From positions 8,928,001 to 8,992,000 of the forward strand of contig CAJFCV020000003.1 of NCBI GenBank assembly GCA_904066235.2: DNA of 64,000 nt, given 5' to 3'. Shown piece after piece: positions 1-64,000 of the stretch (position 1 is its first letter; each line of letters starts with the position of its first letter). Made by a program: the position numbers and the translations under genes. The notes beneath the pieces were generated by a model. That model worked only from the letters and a program-made list of their open reading frames with translations, was not told the DNA's origin and searched no databases. The DNA comes from Bursaphelenchus xylophilus. Lineage: Eukaryota > Nematoda > Chromadorea > Rhabditida > Aphelenchoididae.

Positions 1-235
1 TTTATCATTGAATTTTTGGGGATTGTTGGGATGGTTTTTTGAAGGATTGGATAATTATTTTTCATTGAAATTTTGCAATTCGTTTTAATTTTTTAAACTT
101 TCTTTGTCGCACCTGCTGATTTTCCAGTGAATATTCGTATTTTACAAATAAATTCAATTTTTCATTCTTTGATTTTTCCGAAATATTGTTTACAAACAGT
201 ATATTTTCAGATTTTCAACCTATGCTTCACAAATC
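1..235. other. 5' flank of the carotenoid oxygenase gene
   Basis: AT-rich DNA with no open frame I trust. A splice-acceptor-like TTTTCAG ends at 210, 25 bases before the chosen start codon. It could accept a spliced leader or end an intron in the 5' UTR. The start of transcription may lie outside the window. Confidence 0.4.
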
Positions 236-3200
236 ATGTTAATTTTATTACTATTGTTTGGCTCAGCCTTCTCTCAGAGTGTTCGCAAAGTTCATCTTGG
301 GTTCCCTGAGGCATGGGATGGTGACAAATACAAGGAGCTCTACTGTCCAAGCAAAAATATCCCCAAATTTTTAGGTATGACATTTAAAAAAGGATCGAAA
401 TCGCTGCGTATTTTACAACCATTTTTATGCTATTTCAGACCTTATTTCGACATTCTTAGCGAAAACTTACTTTATTTTATCTTATTTTAGACGGGTACTT
501 CCTCTGCCAACTCTCCGCGTCCTATGGCAGCCAGCGCGCGCCCGCTGGCCGCAAACTGAACCACATGATCGACGCTATCGGTGCGGTCGGCGCTTTCCAC
601 ATTAGCAACGGACAAGTGGTCTTTTCGGCCCAATATTATCCCGCGCGGCCCTACAAAATCTGGGAATTTTACGACCGGAATATGACAAAAGCCTCGGTCC
701 CCTGGGCCGGCTGGTCGGACTACAATCTCACAGCGATGGGCAAATGGGAACAGGTCCCTGCGAATCAGGACTCAGCCCGTTTTCATCCAAATCTCGACTT
801 TTGGAGGGTCGGGAATAAGATTATCGCCGGAACAGAGGCACCGTATTGGGTTGGCTACGAGTTCGATGTGAAAACACTGGATAAATTCAAGCTATTCCCA
901 TTTGTTGAGGAGAATGATGTATTTGGAAACCCAAAGCCAAGCATGATCCCGATTTCAATGGCTATTCATGAACGCCGAGACTCGGATGGAACGATCTGGG
1001 GATCATTCTCGGCCATGAATTTTAATGAACAGAGGTTTTATCAGGTAAATAATCTAGTGACGGTTTGTATAGGAAATCTTTAAGAGAATTTTTTTGCCTT
1101 TTTCTTAGCTTTACCAGCATTTTGTATAATTTGGAGCTAATTCTTGCAAAAAAATTCTCAAAAATCATATTTTTTGGCAAAAAAAAATACTGGTAAAAAT
1201 AGATATTTAGTGGACTCGCACAAGCATAAAAACATTGGTTAGTAGGCCCGTATTTTACAAGATTTACAGTGCTTACTTAGCACAAAAAAGAATTTTTTGA
1301 ATTGTTTTTTGTGGTTCGCCTATTTGATGACATAAGCTAATATAAAATGTAAAAAAATGCTACTTTTATTCAACAACCATCTTAAGTAGTAACGTTGTTT
1401 TTTAGAATAGATACCAGTGTTTATATTCTGCTTGTTTTTACATCTGTTAAACAAAAAAATTTCATTTTACAGCCAAAAGAATGCCAAAATTCCGATTTTC
1501 CAATTTTCAGGGAATTTTCACCGTCGACGAATCCGGCGTTCGCCGCGTGATCGGCATGTACGATTACGGTGTCTGGGACCCAAATGCATGCGGGAAGGAC
1601 GACGAATATATTGGTACGTTCCCGCGCGCGCAGAGTTAAATTTAGCCGCCGCCGCAAACACGCTTTTAATTCGAATTTAATCAAAGGGAAATTGGATAGG
1701 ACGCACGCTTCGATTACTCACGAACATCTTCATACTTTTTCAGGCGACAAGACCCTGCTGCCCGGCTATATCCATTCGATTACGACCACGCAGAACTACG
1801 TGATTCTGCCGATCACGTCGCTGCTGATTAACCCATGCAAGTTCAAAGAGCCGCCCTTGTCGAAGGATGCCCGGGCGTCGCTGCAAAAGGGCGGATTGTG
1901 GGGAATGGACTTTTATGATATGGTCCCAATGAGGTAAGCATGGCAGAGCGATGGCCTTGGCATACTTAGAAAAAATTTTTATATCGAAAAAATCCATTTT
2001 ACGTAATCAAAAAACCCAAAAAAAATTTTTTTTTGGAAATGACTTAAATTTTAATAAATGGGTATGAAATTTCAGCTATGGCTTGATTTTAAATAAAGAT
2101 TCAAGGTCATAAATTGCCAGGAATGCCATGATAAAGCCTAGAAAAATCAAAAAAAAATTAAAAAAAAAATATATTAAAAAATCAATAACGAAATGCCACA
2201 ATTTTTACCGCTTGTTTGTCCAAAAAAATCCAAGCATATTAATTCGTATTTTACAATTTTTAGTCAAGTTTTCAGCAATGTAAAATTAAAAAAAAAAGCG
2301 TCACATTTTTTGAACATGCATGAATTTCAGTCAATTTATTTTCCATATGGCGTTTTTGAGATCTGCAGTTTTGAAAGAAAAAAATCAAAAAAAAAAATCA
2401 ATTTTTAAGAAAACAAAACGTATTTTACAAGCAGGTAAATTCCATCAAAAAAATCTTCTTTTCAGATTCCTAATCTTCGATAAAAACACGAAACAATGGA
2501 TAACCCAAAAGCCCTTCGAAGTTTTTCCCTCCATGTTTGTTACCCATCAATTGAACGCCTATGAAGATACAAATGGGAATTTGGTGGCGGATATGGTCGT
2601 ATACGACAGTCATGACCCATACGTCAAATATTTTTACACGGACTTTTTGACTTCGCGGATTTATCCGAGCACGGCGAGAGTCCTGCGATTTACAATCGAT
2701 ATCGAATCAAATCGAGTCATGTACAGCTATCTGATCCCGCAGGTAAGAAAATTGTGGACATGGTGTATTGAGGAGGCTTGAAAGCGTTCTTGAGACTAAT
2801 TTTTATAGGGTACACTATGAGTTTTGAATTTTTTTAAATAAAATTGCATTAAGCTTTTTTTCAGGCGTTTTACTAGTCATTTTGATGACTTTTTTTTGAA
2901 TTTTCATTATTTTCAAGAAAGAAAATTTTACTGCAAGGTATTTCAAGAATATCTCGAATAATTTTTTCGGTTATCTATCGGAAATTTTCTTCGATTTTTG
3001 ATATATTTTTACATACAGTAGCTGCCAAAAAACTGTCAATTTTTTTGTTTTTTGTGTAACTCTGCTCAACGTGGACGGATTTCAACGAAACAAATACCAT
3101 TCTGTAGAGAATTACTGCTGTTATCTAATGGTGTAGTGGTTGGAGCGATTCTACATCTTAGTGTGTAACAACTGTCGATGTAAATTTTTTGGAAAGACAA

Positions 3201-6200
3201 AAAACTGTCAATTTTTCCAAAAAAATTTTACCGCTTGCATACGTCGCGGCAAATCATGGGCTTATACATTCCGATTTTTAAATAAAGTCCCACTGTACAT
3301 AATTAACCATCAAAGGGAGCCAAGGAAGTTAATTTAGTAGACCTTTTGGTGGTCCCAAGTTCGATACCCCAAAACATGACGTTTAAGAAAAAATCGATTT
3401 TTTTCTTTGACTTAGCATTAATGCAATGCCTTGCAGTAGAAGTTAGACAACCTACAATTAAAATATAACAATGATTGGGAGCCTAAATGTAAGTCTACGG
3501 ACTCCACTTGACATTCAAGTTTCTCCGGTAATCGAGTTTCTGTAGAGACTTGGCCTTGTTGCCCCCGCCTTTGTAACAACTTGCTAATGCTTTATCAATA
3601 CATGATCACAGATGTTCTAGAAGCATTTTATGGGCATTTGTAAGACGGCGATGCAAGTCACACAAGAATTACGGAGGGTTATGTTGTCATTAACCAAAAA
3701 AATTTTTTGTGGAAACTTGCAAGTCAGCTTAAGCCTTTAGAAACACGACAGAGGGAGTGAAATTACGTTAGAAATGTCAGGAATGGCTGTAAATGTATGG
3801 GACAACATCTTGCTTGTCCTTCCGCTGGGTTATTTCCATCCTATGGAGAGTGAAAATCGAGACAACAATTTTTCTTTAAAAATTCCATTTAGGAGCTTGT
3901 TATTTTACGCGCAAAGTACGGGCCTGGCGCGGTAGCGGTTCTAAACTGTTCACTGTTAACATGGGTGCCTTCTGTCGCTTTGGAACTACGATTAGAGGTG
4001 TCTGCGGAAGCACCCGGGCTGAAGTTCCACGGTACATCCACTGCCAGAAAAACTTGAATGTCAAGTGGAGTCCGTAGACTTACATTTAGGCTCCCAATCA
4101 TTGTTCTATTTTAATTGTAGGTTGTCTAGCTTCTACTGCAAGGCATTGCGTTAATGCTAAGTCAAAGAAGAAAATCGATTTTTTCTTAAACGTCATGTTT
4201 TGGGGTATCGAACTTGGGACCACCAAAAGGTCTACTAAATTAACTTTCTTGGCTTCCTTTGATGGTTAATTATGTACAGTGGGACTTTATTTAAAAATCG
4301 GAATGTATAAGCCCATGATTTGCCGCGACGTATGCAAGCGGTAAAATTTTTTGGAAAAATTGACAGTTTTTTGTCTTTCCAAAAAATTTACATCGACAGT
4401 TGTTACACACTAAGATGTAAAATCGCTCCAACCGCTACACCATTAGATAACAGCAGTAATTCTCTACAGAATGGTATTTGTTTCGTTGAAATCCGTCCAC
4501 GTTGAGCAGAGTTACACAAAAAACAAAAAAATTGACAGTTTTTTGGCAGCTACTGTATATATTATACTTGACATTCCTTTCTTTATTTCTTCTATAACCA
4601 TTTTTCCAGGAGACGATCGCTGCTGATTTCTCTCAAATTAACCACAATTTTGACGAAAAGCCCTATAAATGGGCATATCTCGTTGAGCATCCATTTGCAT
4701 CCGATAATACAATCATCAAAGTTAATGTGGAGGATCCAAGTGGTGTAAATAACAAACAGTTCAAGACGGATCCAACGTTAGTGCTGCATGAACCCTGGTT
4801 CGTTGCTAGGCCCGATGCGAGGAAAGAGGACGATGGAGTGCTGCTGATCAAAGCGCTGGATACCGCTGAAAATAAAGGTGAGAATGGGCTCATAAATAGA
4901 CTTGATTTTGGTTTGACTCCAGGGCAATAATGCTGATTTTTTTACGCTTTTCATGGCAAAACTTGCAAAAAAATCAAATAAAAAATCAAATTTCTTGTCT
5001 CAAAGTCCAAAATTTTACAACCCACAAAAATGTCATCAAAATTTTCTCCGTGGCCATCAACAATTTTTATTTTATCTCCCCATTTCTTTTCAGGTGTTCT
5101 GCTCGTCGTGGACGCCCTAACGATGACCGAGATTGGCCGCGCTTATGTCCCAATTTCCGTGCCCTTCGGCTTTCACAACCGGTTCTTCTCGAAGAAAGAA
5201 CTGGGGTTGCCCGAGGGGCTGGCCGGAATCTACGGCGCCAGCGAAATTAAAAACAAATTCTTCAAGACAACAACACCAAAGCCGACAACTGAGAATGGGT
5301 TCTGGTCGAGGCTGGTGGCCAGTACAAGAGGTAAAATTAGGGCTGAGAATTATGCAAATTTTGAAAAATTTAATATTCAAATTTGGGTACGTATTTTAAA
5401 AAGCAAAAAAAAACTTAATTTTTTTACATCATAAAAATTTTAATATGCAAATTTTTGAAAATATGCAAATTTTATTCAAATATTCAAAAACTTTGATTTT
5501 AGGATTCGGATAGTCGAAATAAAAAATTTCTATGCAAATATGCAAATTTCCAAATTCCCTCCTTAAATTATGCAAATTTTCAGCCCCCACGGTCCCAACC
5601 AAATGGGTTCCAATCTCAGCGAAGCCGGTTGAACGCCTCGGCCCCGAATCTCCCTACCCAACTTACCCAGGCCCCATTCCCAGCTCCATCTTGCCAGCAG
5701 TTGTGGGCCGTCCAAGCAGCATAACTCAGCCAGAAGATATCCGAATGGTCACAATGCGACCTCCCGGCACGATAGCCACCAGACCCGTCCCTTATGTTCC
5801 TCCGTCGAAAACAGCGTCGCCAGTCCGCCAATTATACGAACATACGTTGAAGGCGTTCTGTCATTGGTTGAGCAAGATCTTCAAAACGGTCGTGTTCGAG
5901 CATTGCGTGGAAGGGGGCAATAAAGCGATACGGTGGGTGATTTAAGAGGGGATTAGGAGAGGTTGGAGTGGATGGCGGGTTTTTGAAGGGATTTTGAAAA
6001 AAATTAGAATGATTTGAAAGTGTAAAAAAAATCTTTTTCTGCCACAACTCTTTGATTTTTTTCCAGGCTCGACTCAAAACATTACACACCCGAATTAAAG
6101 TATACTACCGGGTTTTGTCTTGAACATCGCCAAAATTTCCATTTTTTCAAAAAATTTTCGACGAAAAAATCGTGTCGGTTTTGGCAAAAAGAAATACTAC

Positions 6201-6364
6201 ATAGAGTATAGCAATACTATTGCCTTCAAAATCATTTTCCTTTTTGGTAAAGCATGAGAATAGCCAATACTGTAAAATGATGACAAAACGCCAAGTATGA
6301 TATTCAACTTTCTCTCGATTTCAGCGGCTACCTGGATGTGCACAAACGCCAGAGAGCGGTCTGA
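236..6364 (+). CDS. Secreted carotenoid oxygenase family protein (BCO/RPE65-like)
   Basis: Family members are non-haem iron enzymes that cleave or isomerise carotenoids and retinoids. Exons: 236-374, 491-1044, 1511-1613, 1744-1933, 2466-2742, 4610-4877, 5094-5330, 5584-5932 and 6325-6364, giving 718 codons in frame. Residues 1-14 form a hydrophobic signal peptide (MLILLLLFGSAFSQ). All four expected iron-ligand histidines are present: H206 (AIHERR), H276 (YIHS), H356 (THQLNAYED) and H538 (GFHN). Other family signatures are FWRVGNKIIAGTEAP and LHEPWFVARP. Residues about 550-718 form a Pro/Thr/Ser-rich tail, so the protein is longer than the roughly 530-residue RPE65. The last exon is uncertain: an alternative acceptor at 6065-6066 would give a different C-terminus. 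A 1.54-kb transposon sits in intron 5. Closest in type to the nematode bcmo genes, but I cannot assign an orthologue or substrate. Confidence 0.87.
3016..4555. mobile_element. 1.54-kb long-inverted-repeat DNA element (Tc1/mariner-type ends)
   Basis: The arms 3016-3522 and 4050-4555 are near-perfect reverse complements of about 506 bases. The ends begin CAGTAGCTGCCAAAAAACTG, and the element is flanked by the dinucleotide TA on both sides (3014-3015 and 4556-4557). That is the target duplication expected of Tc1/mariner elements. The central 3523-4049 holds no recognisable transposase, so the copy is non-autonomous. It lies wholly inside intron 5 of the carotenoid oxygenase gene. Each arm contains tRNA-like A-box and B-box sequences set far apart. 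Confidence 0.88.
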
Positions 6365-6993
6365 ACCGTCGTTCAGACTTAGATAACAACGAATCAATCT
6401 ATCGGAACTCTGGAATTCATTGCCATCCAAGCTGGACGGAGTTCATTCCATCAAAAACCATGACGGGTCAAGTCTTTCTCTCTCTCTCTCTAAGAGTAGT
6501 TGTAAATTGTCGAGTAATCAAAGTAGGCGTCTCTTGTAGCACTCCGTATTGTAATCAAAATTCTAATCGAGTAGAGTAGAGTCGAAACGGAGAAGTCGAA
6601 TGCTTTATACGGCCGGAGGCATCGAATGGCACTTCTACATTTCGAATCCGGATATGCCCTCCGGTCGTATCTCTTTTCAATGTCGCTAAGAGCGCAGGTA
6701 GATGGGGCCCACCCCCTTCGCCTTCCATTCCGGCCCCGCTCAGGCGTTTATGTTTTTAGGCCTTTTTTCTGTTCAAACAACCCCATCTTGAGCTCGAATT
6801 GCCGACTCTCCGGACCAATATATATTCCCCCCGCTTTCTCTGCCTACAAACCTATTATTTGGGTGTCTTTCTGACCGTCGGCTACGCAAAAAAAAGAGGA
6901 AACAAGAGAGTCGTATCGTTTTGTTGTATGTGTAATCCCAGCCTCCCCCTCCACTAGCATCCCCCTTTTCATGTTGAATTTGAATATTTTGCG

Positions 6994-6999
6994 AATAAA
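6994..6999 (+). terminator. Candidate AATAAA polyadenylation signal
   Basis: A canonical AATAAA hexamer about 630 bases after the favoured stop of the carotenoid oxygenase gene. It is the first clean hexamer I saw on this strand downstream of that gene. The distance is long, so a non-canonical signal may be used instead. Confidence 0.3.
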
Positions 7000-9132
7000 T
7001 TCCTCCGATTGTTTGAAGAGTTTGGGTTACTGTAACGGGTTGGAGTTTGGGTTACAGTGGTGGAAATGACGATCAAACTTGTCAAAAGTGACATCAAAAC
7101 GCCCATGGAGCTGATAGTCAACAGCCTAAGCCATAAATCATCGAAACACATAAATTATTTGGTCTAATATCAAGTGCAATATAAACAACTCAAAAAATCC
7201 CGAAATTTTCGAGTTCATTTCGATCAGTTTGCAACTAGGAATACTACGTACGCTTTCAGAGTTTACCGTCTTAAATTTTAAACGTTAACCAATAAGATAA
7301 AGTAATATTTTTATCATCTTGACTTACCGTCAAGTGCAATATATAAAGGTCACAAAATCGCAAAACCATTAGAAGAAAAAGCGCTATCTGTTCGAGATTG
7401 ACATGATCAAACTCTTTCTTACACAGTAATCGACAAAAGGTTAAGGAGCGGTGCACAGGTAATCTCCTTTTGCCAGTTACCTGCGGCACTACTACTTAGC
7501 CATCCAGTCAACCTTTTAATATCATTTCCCACTCATAAAACGACGAGACCACTAGATATTTAGCCAATACCATCTTGAGTTCATAATCAACTCATCTCCC
7601 ACCGAAACACTCAAATGCCTCCGGCAATCCGCAAGAATTGCTCAGCGCCAATGACGCTGCGATGGAATGATGAATGAGCGGAGAATAATCGAAAATGAGT
7701 CAAGATAGGCTGGCGCGTCGACCCTTTTATGGGCCAAATAGAAGCGAAATGAGTGATGTTAGTACACCTGGTGGCCAATGCTCCCAAAACGAGGGATCCC
7801 GAATCGAACCGGCGGCTGAAACAATCATTCCGCCCGTTGTGTGCGAGATACGTGGAGAAAATGGGAGAGAAAAAGATCCAGCGCGGCGATATACCGGCCC
7901 AATTTTACTCAATAAGACCACTGGCTAGATTGCTATCTAGAGCTTCAATTTGAAGATTACTAATTGCAAATTAAAGGGAGTTGATTAAATTTTATAGTCA
8001 AAATATTCAAAAAATATAATCTTTTGGTAAAAAATTGGCAAAAGATGACTTCTAAAATCGACTAACTTGTCGGTGGTCACATCGGATTTCAGACTTTCGA
8101 AGGGCATTACAGCCTTTAGCAGTAGTGTAAATGCTCGACGGAAATCTCAAAACCAAGGGACCGGCTGTCGAGGCATTTGACGGGCCAGTATGGCCTACAT
8201 CTCGGAAGCACACGGACCTACCAAAAGCCGGACAGCTGGGCGTAGACTGTAGCATACGAATACATGGGCACAGAGGTACAGCGAATACGTTGTTCAGGGC
8301 AGCAAAATTGATCAGAAAGAGTGTTGCAAAATTTTTTGGTCAAAATTTGTTTGAACGTAATTATGAGTACGAAAACCTACACGCCTTCTGAAACCGGATT
8401 CTAATTACAATTCAGTTTTAAACAGCCAAAATTTTGCATTACATTTATTTCAAGAGTCATATGATTTGTCATCATTTTTGTCACTGAAGCTCTAATGTTT
8501 TTTAGAGAGAATTTTATGCTCAAATCTGTAATTAAGCGGCTAAATCAGGCCCAGAAATGGCCATAAATTCATGAAAATTTAAGTAGTGTGTCGCAAAAGT
8601 CATTAAAATTGCAAAATAAGCTTTTTGGACTGCTCCTACCGCAATTTAGCTCTGATTTTTTTAAAAACCGCCTAATATTATACCATAAAGACTATTTTTT
8701 CTTGAGAGCTGGTTCCTTGACTCTTCCACATTCACTTCTACTCGAACCGATCTCTTACTCATATTCCGAACAAAAGCCACTCAAATGTTGTAAACTTTAT
8801 TTCACAAGCCCCTCCAACTATTCGAATACTCAGATCTTGCAACATTCTTCCTCAGAAAGCCCCACAAAGCACCGTAGCCCACGCGAATCGCTCTTGAATT
8901 CAGCGAGGACGGAGAACAACGGATCCGGCGGCCACAAACTTCGACGCTCCTTTTATAGGGCCGCAGCCAAGTCTCAGCCAGCATCAGCGGCTGAATCATG
9001 AGTCTTGAGAAGACGGACAATCGGGAGGGGGAAATGCCAGCCCCCCATTTGTGTCGGGTTTCTGATTCCCGTTTCTTTTTCGCGATCTCTCCCCGTCTTC
9101 GCCTCTCCGACTGGCACTGATCGGGATTCATT

Positions 9133-9138
9133 TTTATT
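9133..9138 (-). terminator. AATAAA polyadenylation signal of the D2-like receptor gene
   Basis: On the minus strand AATAAA lies about 95 bases past the stop codon at 9232-9234. That is normal spacing for a nematode 3' UTR. Confidence 0.55.
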
Positions 9139-9231
9139 TCGATTTAAAACAATATCATTTTATGGACAAACGAAACGAGCAGAACAAGAAGGCTTTGTGC
9201 GGCTCGTCAGTGAATTTTGTGGACCCGTATT

Positions 9232-12200
9232 TTAGCAACCGAGAACCTTCTTGAAGGCGCGCCGAAACCGATGGTCGAACACGGTGTAGATCAGCGGGTT
9301 CAGCGAGGAGTTCAGGCTGAAAATTTGGGGGATTAGTACGTGATAAAAAAAAGCTTTCAAGGATCAAAATGAGATCGAAAAAAAGATAAAGAGACTGCGA
9401 GAAAATGGGTTTACTTACTATCCCAGCCACGTGGTGAGAAATGAGACCATGAAGTGAACGCAATGTTGCTGATATATCAATATACATAAGGCGTTGCTCA
9501 AATGAAACGAGAAGAAGGGCACCCAACAGCCGAGGAAAACAACTGAAAATGACAGGGTTAATATTATTTTGCAGTCATTTGCAGCTTCAAAACAGGATGT
9601 TTGGTCAAAGATCTAACATTAGCCAGTTGATAAACCTTTAGAAAATGCATTATATAAAATCATAATCTTCTGCTATTCAGACTGCCAGACTTTTTTCAGA
9701 TTGCACTTTCTCAAAGCACGTAGATTAATAAAGGGAGTGTTGAAAGTGCGACGCTCAGATTTTCTTAAAATTTGGCACACATGTTAGGGCTGATGATGAC
9801 AAATTATGAAAATTTTGGATCGCGCTTTGTAGTGGGAACCGAGATATTCAAAGGGCTTTTTTTGACGACAAAATGGGCAGAATGCGGAAAGAAACCGTTT
9901 TTTTTTGCAATATGACTGTTAACTACGCATGGAAAAAATTGATTTTTTTGTGGAAAGATTGCCATGTCGTGTAAAAATAAGGCTGAAACTTTCCATGAGT
10001 AAACTCAGTGGAAGTGTTATTTACTTTAAAATCTCGATTGTTTCTGCAAAGCGCGAATAGAATAGATATATGTCAGAAAAGCCTAATCTAAAATTTTCTC
10101 AATTTTCATCAAAATGTGACCTCCGCACTTCAGTCAATTTTCTTGTAAAATTGTTTCCGTGAAGTCAAGGTCTATTCCTCGAACCCGCTGCAGCTCCGTA
10201 AACATCAACAAGAGCCATCCCGTTTCACTTTTAACTCCCCATTCTTCATAAATATTCATAATTACGGCTAAAAATGTCAGCCGAATGTTGTCATCAACAA
10301 TTTGACGTACTTAGGACGACGGCCAGCGTGATCGTTGCCTTCTGTTCGCGTTTTAATTGTTTGGAGGCCTTCTTGACGAGGCGCCTCGAGGGCTTGGCCG
10401 TCGTTGAACGAATTCCCACGAGAAGTTTGCGCATCAAGGCCACACGATTCAACGGCTTGACGTCACTGAAAATGGAAGAGATTTGCAAATGGAATGGATG
10501 GATTTGACTGATGGGTCGTCGTTGGGACGGGTGCACCGAGATTGTTTATTTTTTTTTGTTTTTTTTGTTTCGTGCCGTTCAGGAAGAGGCTTGGAAGCGC
10601 GAGTGCAAGTTTGATTTTTTATTTTTACACCTTCCACTTGCATTTTTTGAATTTCAGCAGTGGTCGTAAAAACGGTCAAATTTTGTCATTGCACAGTGCA
10701 GAATTTACCTATTTAAAATTTTTGCACTGTGCAATTTTATTTTCAAATTCTGCACTGTGCAGTGGCCGATTATATTTTTTTTATAGTGGAAAATTTCAAA
10801 ATTTCAAATAAATTCTGCACTGTGAAATCCCTTCCAAACTCTTCCGCATAGTACAAAAAGTTTGATTTTCAATTTCGCACGCCTCCCTCGTACCGAAGTC
10901 TCCATAAATAACGGCACATTCCAACTGATGTATGGGTTCGAATGCCCTCGTCATTTGGCCTTATTTATCGGAACGTTGGAAATGTCACAGCCCCAGATAT
11001 ATCTGCATGATATATCGCCCAAACCGACCTTTTGTTCTTCTCCTGGAAGCGCATCGTAAATGCCTTTTCCACGGCCTCGGAACGCCACATTCCGCCGAAA
11101 ACGGCCATCAGAAGCGACGGCGGATCTTCGGAGTTCTGCCGCGCCGATTTCTCCGCTGATTGCTGGGAATGCGTCGACCTTTCCAGCGCCGTGACTGGCA
11201 GGGAAATCGTGTCGAAGGCGGGTCGAAAATTGGGATCATTGTTGTTGGTGAACGGAGAGAGTTGAGTCATTTCATTGACCTCGTCCTCGGAGGTCTCTCC
11301 CTCCGTATTCAGATTCACCATGGCGAAAGAAGCCCGATTTCCGTTGCAATCGAGTGTAGCACTCTGATAAGTAGGTCGGCGAATCTGAACTCGCTTATCA
11401 AGTAATCGACGGCGATCCGCTGTAGATAGAGAGGAGATACTGTCTATGAACGGGATGCGTCTTGAGGTTTGATCGGAGATTGATTTAGATGGGCTGTTTG
11501 TGCATTCTTTAGTGGAAGTTGAGCCAAGAAGATTGACTTCTGGAGTAGAGAACGTCTTGGGAATGGGATCGGAACACTCTGCATCTTTGGGGACATCTTC
11601 TTCGTCGTCGGATTTACTATCAGAATGACTCAAATTGTCCCACGTAGAGCTGCTCACAGAGGGGTAGGACGAGGTCTAAAAACAGACATTTTAGAGCTCA
11701 AGATATAGCAGAATAAATATTGCAAGTACGCTATAGAGGTGTTCGCAGCTAACTAGTCAATTTTTGGTACATATCGCTCAATATCAAGGTGAAAAAACAA
11801 GCTTTTTTGAAAAAATGGTCATTTATTTTTGCTTTTTCCGCCTTTTCAAAATGACTATTATGAATGAGAAATTTTAGTCTCAATGTTAACTTTTTAGATG
11901 CCTTTAGCCCTTTCTTACAACCTACCGGAAAACTGTACTCATACAGCCACTGGTCTGCCCGCCGCTTCAGTTGTTGTCCAACTTGTCGAGCCATGTTGGC
12001 CCCGCTAAGTAATGCCGTACTGATATGATCACTCTCATGTCGTGGTGGGACTGATTTCCGTAGTATCCTAGCCTGCTCTCGTTGTCGTAGACGATAAAAA
12101 ATTATCGAATACAGGACAATCATTGCGGCACAGGGAAGGAAGAACGAAAGGATCGACGAGCCAATGATAAAATAGGCATTTGTGAACTCGCATTTCTAAA

Positions 12201-13518
12201 ATAAGGATTGTAAATGGTGTTTTTGGATAGTAAAGAGAGTAATAGTCAATAAAAGAATTTTTTAATTTTTTGTAAGCTATTAAAAATACTATCCTCAAGA
12301 TTTCTTTTTTGAGATTTTTCGACATTTCCCTTACTTTCTCGTCATCCAAATGATTCGCCCCAAAAAACACCGGCATTGCCACAATAATCGATATCGTCCA
12401 AACAAAAAAGATACTCAGAAATGCCCTGTGGGCATGTGAACCGTATTGAGCGTAGGCCACCGGATGAGTTATAGCCATGTAACGGTCCAACGAGATCGCA
12501 AACAAATTCAGAATGGACGCTGTTGAACAGGCCACATCCATGGCAATGTAGAGCTTGCAAAGGGCCGGCCCAAGGTCCCAGACAAAGGAATTCCACTGAA
12601 AATTTAAGATTTGAGACTTGAAGTTTTACAGCGAAGAGATTAATGAGCATTAATCTTTAATGAATAGTGAAAAATTTATCAAAAAATCAATGAGAAACCA
12701 AGTACGTATATGCTCATCAAAACAACCTTCAAAGCGTAATTAGACTTACTTCGAAGTACACGGAGAATGTCATCACACAGATGGCGACCTAAAAATAGAT
12801 TTATTTGACGTGCATTCAGACTCCTTGACTTCTTTTACATTCGAAAGGAAGTCTTTTGATTCGTCAGTTATCTTCAGAAAATGTGTAAGAGTTGATTGCT
12901 GACTACATGTTTTGTGGATTTTTTGTACTTTCGAAAAGTTCCTGGTCTAAAAAATGTAGGATTCAAAAATCGCGCTAAAACAGAATAAAATATCATCCTG
13001 AATTTGCTCTAAAGGACTTGTGCTCACCGCTGCTCAATTACCAAATTTAGTCGCAAAAAAGTTTGCTGAAAATTTCAACAAAAAATGCAAATTGGGAGTA
13101 AAGATTTTCAGTGTTTGATGCATAGACTATGAAGAAAAAATGTGCTGAATTTGAAGGAAATCCAACAGATGTGCCGTCACAAAATTTTATCTTGTTTTAT
13201 GTGTATCAAAGATAACCGAATCCAAAGTTTGAATCTCTAACGAGCAAATCAACTAACAAACTTTGATCTTGACTAACCCCTCTTCAAATAAAAGTCATCA
13301 AATGATTTTTAAACCCCTGTAAAGAGACTTACCAACAAATCGGAGACGGCCAACGACACGATGAGGAAATTGGTGACCGTCTGCAGCGATTTATCCAAGC
13401 ACACCGCCAACAGAACCAAAACATTTCCAAATATGGTGAGAATCGGGATAATGGCCAAGAAAAGGGCCAAGGGTTTGGTCGGATTCTCCGGCAGCACAAT
13501 GGCGGACGAGCTGTCCAT
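9232..13518 (-). CDS. D2-like dopamine receptor (class A GPCR)
   Basis: A plasma-membrane receptor predicted to bind dopamine and signal through Gi/o. Exons from the 5' end: 13518-13333, 12788-12750, 12595-12335, 12195-11926, 11675-11029, 10465-10311, 9542-9419 and 9316-9232, giving 588 residues in frame. Amine-receptor landmarks are all present: D95 in TM3 (Asp3.32), DRY 112-114, the TM5 catechol serines S175, S176 and S179, CWxP 525-528 followed by FF, and Y561 plus NPLIY 567-571 in TM7. The third intracellular loop is very long (about 300 residues). The tail is short and ends in Cys588, a hallmark of D2-like receptors. Related to C. elegans dop-2/dop-3; I cannot tell which. The second exon is only 39 nt. 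The gene lies 328 bp downstream of another GPCR gene on the same strand. Confidence 0.9.
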
Positions 13519-13846
13519 TATTTTGGAGAAGGTGCTACATCAACATGCATAAAGGTGAAGGTAAAGTTGGAGGCGATCAATTTGTAATTGTAAAAATGGA
13601 TTGAGCAATAACAGCAGTTTTAGCGGTGATAAATAAAGTTTTAGCAAAATTCGGTGACCTTTACAATGGTAGAATAGTAATATAGTATACGGTAGTGATG
13701 TAAAAATGTTTTGGAAGTGGTAAAAAGTAGTTTCAATCCTTAAACCACAAGATTATCCAGTGAAATCTTAATTCACAGCCAGTAAAATGCCACTGATCCC
13801 GGGATCACCCAAAAATTTGACCATATGACAGCAGATCCGCCCAAAT
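13519..13846 (-). other. 328-bp spacer between two same-strand GPCR genes
   Basis: It separates the stop of the peptide-receptor gene from the start of the D2-like receptor gene. The spacing is compatible with either separate promoters or a loose operon. I see no clear minus-strand AATAAA and no strong TTTTCAG directly before the downstream ATG. Confidence 0.4.
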
Positions 13847-16800
13847 TTATGACCTCGGGGCGTTCACAGAGGCGATTCGCTTACAACTGCGGCTGCGGGC
13901 CAGGGCCGCCAGCGAGGTCTTCCGGGAACGAAACGAACGATGATGACGCGCTCCCACTGTTTCTTCGGCCACAGTGTTTGACGCCGCACTTCTGAAGAAC
14001 CGAGCGAAAATAAAAAAATTACAATGCAAATGAAGCTGGCATTGGCACCGCCGAGGTTCACGGAACACCGTAGGAAGTGGTGCCAATTTTTGGATAAGGA
14101 ATGGGGAGAAAGAGTGGACGTAGGAAGCGAGTAATCAACACTATTTTAGACTCCAAAAAGTGTTTGCTTTAGGGCTAATTTTTCGCAAAATCCGGCAACA
14201 ATTTGGCGAAAATGTATAGACTTGAACAGTGTGGGGATTCACGGAAATGAGGAAATGGAAGTGGATCTATTATGTCGCCTCTATAGAGGTAACAAAGTGC
14301 GATCCTTGCGGAAGAAGTGGGGGTTCTGGGAAGGGGATTGCAGACTTGGAATACTACGATTTTTAAGCCCAATTGCCTTCAAAAGTCTGAAAACAGAAAA
14401 AGAATTTGAAAAATGAAGGCATTTTCATATTGCACTAAAGTGCATGCACTAGCCATCAAATATATGTAGTGCAATATAAAAATGTCATTAGAAGAGGATT
14501 GTTAACACTCCCCGGTTATCTTTGAATTGTCGAAAAAGGTCGGAACATCAAAAAAATTTTGCAGAATAAAACAAATTTTTATCAGACATCAGATCTAGTG
14601 CAATTCAAAAAAATGTCTTATTGCAATATATTGTCATAAAAACTTTTAAAATTATTAAAATTGCCACTAAATAGCCCTAAAAAGGAAAAATTAATCCCAA
14701 AATATCTATAAAAGATGAAATTTTTTTTTTATTACACTTGATAAACTACAATCAAAAGTTCACCAGAACGATCTTTTTTCTCATCTCATTATTTTCAGAT
14801 AGGCTTAGAGCCGGGGAAAATATAAATAACGACTTGTTTTTACAACCTCCCCCTCCGCCATCGAAATCTACACCATGAGAAAAGGGGGGCCGGAAAACAT
14901 GTTTTTACCATATAAAATAGATTTGTATTCGGTTGTCCATAACTCATAAATTTCGTCGAAGACTGCAATTCGGCTCGCCATTACCTACGGATTGGAAATA
15001 TTGCAAGGGCAATTTTCAACTTTTTTGAAAACTTTTTTATATTTTTACCACTAAAAATTTGTTTAAAATCGTTAACATACCCTTTCTAAAAAAGATTTTT
15101 TCTGATATTATCCATGAATCAGCTCCTCAAAGACCTCAAAAATCACTTCTGTTTTACTACTTTGTCATTTGAAAAACTAATCTTGCCAGAGCAAAAATCA
15201 ACTTTTCAATTTTCGAATCTTACATGGTGTCATGTGGATAACCTTTTTTTGAAGTTAAATTTATCCTCCACATCATCCCCATAGTCCAACGGAGCCAACT
15301 CTGCCCTTCAGCTTGAATGATTTCCCTCTGTTTTATGAGTTTATTGTTTTCTGATACCTAGGCCATCCTGTTCTCGGTCATAATCGGGTCGTATTTCAAA
15401 AAGAAATAGAGATGACTTTCCGGTGAATTAAAAATAAAATTCATCGACATTGTAGGGTTCAATGAGGTGGGGCAAGGAGTTTTGATGACATTTCAAAAAT
15501 CAAGAAATGTAATTTGCATAATGAAAAGTCAGAGTTCCGTAAAACTGTAGGTTAATTTCTTCTATAACATGATTGAGTTCCCAGCTTACACTTTTCAGGC
15601 ACAACCGAAATTTTTAGTGGTGAAAATTCGACACATTTGCGAGTTTACGCATGAATCAGCCTTATTTTTGCAGAAAAGGGCAACGTTTCAACCAAGAAGA
15701 TTTTTTCCGCTCGAAATTAGCAAAGATATGGCCAAAGTTTTCTCTAACCGCTCTCTGAATTTTGCATACTATCTGCTCAACAAAGACCAATGAATATCTC
15801 GGCCGCCATTGCAAAGCGAGAGCTAAAATTCTCAGAACTTGGCATCCAACCAAGGCCTGACATGTAGGCAATATTTATCTTGCATTGAAATTAACAAAAA
15901 GGGAAATGTAATCAGGGTCAACCTTTGGCACAAGAAATGGGTGTGCCTTCAAAACACAGGTTAAACATCTTTTAAATGCCTCAGGAAATTAACATAAATT
16001 TCAACTGAGTTTCATCAACGGCTAGATGTGAAATTTCTAAGCGTTTCCTACGGTAATCAACCAATTTTCTGCAAATTTTTGGCCTAGTGTTACATTGCAA
16101 ACCAAGTCTAAAAACCTCAATAAAAAAGCAAAAAAAATGTGTCAATTTTCACCTTGAAATGTCTTATTACCTTCACAGACTCTCAAATTTTTGCAAACCG
16201 ATCTGTGTCATCAGCCTGCAAACCGACACGAGCTCAAACAAACCCGAGATTCCGAAAAAAGTCATCAAGACGCCCTTAGGGCCGAGATTGTGGCCACTTG
16301 AAAATGAAGAAAAAACAAATTAAAATTTGGAAGGGCCGGGTCAACGAAGAACAATGACATGATACAATAAAAAAGTATGGCTGGCCATGCGGTAAATTGA
16401 GCGGGGCTATAACTCCGCGACGAACGTTTCACGTCGTCTGGGGATTTGGGGTGTAAAAAAAGAAGGGGATGGAACGGGTGGGGCGGGAGTGCAGGACGGG
16501 GAAGATGGAGTAAAAATGGTGGAAAACAGAAGGGTTGGTAAATATATACAGTTAGTGCAATAAAAATACAACACCATTTTGTGTATGGACTTTTTTTCCA
16601 AAAAAAATAGTTCGCGGTTTACAGGTTTAGCCGAGATTTTCAACGGCCCTTGCCGAAGAGAGAGCATGAGAAATGTTGAGAACGGTCAATGAAAAATGTT
16701 TTTTGGCCATGCCTTTTCGAATTTGTAGTAAAAAGAAATGATTTTTTGGGACCTTAGACCTAGTAGTATATCTTACAAATTTTAGCAAAGTCGATTAAAT

Positions 16801-19800
16801 TTCTGCAAAACTTTGTCAAAATCTGAACGTTTTGGGCAATTTTGGAAAATTTGCTTAATATCTAGTTCAATATCGGGCTGATGTGGCTAACATAGCTACT
16901 TTATTGTGCCATGTTACTTAACGAATCAAAGCGAAATTATTGAGCTACAAAAATCAGCACTTATCGTACCCCAAAATGCGCTTCTAAAGTCAGTTCCACA
17001 TAATTTGCCAACTCATAACTAAAGCCAGCCTTATCACCCTAATTTTTCGGACAGGCCCGTCATTCCCAGCTCCCGGCTTTTGCCACAAAGTGTTCTGTGA
17101 AACATGGAATGTACCTCAAACTTCACCCATCTGTCCAAAAAAGTGGGCCCCAAACTATCCCCCATACATTCGGTTGGAGGCGTTTCGGCTTTTTTTGAAG
17201 GCCGGGGGTCATAAAATTGTCACATTTGTGACACATTCCAAAGAATTATGTTTCAGTGGAATTCATGATGGGCGAAGTAGTCCATTTACAGTATCTGATT
17301 ATCGGGTTTTGCAAACAAAGAATAAGGAAATCGGATTTTGAGGTGGCTGGAGAGAGATTATTGGGCTGCAAATTGGACAAAAATGTCATAAATTGAGCAA
17401 AAAATGCCATAAAATTTGATGTGTTGGAGGTGTTTGAAAAGCAATGTAAAAAAGTACCGTTTAGCAAAAAAAATCTTTTTCTATTTTCGATATTTTTAAA
17501 GTTGATTTTTGCTCAAAACCATTTGAATTTTTTTGAACATTAAAATGCAAAATTGGTTATTTACGGTATAGAAAAAGCTCCTTAATTGTAATAATACCAT
17601 TAGTAAACTAGCAAAAAATTTATTTTCAAGATTTTGTGTATTTTTTGGCGTAAAATTTTTTATCGACACCCTAACGTATATATATAAAAAATTTGCTGCG
17701 ACGTATACAAAAATTTTGAAGTGCAAAATTTTAAGCCAATCTATAGCTGTTAACTATCAAAAAACTTATAAAAAGTCATCAAAAACTTGCTCAAAACTCG
17801 ACTTACTTAATATTCCTTGACCTCCTCGAAAACGAGAACCTCTTCTTCTGGATCAACTCCACGTCCACCAGAATCAACGAGTACCGCTTGCCGCCGTGGA
17901 AGGTGGCTTGCGCTTGCGGAACGAACAGCAGTCTCGAGGAAAACAATTGGCGCGCTGTGAGCCGGAATTGCTCGGACATGGAACAGTAAATGGAGAACTG
18001 GATGGGCGACGTGAGCACGATGAGCAGGTTTCTGGAAGGATGTCTTGTTTTGGGTGGATATGACAGCCAAAAACATGACTCGTCTGCAGATCCGGTCCTT
18101 GGGGGACATAATGCCTACGTTCTTTTTATTTTATATTGTCTTTTTGCTCGTCGCAAAAAAATTTTGATGGGATTTTGGGTGCAAAAATGAATAGATGCGT
18201 CTCTCTTTGTTAACAAATCAAGTTTTGTTGCCAAAAACTCGGTTAAAATTTGAGAAATCTTTGGGAGAAAAAAAAGAAAATTTGGAGTGCAAGAAATCAA
18301 ACTGTCTTGTAGAGGATTCCCTAACGAAAGAAGAAGTTACGTGCCCATTCGCAAAGTCGCTGGTGGGACCTTTGGAGATTGCATTATGCAAAAAAATCAG
18401 GGTGCGAGCGACAGCTCAAAAAAGCCTATTGCACTGTGCAAAAAGACGAAAATTGCACAGTGAAAGTAATCATGACAGTGAAAGTCATCATGACGGTGAT
18501 TTTTAGAAATTTCCAACATTCCCCTATATTCGTCTACAGTGAGGGACCTGATCCAGTGGCAAAAAACGTACCATTTTGCATCCGGGAAGCATCAAAAATG
18601 TGGCAAAATGCTTTCCTCTCCAAGTGAAAAAACTCCGATTTCAAAAGCGCGCCCGCTCTTTTTGTGAGGGAAAGGCCCTTCAAAACGAAGTTTTTTCACT
18701 TGGAGAGGGAAGTATTTTGCCACATTTTTGATCCTTCCCGGATGCAAAACGGCATGTTTTTTGCCACTGGATCCGGTCCGTCACTGCACAAGGAAAGAGG
18801 TCAGAGCCCGCCGAGATATTAAACGAGCATTGCCGACGAGAGAGTACGCAAATTACAAAGGCAAAGGCCAAAGAAGAAAAGGCTTTTTATAGCCAATTTT
18901 TGGTATAAATAAATATTTTATGTTTTTACAGAGGCATTTTACATGTGATCATGTTTTAAACCCCAAAAAAACAGTCGAATTTTGCCAACTATCGGCTGAA
19001 ATCATCTCTGATTAACGCAAGCTAGATCTCGTCTATAGGGAAAAACCTTGTCCCAGACTTTTGCTTAAGAATTACAAAAGAATCCCAAAAATTCCAAGAA
19101 AAGATTTGACCACTATACATATAATAATACATATATATTACTCCTCCACCTTCCGTCAGCGCCGCCAAAGGTAAAACAAATGTCCTTTTAATCCGAGATT
19201 ACATCGAAATTTCATTGTTCGAGCCAACACGTGAATTCCGATTTCAAAAACGCCTATCTATAGGGGTATGTTCGCAGACCAATATTTTCCCAAAATACGG
19301 TATGTTCAGACCTTTTACTCGTAAACAAAGTGATATTTAGGGCCCGTTTGAACGCAAATGACGAACATAAATTACCTGAATACGTGAAATTATCGGCAAA
19401 ATAAGGTCTCTGGAGAGGGAGTTTTATAATACATGTCGTCTGCGGAAAATGGGCGAATAATGGAGAAATTACATATATACGTGGTGAAAAAGTTACGATA
19501 TTTATACATATTATCTATAGCCAAAAAATTGCAAAAAAAAATAAAACTAATTTTGCATTTATTTAGTAAGCAATTGGTAAGCAATTTTTTGATGATGTCA
19601 GGTATGCTGGGTTCAAAAAAATTTGGCTGTAAAAATATGAAAATTTTAATAAAATTTAAACAAAAAATAACCAAGATTTGCACAAGTAACAGTGGGGGCG
19701 CTGATCCAGTGGCAAAAAACGTACCATTTTGTATCCGGGAAGTATCAAAAATGTGGCAAAATGCTTCCTTCTTCAAGTGAAAAAACTTCGATTTCAAAAG

Positions 19801-22800
19801 CGCGCGCGCTCTTTTTTGTGAGGGAATAGGCGCGACTTTCAAAACAAGGTTTTTTTTCACTTGGAGAGGGAAGCATTTTGCCACATTTTTGCTGCTTTCC
19901 GGATGCAAAATGGTAATTTTTTTGCCACTGGATCAGGTCCCACTGTAACTCGGAATTTCCCAAAAATATGATGGCAATTGCAAGCCCGAATTTTTTTTAA
20001 AAACTCGGCATTTTTAGCGGCTACAAGAAGGTTTCAAAGCAAAAATAACTTAAATTTTCCCTTTAAAAAATTTAAAATCTGCATTCGTTTTGGTGGAAAA
20101 AGAGAATTGAATATGGTCGAAAAAGTTTTCTCTGGCTGCTCACCTCATTCTTTGCACTCTCTAGTCGGCAAAAGACCGTTGAATATCTTTACTAATGCTG
20201 TAATGTGCAATCAAAATTTTCATAATTTGATATGTATCCTAGACAAAATGAGTGTGCAAAATTTAAAAAAATCTTATCTTCGCACTTCCAAAATATCCCT
20301 GATAAGATTTCCGTCTAAAATCACCCCCAAAACAAAGCGAAATGCACCTTGGCAAGGTGCCTCATGGGATAAATGCGATGACTCGGCGTATTTCTCAAGT
20401 TTTATGAGATAGGATGAGTGCGATTTTGCGGATCAAACAGATGTGCTTTCCCATATTCTTCAAAATATTTATAGAAAAAACAAAAGAAAGGTTCTCAAGC
20501 GTCTAGGTGAGTGAAAACAAAAAAAATGGCTGACTAAAAATTGGGTCGCACAGGGCTCAATAAATGCGAGATGTATTATTGTAATTCATGCCGACGTTAC
20601 ATTCCGAGTATTACCATAAAAATTATGTTAATAGAGCTGGGCAGAAAGCACTCTTAAAGGCCTAAAAAAGGAATGTTCAAAGAGTTGTTGACGTAGAATG
20701 GATAGAATTCGGTGAATATACGAGATTCCTTGTTTGCACTTTGCGGAAACAACCATTTTTTTGACTGTAAATTGTCACTCAAATGGCCAAGATTTTCAAC
20801 GATTTTGCGGGATGAAAAGCGGTCAGAGAAAAGACGTTTTTGGTCGTAAATGTTTGTGAAGTTCGCGTGGAAAATTTTAAGTTTTTTTATACTTGCCCTC
20901 TCGTGGAAAAATAAGGAGAACTTCATCGGAAAATTCGCACAAAAAATGTCGACTCTGCGCCAATTTTACATAGACAGACAAATCTTGGTTGTTTGTGCAA
21001 AGTGCATGGGAATGCCGCATATATCTCAGCAAATTTTAGTCTAAAGTTTCACCTCACACCTCAAGCACTTTGCTTGTTAGAAAACATCAAAATTTTTACT
21101 GATCTATTACAGCAAAATTATCACCATAATTTTGTCAAAATAGAGCTCAAAGACCCTTTAAAATTGAGTAAAAAGCCCCCAAAGATTACTGTATTTTTAT
21201 GTCATAAAGTACGAAACTAGGGCAATAAGTCATCACTATGATTTTACAATCACAATTTGACCACTCCAAATGAAACCTTGGCCCGGTTCGGGCTCGTAAA
21301 ATAAGTCACGGCAACGTTCCTTTTCACACGAGAAAACGTTCCCGAGGAGCGTTCGCCGACTCCCCTGAGGCAATTACAATTTCATTGGGCCCGAGAAGTG
21401 GTTCGAACTTTTTCGAAATAATCTTTCCAAATTTCCCCGACTTTTTTCCCATCTTCCATGATTACCTGATGATGAGGGTCACATTCAGCAATCGGTACGC
21501 CAACTGGGAGTGTAGCGGGATGTGGGTGGCGATGAAATAATGGGAAATGAAGACGAACGCCGCCGGAATCTGAAACCCAAATTAAAATAAATTCATTTCG
21601 ATGCCCACTTTCTGGGGTCATTTCGCATTTGGGGCCGCCGGAAATGGCCCTTTTCGCGGAAAATGCGACTACTTTTGTTTTGATTACAGTCATACGAAAT
21701 TGGAGATTTTATCGCCTGGACTAGAGGTCATGGGATGTATAAATAGACTGTAAATGAGGTCGTCTGAAATTTAAATAAATGAATTTTTTCGAAATGAAGT
21801 TTTTGCAAAAAAATTTAAAATATTTTGGAGTAAAAAAAATTTTTTTAATACCGGGATTTTTTGATTAATGGGATTTTTGTAAAATTTTAACAAAACTATA
21901 GTCGTGTTGAATTTTGAAAAATAGTTGAAAAAAGATTTTTTTGTTGGAATTTTGAAGAAATTCGATAAAGATCGCCACTTTTTTGTCCAAAAATTTCTAA
22001 AAACGTTTTCTGGTCGCTTACCAAATTCCCCATGATTATCCGTCCATTTTATTAACTCCCACAAGCACCAATTTAGTGCTGCTCGTTGGCCCTTGAACTT
22101 TTTGAAACTTCACAAAAAACTTTTTCTCTAATTGCAAAACTTTGTTGCCCAGGGCATGGCCACTTGAAGTTCTTACCTCAACGATCAGGAAACTCAAGCA
22201 AATCACCGATAACATCCGATTCGTCGCATATAAGGAGCGCTTCGAATTGCTGTGGCTTCGAATGTCATCATAAGTTTCCTGATCTTCGGTATTTAGGAAC
22301 CAGCTCCTTTTGCGTAATTCGGTCTGTTTCAGGGTTTTAGCCAACTTGTAGGTGAATATCTAAATTTTATTTTTTTTGTTGTTTAAGATGGTTTGGAGTT
22401 TATTTAGAGTCTTACGCAAGTTTTTTATAAATAAAAATGTTTTGCTTGGCTTTTACGCAAGTTTTATAAATTTTTATAAACTTGCGTAAGATCCATGGAA
22501 TCGGGACTTCTGATACTTTTAAAATAAACAAGACCTTATAAAGCTCACAGACTACAGCAATCAAGCTAAAATTTCTATTGCTTACTTATTTTTTTAGATT
22601 TTTATTTTTATCTCAGAATGTTTAAAACTTGCGTAAAAACCAAAGATTTTAACAAGGCAAAAAATTTCAAAGATCTCACACCAACTATAAAACACTTACC
22701 GTCAACAAAAAACATGGAAGAAGATGCACAAAAATGGCTTTGACCCAATAAATGAGCGAGTAAAACAGCTCCACTCCCAGCACGTCCAACGCAAAGCCCG

Positions 22801-24433
22801 TGTATTTGATGACGCACATCCGATGGGCTTTGAAGGTAATCGAGTCCGTGTATTTCCCCATTAAAGGCGGTAGCTCGATCATAAACGAGAACTATTAATT
22901 ATGAAAGGGTAAGTGCCACTCACCACGAATATGATTACAATCATTGCCTTGGTCCGTTGTGGCGTGCAAAAATGGGGAATTGAGGTGGGAACACAGACGT
23001 ACACATAGCGTTGGATGGCGAGGAAAACGGTGAGCCAGATTTCTGAAATTGGAATTGTAAGCAGTTTAGAATACGGAGGGCACAATTATGTGCACATGAA
23101 ACTTTATGACAATCTTTTATTCCATAGTAAAAAATTTTAAAAAGTTGGGAGGCCACAAAGCCATTAGAAACGTAAATAAAGGACTAAAAATTTGCTTGGT
23201 TGCTGTAAAATACATTGATAATTTAGATTACAATCTTTAAAAAAAATGCACAAGAGGTGCTCGAAGTGCTATGGTCAGACTGTAATAAAAGTAAAGGTTT
23301 TCTTGCAGAAAAATTGCTAAATTTTCCATGCATTCACCCGCTTAAAAAATGTCTAATTTTGACAAACTTTCAAATTAAAAATTTCAGGCTTTTCTGCACA
23401 GTGTAGTCTCAGGATTTTACACATATCTTAAAAAAAGTACTGAAGTGTGTGTTTGTGTTATGTTTTTCAAAATATCAGCTTCAAGCCCCCGAGCATATCT
23501 CCTGCCAATCACATGCTTACCCATCGTATGCCAGAACGCCGGCAATAACTGTGACAAATACGGGTAGATCCTACACCAAATGGCCGGCAACCCTTCCTTT
23601 TCATCGATCTTATATCCTTCCAAAGTGTAGTAGAATATAAACCAGGGAATCGAGGTTAGACCTAAATAATTGTAAGTTATTCGCAAATTTTTTGAAATAT
23701 TTTTTCAAGCTTTTTTTCATTATTTCTTGATGTATCTGTATAAATTGATATGCCCGAGTTAAACGGAAGCATTAGTCACCTGTTAAAAGATCAGTTGCCG
23801 CCATTGATAAGAGGACGAAATTCGTTGGAGTTCGAAGATGTTTTTGTGATAAAATGGTGATGATAAAAGTGTTCGTGACAACTGTAATTGACACGACCAG
23901 TGGAAGGACAAAGCCGTAGATGGGAACCGCCACATCCTAAACAAAACATCAATGGTGTAAACTGTGATGACTGTGATGCATAGCAATAAGCTATGGATTT
24001 TATCTCCAGAAGTTTGGTGAAAGCAAAAAAATATAAGTATCAAAAAATGCAAGATTTCCAACGTGCGTTTTATAAAATCAACGGAGATTTTTAGACCAAA
24101 AAAATTGTTGAAAATTCGACACTTTTTGTGGTTTTATGTAAGAAAAAGTATACATCTCATCTGTGCCTGACGGGCTTAAGCCGAAGTTTTCAGCAATTTA
24201 CATATGCTATACACAAAATGTATTTGTCAAATTTCAGCAGTATCTGAAAGGGGTTCCTCGAGTATTTCCTTAGAAAACAGGCTTCAAACGTAGCCATCAC
24301 AACGTCACAAAAACATCAAGCACGAATAACCAACGGTCTTGTTGCAATGCGACAATAAACAAGGCCTTGTCCTTACCAACGGCACGTTCTGGCTGATATT
24401 GATCGGACTCCAGCAGTTCTCACATCTAGCCAT
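13847..24433 (-). CDS. Sex-peptide / myoinhibitory-peptide receptor-like GPCR
   Basis: A seven-transmembrane neuropeptide receptor of the sex peptide receptor (SPR/SPRR) group. Exons from the 5' end: 24433-24377, 23936-23780, 23661-23521, 23042-22924, 22891-22700, 22359-22177, 21569-21466, 18031-17807 and 13991-13847, giving 440 residues in frame. The N-terminus has a glycosylation site (NIS) and several cysteines. Family marks are PTNFVLLSMAATDLLTG in TM2 and QRYVYVC at 129-135 in place of the usual DRY. The intracellular tail is rich in Ser, Thr and Arg. The last two introns are long (4.0 kb carrying diverged repeats, and 3.4 kb holding two MITEs). The final exon was placed by phase: AA at the donor plus A gives Lys, followed by an open frame to TAA. 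If that exon is wrong, the frame would stop at TAA 17807-17809. Ligand not determinable. Confidence 0.83.
18537..18786. mobile_element. Palindromic MITE, copy 1
   Basis: The ends are CAGTGAGGGACCTGATCC and its complement, and the two halves form one nearly complete palindrome. TA is present on the left flank; the right flank is CA, probably a mutated TA. It is inserted in intron 7 of the peptide-receptor gene. Confidence 0.85.
19690..19945. mobile_element. Palindromic MITE, copy 2
   Basis: Same family as the copy at 18537, about 900 bases away in the same intron. Left flank AA, right flank TA. The ends read CAGTGGGGGCGCTGATCC and its near complement. No coding capacity. Confidence 0.85.
22412..22640. 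repeat. Cluster of ACGCAAGTTTTATAAA inverted repeats
   Basis: CTTACGCAAGTTTT appears at about 22412 and 22452. Its complement follows at about 22480 and again near 22625. The middle pair forms a tight hairpin. It lies in an intron of the peptide-receptor gene. Function unknown. Confidence 0.55.
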
Positions 24434-25380
24434 CGTCTAAAAAAAACCTTTTCCCCTTCACAACGATACTCTCAACGTCTAGTGCGGATACAAATTGGGT
24501 TCGTTAGAGCCCCATTGAGGGCCTCGTCGAGAATTAACAGCATTGACTACGTCCTCTTCGCATATTATATAATTGTTTTCAAGTGTTGCAGACATCAAAA
24601 CTTTATACTTAAGTAGGCGTTGCGGATTCTACCGTATTAGCCGGGAGATTGCGGATTATTTGAGTTGATATATGTTTATAGTAATCTATAAATAACAAAG
24701 AATATTCAGAAGATGAAAAAGCTTTCTTGCTTCATCAAAGATTTCTTGGCTTTTCTCTGAGTTCTTTTCGAAAGTAAGGTAAGGTGAGGCCGTAAAGCCG
24801 ATTACCCACACGGTCACTTCAAGTGGATTATTCGACAGCGTATGCAAACATCGCTAAAGTAATTTATGCGGCCATTCTTGCGTGATCTCATCTGCTTATT
24901 AAGTTTGCAAAAATTTTTGCAAAACAATGAAAGCAATTAATTCTGCAGCAACCTGATTTTTTTAAACATAGGTCTGTTTGTGGCATTTTTGATTACAAAC
25001 GTCGCCTTCAAAGATGCAAAATAACAGGCACAAGTACATACAAAAACAATCCATTTTGTAAAAAAAAATAAATTTTAACATCATTGTCAAAAACAAATTT
25101 TTTAATTGCCTTTGACTTTGCTACAGTCAAAAGTAGCTTCCAAAAATAACAAAAACAAATCTCTGTAATTTTATGCGCAACAGCTTCCACCAATTCATCA
25201 ATCGCTTACTCAGTAACTTCATTGTAAACATCTCACTCCATAAATCTGACGTCGTTTCAATTTCCCCCAAAGTTTTTTTTGTCATCTTTTCGAAGCGATG
25301 TTATCACATTGTTTGTCGAAGCGATTGGTCCACTTGAGAACGAGCTGACCCCCTTCTTTTCTCTAATATTCGGTAAAAGA
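24434..25380. other. Divergent promoter region between a GPCR gene and a K2P gene
   Basis: About 0.95 kb separates the start of the peptide-receptor gene (-) from the start of the first potassium-channel gene (+). It is AT-rich with no convincing open frame. It must hold the promoters of both genes unless distal 5' exons exist. Confidence 0.45.
24437..24438 (-). promoter_or_regulatory. Candidate trans-splice acceptor of the peptide-receptor gene
   Basis: On the minus strand a run of eight T and AG ends three bases before the start codon. This is the usual place for spliced-leader addition in nematodes. It supports the chosen start, but an upstream 5' UTR exon is possible. Confidence 0.45.
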
Positions 25381-28300
25381 ATGGATTCGGACGCGTTTAA
25401 GGTGCTGGAGAAGTATTGCAGGCGCCGCTACAGACATGGCTCGGCCCACTACTGCGCCGAGACTTCGACGGCGAATTTTGGGTCCGATTTTCATAAGATT
25501 TCCAGCGATTTCTTGGCGAATCCCTCGCCTTTCCAGAGCGCGCAGAACATCGTGGAGGTTATTGATAGTCTAAGGTAAATTTAGGACACTTCAAAAGAGT
25601 TACAGTAATTTTTGCAAATTTCAACAGCCTTTTCTTTTGAAAAATATTTCAAAATCCTTGAAAAAGTATTTCTTCAGTTTTAAAAATGAGATTTTTTGTA
25701 TTTTCAGTCAAAAATCGGACGAAAGATCCCGATGTTGCCGTGCATTTATTTGGTTCAAGAATTTTCACAGAAAATATGGCCTAAAATACATCTCAGTGAT
25801 TGTGTTAACGATAGCATTCGCTTTCCTCGGCGGACTCATGTTCTATCACCTTGAGGCACAAGCGGAGAATGACCGGATAGAAAACATGAACAAGGTGGGT
25901 AAATTTGTGACTATATGTAAAATACGCCTGGTTTAGAAAATTGGCCTTTTATTATATAGATGTAGATGGAAATCGCCGGAAATTCAAAATAAGACTTTTT
26001 GAATTTTTTTTTGCAATAGCAATCAAATACACCGTTAAAATGCCCTTCGGAAATCTGCCAGGTGTCTTTAAAATTTTGAAGTCTATTTTTTTATTTTCAT
26101 GCAATAAAAAACACACATAATTTTAGCCTTCCCGTCAAAAAAATATTATTTTTTTTCAAAATTTTGCAGGTTTTTAATGAAATTTTTGAATTTCCAGATA
26201 ATCCGGCAACGCCAAGAAAATTTGGTCTCGGAGATTAACAGCCTTGTCGAATCGCCCAGTTGCTTCAAGCAGAAAACTGATCCGTTCGAACCCCTCAACG
26301 CTCGCTGTAAGAAAAAATTACTGGCTCTGATCAAAGATTACTCTGAGAACATCATTTTTGAGAACTGCGGACCCGAGACTAAATGGGTCTGGGATTACTG
26401 GAACGCCGTCTTCTTTGCGCTTTCGTTGATGACTACGATTGGTGAGTAAAACAAAAATTTACTCAGTATTAGCTAACAGATAGAGACCATGATATATAAG
26501 GTAAATCTCAAAAAGATTGATTCCGTTTTTAGGCTACGGTAACATGAGTTGCAAGACATACGAAGGTCGGATTGCCACTATACTTTATTCGCTGTTTGGG
26601 ATCCCCATTATGTTGATTATGCTGAATTCAATTGGGCATTTCTTCTTCAACAACTTGCAGGCGCTGTGGGAAAATGTGAGACGGTAAGATACGAAGATAT
26701 CCACTAAATATAAAAATTGTTTCAGATGCATAAAACGGAAGACCCGCCGGTTCCGCCGATGGGTCCGTCGGAAGAGCGTGGATGGAGAGAATCCGGAAGA
26801 AAAGGTGTTCAATGTAATTAGTGTTTCCTTTTGTGGCTGGTATATGCTTTATCTAACAACCCATGCCAGTAACTGAACAATCGCTTCGAATTAAATTTTC
26901 TCCTCTTTCTCATCCCCTATGCGCTCTAGTTCCATAGAAAGAAGTTTAACTGTATTAGTCTAATTCTTCTAGGTCAATGAAGACAGCGACATGGACAGTG
27001 AGCAAGACATCTTCCAAACATACCCATTATATCTGGCTCTAGCTATAGTTTTCATTTACATCATGCTTTGCTCTTTCGTGTTGAGGATTTGGGAAGAATG
27101 GGATTGGTTTACGGCATTCTACTTTCTGTCTATTTCCTTGACTACTATTGGTAAGTTGGAAGTGATGATTTTTGACGTAATTGACTGTTTTAGGGCTGGG
27201 AGACGAAATGCCAGAGCATCCACACTATGCGTCATGTAAGTATGAAAAATCATAGTATACCGTAAAGCTCATTTTAATATAAATTTATAAAATATTGAGA
27301 TGTTGAGGTGAGGAACGGCACACGTCAAAATAAAAGTGAAAAAACAAGGAACCCCGGATCATTGATTTTTGACGAAATGTCGCTGAATTATCGAGTCACA
27401 AAAGAAAACTTTCCCAGAGAATTTCGAGAAAAATGTTTTTTCGAAGAGGAAAACAATTTTTCAAGCTCGATAATTCTGTGGCACTTCGCAAAAAATCAAT
27501 GATCCGAGATTCCTTGTTTTTTCAATTTTCTGAAAGAATTGTTTTGACGTGCGGCACCTTTCTTTAGGGCCTCTAGTCGATGATTTTCTCGTTCTCTCCC
27601 ATTTCCAATAGCCTAAGCTAACGAGGGAATGGTCTGAACTTCCCCCGGCGTTTGGGAAAGTGACTAGTACAGGTAGATAAAGCAGGTCAACTTTGCTAAA
27701 AAGAGCCACTTTCCAGCTGCGAAATAAGCCTAGCCGACGAGAAAAACCGACCGAAAGTTCCGAAAAAATTTCCTCTTTCTCCTCCCTCGGAAAAGAAGAG
27801 CGGTGTCCAGTGGTTCGGTTAGCCGAGTGGATAAAGCATCCGCTCGATATTCTTTTGGGGGTTGGTTCGATTCCGGGGTCTCACAAAGGGCCGTGATAAG
27901 GCTTTGATGAGCAAGATCAAGCTCCACAACGTTTAGAAACAACTAGAAAAGCGGAAGTCGAGCTCTAATTGCGCCATTATCGATCGAATTTTTGTGACAC
28001 TTCGCTCCAAAAAGGTGGTCTTAAAGATACGATCTTTTCACCCGATCATCCAAAATTGAGCGACTTGATAAATGGTGAATTGGAAAGAGTAGACAGTTAT
28101 CTCTCTGTTAGAGGTTCAGAAATTTGTATGTGTTATTCAGTCTTTGAGATATTCGACTTCAAACTTCCCAAAATTGAGAACTTTGCAATCGCCTAGCGGG
28201 CGACGTTTAGTCACGAATCCTACAAAAATGGGTGATCAGCACTACAACATCATTCTCAATCATCATGCAAAGTTTCAGAACGTTTTCTGGCTCGAAACTC

Positions 28301-31300
28301 GACTTATTGAGCCATCTTTCCTGCTATTATAATGATTGAAATCGTTGCCCGGGCTTTTCGCAAAATGACAAAATCCGTGGCATTCCGCAACTAGAGATAT
28401 TTTAATTATCAAACTCATCAAACATGGTGTTTTTGAAAGACAAACCAGACCTACTATAACAAGAAAAATTCACTGATAGGGTCTATAGCTTTTTTCTGTC
28501 AAGATTTTGTTCAATACTGGGCTAAATTACAATTTTTGTAATTTCTCGAAGAAGCCAAAAAACATTATTTAACAGTACGCCAAACATTTGTTTTCGTGGC
28601 GTGACGCGACCAGAATTCCGTGAAAAAACGTTGTGCTCTAACAAACCAAAAAAAAAATATTTTGCCATTTTTATACGTTTTATACTGGCATTATACCAAA
28701 ACAATATTCGTCAACAAATGAATTTTTTGGGTGTTTACGAACCTTCAAAGCGATGGAGTTAGATCGGAGGTTCTCCGATCTAGTAAACGAACGACTGCGG
28801 ACTCCGCGCCAACTCAGGATGATGACTCACTCAGTCATATGATCTCTCTCCGCCCACATGTTTACGCCTAGGGCGACCTTTGGCCTATGACGCACGTCCG
28901 TTGTAAAGTCACAAGAATGTTCTAGTCCCTTAGGACAAGACTTAGCTTCTGTCCTGGACATCTCAGCTTTTGTCCAGGACATCTTGGCCCTTGTCAACGA
29001 CGTCCGCAGCTCCATCTTCGACACCTCATCAAATGGTACCATCATCAGCATTCCAGAACGTCCAAGTCCCGCCCAGCCAGTGCCCTATATAAGCCCAGCC
29101 AGTCGATCAATCCAGGACGTCCCCATCGGCTTCGATCGATCGGTATAAATCTCGAGATATTATTGTCATAGTATACTATTGTTGTGTTGTGTTATTCGAG
29201 CTCATAAAGGTACAGAATATTCTACGTGGGTATTGTATTAGACGGTAAGCTATCTGTGCGCTACGTTGCGGCTTCAGTATTCTGAAGCAAAGATCCACCG
29301 AAAGTCTAGTCAAGCAGCCCACAGGGTAGGGCAAAGGTAGGGCATCGCGCTGCCCTCTTATTCATCTAACTATGGAACGTCGAAGTTATACTCGTTTGGG
29401 GATAGACTTGTCTTTGAAAAAGGCAAAATAATTTTTTTGGGTTGTCAGAATTTTATCTTGCTCATCGAAGCCTTGTCACGGTCCTTCGCGAGACCCCGGA
29501 ATCGAACCAACCCCCAAAAGAAAATCGAGCGGATGCTTTATCCACTCGGCTAACCAAACCACTGGACACCGTTCTTCTTTTCCGAGGGAAGAGAAAGAGG
29601 AAATTTTTGTGGAACTTTCGGTCGATTTTTCTCGTCGGCTAGGCTTATTTCGCAGCTGGAAAATGGTTCTTTTTACCAAAGTTGACCTGCTCTATCCACC
29701 TGTACTAGTCATTTTCCCGAACGCTGGGGGAAGTTCAGACCATTCCCTCGTAAGTACATATCTACAATACAGTTCAGTGACGGACCTGATCCAGTGGCAA
29801 AAAACGTACTATTTTGCATCCGGGAAGTACCAAAAAAAACCTAGCAAAATGCCTCCCTCTCCAAGTAAAACAACTTCTTTTTGAAGGGCGCTCCCTTTCC
29901 TTCACAAAATGAGCGGGCGCGCTTTTGAAATCGAAGTTTTTTTCACTTGAAGAGGGAGGTATTTTTTGATACTTCCCGGATGCAAAATGGTACTTTTTTT
30001 ACCACTGAATCAGGCACTCGACTGTATGTACGGCCCAAAAAATCTTTCGGGATTGCTGCGGAATAAGTTGAGAGATTACGCTGAAAATTTTGACCAAAAT
30101 TTAATCGCAACCATATGAGTAGATTACTGATCTTTAATTCCAAGGTTTGCCCGTTTAATCTGAGCAAAACTCATAGCCTGCTCGAAGTTATAAACCCAAT
30201 ATCAAAAGTTCGAAGAGCTTATGACTAATTTCTGTTATCAAACTTTCTGAATCCCTCTATTATTCACACTTCTCCAGGTTTCTTTATCTTCTTCATCATC
30301 GGCTTATCACTCGTTTCGATGTGCATTACAATGCTCCAAATGCGAGTTGAGAACCGTTACATGCAAGCGTTGCAATTGATCGACGAACAACGACAAACAT
30401 TGTTTTCAAATATTAGACAGAAGGTTGATGAGGTAACACACAATGGGAATGCAACTTCAGAGCCGGTGGTAGAACTTGCTGATGAGCAGAGTAATAGCAA
30501 CAATGCAGGCTCTAAGGACGATGCAAATATGTTGGGAGTGAGGTGGAGGGGAGCTGGAAGATTCTCGAGCAGTAAGTTTAAACATGAAAACATGAAAGAA
30601 AAGGAGGGTAAAATACGTCTAACATAAATAAATAAAATTTTTACCAGTGCTCGAGTTTAAAGATTTTCATGAAACTTGACTAAAAAGGAAAAGAATGAAT
30701 TAATTTTTTGTAGAAAAGCTGATCAATATCTTTGCTAAAAAATAAAGCCAATATTATGTTTTATGGACAAATTCGCAAAAAAATATCGAATTTTCACCTG
30801 GAAAACTTGCAAATGCCTTTGAAAAAAACCAGCCTAAAATTACGTCAAGTTTCATCAAAATCTCGGCTTCGCACTTCGAGCTTCTCGTGCACATACATTT
30901 ATGGAAAGTATGAAAATTTACTTATTCTTTGTTTCATCAAAGCCTAAGCTTCCTGTTTCAAACAGTTTACTTTAAGTTTATATCATTATGTGTAGTTTAA
31001 ATCCCCATTTCAGAAGAGAATCCCTTCTCCGACCCGTTCTTTTCCTCTCCCATCCTGCAGACGCTCCTCCGTTACTCGCATAGCAGTGATCCTCGAACTC
31101 GACTGTAAGTGACCCCCAATCCAAACAGATGACATCGCCCTATGACATTTCCTCTTCTTCCAAAAAAGGTTTCCTTTTCAGGTCAGCCGCCTCGGTTCAA
31201 AGCATCGCGCCGCCGCAACGCGCCAAGCCCTCAGGCGCTCCATTGGCTGAGGTTCGCGAGGGCATGACGATTAGGCTAATTAATTAAATCTTTTTTTCCA

Positions 31301-31340
31301 GAGCGAAAACATTGACGATGTGCTCAGAGAGCGGTTGTGA
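25381..31340 (+). CDS. TWK-type two-pore-domain potassium channel (first copy)
   Basis: A plasma-membrane leak K+ channel subunit that works as a dimer. Exons: 25381-25574, 25708-25894, 26198-26441, 26533-26683, 26726-26804, 26973-27150, 27194-27235, 30278-30571, 31014-31104, 31182-31251 and 31302-31340; 522 residues in frame. TM1 is at about residues 90-112. The first pore filter is TTIGYGN (206-212) and the second TTIGLGD (342-348). The pore-2 filter is completed by a 42-nt exon. TM4 follows from exon 8. The N-terminus is long (about 90 residues) and the cytoplasmic tail ends in ENIDDVLRERL. Exon 5 could instead end at 26813, adding three residues. Intron 7 (3.0 kb) holds three inverted-repeat elements. 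Which of the many nematode twk genes it matches is unclear. Confidence 0.9.
27311..27560. mobile_element. Imperfect inverted-repeat element in a K2P intron
   Basis: The left half (27311-27400) and right half (about 27465-27560) are diverged reverse complements. They share GGCACACGTCAAAA-type ends and the internal ATCAATGATCC and CTCGATAATTC blocks. No coding capacity and no clear target duplication. It lies just upstream of the larger element starting at 27621. Confidence 0.6.
27810..27885 (+). other. tRNA-like segment (Pol III A and B boxes), degenerate
   Basis: An A box, TAGCCGAGTGG, at about 27820-27830 is followed by ATAAAGC as in Arg-type tRNAs. A perfect B box, GGTTCGATTCC, lies at 27864-27874. 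The T stem has mismatches and the anticodon stem is poor, so this is a tRNA-derived relic or promoter rather than a working tRNA. Confidence 0.6.
28731..29400 (+). other. Promoter-like, moderately GC-rich insert inside the 2.1-kb element
   Basis: This differs in composition from the surrounding intron. It starts near TGTTTACGAACC and carries a short perfect hairpin AGATCGGAG/CTCCGATCT near 28759-28781. A TATATAAG box lies at 29086-29093. It resembles a solo LTR or a promoter fragment, but I could not find matching TG/CA ends or a target duplication. Confidence 0.25.
29488..29563 (-). other. tRNA-like segment in the right arm, facing inward
   Basis: Mirror copy of the segment at 27810. On the minus strand it shows the A box TTAGCCGAGTGGA (29541-29553) and the B box GGTTCGATTCC (29498-29508). 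The anticodon stem is degenerate. It is oriented toward the copy in the left arm. Confidence 0.6.
29770..30024. mobile_element. Palindromic MITE, copy 3
   Basis: Same family as the copies at 18537 and 19690. It has clean TA duplications on both sides (29768-29769 and 30025-30026) and ends starting CAGT. It is inserted 18 bases beyond the end of the 2.1-kb element. Confidence 0.87.
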
Positions 31341-32665
31341 CAATTAGCGCATCCACGCGACGAGTCTATGCCCTGAGGGCATCATCTGGGTGGTGCAACG
31401 TAACAGTCACAAGGGCATCTGGGCGCGACGATCAGTCGCTCACCAGTTTGTTCGTATTTTTTATTCACTTTGAAAGTGAGAATTTTGGGTACAAATTTCA
31501 ATCCTTTACAGCATATCTGAATGTGTTTCATTTTGGCTTTACTTCTTTTGGCTTGACGACATATCATAATAAATGTTATTTCAGTTTTTTTGAGGCTACA
31601 TGGATGCCGGAATTCTCAAAGAATTTTTGAGGAAGGATAGTGTGTAAATGAGTTTTTAACTATGTAAAAAAAAGGCCTTTTACTAAAAAATGGCCTAGGA
31701 AAACTTTGCAATTTTGTTTTTGCCACAACTCCAGTAAACCGTCTGTTTCAAGTCATATATCTTGTTGGACCTTGAGCCTCTCTTTTTTAGCCATACAGGT
31801 CTTAGGGCTTTTGGCCCTAAAGGGTGCCAGAAAATTCAATATTTTTTTGAAATCAAAAAATACAGCCTCATATGTGAGCAATCTTCAAATTTCAATGTGT
31901 GAAACATGGGACACAAGGACTATTTTTATATGTCATCTACAACAAGCTACATATTTGTTGATTTTGTCCAAGCCATAACCTCATTATGCCCATGCTCAAA
32001 TTTACCATTCTTCCAGAGCTTTCTAGTCCCATAAATTAAACGAAGAAGCTCCGCGTTAATTAACGTCCCTCTAAAACAATCTTCTGCCGCTTCCTTTCAT
32101 CCCTCAAATCATTTTTCCCCTTTCCGTCGCGCAACACCCTGATCGGATTCGGCGGATGATAGCGCCCACTAAATAAACCACAAGAAGATTCTTGTTAGCC
32201 CTCAAGGGTTTCATCCTTCCTCTGTTCCTTCATTGCATAAAACGTCGATTCCGTCGCCACCCTATTTGTGGATGAATCTCCACGAAAAGAAAGGGTTTTG
32301 ATCGCAGAAAAGGGAAGACGGAAAGATGAATGCCCATGGCGTCTCGCTGCCTCTGCTCCATCGGAAATTCGCTACAAAGTTTCGGGCTCCCCGCCGAGTT
32401 TCCATCGCGCATTTATCTTCCCCAAAACCCACAACAAAAGAAGTTGTTCCATGAAAGCGCTTATTGATCTCCCCGACTGATTGACTAACCGAAACGGGAC
32501 TTGATTTTTTTGTCGGACAGCCTCAAGCGAGACTTAAATTTATTTTTGATCCCTTGTAACCAAGACGTAATTTCGAAACTTTTTTTTTTGTTAATTCCAT
32601 TACTTTGATAGTTAATTTATTTTAAGATTTCACCCCAAAGCGGAGTCGGAAGTCCAGCTTGGACG
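31341..32665. other. 3' UTR and intergenic region, no supported gene
   Basis: Between two genes on the plus strand. Short open frames on both strands (for example 31706-31978 and 32268-32480) show no recognisable domain and no splice context that would join them to a neighbour. The stretch just before 32666 probably holds the promoter and 5' UTR of the next gene. Confidence 0.45.
31568..31573 (+). terminator. AATAAA polyadenylation signal of the first K2P gene
   Basis: Canonical hexamer 228 bases past the stop codon at 31338-31340, at a plausible distance. Confidence 0.45.
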
Positions 32666-34934
32666 ATGGACTTGTTCTCAAGGCCCAGTCATCAAATGAC
32701 CGGAGTCAAAGTCCCCGCAAATCAACGGGAAAACCGAGAGCTGAAAGCGGGATTTGATGAGGATGACAACGAAGACATCGCTTATCTCAATTTTAGGTTA
32801 TTATGGTAAGTTGTTTTCACTTATATTTACATGTATCGCAAGTCAACGAGTTAAATTTTCGATCAAGAAGGGTCTTTCCGGCGGGGAATTAAGATTTGCG
32901 GTGAACTTTCTGTTTTAGTTCTGAGCTAGCGGCAAATCATTCCATAAAAGCTTTATAAAATAAATCATTTTTCTGCGGCGGAGATATTCAACGGTATTTT
33001 TTGCGAGAGAGGATAAAAAATTAGGAGAATCGGCAAGACAAAAAAAAAATTTTTAGGCTGTAATCTGTTCGCTATTGCATGAAAACTAGGGTTCCCTACT
33101 TGAGCCTTTATTTTCAATAATTTTTTGGGGTTAAAGGATTGATAAATATCTCCACTGCCTCAGTAAAACGCGCTCTTAAACTTTAATTAACTTATCGATC
33201 ACCTGCATTTATCGGATGTACAAATTTTAAAAAAAATCTGAGCCTATCTGAAAAAAATTATATCCTAATTTGTCATCATTGCTCAAGCTTGCTCTGCTTT
33301 CTTCACAGCCCATCATATGTCTCAAAAATTCCCTTTTTAGGCCTCTAGCCGCTACCACAGTAATGTCGATATTCTTCTTGATACTCACAGTGCTCACCAT
33401 GAATGTATCTCCACATACAAGTTTTGAGAATTTCGCGTTAAATCAACTGTTCTACACGTACGGAAAGAACTATGGGTTTTGTAATGTAAGCCAATTTCTT
33501 GATGACTATTATGAGTTTAGAACACCAATCCCTACGAGGAAGGAATGTATCCGTCGATATTACGTCACGTTGAGATGAAGGTTATATGCAACGTCTTCTT
33601 CCGCGTGGCTGTTTGTGTCCCGCTGGCGTTCCGATTATTCATTGTGATGTTGATGAGGTAACGTTGGGTTTCGCGGGCAAAATATACGAGTTTGATTTAT
33701 AGGAATGATGGAAATACAGATCCAGAAATAACTGGAAATATCTTCAAGAAAACTGTAAATGAAGTTGCTCAAATTCTCGGGCTTATTGGGCCAACTGCAT
33801 TGTCGCTTTTTTCAATCATTACGATTCGATTTGATTTTCCAGGTAAGATAATGGCTTCAAAAAAGAGATCAAAAAACTGTTTTTTTGTTTATAAGACTGT
33901 TGCTGGGGATGAAGCTTTCTTTATTAGGGACTGTAGCTAAAATTTGACCGATCTTCAAGATCCTTAAAGTGAGCGTTTTGACAAACATTTTTTTGAGGAA
34001 AAAAACTTTGTAGAAAAAAATATATTCAGTGAAAATAGAACTGTAATATGCTTAACTTTACATTGAAATTGTTTTTCTAATGCTTCACGCTTCCCGATCC
34101 CCAGCTGGGCCCCAGTAGAAAACTTGGCCAAGAAGGTCTTGACTGGTAAAATTTTCAATCCCATTAAAAAACGTCCTCATAGGGAAGTCTTTCACGCGGG
34201 ATTGAGCATTCGATGAAGCCTACAGTGGGGGACCTGATCCAGTGGCAAAAACGTACCATCTTGCACCCGGGAAGTATCAAAAATGTGGCAAAATGCTTCC
34301 CTCTCCAAGTGAAAAACCTCCGATTTCAAAAACGCACCCGCTCTTTTTGCGTGGCCCTTCAAAAAGAAGTTTTTTCACTTGGAGAGGGAAGCATTTTGCC
34401 ACATTTTTGATGCTTCCCGGTTGCAAAATGGTTCGTTTCTTGCCACTAGATCAGGACGTGGCAAAATTTTGAGAAAATCTAAACCCCCTCGTTTCAGAGA
34501 TCTACAGGATATCCTTCTCCACCTTCATCGTAACAACCACCGTCTACATGGTGCTGCGATTCGCTTTAGCCTTCGGAAAACAGAATCAGCAATGTCTGGA
34601 CAGCATTTCCTTCTACCTGAAAGGAATTTGCATGCTGATCTTCATCTGGACCGGCAGCAAATTCCTCGATCTTCACATGAAATTCATCTCGGACACGGGA
34701 TGTCATGCCTACGTCAGTCCGCGGGACGCGTTGAACGAGTACTTTTGTTGGGGCGCCTACTTCATCTTCCACATGACCAACCTGATCGATGTGAGAGATT
34801 TGAGGTTTATTTGTTATCCCCGAACTTGTGCCGGAGAATGCGAGCCCTTGAGGCCGGAGAACTTCCGCAAAGGCGCCAAGTATGAGCATTGTCGGGCCTA
34901 TGAGCTGAGGCAAAGGCAGTTGTTGGGACGATAG
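32666..34934 (+). CDS. Frag1/DRAM/Sfk1-family (PGAP2-like) multi-pass membrane protein
   Basis: Members of this family (PGAP2/FRAG1 and relatives) act in GPI-anchor lipid remodelling or related membrane tasks. Exons: 32666-32805, 33341-33485, 33521-33657, 33703-33842 and 34498-34934, giving 332 residues in frame. Predicted features are an acidic N-terminus of about 45 residues, a first membrane helix (VMSIFFLILTVLTM) and a lumenal loop with EEGMYPSILRHVE. Further helices follow, with a FHMTNLIDVRDL segment resembling the FHMT/FHFTAYYD motif of PGAP2. The family call rests on this layout and motif, so it is moderate. Intron 2 is only 35 nt, and skipping it would shift the frame. Intron 4 contains a MITE. 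Confidence 0.68.
34223..34457. mobile_element. Palindromic MITE, copy 4 (right end eroded)
   Basis: Left end CAGTGGGGGACCTGATCC preceded by TA. The right end stops at the GATCAGG block and lacks the final CACTG, so that terminus is lost or diverged. Same family as the copies at 18537, 19690 and 29770. It lies in intron 4 of the PGAP2-like gene, only about 40 bases before the last exon. Confidence 0.8.
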
Positions 34935-35223
34935 GAAGGCCATAGTTTTCCAAGTTTTTTCCGGGTGTATTTATTGTCATGTACAGTGCGTATAATATAA
35001 AGAGTTTTATTTTGTTGTTTTATTGCTTTTTTCTCAACAAAAAAGTCAAAATCAGATAGTTCCTGTTATTGGGAAAAAAATAATTTTTCATCGTATAAAA
35101 TGTCACCTCAAAATTTTTTAGGTAAAAAACAGTTTGGAATAGACAGTACAAGTTATTTTAGGAAAATAAATATTAAAATATATATGGAAATGTCCTTGTA
35201 AAAGCTCGTAAACCGAGTTAGAT
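34935..35223. other. Convergent 3' region of PGAP2-like and glod-4 genes
   Basis: Only 289 bases separate the two stop codons. Plus-strand TATAATATAAAG near 34990 may end the PGAP2-like transcript. Two minus-strand AATAAA hexamers (35006-35011 and 35019-35024) may end glod-4, in which case the transcripts come close to overlapping or do overlap. Confidence 0.45.
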
Positions 35224-37786
35224 TTACTTATCATACCATTTATCGCTATCATCCTCCGCAATCGCTTTTTGCAAAGCTTTATCTGCATTGTGATCGAACT
35301 GAGATAACTCGAGGTACTCCTTTTCGCCAACAAAACAAATTTCGTGGTCATTCTAGAAAGAATGCAATCATAGATTGCAATTGATACCTAAAATAATATA
35401 AAGTACTCACTGGATCTCTCAAAATCACAACCCAGACCGACGCCTTGTCTGGAGTGTCCAGTTTGACCAGTTCTTTTTGAATGTAATGCGGATTGAGAGC
35501 TCGGATCTTGTCTTGAAGAGCTTTGAGCTAAGGAAAATACTATCAAGTATGATAAAAAAAACATACCTTATCTGTCGGATAGGAAAACGCGATCCGGCCA
35601 AAAGCCTCCGCACGATCTAATTTGGTGCCTTGTGGAAGTTGACGGATTTCCCATGAGGCCTAAAATTAAAAAATACGAAAAATTAGGCTGCTAACGTCAA
35701 GTGTAATATAAAAATCCCAATAAATCCGCAAAAAACTCACCTGATCTGGTCCAAATGCCAAAACAAAAGCATCTTCAGTGTGACTGACTTCATCCATTCC
35801 CAGATGCTCCTTCCAGAACTCTCTGGACTCCTTCAGATTCTTCACATTGACCGTCACCTTCCTGATCGGAAATTCGCGGGTTCCCGGGTAGATGTAGAAC
35901 TTGTGTCCATCCGGATCCCGAACCAACAACGAGTTCTCGGGCCCTTGTTCCGATTTCCCCTTCAACTCATGGTAAACGGCGTCGTTCTCGATGTGAATTG
36001 CCTCATAATCATTTCCCAGAGCATACTTCCCGATTCCATAATTATAAGTGAGTTCCAGGACGAAATGCTTGTCCTCATGCCCATATCCGACCATAGTCTT
36101 GGACCAGCTCCCATCGTAGGGTCTGGAAAGATATGAAATGTAAGATTTTTCAACCCAAATTAGTTATTGTTGATATTTTAGGTATCAAATGTAATATAAG
36201 GCCCAGAAATTAATTGAAATTGTTGAAAGAAGAAAGGGAAATGTTGGAAACACCTTCTACATGTCAAATGCAACATCTAGCGCTAAAAAAGGGACAAACC
36301 TCGCAGAAGATCTTCAAGTTTTATTATTTTAGGTACCTAGTACAACATAAACCAAAAAGTGTCCAAAAGTAACAAACTCTTCGGAAATTTTTATCAGAAG
36401 ATGATTCTTCCTGCAATTTCGAAGCCATCGGAACCGAAATTGTCAAAATTCAGTAGTGTTTTGTTATTTTAGGTATCCTGTATAATATACAGGGTCTTTC
36501 AAGAAACGTGAAGGAAAGTAGGAGGCTATAACTTTCGGCGGAGGCGGCGCAGAAAGCTCGTTTTTGGAATATGTATTTTTAAGCAACATTATTTTCTGCC
36601 TACAAAATAACAAGCTTTTAGAGTGCAAACTGAGGTCGCTACGACCTTCTGAAGTAGAGGCATCTCTACCCCGAAAACCAGGTTTTTTCGGTTGAAAATG
36701 ATCGTAAAATTTCGGTCTTTTTCGGTTGAAAATCACAAAGAAATGTCGGATTTTTTCAGGGGTTTCGATGGAGTTGACGTTGAAAAAAGGGACGGATATT
36801 GCCAACACGTTGGAAATTAAGCAAATATTCGGCTAGCCTCAACTTGGGGCAAATTTCCAGTTTATTTTTCAGTATCTTCCGCGAAGAAGCGTGACATCAT
36901 TTAGGGATTTGAGGAACCTGGAATCGGCTAGCCAAGGCACCAGAATGGCTGTGAAGTCTTATAAAAACAAGTCAAAGGGTGTAATGGGCGTCAAAGGGCA
37001 GGAATGACATCCAAACTTTTAAACTGCTAGCAAAAACTGGCTAGCCAAAGTGTCAAAATAAAGAGTAGCCGAACATTTGCTTAATTTCCAACGTGTTGGC
37101 AACATCCTTCCCTTTTTTCAACGTCAACTCTATCGAAACCCCCGAAAAAATCTGACATTTCGTGGTGATTTTCAACCGAAAAAGACCGAAATTTCACGAT
37201 CATTTTCAACCAAAAAAACCTGGTTTTCGGGGTAGAGAGGCCGCTACTTCAGAAGGTCGTAGCGACCTCAGTTTGCACTCTAAAAGCTTGTTGTTTCGTA
37301 GGCAAAAAATAATGTTGCTTAAAAATACATATTCCAAAAACGAGCTCTCTGCGCCGCCTCCGCCGAAAGTTATGGCCTCCGACTTTCCTTCACGTTTCTT
37401 GAAAGACCCTGTAGGTCTAAAAGACTAATTAGAGACCTCAAATTGATATATTTCTATCAGAGTCTTATTCATCTTGCCAATTCTAACCTCCAAAAAGCTC
37501 AAAACAAAGTCAAATCCGCGCTGAATTCCTTCAAATTTCACTTCCGCCTTCTAAATTTAGCTGTCAACTAAAAAAAGCCGAAAAAATTAAAATTCACAAA
37601 ATTCCTACCCATTGCAAGTCGCTGTGCATCCATCCTTGAATTCCTCGTGTCTCAACACCTGAAAACATCCAACTCCTTCAATTCCCGACCTTATTTTACC
37701 TTCATTTGCAAGGTTTTGACGAAGAAATCGTAGGATTTTTGCCGATTCCCAACACGGAACACATAATGCAGAGCACGAGCAGCCAT
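35224..37786 (-). CDS. glod-4: Glyoxalase domain-containing protein 4 (GLOD4)
   Basis: A VOC/glyoxalase-fold protein; C. elegans GLOD-4 protects against methylglyoxal stress. Exons from the 5' end: 37786-37700, 37658-37609, 36122-35741, 35659-35567, 35527-35411 and 35352-35224, giving 285 residues in frame, near the usual length. Diagnostic stretches are [18 protein letters not shown] at the start, [17 protein letters not shown], and [15 protein letters not shown]. These match the GLOD4 family closely. The protein ends in a short acidic stretch ([11 protein letters not shown]). Intron 2 contains a 0.92-kb inverted-repeat element. A K2P gene lies 591 bp upstream on the same strand. Confidence 0.92.
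36490..37411. mobile_element. 0.92-kb inverted-repeat DNA element with TA duplication
   Basis: The arms 36490-36835 and about 37068-37411 are reverse complements with ends CAGGGTCTTTCAAGAAACGT. TA flanks both sides (36488-36489 and 37412-37413). The spacer of about 230 bases has no coding potential. The matching short open frames in the two arms are simply copies. It sits in intron 2 of glod-4. Confidence 0.87.
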
Positions 37787-38377
37787 TCTCAACGTCAAAT
37801 TCAATATTCCACTGGCGCTTTATTCGTCTTTTCACCGGAAAAGAGCACAAAAAAAGAGATGTTTCTCAATTTTTTCGCTTGATAAACAGGGTTTTGGAAA
37901 GGAACGTTTCAGCGAGTAAACAACAATTTTTGGGGTTGGATTAGCAAATACTTGATTGTGAAAGTGTTTGGCTAAAAAGTTTGAGATCAAAACAAAATTT
38001 GGAAATCAATTTTATGTTGCACTTTGTTTTTTGAACTTTTTTGTTTAAAAAATGGTGTAAATTGATGTTTTCTGATGTAATAATGAGGTAAATTTGTCGA
38101 TTTACTCTCTTTTACACCTTTTTCCACAATTTTTATTCTATTTGAAACATTGCTGATTGTATAATCAGTGTTTTACAAGAGAATTTTATTAGCTGCCACC
38201 TGATGAATCCCAAATTTATCGAGAATCTTCCCCCATGAATAATTGTAATTTGGGCTGGGAAAGGTCCTGCACGCTGATTCATAAAGATTTATTCTTAAAA
38301 AGATGCCCGTTTCGATTATTTTACAAAGACTGCGAGGGAAAGGCCTGTTACTCATGATGATCAACTTCTTCCGCCCA
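37787..38377 (-). other. Spacer between a K2P gene and glod-4 on the same strand
   Basis: 591 bases, AT-rich, with no gene seen. It should hold the K2P 3' UTR and the glod-4 promoter or trans-splice site. Confidence 0.4.
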
Positions 38378-40233
38378 TTAATCATATTCGTCCTCATCGC
38401 GGGAGCGGAATTTGTTGGCCAGCCAAGCCACCTTGTTCACCACTTCCTCTTGAGCCAGATTGAAGCACATGGCCAGAAGGGCCATGCCGAATAGGAGATA
38501 AACACTGGTGATGACCAACTTTTCCTGCGCTTTTTTGTCATTTCCCACCGAGGCGCCCGGGAATTTGTCGCCAAAGCCTGGAAAGTGCAATATAAAGATG
38601 TATAAAGGTCTAGAGAATCGTTTGATTGCAAAAACGATACATTTATATATGACCTTTGACCTCTTAAACATGTTTTATATACATCTCCCCTACTCTCCCC
38701 TACTACAACTTCAAATGTCCCTTTAAATTTCAAGTTGCAGCAATTCAAAAAAAATTTTTTGTTACAGTAAGAATTCACTTACTAAACGTCCCTTACAGCA
38801 AAAAATCACCTAAATAAACTTTTTAAATCGGCCGATATAATCTAATTTATATTACGCATGCCATTTCCCCCAAAACAAAGAATGACGTAGCCAATAAACC
38901 ACAGAGATCTCTAATCCAATCCCTTCTAACGCACTTACCAATGGTTGTGAGCGAGATATAGCAAAAGTAGAACGAGTCCAAGAAGGTCCATTCCTCCCAC
39001 AGACAAAATAAAACCGAGCCCGCCACCAAATAGGCGAGCATGGTGAACAGAACCAGTGAAAGCGGGACCGATATGCGTTGGAGTTGAGCCTCGACGCTCT
39101 CCTTCACTTCCAGCTGATCCAGATGCGCCTTGGCAGCGAGGAGTTCGTGCACGTCGCTGGTGTTATTCACACTCAAACCGAGCGATTCTAACGAGCAATC
39201 GTCACGATTGAAGCCACGGAACGAGTTCAGGTCGAGATCTACAAAAAAATTATGATTTTTGTTTAAAAATATATTTTTTGATGACTAAAAAGAAGTCTTC
39301 TTACAATGCCGACTTGACGAAGACTTGGCCAACTTGGCCACCAACGAATTTGCTCTTCGTATTTTCGCAGCCCGTCGTTTCTTATGCCATAAAATCAGCT
39401 TGTATTTCAGTCGAATGGATCTAGCGTACAAAAACCTACAAAAAAAGAAAAATAAGATATAAATAACAGCTACAATACTCTGTTAAGCTGTCGTTAAATT
39501 ACCTGAAAATCTTGGCCATTACATCGCCAATGTTGGTCAAGAAAAGAAGCATAAGAGGTATTCCGATAATGGCGAATAAAATGGTCAGCGTCTTGCCGAT
39601 GTACGTCTTGGCCGCCGTGTTGCCGTACCCAATGGTTGTAATTACAGTAAGTGAATAAAGAAAGGCCCCTGTGAAAGTCCATTGAGCCGAAACCCCGTGC
39701 TCTTTCCCGTCGTATCCCTGTCGAATTGCCTTCATGCACTTTTTCTGGAACTTTTTGATCTGAAAAATGATGATTTATCCCAGTTTTGGTCGATTTTAAG
39801 TCGAGAAACATTGGTTTCAGATAGTCAAAGAATGGTTAATGGTATCTTGATAAGAATTACCTCCGTATAAACAATCTTTTCCCACTGTATTCGGTCCAAT
39901 TTGTTTACGCGGAAAGTGGCGTTCCAAGCCACATCCACAGCTTTTTGTCTGGCCAAGAACACATCCCTTTGGACCTCGGTTTCGTGTGGTAATTCGACGG
40001 CTCTGAAGACGACTGCACCCAACAACGCATAGCCCACAACCTGAATATTCGGTAGTCAATATGACTCTGAGAGATCATCGAAATGTTTCGTGTAACTTAT
40101 GATACGACAAGTACAACAAGATGACCACCCTTACCAGCGCACACAACCCCACATGCGAGAAGAAGAAGGCGATGATCCGCTTCACCAGATTGACCACGCG
40201 GGTCACCTTGGATCGACGATGGCGTCGACCCAT
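38378..40233 (-). CDS. TWK-type two-pore-domain potassium channel (second copy)
   Basis: A leak K+ channel subunit of the plasma membrane. Exons from the 5' end: 40233-40135, 40040-39861, 39759-39503, 39435-39305, 39238-38939 and 38577-38378, giving 388 residues in frame. The order is: basic N-terminus, TM1 (residues about 20-45), extracellular cap with an N-glycosylation site (NATF), pore 1 with TTIGYGN (134-140), TM2, basic linker, TM3, pore 2 with TTIGFGD (320-326), and TM4. The tail is short and acidic (SRDEDEYD). Pore 2 differs from the first K2P gene in this window (GFGD versus GLGD), and exon structures differ, so they are not recent duplicates. The start follows a TTTTTTGCAG acceptor. 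Specific twk orthologue not assigned. Confidence 0.91.
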
Positions 40234-40235
40234 AA

Positions 40236-40237
40236 CT
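40236..40237 (-). promoter_or_regulatory. Candidate trans-splice acceptor of the second K2P gene
   Basis: TTTTTTGCAG ends two bases before the chosen ATG on the minus strand. It may accept a spliced leader or mark a short coding or UTR exon further upstream. Confidence 0.45.
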
Positions 40238-41724
40238 GCTGCAAAAAACGACCAAAGCCTTCAGATGTCGGGCCCTCCTAAACAACAGCCATGAATCCCG
40301 GCCGAATACAAAAAAACGCAAAGAGCTCGGATCCGCGGCCTCGGGGCCAACTTCTCGAAACAAATAGCCAATTCCCGGCGGATCCGACGGCCCATCCAAC
40401 TCCTTTCCGGCCGCGGCTTCAGGCATCGGGGACGGAATCCGGCGCAGGCTTCAGAAGTCCCCGGGAATCCTCTTCTTTCGGCTTTAATGTCAGCAATTAG
40501 TCCGGCCGGAACGGCCAGATTCGATGGGCTTGTTGGATGATGGAAGAGGTTCCAGGGTTCAAAGATGGAGAGCGGATAAGGTCATCAGGTGCCGTGAGAC
40601 TGGAGTTTGATGACTTAATCTTTTTTTGGGTGATCAGAGGGTCATCTAGGATCTGACTGTGATGGCAATATATGTATATACATATCTACAGTTCTTTGAA
40701 ATTTTCAAATAATTTTTTTATTAGCTCCTAAGGTGAGGTGAAAAAATTTATCAGGTTCCATTATGTTTAAGATGTTGGGATGTTCATAAATGCCTTTAAC
40801 TATGTCCTTGGTCTACCGAGATATCATAAGCTTCATCTTACAACATTTTAATAAGATTTTGTGAAAACTTTGATTCGCACTTTTGACTTGATTGATAAGG
40901 TCATCAAATAATTGACAATTTAAAATCTATGACTTTTAGCTGTTAATTATGTCAACAGCAGTGTTAATCGGATATCTAGACATTGCCCTCAAAAGTTGAA
41001 AATTTTTAAACAACGATTTTTTAAAATTTTATAGCAAAGATCACCTTATTTTATACGTTGTTGTTCAACTGCTTACAAATTTTTTTTTGTTGATCTTTTC
41101 CTTTTTCAACTTGCATGTTATTCTTTCCTTATACTCTTTGATCTTTTGGAAAATTGTTTTTGATATACGTATTTATCCTGTTCTTTGCCCTTTTCCGTTT
41201 TAAAAATGATCTCCATTAGATCTCCGTTCTTTTTTCTTTCTTATTTTTTTACAGTATAACAATAAATATTTGTGTCTGAGGCCGTACTCCAAAGACCGTT
41301 CGCCTCATGAATATTCAATTTTAATTGTAAAAAATGCCAACGAAAGTTCCGTTGGGGCCATTCGCCGGCTCCGACCATCAGAGTTCTCCGAGAACTCTTT
41401 TGGAATCAAATCACGGCCTGTCTCTTCGATTCCACTCACACTGTTGGGGGTGTTGGTTTGGGGACGTCATTGAATCAAGAGGGAAATGGATGATGGATGG
41501 TCATCATCAGCGACAATTTTCAGATGTTTATGGGGCTGTGTACGGACTGTTTGGCTCGTGGCGTTATTGATGGGAGAGGAGTTTACACTTGGATCAGCAG
41601 ATGTGTTACAGTCGGCGAAGGGGTTTTGAAAGATCTTTTCGAAAAAATGCTTTTGAAAATTTTTTTTTTGAAAGTTTAAGAAATCAAAAATAAAAAAATT
41701 CTACAGTATTTTTTTTTGACAACC

Positions 41725-41728
<4 letters not shown>

Positions 41729-41767
<39 letters not shown>
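41729..41767 (+). repeat. Homopolymer run of 39 T
   Basis: An uninterrupted T tract, seen directly. Its true length could vary with sequencing error. It may be the tail of an old retroposed sequence on the minus strand, but nothing recognisable precedes it. Confidence 0.9.
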
Positions 41768-41774
<7 letters not shown>

Positions 41775-44314
41775 GGTAAATTATGTAACTCAGCTGGCCA
41801 CCAAAATTTTTTACAAAACCTCACTATTCTAGAAATTAAGCGCAAATTCTGTAAACATTTTTTCTTACCGTAGAATCTGTTTCCCAATCGCAAACCTTTT
41901 TTTCGAAAATTTTTTACAAAACCCCCAAAAATTTCAAGAAAATTAATGGTAGTTGTATATTTGCTCTCTCTCCCTAAACAACAATTGAGAAACCTTGGGT
42001 GAACCAACAATTACTTTGGCGGGAAGTTCACGTGATCAAAACTAACAACTCTTTTATTGGGAATCTCCCGAGTTGGAGATTCCATCTCAGTCTCGACTTT
42101 AGACGATTCAAAGTACAATAACAAACCTGGGTAAATACGCGGAGAGTAAATGGAGATTAGGAAAGACCGCAAAACATCTCGGAGATACGGTATTGCATTT
42201 CGAGACGTCTGGATATTATTGTTGACATTAAATTTTAAATTGTGGTTGTACTTGATATCCAGTATAATATAATGACTAAAAATTTGGGAATATCCAAAAA
42301 TAATGTAATGATAACTTTCAAAAAAGTAAATGCCATATATTGCAAAGCATTTTGCTATATTTTACCTCAAAATTTTCATTTATATTACACTTGACATCTA
42401 CTCTAATATAATGGCTAAAATTCTCGAAAAGTCCGGACCAAAGTCCGAAATTCTCCGCTAAATTCGTCAACCGTCAATCGCAGGTCATAACCAGAATTTC
42501 CGCAATGTCAAAACACTCATCAGCCGATCGAAATGACGTATTGTTCGTGGAATAATCGAATTTTTTCATTCAAAAAATCCCATTCCAAAGATCTCATGAA
42601 TTCAGAGTGCAGAAAACTCTGAAGAAGCGTTCCTTTTTATGAACAAGGAGAGTTGTAAAAACAGATTGTAAACAGCGAAACCCATACATCAAACGGACTG
42701 ATTACGTTTTCGACAAGAGGAAAGAATAATGGAGAAGATTGGGGAATGATAATCGAATTCTGCGAACGTTCCAAAACAGAACAGTGTAAATGTAGGTGTT
42801 ATAGTAAGTGTAGAAAAAAATATCAATCAATTTCTGAGGTCAAACAAGAGTAATCTAAGCAAAAAAATCAAAAAATCACATATTGAAAAAAAAATTTTGC
42901 AAAATTTTGATATTGGGCGCCAAAAAAGTCTCTGGAATTTTCTGCGACTCTGCACTGTGCATGAACTCGAAAAAAAATTTTGCACCGTGCATCAGGCCCA
43001 TGCAAAGAAAAGCGGGTTTGCACAGTGCAATTTTGCTTTTTGTTTTTTTTGCACTACGTCGCGCGCGATTCCCATTTTTCCAAGCGACAAATAATTTTTT
43101 CGAAGTGCGATAAAATTCGGGGACCGCGAAAAATTCCAAGAACCCTTGCCCGCCAAGTTCAAGATTTGAATTTTTATACACATAGGAGACTATCAGCTCA
43201 TATGCTAGAGAAGGTAACAATTTTCGGCAGATTTGAAGACCTATTCTCATCAAATCTGCCGACTCTCCTTACTGTACATACTGTTCGGTCAAAAAGATTA
43301 ATGAGTTTCTCGACGACCCCCGACAAAAGTCAGCTAATATTTTCAGGGATTAATCTACGGCCAAGACAAGCTATAGGCCTAAAATTTCATGCAATCGTTT
43401 ACATGTAAATTTTGAGATTAGCAAAATCCGCGAAAAATGATTTCTTAAACAGGTCATCGAGCGATCACAATCTTTTATAATACTATAGGCTGAGCCTGCC
43501 AACTGACGAGTGAAACTCCGAGATTCTAAACAATTGACATTCACATCCTGCACCTGAATAAACACTCCCGAAACGGAGAGAATTCGCTGAATTACATTTT
43601 GGGTGCATTCTTTGATTGTGAGACTTTTTTTGTTCCCAAAGTCTCAGGTTTACAAGTTATATACTACCTATATACCTTCTGTTTGCTTTATCTTGATTTC
43701 GAACTTTTTTCTTTAAATTATACAGTAGCCTACAAGCTCGTGGACACCATTTTTTACACAAAACTTTTCTCTATTTTTTCAAGAAAAAAAATCTTTTACT
43801 CACGTGTCATAAAACGCGTCTTACTCTGGCTTAATCTCAAACTACCGTAGTCCCTAATCTTTTCCCAGGGATCAAAAACATTCTCTTTCTCGCATGCTGA
43901 GCTGTATCAGGTTTTGATCTCGGATAAAAAAAAGAGGGAAACGATGAGCAGCGTGAAATGGAGCCATTTTATACGAAAAGAATAAAAAAGATTGGGACAA
44001 AAATATCCTGGGAATTTTAATTTTGATTTTCTTTATTAAAAAAACGGAAAATAAAAAATCGTTGAAAAATGCGTTGATTTCAAAATCCCCGGGCCCCGCC
44101 CTCCCATTCATTCTTCGATTTGGAGCCCGCCTTTCGCCGCCGTGATCACGGTCTTCTTCGGCTACCTGAAATTTGTTCGATTTAGGGAACGAAAAGAAAA
44201 GGACTCGGAAAGGGCAATCTCCTATGGTTTTTTGAATAAATTCCTCGCTTAAATTCCGACGCTCTTACCTCCATTTCATATTGAAATACGAACGGCTTCC
44301 GAAGACCCGCAAGA

Positions 44315-47300
44315 ATGGTCGTGGAGAAGAATCACAACCAGTAAGTGTGTTTCCGATGTAAATTGTTAAGAACTGTTTTTTTGATAAGTTCTTTGGTAAT
44401 ATTGATTGCAAATTGTAAAAAATCTTTTTTTATGTGTCTTGACATAAATTTAAATTAACGTTTTTTTATGACACATGCGTAGTTGTTAGCACGTTTTTTG
44501 CCCAAAAAACTGCGATTTTCAGACAGAAAGCATTTTTTTCAGTTTGTGGTATAAAATTTTGGCCCTGTTTCTATCGGACAGATCAAAGCTTTCGAAAAAA
44601 AAATATTTTTTCCGCGCGAAACTGACAGGCATATGGCCAAAAAGCGGTAATAAACTGGCTGCAAGACACCCCCGAAATTTTTTGTTGTAGACAGGCTTTA
44701 TTATACAGCATTTTGCTCTACAATGGTGTCACTGTAACACTCTCTTCCTTGTAATTTTCGCAAAAATTAGTAACAAAAGGGACTCTTTTTAAAAGTCTCA
44801 AGATTTTACGTCATCGCATCCAAATCCTCTTAGCCAATAATCGGAACGTCCTTGCAGGCCAGAAGGCTATTCGTTGGTGAGTAACTCGGCGAATACGATG
44901 GAAACTTTGGAAGGAAACAAAAAGTTTCGGAACGTGGAAGGCATGGGATGGCTCGTGACCTGTCTATTTATCGTTGGAGAAACCGCTGGCGCTGGCCTCA
45001 TCGCCATTCCAACCGCCGTGGTTTCGACTGGTAAGATATTTAGAAATTTTGTTCGGGAGTAAATCAAAATTTGTGTTGCTTCAATTTTGTAGTTTTAGAA
45101 AGAAAAAAATGTGGATAAGAGGGCGATTGATGAGGTATTGATTATTCACTTTCCGCGAGGCTAATTAATATAAAATCTGATGAAATTCTCAAAGACAATT
45201 TTGATTCATTTCGGATTGATGTTGTTGTTTGAACACCAACATTTCAACATACCAAATTCAACGTAAAAATTTATACAAGACAACGCAAATTTACTAGGAA
45301 AATGCTCGAAGTGCAACGCTCAGATTTTAATGAAATTTGGCATTAATTTGGTTATTGCCTTTGGAGGCTTGTAGAAGCTACGCAAATTCTATTTCCTCCT
45401 GGAAATTCAAAAATTTTACTACCCTTTTTTGACGGGTTTGAAGCCATTTACTCCTTTCGACCTCGTTCAACATCCATTTTTACATTTCCTTTCCCTTACA
45501 GGGCTTCTCGGCGGAATTCTCATCATCACGTTGGGCGCTGCCGCCTGCGCTTACACCGGTTACCTCCTCTCCGAAAACTGGACAATCCTCCAGACCCGAT
45601 GGCCCGAGTATCGAAATCATTGTCGAAAACCCTACCCAGCCATGGGATTGCGGGCGATCGGGCCTTGGTTCAGCACAATTGTCTCGTGTTGCTTGAATAT
45701 CACCATGTTCGGAACTGCTGTGGTGTTCTTGTTGTTGGCTGCTAAGAATCTGGAGAGTTTCATGCACGCCTATGGGGGAATTCATATTGGATTCTGTTAT
45801 TTGGTTGTTATCGTGGCCATTTTTATGTTGCCATTGACGCTGTTCAAGAGTCCGAAGGATTTTTGGTAAGGCCGGTTTTAAGAGGGGCATTCCCTAAAAA
45901 TCTTAGCTCCTGTTTAGAATTATTTAATATAACGATCCTTTCGGGGAAAGATTACAGAAGATGATGACTTAATCAGGCAAAATTTTTTGATTTTTTCCCG
46001 GGAAGCCGCAATTTTCTGTGGAAATCTTAAACTCCCTTTTGAGGCTAACTTTCATCCAGAATACAAATTTTTTTTGCAATGGATGACAATTCAAAAAAAT
46101 CTTTCTTTAGGTGGGCCGTGATTGTCGCCATGATCACTACATTTATCGCTGCTGCCATGATTATGTATGGAGCTTACAAAGACTTTGACGCTTGCATTCG
46201 ACATGTCGATTACCCGCCAATTTCCACTTCAAAGTAAGACTTATACATTTTTTATCTTCCCCCTTTGGCTATGGGTATCTAAAAAGCTTCAGGCGTATAT
46301 TACCAATGACAAACATAATAAAAATTTTCAGATTTTTCATGTGTTTCGGGACGGTCATGTTCGCTTACGGAGGTCATGGCGCTTTCCCAACTATTCAGCA
46401 TGACATGAAGAGGCCATATCACTTCAAACGATCGGTCTATCTTGCATTTTTGAGTAAGTGGACGTCTGAAAATTGCTGACAAAACTTTCTAAAGCCATCT
46501 CAACTCTTATGGATAATTTTATTTTTAGTTATCTTCCTAATGTATGTTCCGGTGTCCATTTTCGCTTACATCACCTATGGTGGAAGTCTGAGAGACTCAG
46601 TGATCCCATCGATCCAAGGTTTCTACCTTCAACAAGGAGTCAATATTCTGATTACTTTACACGTTATGATGGCGTTGACAATCATGTTCAATCCGCTGAA
46701 TCAGGAGTGGGAAGAGCTGCTGAATGTTTCTCAGGGTGAGCGGAAATATTACATAGATTTAATTAGGGCTGTATATCAGCGAAAATTTCAAGTGCGGTTT
46801 AGGGAATACGCAAAATGCGGAGAGTGGCCAAAAGATTACGCAAAATAGGCAATAAAATGTTCAAAAAAATTGTTTTTTTCTCTGGCCGCTTTCCGCATTT
46901 TCCGCACCTCATCATCGGCAAAGATCGTTTAGCTCTTTCTTTCAAGTTTTCATATAAACCTCATCCTCTAAATTTTCAGAGATGGGAATTGGCCGAGTTC
47001 TGGCCCGTTCGGCGATGATGGCCTTTGTTGTTCTTGTCGCCGAGACCGTCCCCAATTTCGGTGTGCTTTTGGACTTGGTTGGAGGCTCAACAATCACCTT
47101 GATGGCCTTGGTTTTTCCCGTCGTTTTCAACCTGTTCTTGAGCACAGGGAAGGCAAAGCATGGTGGCTATATTGCGGCGCAGGAAGAGGATCCTCCGAGC
47201 TTGGCTGAGTAAGTTTTACAGGGCCAGTTTTGAATTTTACGGTTATTTTATAAGCCAAAAAATTTTGAAAAAATGGAAAAACAGCAATTTGGATTTTTAA

Positions 47301-48314
47301 ACTTAAAATTTTTTTAAAATTTTTTACCATTTTTTAAAACCAGAAAAATCTTTGGTCTCTTTAAAAAAATTTTATATTTTTCATGTGTGATTTCTAGTCA
47401 AAACAAATATATAGATTCTTCGCTAGCCAGACATATTACAACGCTTTACATTTTGTTTTCAGAGTGTGGAAGTACACTCCGTCTTCGAAGAAGCTGATCT
47501 TCTCCCTGATTTTGGTGTTCGCAGTGTGCGGCGGAACTGCTGGCACAGTCTCCGCGATGAATGCAATGTTCAATTCGGAGTTCAGTGCCCCATGTTATGC
47601 CGGGATCTTCTCGAAGCAGTTGGATGCGCCGGTTTTGGAGGAGCAATTACACAACAACTGGACTGTCTTGTAAGTTTTTATACCGAATTTTTTGTTATTT
47701 GAAGTAGTTTAAAATTGTCTTATTTGTTGGAACTCAATTTCTTGTTGTCTGTATTGTTAATAGTTTTTGTCTCTGAAAGGCCAAAGTACAAAGAAAATTT
47801 CGGGGATTTTCAAGGTCATTTTTTAGGGGAAAAATGATATTTCCCTTGTCTTTTCCAGTACAGGGTAGTTCACTCATTGTCAGAGCCCCCAAATTTGCTT
47901 CAGGTATACCTGCTCAAATAATGCAAAAATTTCTATAAAATTTTAATCACATTAAAGATGGGGCACCCCATTTTTTTTACCAAGTTTGACGGGTCTACAT
48001 TCACGAAGGCCCTTGTACTGATCTCTGACATTTTCATTCAAAATTTTTTCCCCGAAACCGTGGAAACCTTAAAAATTTTTTTGATGATCCCCATGCCTTA
48101 CACAGTCCCAGCCTTAGCTTTATTTATATTTCATCCCAATCTTTCCATTTAACGGCGAGTTCATCCCATTTCAATTGATGATGACAATTCCCATTTCAGA
48201 GCCCATGGAAAGTTCAATTGTTGCGGCGTCGGGAAGAACATCTCGCGTTTCGGTCATCCGGAAGTCTTCTGTTTGGATCCGAACAGTCAAGTGTCCCATG
48301 GAAGTCATGGATAA
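44315..48314 (+). CDS. AAAP-family amino-acid transporter (SLC32/36/38 type)
   Basis: A multi-pass transporter of the amino acid/auxin permease family, likely moving amino acids across the plasma membrane or an organelle membrane. Exons: 44315-44340, 44858-45030, 45502-45865, 46111-46233, 46332-46453, 46529-46735, 46980-47208, 47463-47669 and 48200-48314, giving 521 residues in frame. The family opening is clear: a hydrophilic N-terminus, then [27 protein letters not shown], and later a [11 protein letters not shown] motif in a central helix and [15 protein letters not shown] near TM8-9. About ten to eleven membrane segments are expected. The first coding exon is only 26 nt and was placed by phase, so the start is the weakest part. 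Belongs to the expanded nematode AAAP group. Substrate unknown. Confidence 0.88.
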
Positions 48315-51199
48315 CACATACTCATCAAATTAATCACCCAAATCGGTCCTAGGATGTACATATAATTATAGATAACCTTTGGTCTAAAATCTCTTCAGTT
48401 CTTCGTATTTTAGGTCGCATTTTGCTTTATTCTAAAGTATTCTTTTTGCTCTCTCATTCCTTATATCCTAAATTTGATTTGTAATCATATCCGAGTTCAA
48501 AATCATCTCCCGATATTCCCCCATCATATCCCGGTAACAAAGAGTGCATAACGCGTCAAAACCCCTCCTCTTTTGTGCATATCATCATTCTCATTCAACA
48601 AGCCAAATCGCCGAATCTTCACCTATACTGTAACTTCCATTGTCCGCGAATTAAACGGCTCATCCATCAGATTTTGACCTTAATTTATACGAGCATGTGT
48701 CAGAAACGCAGAGCCGATCTGTTTCACAATGAAGTGTGTTTTCTGGTTACTGCGTCCGGTAAACAAGTCTATATATGTCTAGAGCAATAAACACATCTCA
48801 AGTTGGGGTTGATCTCTGATGTGCGGGCCTGATGGGCCTTTTTATAAAGGAAGGGGTTACTTATGAAACAAAAAAGGTAGAGTGTTTACTAATGCAGAGG
48901 TCTAAACGAACACTTATTGAAATTCTTGGAAAATACAAACATAAGAAAATACGGTTGTTAAATGAGGAGTTGGTGAACAAAAAAGAAGATAAAACAAGTC
49001 ATCTTCTCAACAACATAAAACTTGCTCGGCATATAAAAAAGCACCAAGAAACTTGTAAGCTATAGAAGGACTGTTTTATTACGCATATGGGCTTCTTATA
49101 CATATCCAAAATCAATGCTTCTGAAAGGGGTTGATAGCGACTACAGGAGGGCTTATTGGCTGCCAACCGACACTAGAAATAATTTACACACCAATTCGAA
49201 AAAAATTCCGCATTATCAAAAGTTTTGTAAGACAAAGCCGACAGTTTCTAAATTTTCCTGGCCGGGCTTTCGAAAATTGTAGGTCAAAGCCCTGCTGGAC
49301 CTCAAAATTTTAGTTCTGCCCGATTTCCAGCCATTGCGGTACAGTTTTCAACTTACCGGACAGGTATCCCAAATACGCTCAGATTCGTGCTCTGCAAAAA
49401 CATCCGAGAGCTTCAGGATAAAGGAAAATATAATAATATTTTTTTTCCTGGCCTACCGTCTCTTTCGCCTGCCTCTGCAAAGGTTGTCGATTATTTCCAG
49501 CATTTCCAAAATTGAAATCTTTAATACTTGAATATCACTCTTGTTAAAAAGTGTTCCTGCTTCTTACCGTAGTTTGCGTTTATAGAGAGAAACATTTATC
49601 AGGTACATATCTCAATAAAAAATCCTTACTGTAGAGTGATTAACTTCCTCTTTGTACTCCAAAATTCATTTTTCATCATCTTCTGGCAATGGATTTATTG
49701 CGTTACCTGAAAAGCAAAGAACAATGGTGCCTCAAAACAAGTTCATCTTCGTAAAAAGCAAACAAAGCTTTTTAACCGAATAAATCAGTGGTTGATCATC
49801 AATTTGTTGTCCCTAATGAAAGCGACTTGCAAAGGCTGTTATAAAGTTGGCTCTGTTTTCGCCAAATCGTTAATACATTTCTGAAATTCTCCATCTCAAT
49901 TAGTATCATACGGCTTGATATACAAGTTTTGCGTTCCAAAAAACACAATGACTGTCACCACAACTTGCACAAATATTCCTCGCCTACTTTAAACCGCACA
50001 TCCCCGCTATTCAACAGCATCCTCAACCCTACGACTTCAAAACTTCTTAAACTACAAAGCGACCGTCAGTCCTGGCTAATCGTGCTAAATATAGGCCTCC
50101 CGATGACAGCCAAATATACGGCTTTGGGGTCCATAAAAACCTGTCGCTTCCAGAGTGCATATTCAGTGCGCTTCTGGAATGTGGAAGTGTCATAAAAAAT
50201 GGCTGGGAAGGTCATTCCGCAAGCATAGGGAAATGACCATTAAAACAGATGTTTGGTCACTACTTCTGGAAGGCTGTAATATAGGATTTCATAGAGGGAA
50301 ATGGCATTCAAAGCAGTTTGAACATTATACTTTATAGCGGTCGTAGGAGAGATAAATCAAGGTGGAAATACTGCTGAAAGTGCAGCATAATTTATGTAAA
50401 ACTGCGGAATCAGTAGAACAGTCGACATTTCTGAGTATGTTACACAGTTTGAAAGCATTTCAAAATTGAGTGGCCAAAATTTTGATATAAAAACAAGAGT
50501 GAAGTTATGCTGTATAAGGATGCAGTTTAATAAGGGTTTTTGATTTTTGTATTCCTCCAGGACCTGCTGACACGTTGATTATAATTGCATGTAGACTTAG
50601 CAGATTAGGCTTCAAATTTCGCATGATTTTCTAGCAAGATCAAAGGTCAATCTCTGAAAATCTTGCTTCCTGCTTTGTAGACACACCCGTGAAATAAATA
50701 CGTTGATCTTTGAGGATACGGAACGACTAGAAAACAGTTTCTTCGACTAAATCCTTTCGAGATTTCTCGGTGTTGCATCCTTGCAATTTTGAAGGTAATG
50801 TATCCCTTTGGAAGATGCAGAACTGACCAAAAGAACGTCATCAAAATAACTTTTTTGAATTGATAGAATCATGGAAACATTATTCCTATGATGACGATTT
50901 AAAAAAGTGACATCATTTTGACAGTCTTAAAGTGATGTGAGTGAGAGTATCTTTAGAAATGACATCAAATGCAATCTCATTTCCGATCTAACAAATAGTT
51001 CTTCTACTGGCTCTAATGCATCGGTAATTTTCGTTGAATAAAATTACGTTCAATACGCTGTAAGTTGTACCCGAATTGTATGGCCACCCTTGTCGTTTAA
51101 TGCGCCCACTTAACGATCATATACGACAACAAAGTCGTTGACAGCCCTCCATTCGGCCGCGGCCCATAAGCGGCCCTAATCATAACCGTTCCGCTGATT
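48315..51199. other. Transporter 3' UTR and AT-rich intergenic DNA
   Basis: No supported gene. The plus-strand open frame at 48832-49065 (77 codons, Lys-rich) lies just after a polyadenylation signal and matches nothing I recognise. I see no transposon ends here. Confidence 0.45.
48786..48791 (+). terminator. Candidate AATAAA polyadenylation signal of the transporter gene
   Basis: Canonical AATAAA 472 bases after the stop codon. The 3' UTR would be longer than usual for a nematode, so an earlier weak signal could be used. Confidence 0.3.
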
Positions 51200-54100
51200 T
51201 ATGGCGCCGTTTTAATCTCCTTGGACATTAAAAAGTAAAATCTCCGCAATGGCCATAAATTAGGAGTCGAGTGGGCAGGGAGGGGAGTTTGGTTCGATTT
51301 GATGAAAAAAACGCCTGGAAGCGTCCGGTCGGGTTCGGTCGGGTTCGGTGGAGACGCGGGGGGAGAAAGGAGGGAGAACGGTGAAGGGGAGAGGAACGGG
51401 GGGACGACGAGACGCGTCTGTCTGCATGCGTGGTGTGGCGGTGGCGGAGTAGACTTGATTTGGAGTGCAGTTTGGGGACAAATGGACGCCGGAGCCGGTA
51501 CGACACAGCACGGCCGGCCCTCGGAGTGACCAGAGGTCGGGTTCGCGTTTTTTCTCCGCCGTCCCTTCGTTCCTCTCCGTTCGTTTTTTTTTATAATTTT
51601 TGTCTGGGTCCCACAATTTTCGTGTGTCCATGGGCCCCTCCCACTTTTGAAACATCGCCGGTGCCCCGAGGGCAACGTTCAGCACTTTTGTGCGGCCCGC
51701 AAAAGGTTGTCCAATTTGTAGGGCATCGTACGAAATTCGGACTAAATTTTGCACAAGTTTTTTTTCGCGGGGCCGTTCTTCGTGCGGCGGCTCGTACGAC
51801 CAGGTAATGGGGCTGTAATTTTCCGCCTTACACGCACCCGTCGTGCCAGTCCAGCGGCCGAAACATGCGGAAGAGCGCCCAAAGGTGACAACTGATTAAT
51901 TCGTTCCGTTTGCGCCGTCTGCCGCCATCTAATGCGAGGGTTTCGAATCTCCGGAAAATGTCTGGGAGTCGTTCCTCGGCTGGGGCAGTGAACGGCCGAG
52001 TAATGGGCTTATCGGTCTTCGCGCCACGGCCTTGCAGTGTTGGTGCAACACTTATCTTGTATCCCCGCCCTTTTAGTTTTTGCGCCCAGACGTTTCGCAG
52101 CAGCCCCGTACGAAAAAGCCGACTCTTCTGCCAGCCGATTTTTGGTGCAAAAGCCCCTTCCAGCTGACCTTGAGGCTGGCTGTCTGGCTGGACCTTGCCC
52201 CGATCCCCTCCCAGCCTCCTCCCCGTTCCCAGCCGAGATTCTCCTCCTCCTCCCCGGACCGTCGTCGAGTGAGGGCGGGTGTCGCGGCGACTACCACAGG
52301 TCCAGCGGCTTCGAAGTCGCGGCTTCCCGGTTGACGCAGCGCTCTCGCCTCGGCTAGACACCCACACGACCGACGAGATCATGTCGGAACGGAGGGTCAG
52401 CACTTTTGTTTATTCCTCCCAAGTGATCAGTGTTCTTTTATGGGGCGGCGGAACATGTCCGCGCTGATCTTCTTCCTCCTCCGTCGCTGACTCATCCCCT
52501 CCTCCCAATCCTGTTCGTTTTCTGGCTGACGCATCGGATGTGCTAAGTTCGGAGATGTTCCGGCCTTGTCTCATGGCGTACGTTTGTTAACCGAGGCCCC
52601 CATCCGAACGTTCTTGAACCTCCGAATTCCGATCATTTTTTGGGTGACAAATACGCACTGATAAACAATTTGTTTTATCGAAAAGGGAATGCCTGCGGGC
52701 TTCCTCGTTGCGTAATACATCAAAGTTTGAAAAGTTTGGTCTCAGCGCGATGTTCTGCAAGTATAAATACGCCAAAATTGCTTTTGATTCCGCGAAAATC
52801 CGTTGATTTTCCCATTTCTCCGAAGATTATTCCTAAATTTCTCTGTTTTAGATTAAGTTCCCCGTGATGTTCCGCTGATTCATGTTCGTATTCGTTGGAT
52901 TCTTGTTTGTTCTACATTCGGAATGGTGTGTGAGGTAAGTGAGTCGAGTCCTGCGTCAAAATCCTGCAAGAATTTCGGTGGTTTTCCCTAATATTCGCCT
53001 TATTTGGCCTAATTATTCTCCAAAATATTCGAATGTTCTACCAGTTTCTTGGCTGTTCTTTCCTCTTTCCGTTGGAATTTGCGCTTTTCTCTCCCCGCTG
53101 AACGTTGATCCGTTCCGGTTTCCTTTGAAGGCGTTCCTTTTTGCCCGCCAGAAATTCTTTATTTATCCTGGTCAAGACTGTTTTTTTTTTATTTTCTACA
53201 ATGTTTTGTTTATCCCGCGGTTATATCCCGAAGGCAATGCGGACGGGGGGTCAGTAAATGGTGTCAGGTCATTTTTCCAGGACTTTCACCACTCTCTTTT
53301 TTGTTGCACTTTGTCCCCTCCCCGGAGCGGGTCCCTCCGTCGACTCCGCGGTCTCTGCTCGGTGTGTCGTCGCCCTTCGCGAAGACCGCACCCTACTTTT
53401 TCTTTCTCCCGTCCCTCAGTCATTCGCTCCGGCTTCACTCGGCGTTTTTTCTCCTTTTTGAGGGTCACGTGCAACGATTTACTGTCCTAAGATCACCTTC
53501 TTGCCCTTATTTTGTTCGTTTTTGTCGTTTGCCGACGATTCCGAGGGTAGTTCCTGCTTCAGGACGTCCGTCTTGTCTGAAACTCCTCTTTTTTGCGATT
53601 CTAATTAGTGCGCTAGGATTACAAGCTCCCCGGCGCTGAATAGACGGTCTTTAAGGCGCTTTCAGTTGAGCCAAGATAAGTAATTATGAGTAGTTTTAAC
53701 TGGCAAATTGTTTTTCGCCGAAAAGATCCACCCGTATGACATCTGCTCCGCGTTCTGGTGATGAGTCAGCGGCGCCCACTTTAGCGGCCCGGTGTGATCT
53801 CATAGCTCGGGGCGGCCGGCTCAGCCAATAGGTGAGCCCAGCAGCTGGCTTTTGTTTCGGGGCGGCGCTACTATGCATAGGGCCTCGGCGTCGTTCGCAA
53901 ATTCTTCGGGCTGGTTTACTGCGAGTCCGCTGAAGCATCTCATTTCGGTTTTTTCTTGACTTGAAGAGGTATGCTTAAACTTTGAATTCGGTCTCTTCAA
54001 GGGCTGTCTTTAAACGGTTCGGTTTTCGAAACCGGTCGGTCCTCTGCGCGCGTCCTTTCGAAACCACCGCCGGCCGGGCAGCCGAACCAGGGGCCGGGTT

Positions 54101-55250
54101 AGGGGTCATGAGGGGCGACCGGCGGGCCCGAAGCACTCGCAGAACGACGCTAGCGTAGAGGAGAAGGTCTCTCCAAACACTCTGCTTTCTCTCCCTTCCC
54201 TTCGCTCCATCGTCTTCCCATCGTCCCGGCCTTCTACCGTAAACGAGCGAGGACAGGCGCCGCGTGGCACAAGTGCTAGTCGTCGGAGGACGGCAGGAGC
54301 GAAAGGGGAAGACGAAAGGAGAAGAAAAGGCGACTGTGGGAGCCTTCGTTCGAGGGCAGCAGTTGTCGAATGGAGGGTTTCCGGAGACCCCGACAAGAAC
54401 GCGGGCAGAGCCGCGACGACGATGCATCTTTTTCTGGGCAGAGAGCGAGCGGTGCATTCCACACACACTCACTGCCCAGTTTTTTCTAGCCTTAAAAGTG
54501 ATGGGGCGCGTTTGGCGAAGGGGAGCAGGCGTCTCCATCCCCACCACCACCACCTCTTCATGGGGTCGAGATGGGGAGTGGATGTGCGCCCTTTCCCTTC
54601 CACAGCACTCGCCATCATCATTCACTCACTCGCTGCTCTGTTTCTCGGTCTTTTCGGCGCCTCCAACCTCTCGGTTTTCGTCGATTTTGACCACTACCAC
54701 GCCCCCAAAAGGCCAGCTGTGCCGAAACGAGGGCCGGTCGGGTGGGGCAGGTTGCAGTGCCATTCTGCACTGGTCATCCGCCGCCGAGGGAGTGCGTCCG
54801 TTGGGGAGTGGGCGCGACGAACAGTGCGAAAACGCCGTCCACTGGGGTCAGAGGGTTGGGGTGGAGAGGGGGGAGGCCGCGGACGCGTCAATAGCAGACG
54901 GCGCCGCGTCAACGCCCGATTGTCCAGAGCCCGAACGATGGCGGGGCAGATGCCCTGCATTTCGGCGCACCACCCCCACTCTCCTCGCCTCGCCCGCTCT
55001 CTGCGGCGGCGGTAGTTGTGGGTATTAGCTTGTAGGGTGGGGGTTCGCCTCATCCTCCCAAGCCCCCCTCCCCAACGCCCATTCGGCTCGTCCGTCTGTC
55101 CAGCGCACTGGCCATTCCTTCTCCTCGAGACGCCGCCACTTTCCCCATGTCCATTCCCTCTTGCCGGTCTCGTGTCCACTCTTCTCTTCAGCCTCAAAAT
55201 CCCCAATTTTGGGCCGCTTTTTCCGGCTCCTCACAGTGATCGCGCATCCG
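51200..55250 (+). promoter_or_regulatory. GC-rich block, probable promoter/pri-miRNA region of the mir-100/let-7 cluster
   Basis: About 4 kb of markedly GC- and CpG-rich DNA in an otherwise AT-rich window. Long open frames occur on several frames and both strands at once (for example 54264-55028 + against 53975-54625 -). That is expected of GC-rich non-coding DNA, and none shows a known domain or nematode-like splicing. The block ends directly at the miR-100 precursor. The simplest reading is a promoter plus primary transcript for the microRNAs. A 5' UTR for the SLC49-like gene downstream is also possible. Confidence 0.45.
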
Positions 55251-55335
55251 ATCAACCCGTAGATCCGAACTTGTGTTTTTAATGTTGAGATAACACAGGC
55301 TTCGGAGCCGGGTCGTTCGAGTGTTCGTATTTCGA
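55235..55335 (+). ncRNA. mir-100: mir-100 microRNA precursor
   Basis: The mature 5p arm lies at 55254-55275 and begins AACCCGTAGATCCGAACTTG, identical to miR-100 of other animals. The opposite arm (about 55294-55315, starting CACAGGCTTCGGAG) pairs with it through most of its length, leaving an 18-base loop. The lower stem continues pairing outside the mature arms. MicroRNAs are cut by Drosha and Dicer and guide Argonaute to mRNA 3' UTRs. The miR-100 seed is shared with the C. elegans mir-51 family. let-7 follows 189 bases later on the same strand, so one primary transcript is likely. Confidence 0.95.
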
Positions 55336-55424
55336 GGAGCGGCGGTTCGGAATAGCCAAGAAACGAAAAAAATCGCAGAAAACCCACCGAAATGCAGAAA
55401 AACACCAAAAAACAAACAAAAAGC

Positions 55425-55525
55425 AATAATGGCGTCCGGTGTTGAGGTAGTAGGTTGTATAGTTCGCGTATTATCATTGGAGGTAACTGTGCAATCTGCT
55501 AGCTTACCATTTGGCCCATCTGCCT
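55425..55525 (+). ncRNA. let-7: let-7 microRNA precursor
   Basis: The mature 5p arm lies at 55443-55464, begins TGAGGTAGTAGGTTGTATAG and matches let-7 exactly over all 22 bases. The 3p arm (about 55487-55508, starting CTGTGCAATCTGC) pairs with it using many G:U wobbles, as in known let-7 hairpins. The lower stem CCGGTG/CATTTGG extends the helix. let-7 controls late developmental timing by repressing lin-41 and related targets. The terminal loop contains GGAG (55479-55482), the motif bound by LIN-28 in other animals. It lies 106 bases (end of 3p to AUG 55631: 122) upstream of the SLC49-like gene. Confidence 0.98.
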
Positions 55526-55587
55526 TGAAAATGGGGGGCAGGACTCGACTCGAACAACAGCGCTGATAACAGAATATAATTGAACGG

Positions 55588-55593
55588 AATAAA
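55588..55593 (+). terminator. Candidate AATAAA signal between let-7 and the SLC49-like gene
   Basis: A canonical hexamer between the let-7 hairpin and the next start codon, followed within about 10 bases by TTTCAAAG. It could end the primary microRNA transcript, with the downstream gene then trans-spliced. It may also be a chance match. Confidence 0.35.
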
Positions 55594-55630
55594 GGCATTT
55601 CAAAGCATTGGTTTTTGCACTTATTAACAA

Positions 55631-58153
55631 ATGTTTCGGGTCTACACACAACGATGGCTCGTGCTGTTGGTTGTGTGTCTGTTGAACTTCTCGAATGCGA
55701 TGGTAAGCCGATTCCGCGCCGCCCTAAACATGTTCAGCTAGACGTGGATTACATTCGCTCCGATCTCCTATTACACCAACTCCTTTTATGGCGACAGAAA
55801 TGCGGCGACTTTGTTGAATGTCATCTTCATGGCGGTCTCGATTCCGTGTGGGATTGTGGCGTTCTGGGGAGTGGATCGATTCGGGATTAGAGTTGTTGTA
55901 AGAGTTTTTCTGAACTAGGACGAATTTTGAGTCAAATTATTACACTTGACCCAGCAAAAGGATGAAATTAATCAGGGAATTTCTACGACATTTGCCAGAT
56001 TTTCAGCTTGCGTTTTGCAGAAAAAAATTGCAAATTCCTGGTGTCCATTTTTTTATTGAAAAATTCACCATTGATTTTTTATGCAGATGCAAAATTGGAA
56101 CAAATTCAATGTTACTCTTGGAATAATCCACCTCTAAAATATCACGCTTAACCCATCAAAACCACCTCAAATTAAGATTTAGTGTATTGCTGGTGCTGTT
56201 TTCAATTTCCTCGGGAATTTGATCCGTTTCTCGGCCGTCTTCTTATCCGGTCCAGCCAGATTTTGGTTGACCTTGTTCGGCCAAGCCTTGGCCGCCTCGA
56301 TCCAGCCGTTCGTCATGTATCTGACCACCAAGACTGCTGCTATTTGGTTCCCAAACTCGGAGAGAGTGACCGCAAACACGTTGGCGGCGCTCTCCAATTC
56401 GCTGGGTGTGGCGACCATGTACTCCATATCGCCACTTGTTGTTAACAGCAACTCGAAAGTGGACTTTATGATCTTGGTAAGAGAAGGGTGCAATTTTCGT
56501 TGGTTCGAAAATTTTTAACTGATTTTAAAGTAGTTTGAAGTCAACATAAGGTCTCGGAAATGGTATAAAAGTCAAGATGACATTAGGAATGGCAGATTCA
56601 GCACTTATGAAGGGCCATTTTTCATAAGCCCAAACAGATTTCCAGAGATTTATGTCGCTTTTTACTCAAGCTGACTCTTCTAATAGCATTTTTCCAATTT
56701 CGAAATCGAAAAAACTATGATTCATAGGGCTTATAATCATTTCAAAGACGAATCGCTTGAACCTTTCGAGGCCGTTTCGAAGAAGAATCAATTCAAAAAG
56801 GCCAAGGAAATGTTTCTTTTTGAAGGATAATACTCTAAAATAACGTTTGGAAAAAAATGAATTTTTGTGTAAAAATTAAGCGGCTCTCATCAAAAAGAAA
56901 ACAATATTTTCAAACCCAATGCCCTAAATTTTATCAAAATTTAAGACTGGAAGTTACTGTATCAAATTTAATAAAATGCTCTCAGAATGGCCTAACCTCC
57001 CTCCTGACCTTGATTACTTTAATCCTATCATTTGGAGTGACCAGAACGGCCCCCAAAACTCCTCCATCCGCCTCAGGCGATGGCTCAACCGATGCCGGAG
57101 ACTTCAAAAAAAGTTTGAAGACTCTGATCACCGACAAGAATTTTATCATCCTAAACATGGCAGTTGGAAGTGGAGTTGGTCTGTTCAATTGTCTTTTCAA
57201 CAACCTTCAACCAACGCTCTGCTCTCAAGGCTATGACGTCACTATTATCTCGTTATGTGGGAGTGGAATGATAGTGGCCGGACTGGTTGGATCCGCCATC
57301 ACCGGAGTTATTGTGGACCGAACAAAACGCTTCAATGAGGCCTACAAGCTTTGTCTCAGCATGACCGCCATTTGCACAATTCCAATGTCTTTGTTCGTGC
57401 TGCGCGAGAATCAACCCGCTCTGGTGATGCTGTCCATTTTCTGCTTCGGCTTCTTCGGTCTGGCCACTTATCCGGTCAGTCTGGAACTGGCCGTGGAGTG
57501 CACTTTTCCGGTGCCGGAGGCCTTTTCCTCGGGCTGTTTGATATTTTTCGGGTAAGCACTAAACCCGTTGGACCCTTTTTTGGGCGGAATAAAAGCCTCC
57601 AAGGCGCGGCGCTGACCTCCACTCCCACTCGCGTTGCAGGGGCCCTAAAAGCGCGGGGTAATGGACGCCGAGGAGCGGGGTCAAGTCCGCCATGGAGAGT
57701 AGGACTGATTCCCTCGGCAATTGCGCAATTTCAGGCAAATCTTTGGTATAATCTACATAATTGCGACCTCCTTGCTTACCACCGCACCCACCGATCAAAT
57801 GCGAGCCCATCAGACTTGCACTCGGGTCGATTTGGATGTGGAGATTCTTCAGTGGAATAGTAAGTAAAAAACACAAAAAATTGAAATTTAAATCTCGTAC
57901 TAGTACTCTTTGCGGGCTCCAACAGACATGTGATTAAAGATTAAATCATAAAAGCGGATTTGCTGACATAAAAGTCACTAAATTATATTACGCTAGACCT
58001 AATCAACAAAATTCTAACATTTGATGAATTTCAGCCGCTCAATACCTTTGGATGGGTAGCATAATCGCGACAGCTCTCTTCAGTGTTGTACTATTTACTC
58101 CCAAATATCAACGGATGGAACATGAAAAAGAGAAAACACAAGATTTATCCTAA
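55631..58153 (+). CDS. SLC49/FLVCR-like major facilitator transporter
   Basis: A 12-helix MFS protein of the SLC49 group (FLVCR1/2, MFSD7/SLC49A3, DIRC2); characterised members move haem, choline or other small organic solutes. Exons: 55631-55702, 55742-55897, 56183-56476, 56986-57551, 57735-57859 and 58035-58153, giving 443 residues in frame. Signature stretches are QRWLVLLVVCLLNFSNAMTW, FAPISYYTNSFYG, and TKTAAIWFPNSERVTANTLAALSNSLG. The last matches the family's TKxAAxWFP...ATAN motif. The N-terminal tail is short (about 8 residues), unlike FLVCR1, and fits an SLC49A3-like protein. Intron 1 is only 39 nt. The gene starts 122 bases after the let-7 3p arm, so the two may share a promoter or transcript. 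Its 3' end meets aconitase. Confidence 0.85.
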
Positions 58154-58263
58154 TATGACACAAGTCCGAAAAAACAGTGGCTACCACTAAACCGGCGAAT
58201 AATTAAACAAATCGGGTATCCAAAATAGTCAAATCCTGTGCTTAGCTTAGCGAGAAGAAGAGT
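58154..58263. other. Convergent 110-bp gap between SLC49-like and aconitase genes
   Basis: The two stop codons are separated by only 110 bases, so the 3' UTRs very probably overlap. No clean AATAAA is visible in the gap. AATTAAA near 58200 on the plus strand is a possible variant signal. Confidence 0.5.
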
Positions 58264-60957
58264 CTACTTGTTGGCCAACAATTGTTTCATGCGGTTGAGG
58301 GCTGAGCCGGCCTTGAACCATTCAATCTGTTGTTCGTTGAAGGTGTGATTTAATTTTACTTCCTCCTTCTTTCCATCCGAATGTTTCAGCACCAAAGTCA
58401 GGGGTTTGCCGGGGGCGAAGCTGGTCAATCCGTGGATGGAGACCTTGTCATCGGGTCTGACCTTGTCGTAGTCAGCGGGGTTGGCAAAGGTGAGAGGGAG
58501 CATACCCTGTTTCTTCAAGTTGGTCTCTAAAACAAGGTCAAAATTTAATTTTATCCCCAAAATAAAAGGGCTAAACTGTTTTCATCACATTGCTAATTCT
58601 TATTCCCATCTACAAACAGTATTACTTACCATGAATACGGGCGAAACTCTTGACAATAATCGCTCTTCCTCCAAGATGACGGGGTTCCAAGGCGGCATGT
58701 TCGCGAGACGATCCCTCACCGTAGTTCTCGTCTCCGATGGTAACCCATTGAATTCCCTTGGCCTTGTAGTCTCTAGCAGTGTCTGGGACAGCTCCATATT
58801 CACCAGTGGTCACGTTTTTCACCTAAAATCTCACGTACAATATTTTTCACATCACATATAACATAATTTCCCCTTCAATTAACTTCCTCTTCACTCAAAC
58901 CTAAATTCAAAGCTCAAAAAAACTAAAAATCTCACCTTGTTCATTTCTCCATTCTCTGCATTGACGGCGGTCAAGAACAAATTGTTCGAGATGTTATCCA
59001 AATGCCCTCTGTATTTGAGCCATGGGCCGGCGGCGGAGATATGGTCGGTGGTGCACTTTCCTTTGACCTTGATGAGGATGGTCAAGTCTTCCAGATCCTT
59101 TCCATCCCAAGCCTTGAAGGGTTCGAGGAGTTGGAGACGTTGACTTTGGGGGTCCACGATGACTTGGCCCGACTTGCTTGGTGGTTGGTAGGTGTCCTCT
59201 CCTGGGTCGTATCCCTTGGCCGGGAGGCATTCACCGGTTGGGGGCTGAAGCTTGAATTTGGAGCCATCGGCGGCGGTGAGTTCGTCGTTTCTGGGGTCAA
59301 AGTCCAGACGTCCAGCCAGGACGAGGGCGGTCACGAGTTCCGGCGAAGTGACGAAACCATGGGTGGCGGGGTTGGCGTCGTTACGACCGGTGAAGTTACG
59401 GTTGTATGAGGTGACAATCGTGTTCTTTTCTCCCTTCTTCACATCCTTACGGTCCCATTGGCCGATGCATGGGCCGCAGGCGTTGGCCAAGACAACTCCG
59501 CCGATCTTCTCGAAGGTCTCGGTGAATCCATCACGAGTGATGGTGGCACGGACTTGTTCGGATCCGGGAGTGATGGTGAAGAGAGATTTGGCCTTGATTC
59601 CCTTGTCAATGGCCTAAACACAGAAAATATTAACATCAAAACACAAAAAACTTATACTTGATCCAACAATCCAACTCCGAAAAAACTGAATTTATCCTAC
59701 CTGTTGAGCAATGGAAGCGGAGCGAGCCATATCTTCGTACGAGGAGTTGGTGCAGGATCCAATGAGACCGACCTTGATCTCCTTGGGCCAATTATGTTGT
59801 TCCGCGTGAGCTCCGAGTTTGTCAATGGGATGAGCAAGATCCGGGGTGAATGGACCGTTTACATGAGGAATAAGGGTGTCCAAGTCGATCTCAATCACCT
59901 ACAATAACCATAATTTGATTGATTTTGCACTAAAAACAAAAAAATGCATATTATCCTTGCCTACCTTATCATATTGAGCGCCCTCATCGGGGGTCAACAA
60001 GCTCTTGTACTTGTCCGCTTCTTTCGCGATTCCTTCTCTGCCAGTGGCCTTCAGATACTCTCCCATCGAGGCAGTGTAGGGGAAGATCGAAGTTGTGGCA
60101 CCAATTTCAGCTCCCATGTTGCAGATGGTTCCCATTCCAGTGCAAGACAAGGACTGGACTCCAGGGCCAAAGTACTCAACAATCGCGCCAGTTCCTCCCT
60201 TGACAGTCAAGATATCAGCGACCTTGAGGATGACATCCTTGGACGCAGTCCATCCCGACAATTTTCCGGTAAGTTTGACTCCAATCACCTTGGGGCATTT
60301 GAGTTCCCATGGGATGTCAGCCATCACATCGACGGCATCGGCTCCACCAACACCAATACAGACTCCACCCAGACCTCCTCCGTTGGGGGTGTGGGAGTCG
60401 GTTCCGATGAGGAGAAGGCCGGGGAAAGCGTAGTTCTCGAGGATGATCTGATGGATAATACCCGATCCCGGCTTCCAGAATCCGACGCCATATTTGTTTC
60501 CGGCCGAGCTCAAGAAGTCGTAGACTTCCTTGTTCAAGTCCTTGGCTCTGTCCGTGTCCTTTTTGCTGCCAACTTGGGCCTCGATCAAGTGATCGCAATG
60601 AATTGTGGATGGGACCGCGACCTGAGGAAGACCCGAGGAAATGAACTGAAGCATGGCCATTTGAGCGGTGGCATCTTGCATGGCGACTCGGTCGGGTCGC
60701 AGGCGCAAGTAGCTGACTCCACGCTCAATCTCCTGGTTCTTGGGATCGTCCAAATGACCGTAGACGATCTTCTCGGAGAGGGTCAGAGGTCGGTTCAGGC
60801 GTTTGCGAACAATCTCCACATTGGCCTGGATTTTCTCGTACGGAAGCGTTTTCTCGGGCTCGAATTTGCTGATCGGCACACTCGATCTGACGACGACACT
60901 GCTGTGGAAAAGGCGCATCCCACCGCCGAGATTGACGGGATTCACTTTGAACAGCAT
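58264..60957 (-). CDS. aco-2: Mitochondrial aconitate hydratase (aconitase)
   Basis: The TCA-cycle enzyme that converts citrate to isocitrate in the mitochondrial matrix using a 4Fe-4S cluster. Exons from the 5' end: 60957-59965, 59898-59701, 59613-58936, 58822-58630 and 58526-58264, giving 774 residues in frame, the normal length. The first 30 or so residues are basic and hydrophobic with no acid ([20 protein letters not shown]), a mitochondrial targeting peptide. Cluster cysteines are C380 ([11 protein letters not shown]), C443 and C446 ([10 protein letters not shown]), with the same spacing as in bovine aconitase. The active-site [12 protein letters not shown] loop is present. The start follows CTTGCAG, a trans-splice or 5' UTR acceptor. 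Confidence 0.97.
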
Positions 60958-62081
60958 CTTCTGCAAGGAGAATATAAGTAAAACACCGGGGAAATAAAAA
61001 AATGGGAGAAAATAACAATTAAACCCGTCAAGCAGACCACGAGAGTAAACAAGGACCAGCAAAGACAAGAGGAGAAACATGAACTACGTTTTTATATTAA
61101 TTTAGACATCAAGGATAACATACCAAAAATTTTTTGCAAACTTATCACAAATATACTCAAGTTATTGCTGGATTCCCAGCAGAAAATCGTAAACATCACA
61201 TGGAGATAAGAAATTCAAACATTTAGCAGCGAAATTACATAAATTTTTGGTAGTTTAATATAACCTAAACGTTCTTTTGCAAAGGAATGTCAACTGACCG
61301 TCCAAACAGGCACACACGAGTCCCGATTCAACTAATAAGACTGTTACAAACAAACAGACGTCCGTTTCAGCGGCGGCGAGAGAGTAATTGATAATGCCTC
61401 TCCCCAATCAAAACAAACTCCGCTTATGGGGTTTACCTAAAAATAAAATCAAACATCAAAGTACCCCACCTCGAGAGGAGGGGGGAAATGATAACCTTTT
61501 GGAAATGGAGCGCCTCGAACTTATCACGGCCTGATCGAAAAGCCGGGAAACGACCGGGAAGTTTGTGGGACAAGTGGGAAAGGCCCGACACAAGACGGAC
61601 GGGAGCAAAAACTCACACAAAACTAACACAAAACCTCCGGCCGGTCGTCACAATCGAAGAGCTTGCGAATCATATAAAACTTGGCAAAACAATTTTTCGC
61701 CTAATCGACGACATAAAAAATTCGTCATCCAGACATGGATAACATGAAAAAAAAATGTTCCAAATGAGATCTGCCCTTGAAATTTTAGCATGTAACTTGT
61801 AAATTACTGCAAATCAAAAAGTGAAAATGAAAATCCTAAAAAATAAAAAGCAAAAGGAGTCGCGCTGACCGATTTTCTGGAAACTCCGAATAATCCATCA
61901 TTTATTCCAATATTTTTGACTAAAATTCGGGATCTCTTGGTTTCAGATTTTCGCGGCTCTGCATAAATACGCTCACGTGCCTTCCACTCGCTGTTTATTC
62001 GCATTTCAATGGTCACGATTATATTATTCATAAATAATATTACTCATTTATAGGTCGAATGCTCAACTAATATAAATCACG
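60958..62081. other. Divergent promoter region of aconitase and cytohesin
   Basis: About 1.1 kb, AT-rich except for a more GC-rich island near 61310-61660. A TGATAA (GATA-factor-like) site occurs near 61488. A TTTATAG acceptor-like sequence ends at 62053, shortly before the cytohesin start. No convincing coding region. Confidence 0.4.
60961..60962 (-). promoter_or_regulatory. Candidate trans-splice acceptor of aconitase
   Basis: TTCTCCTTGCAG ends three bases before the start codon on the minus strand, supporting that start. Spliced leader or 5' UTR intron cannot be told apart from sequence. Confidence 0.45.
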
Positions 62082-63765
62082 ATGGAAGATGGGATATTCC
62101 ATCTGGATGAGCTCACAGAGGCCGAAAAAGGACGGCTAGACCAGATTCATCAGCGCAAGGACGAAGTCGTTTCCCGAATTCATGTAGGTGTAAAGTTCAT
62201 TTGTTTTTTGTGGTTTAGAGCGGTCATTTTTGGAAGAGAAGGGGAGGGCTAGATCTTATGATAAGCTCAGTTGATCTTTGTTTCTCGCGGATCAATGGGA
62301 ACTGAAGTCTGCTATGATTTTCTTGTTATGATATACGAATATTTCTAGGAATTGGAATCATTGCTGATCCGGAAACAAGACGAAATCGACAGTCTAAACT
62401 TGGAGGAGATAGAGTAGGTGACTGTTTTCCGAAACTGTTCTTTGCGCTCTCAAAGAACGAGCACAGTTTTTGTATTGTTCCTTGTTTTAGTTATCACATG
62501 GCTTTGCAAGACCCCAAACTCCAAATAAGAGCCTTTAACAAGAAGCCCAAACTGACGATGGACAAGCTGGTGGAAGGAGCGATCTTGGAGAAAGATCCCG
62601 CTACCATTGCCAAATATTTATATGAGACTAGAGGGCTTTCCAAAAAAGCGATCGGAGAATACCTAGGTGCAGATGGGGAAGATACAAAATTAGTGCTCAA
62701 GGAGTTCATAAAGTTGCAGAGTTTGGAGGATCTGGAGATTGTGCCTGCTCTTCGGACCTTTTTGAACTCATTTCAATTGGGAGGAGAGAGCCAGATCATC
62801 GACAGGGTTTTGGAAACCTTTTCGAATTGGTTCTGCGAATCAAATTCGAAAAGTTCGACTTTTATTAATGCTGGTAAGAACATGAAATGAAAATCTAATA
62901 TAATGTGTAATATCTTCAGCGACGTGTCACACATTCCTCTACGCCGTTCTGATGTTGAATACCTCATTACACAACCCGAAAGTGGTGCATTCCTTGGATT
63001 TTATAAAGCCAGCCGACTTCTTGAAGATCTGCGAGGGAACTTCGCTCTCAAAGGAGTTCTTATTGGTAAGTTTAGTTTCTTATTATTGTCTACTTGACTT
63101 TTAGAATGTATACAACGAAGTGAAAGCGCATGCATTCGTATACGACAAATTTGCTGACATCACCAAGAATCTTCTTCATCAGTCATCCAAGACTGGATTC
63201 CTTTTAAAACAGAGCAGCAAGGGTTGGAAGTGGAACAAAAGATGGTTTGCACTTATGGAACATTGTCTCTACTACTTTGAGGATCATGATGTGAGTGGTT
63301 TTCCAAAGTTTGGGATTTGTTTATATTATACTAGCCATCAGACTTGGTACAATATAATTTTTGTTTTTTAGACCTCTGCTCCGCGGGGAATCATCTCATT
63401 GGAGTCGATTAGGTTCCGGAAAGTCGAAGATCGTGCTCATCCATATTGCCTTGAGCTATTTTCGGTGACTTCGGATTCAGTTACAGTATGTAAATTGGAA
63501 AGTATTGGAACAGTTCCGAAAACAAGTCATGGGACCATAAAATTGGCAGCAGAAACCGAAAAAGACTTGAAGGATTGGATGACGGCCATTGAGTAAGTTG
63601 AATCGAGATTTGGGATCAGTTTTTGTCATGAGTAACTTGACCTTATACTTGAAAAAAAAACTTATTAAAGTGGAATAAAATTTGTCTATTTTCAGGCAAA
63701 GCGCATGGATTCATGAATATTACGATCTGATTCAACTAAAAAGAACGCGATCCCAGAAGAAGTGA
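62082..63765 (+). CDS. grp-1: Cytohesin, Arf guanine-nucleotide exchange factor (coiled coil-Sec7-PH)
   Basis: Activates Arf GTPases at phosphoinositide-rich membranes. Exons: 62082-62183, 62349-62413, 62491-62873, 62920-63065, 63105-63290, 63372-63592 and 63696-63765, giving 390 residues in frame, the normal cytohesin length. Residues about 8-55 form a charged coiled coil. The Sec7 domain spans about 70-255 and includes FQLGGESQIID, with the catalytic glutamate at E155, and the second Arf-binding motif LNTSLHNP. The PH domain (about 270-370) starts TGFLLK and has the basic strand WKWNKRWFAL. A basic tail (LKRTRSQKK) closes the protein. The Sec7 core is somewhat diverged from vertebrate cytohesins (for example GES for GEA), but key residues remain. 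The symbol follows the C. elegans cytohesin. Confidence 0.92.
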
Positions 63766-64000
63766 CTGCTTTTTGACAGTACTTTTTATGAATGTGATGT
63801 CATCTTTTGCATCTTAATCTCATTTTTTATCAATCAACTTTTCTTAGCAAAATTCCCTACGGGTCTCACATTATTTTGTCCAGCAATAATTATCCAGCCT
63901 TATTTTCAATCTTCATGGTACTCAGTATATTGTTCCTAAGTGAACATGTATAATATGTAAATTTATACATAATGATTATAAATATTACCCGCGATTTTTA
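63766..64000 (+). other. 3' UTR of the cytohesin gene
   Basis: AT-rich sequence after the stop codon with several near-AATAAA hexamers (for example near 63885 and 63975). No other gene is visible before the window ends. Confidence 0.5.

What the first reader, a model, noticed from the sequence alone, without database searches (positions are those of the whole stretch)
55235..55525. Linked mir-100 and let-7: the ancestral cluster kept in a nematode
Both mature sequences are perfect, both hairpins fold by eye, and they lie on the same strand 189 bases apart. A mir-100/let-7/mir-125 cluster is established as ancestral in bilaterians. In C. elegans let-7 stands alone and the mir-100 relatives (mir-51 family) are elsewhere. 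A nematode that keeps mir-100 next to let-7 bears on when the cluster broke up and whether both are made from one developmentally timed transcript. Similar linkage may already be known in some parasitic nematodes, which I cannot check.
Basis: partly seen in the sequence, partly recalled or inferred. Interest (0 to 1): 0.9.

Follow-up and report, generated by a model that had tools for sequence, protein, structure and literature searches.

The report
Pinewood nematode's mir-100/let-7 microRNA pair
Two ancient animal microRNA genes, mir-100 and let-7, sit side by side in this roundworm (very probably the pinewood nematode), as they do in flies and humans; the pairing is real, but it was already reported in other parasitic roundworms, so it is an expected find.

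Summary
An exact miR-100 and an exact let-7 lie on the same strand, start to start 189 bases apart, each in a stable hairpin. The assembly's sizes match Bursaphelenchus xylophilus v5, the pinewood nematode. Both miRNAs are published for that species; its first survey calls miR-100 the most abundant. Searches here found one close copy of each. The third ancestral member, a lin-4/mir-125 relative, lies on another contig (C2), so this is a reduced two-gene cluster.

The linkage is not new for nematodes: it is in print for Brugia and for Meloidogyne incognita, another plant parasite, and its loss is placed in the C. elegans/Pristionchus lineage. None of the passages and listings I saw states it for B. 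xylophilus.

The one unusual point is that published mature levels do not track each other. The miR-100:let-7 ratio is about 25-31 in three growth libraries and 0.2-0.3 in the cold-shocked and dispersal-stage ones. If one transcript makes both, something after transcription splits them. LIN-28 acting on let-7 is a candidate (two LIN-28-like genes and a GGAG let-7 loop exist), but that is untested and would not explain the fall of miR-100.

The parts
55254..55276 (+). miR-100-5p mature sequence (23-nt form reported by Huang 2010)
   Evidence: Exact match; identical to the published B. xylophilus sequence
55247..55322 (+). mir-100 hairpin (extent of the Rfam mir-10 alignment)
   Evidence: RF00104 28.7 bits, below gathering 47.5; fold of 55235-55335 z -3.23
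55295..55316 (+). predicted miR-100-3p (star arm)
   Evidence: Inferred from fold pairing with 2-nt 3' overhangs; not compared with reads
55443..55464 (+). let-7-5p mature sequence
   Evidence: Exact match; identical to the published B. xylophilus sequence
55437..55512 (+). let-7 hairpin
   Evidence: RF00027 54.5 bits, above gathering 53.5; fold of 55425-55525 z -4.15
55487..55508 (+). predicted let-7-3p (star arm)
   Evidence: Inferred from fold pairing with 2-nt 3' overhangs; not compared with reads
55479..55482 (+). GGAG in the let-7 terminal loop (LIN28-type binding motif; the motif is recalled, not from a call)
   Evidence: Sequence; four bases, weak by itself
55331..55429 (+). A-rich spacer between the folded hairpins; no AATAAA, ATTAAA or AATGAA and none of the acceptor patterns scanned
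   Evidence: Sequence and + strand motif scan of 53000-57000
55182..55191 (+). TTCTCTTCAG, candidate (trans-)splice acceptor upstream of mir-100
   Evidence: Motif scan; consensus match only
55588..55593 (+). AATAAA, candidate poly(A) signal of the primary transcript; the only one of the three hexamers scanned between 53000 and 56855
   Evidence: Motif scan; consensus match only
55654..57555 (+). neighbouring downstream gene: MFS transporter (possible start codon at 55654, by eye; ORF with an MFS_1 domain at 56839-57555)
   Evidence: PF07690 E 3.5e-9 on ORF 56839-57555; the ORF 56183-56518 between had no Pfam match; possible start codon from sequence

Best explanation
This is the conserved mir-100/let-7 microRNA pair of B. 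xylophilus, the reduced two-gene form of the bilaterian mir-100/let-7/mir-125 cluster. Most likely one primary transcript, starting upstream in the GC-rich stretch, carries both hairpins and ends at the AATAAA just after let-7. Drosha and Dicer would cut out both, miR-100 serving as an abundant general miRNA and let-7 as the late-stage timing miRNA. Because published mature levels diverge, the outputs must be set separately after transcription. LIN-28-type blocking of let-7 is the likeliest let-7 arm of this, and faster loss of miR-100 in cold and dispersal stages a second. Shown: both sequences, both hairpins, same strand, no second close copy found, published reads. Inferred: the single transcript, its ends, the division of roles, and LIN-28 control.
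For: Exact mature sequences and hairpins. One let-7 locus and one mir-100 locus found in 78.25 Mb. Published reads for both in this species. mir-100 upstream of let-7 as in the fly complex, where miR-100 is first. Close linkage also in Brugia (under 2 kb) and Meloidogyne (about 350 bp, one strand given). None of the scanned poly(A) or acceptor motifs in the spacer. [quoted passage not shown] Two genes with a cold-shock domain followed by two CCHC knuckles on C1.
Against: Published miR-100:let-7 ratios of 27.2, 0.18, 0.30, 30.65 and 25.36 over five libraries, log correlation -0.69, n = 5 (from the table), are not what simple co-expression predicts. LIN-28 could raise or lower let-7 but does not explain a 42- to 65-fold fall of miR-100. 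The table showed one value per library. No transcript data were available here. In 4 of 4 PDB searches the cold-shock and knuckle exons had a better match than LIN-28 (Y-box proteins or retroviral Gag/nucleocapsid). GGAG is only four bases. The order of the two genes in Brugia and Meloidogyne was not given in the passages I saw.
Confidence: 0.8

Rival explanations
1. Two independently transcribed genes that merely stayed neighbours: let-7 has its own start site in or near the spacer, and the linkage is a relic without joint regulation.
For: Mature levels move in opposite directions in the cold-shocked and dispersal-stage libraries relative to the growth library. C. elegans runs let-7 without a mir-100 neighbour.
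Against: Spacer is only about 100 nt, with none of the scanned poly(A) or acceptor motifs. Fly cluster members from one transcript also differ in mature level, so divergence does not require two promoters.
Confidence: 0.15
2. The pair lies in the 5' part of a longer transcript shared with the downstream MFS transporter gene (operon-like or 5' UTR).
For: Same strand; a possible start codon of that gene about 140 nt after the let-7 hairpin.
Against: An AATAAA lies between let-7 and that codon. No transcript data either way; the gene's start is by eye.
Confidence: 0.15
3. The published divergence in mature levels is a library artefact, and both miRNAs really follow one transcript closely.
For: One value per library in the table read. 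In Meloidogyne, let-7 was much higher by RT-PCR than by sequencing, so let-7 counts can mislead.
Against: The three ordinary-growth libraries agree with each other (ratios 25-31) and the other two differ from the ZJ growth library by about 90- and 150-fold.
Confidence: 0.35
4. Chance, contamination or assembly artefact rather than a real nematode cluster.
For: The mir-100 hairpin misses Rfam's curated threshold.
Against: Both sequences are exact, folded, on a 12.7-Mb contig beside animal-type genes, and both are published for this species.
Confidence: 0.01

Closest known systems
Meloidogyne incognita miR-100/let-7 cluster (Wang 2015, PMC4524723; passages read)
   Same: Plant-parasitic nematode; a miR-100 within about 350 bp of let-7, one strand given for the cluster; let-7 mature identical
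   Different: M. incognita has 3 miR-100 paralogues with a changed 3' end (...AACUAGUC); here one close locus was found, with the human-type mature sequence. Gene order in M. incognita not given in the passages
[quoted passage not shown] passages read; credited there to Poole 2010, which I did not see)
   Same: Two-gene cluster; mir-125 not identified with it
   Different: B. malayi has four miR-100 paralogues; here one close locus was found, and a lin-4/mir-125 relative was located on another contig
Drosophila let-7-Complex (PMC9247461; abstract, introduction and discussion read)
   Same: mir-100 first; conserved miR-100 and let-7; differential output of cluster members
   Different: The fly complex includes mir-125 and is one transcript; in fly let-7 reads exceed miR-100, in B. 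xylophilus growth libraries miR-100 exceeds let-7
Centipede Strigamia maritima mir-100/let-7 pair (PMC4244043; passage read)
   Same: mir-100 and let-7 within 1 kb, mir-125 not in the cluster
   Different: mir-125 could not be identified in the centipede; here a lin-4-like gene exists elsewhere

Membership tests
mir-100/let-7 two-gene cluster (as in Brugia and Meloidogyne) | mir-100 hairpin with conserved mature sequence | tested here: met
   Exact mature, stable hairpin; published reads
mir-100/let-7 two-gene cluster (as in Brugia and Meloidogyne) | let-7 hairpin with conserved mature sequence | tested here: met
   RF00027 above gathering; fold
mir-100/let-7 two-gene cluster (as in Brugia and Meloidogyne) | within 2 kb (the cut-off of both papers), same strand | tested here: met
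   189 nt start to start, both +
Full bilaterian mir-100/let-7/mir-125 cluster | mir-125/lin-4 in the same cluster | tested here: not met
   No mir-125 or lin-4 site up to 5 mismatches in the 64-kb window; a lin-4-like hairpin on contig C2 instead
Full bilaterian mir-100/let-7/mir-125 cluster | single polycistronic primary transcript | not testable with these tools
   No RNA data held; motif evidence only
Rfam mir-10 family RF00104 | reaches the curated gathering score | tested here: not met
   28.7 of 47.5 bits; mature identity and published reads suggest the model is too narrow for this hairpin
lin-4/mir-125 family RF00052 (contig C2 gene) | reaches the curated gathering score | tested here: not met
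   27 of 40 bits, E 0.133; at the same lax E limit 7 of 14 prokaryotic control genomes also gave matches, none over the cut-off
lin-4/mir-125 family RF00052 (contig C2 gene) | seed TCCCTGAGA in the 5' arm of a stable hairpin | tested here: met
   TCCCTGAGACTATAACTGTGA; -39 kcal/mol, z -4.06, 0 of 200 shuffles as good
LIN-28 (two genes on contig C1) | cold-shock domain followed by two CCHC zinc knuckles (recalled as the LIN-28 order) | tested here: met
   L023 and L024; the other 2 of 4 cold-shock loci show no such knuckles in their fetched 3.2 kb
LIN-28 (two genes on contig C1) | LIN-28 as best sequence match | tested here: not met
   PDB only, each exon searched apart: LIN-28 matches in 4 of 4 searches but never ranks first (L023 knuckles 7.1e-5 against 2.1e-7; L024 knuckles 4.4e-7 against 1.3e-7; L023 CSD 8.2e-12 against 1.3e-14; L024 CSD 3.2e-9 against 5.1e-13)

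The most novel reading that the evidence does not exclude
In this nematode a single mir-100 gene, source of its most abundant reported miRNA, is made from the same transcript as let-7, and a post-transcriptional switch flips the output of that transcript roughly 100-fold from miR-100 to let-7 on cold shock and in the dispersal stage, making the cluster a stress or dispersal toggle rather than a simple timing unit.
Probability: 0.15. Interest if true: 0.6.

Novelty: new member of a known kind. Interest (0 to 1): 0.2.

Why it matters
It adds B. xylophilus to the nematodes known to keep mir-100 beside let-7. With Brugia and Meloidogyne already in print, this agrees with a break-up in the lineage of C. 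elegans and Pristionchus. It also shows a lin-4/mir-125 relative separated from the pair while the pair stayed together. With one close copy of each gene found and a published swing in their ratio, this species would be a clean place to ask how one locus gives two differently regulated miRNAs. None of this changes the accepted picture.

Tried and rejected
Other mir-100 loci: the 3-mismatch site on C6 does not fold as a miRNA hairpin (z -0.40, 68 of 200 shuffles as good; one search had folded the wrong strand). The relaxed seed pattern gave only this locus, while its backwards control gave 2 hits. No mir-10-like site was found up to 3 mismatches. Against that, Huang 2010 lists a miR-10 candidate, by seed, in the dispersal library only. 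These patterns would miss distant mir-51-type relatives, so 'one copy' holds for close relatives only, and in an assembly copy with 8 of the 11 published scaffolds.

A second lin-4-like site on C5 (2 mismatches) does not fold (z +1.74, 196 of 200 shuffles as good); rejected. The backwards control of that pattern also gave 1 hit.

let-7 targets: 15 NHL matches lie at 7 places by my tally, and 9.9 kb was fetched around each. One, C1:3971131-3972398, looks LIN-41-like by eye. Downstream of its last NHL match there is no CTACCTC or TACCTC within 3 kb and no TATACAAC or ATACAACC within 3.5 kb; TGCCTCA, a weaker G:U-type seed site, occurs twice (+971 and +3255). Among the 7 places the only CTACCTC was at L044 (+2498), TACCTC occurred at 4 of 7 (L044, L046, L047, L050), and no CTCAGGG or TACGGGT (lin-4 and miR-100 seed sites) was found within 3 kb at any. 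True 3' UTRs were not mapped, so this neither supports nor refutes a conserved let-7/lin-41 link.

Coding explanation: the 15 ORFs of 110 aa or more listed between 51199 and 55733 had no Pfam match at E 0.01 (0 of 15; 7, 8).

Synteny in other nematodes could not be tested: the tool says the genome has no relatives here. The Ascaris miRNA paper is not held. Passages of seven more papers gave no statement on the linkage in what was shown: PMC9188560, PMC4428239, PMC2486268, PMC12461141, PMC4842261, PMC5120318, PMC7284814.

Full report
What is there. The window carries an exact miR-100 (AACCCGTAGATCCGAACTTGTG, 55254) and an exact let-7 (TGAGGTAGTAGGTTGTATAGTT, 55443), both on the + strand, 189 nt start to start. 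Each sits in the 5' arm of a hairpin that folds better than nearly all of 200 shuffles (z -3.23 and -4.15). let-7 passes Rfam's gathering score narrowly (54.5 against 53.5). mir-100 aligns to the whole mir-10 model but stays far below it (28.7 against 47.5). Fold pairing gives let-7-3p CTGTGCAATCTGCTAGCTTACC at 55487-55508 and miR-100-3p at 55295-55316; I did not compare these with reads.

Where it is. The assembly (G000) has 78,253,340 bases in 8 contigs. Its contig sizes of 15,101,617, 12,794,883 and 12,140,115 agree with the published maximum, N50 and N90 of Bursaphelenchus xylophilus v5: 15,101, 12,794 and 12,140 kb (PMC7561696, whole text read). The published assembly has 11 scaffolds; this copy has 8, so it may lack small ones. 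Seventeen GH45 cellulase matches, which I count as 11 gene places, and 15 SL1-variant sites agree with a Bursaphelenchus nematode. That GH45 is telling among nematodes is recalled.

Copy number. Whole-genome searches found one let-7 (Rfam; pattern up to 3 mismatches) and one mir-100 (Rfam E 0.003, with a weak opposite-strand echo; pattern; relaxed seed pattern). Controls: for the mir-10 model at the lax E limit of 10, 7 of 14 prokaryotic genomes also gave matches, none over the cut-off; the backwards control gave 0 hits and 2 hits. The second pattern hit, on C6 with 3 mismatches, has no hairpin. No mir-10 site was found up to 3 mismatches, although Huang 2010 lists a seed-based miR-10 candidate in one library. 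Such searches do not see distant relatives.

The missing third member. A lin-4/mir-125 relative, TCCCTGAGACTATAACTGTGA, lies on contig C2 at 5462746-5462766 in a strong hairpin (-39 kcal/mol, z -4.06). It is below Rfam's threshold (27 against 40 bits, E 0.133), and 7 of 14 prokaryotic controls gave matches at the same lax limit, none over the cut-off. I call it lin-4/mir-125 from its seed and hairpin, without reads of its own. If right, the ancestral trio is split here: mir-100 and let-7 together, lin-4/mir-125 elsewhere.

What is in print. Huang 2010 (PMC2953492, passages read) sequenced five B. xylophilus small-RNA libraries, calls miR-100 the most abundant miRNA, lists let-7 third in its table of the top ten conserved candidates, and names both among precursors verified by PCR on genomic DNA. 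The passages I saw do not mention their linkage; of 15 and 22 places found in two look-ups, 12 were shown each time. [quoted passage not shown] elegans. [quoted passage not shown] elegans and P. pacificus. The same paper's text also lists P. pacificus among parasites with miR-100, while its Table 3 gives it no star, so that point is inconsistent there. A 2025 paper instead treats C. elegans miR-51 as the miR-100 orthologue (PMC12407057, passages). The centipede Strigamia also keeps mir-100/let-7 without mir-125 in the cluster (PMC4244043, passage).

How far the 'not in print' statement goes. I found no paper stating the linkage in B. xylophilus. The searches were (20 of 48 papers listed; 20 of 20; 2 of 2; 2 of 2; 9 of 9; 4 of 5; 9 of 9; 7 of 7), over openly licensed papers only. 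Fifteen papers were opened in all: one read whole, one in abstract and two sections, the rest in passages; the others were seen as listings. Figure 6B of Wang 2015 might show it, and figures and supplements were not available.

How it most likely works. The spacer between the hairpins is A-rich, about 100 nt, without the poly(A) hexamers or acceptor patterns scanned. The nearest such motifs are TTCTCTTCAG at 55182 upstream and AATAAA at 55588 downstream. This fits one primary transcript carrying both hairpins, but these are consensus matches only. Upstream lies a GC- and CpG-rich stretch, about 51000-55300; the 15 ORFs of 110 aa or more listed there and over the cluster gave no Pfam match. Downstream is an MFS transporter gene on the same strand.

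A problem for simple co-expression. Huang's table gives miR-100 counts of 9,798, 234.8, 150, 9,283.8 and 12,227.3, and let-7 counts of 360.2, 1,307.8, 507, 302.9 and 482.1, for the growth (ZJ), cold-shocked, dispersal J3, Canadian and US libraries. The ratios are 27.2, 0.18, 0.30, 30.65 and 25.36. With one close miR-100 locus found, paralogues do not easily explain this. Either the libraries mislead or output is split after transcription. In flies, members of this cluster are co-transcribed and differ in processing (PMC9247461, abstract, introduction and discussion read). For ticks a post-transcriptional cause was suggested for unequal miR-100 and let-7, although the same paper found similar trends over life stages (PMC3141673, passages). 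In Meloidogyne, reads of miR-100b (2,870,101) and let-7 (223) differ enormously, but RT-PCR found let-7 much higher than sequencing did, which is a warning about let-7 counts.

LIN-28 as a candidate. Four cold-shock domains were found. Two of them, about 44 kb apart on C1, are followed by two CCHC knuckles, the order recalled for LIN-28. LIN-28 chains match in 4 of 4 PDB searches of the separate exons but never rank first; Y-box proteins and retroviral Gag/nucleocapsid chains do. The let-7 loop holds GGAG at 55479, the motif recalled for LIN28 binding. This makes LIN-28 control of let-7 possible. It does not account for the fall of miR-100.

Verdict. A correct observation of a real, published-as-expressed, conserved microRNA pair. 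It is a new member of a known kind in a species where both miRNAs were already described. The claim that it bears on when the cluster broke up is right in direction, but the answer was largely in print.

Noticed in passing
window 7433-7507 (-): mir-252 hairpin just above Rfam's gathering score (45.5 against 45 bits); it contains the miR-252 sequence published for B. xylophilus (compared by eye).
   Followed up: partly
window 14414-14490 (+): Weak mir-130-like Rfam match, 30.7 bits against a gathering score of 40.6, E 0.043; probably chance.
   Followed up: no
window 54186-54324 (-): Weak mir-2238-like Rfam match, 22.2 bits against a gathering score of 52.2, E 0.24 in a 4-kb search; probably chance.
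   Followed up: no
window 51000-55300: GC- and CpG-rich stretch directly upstream of the microRNA pair in a window that is otherwise more AT-rich; no Pfam match in the 15 ORFs of 110 aa or more listed there and over the cluster.
   Followed up: partly
L023 and L024 (contig C1, about 9.49 and 9.44 Mb): Two LIN-28-like genes (cold-shock domain plus two CCHC knuckles) about 44 kb apart; a possible duplication.
   Followed up: partly
L004 1501-1600 (contig C2:5462733-5462832): lin-4/mir-125-like hairpin that Rfam's curated threshold misses (27 against 40 bits).
   Followed up: yes
contig C6, 4853015-4855596 and 5052062-5069617: Fifteen copies of an SL1 variant (one change from the SL1 sequence recalled), many spaced about 911 bp apart.
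   Followed up: no
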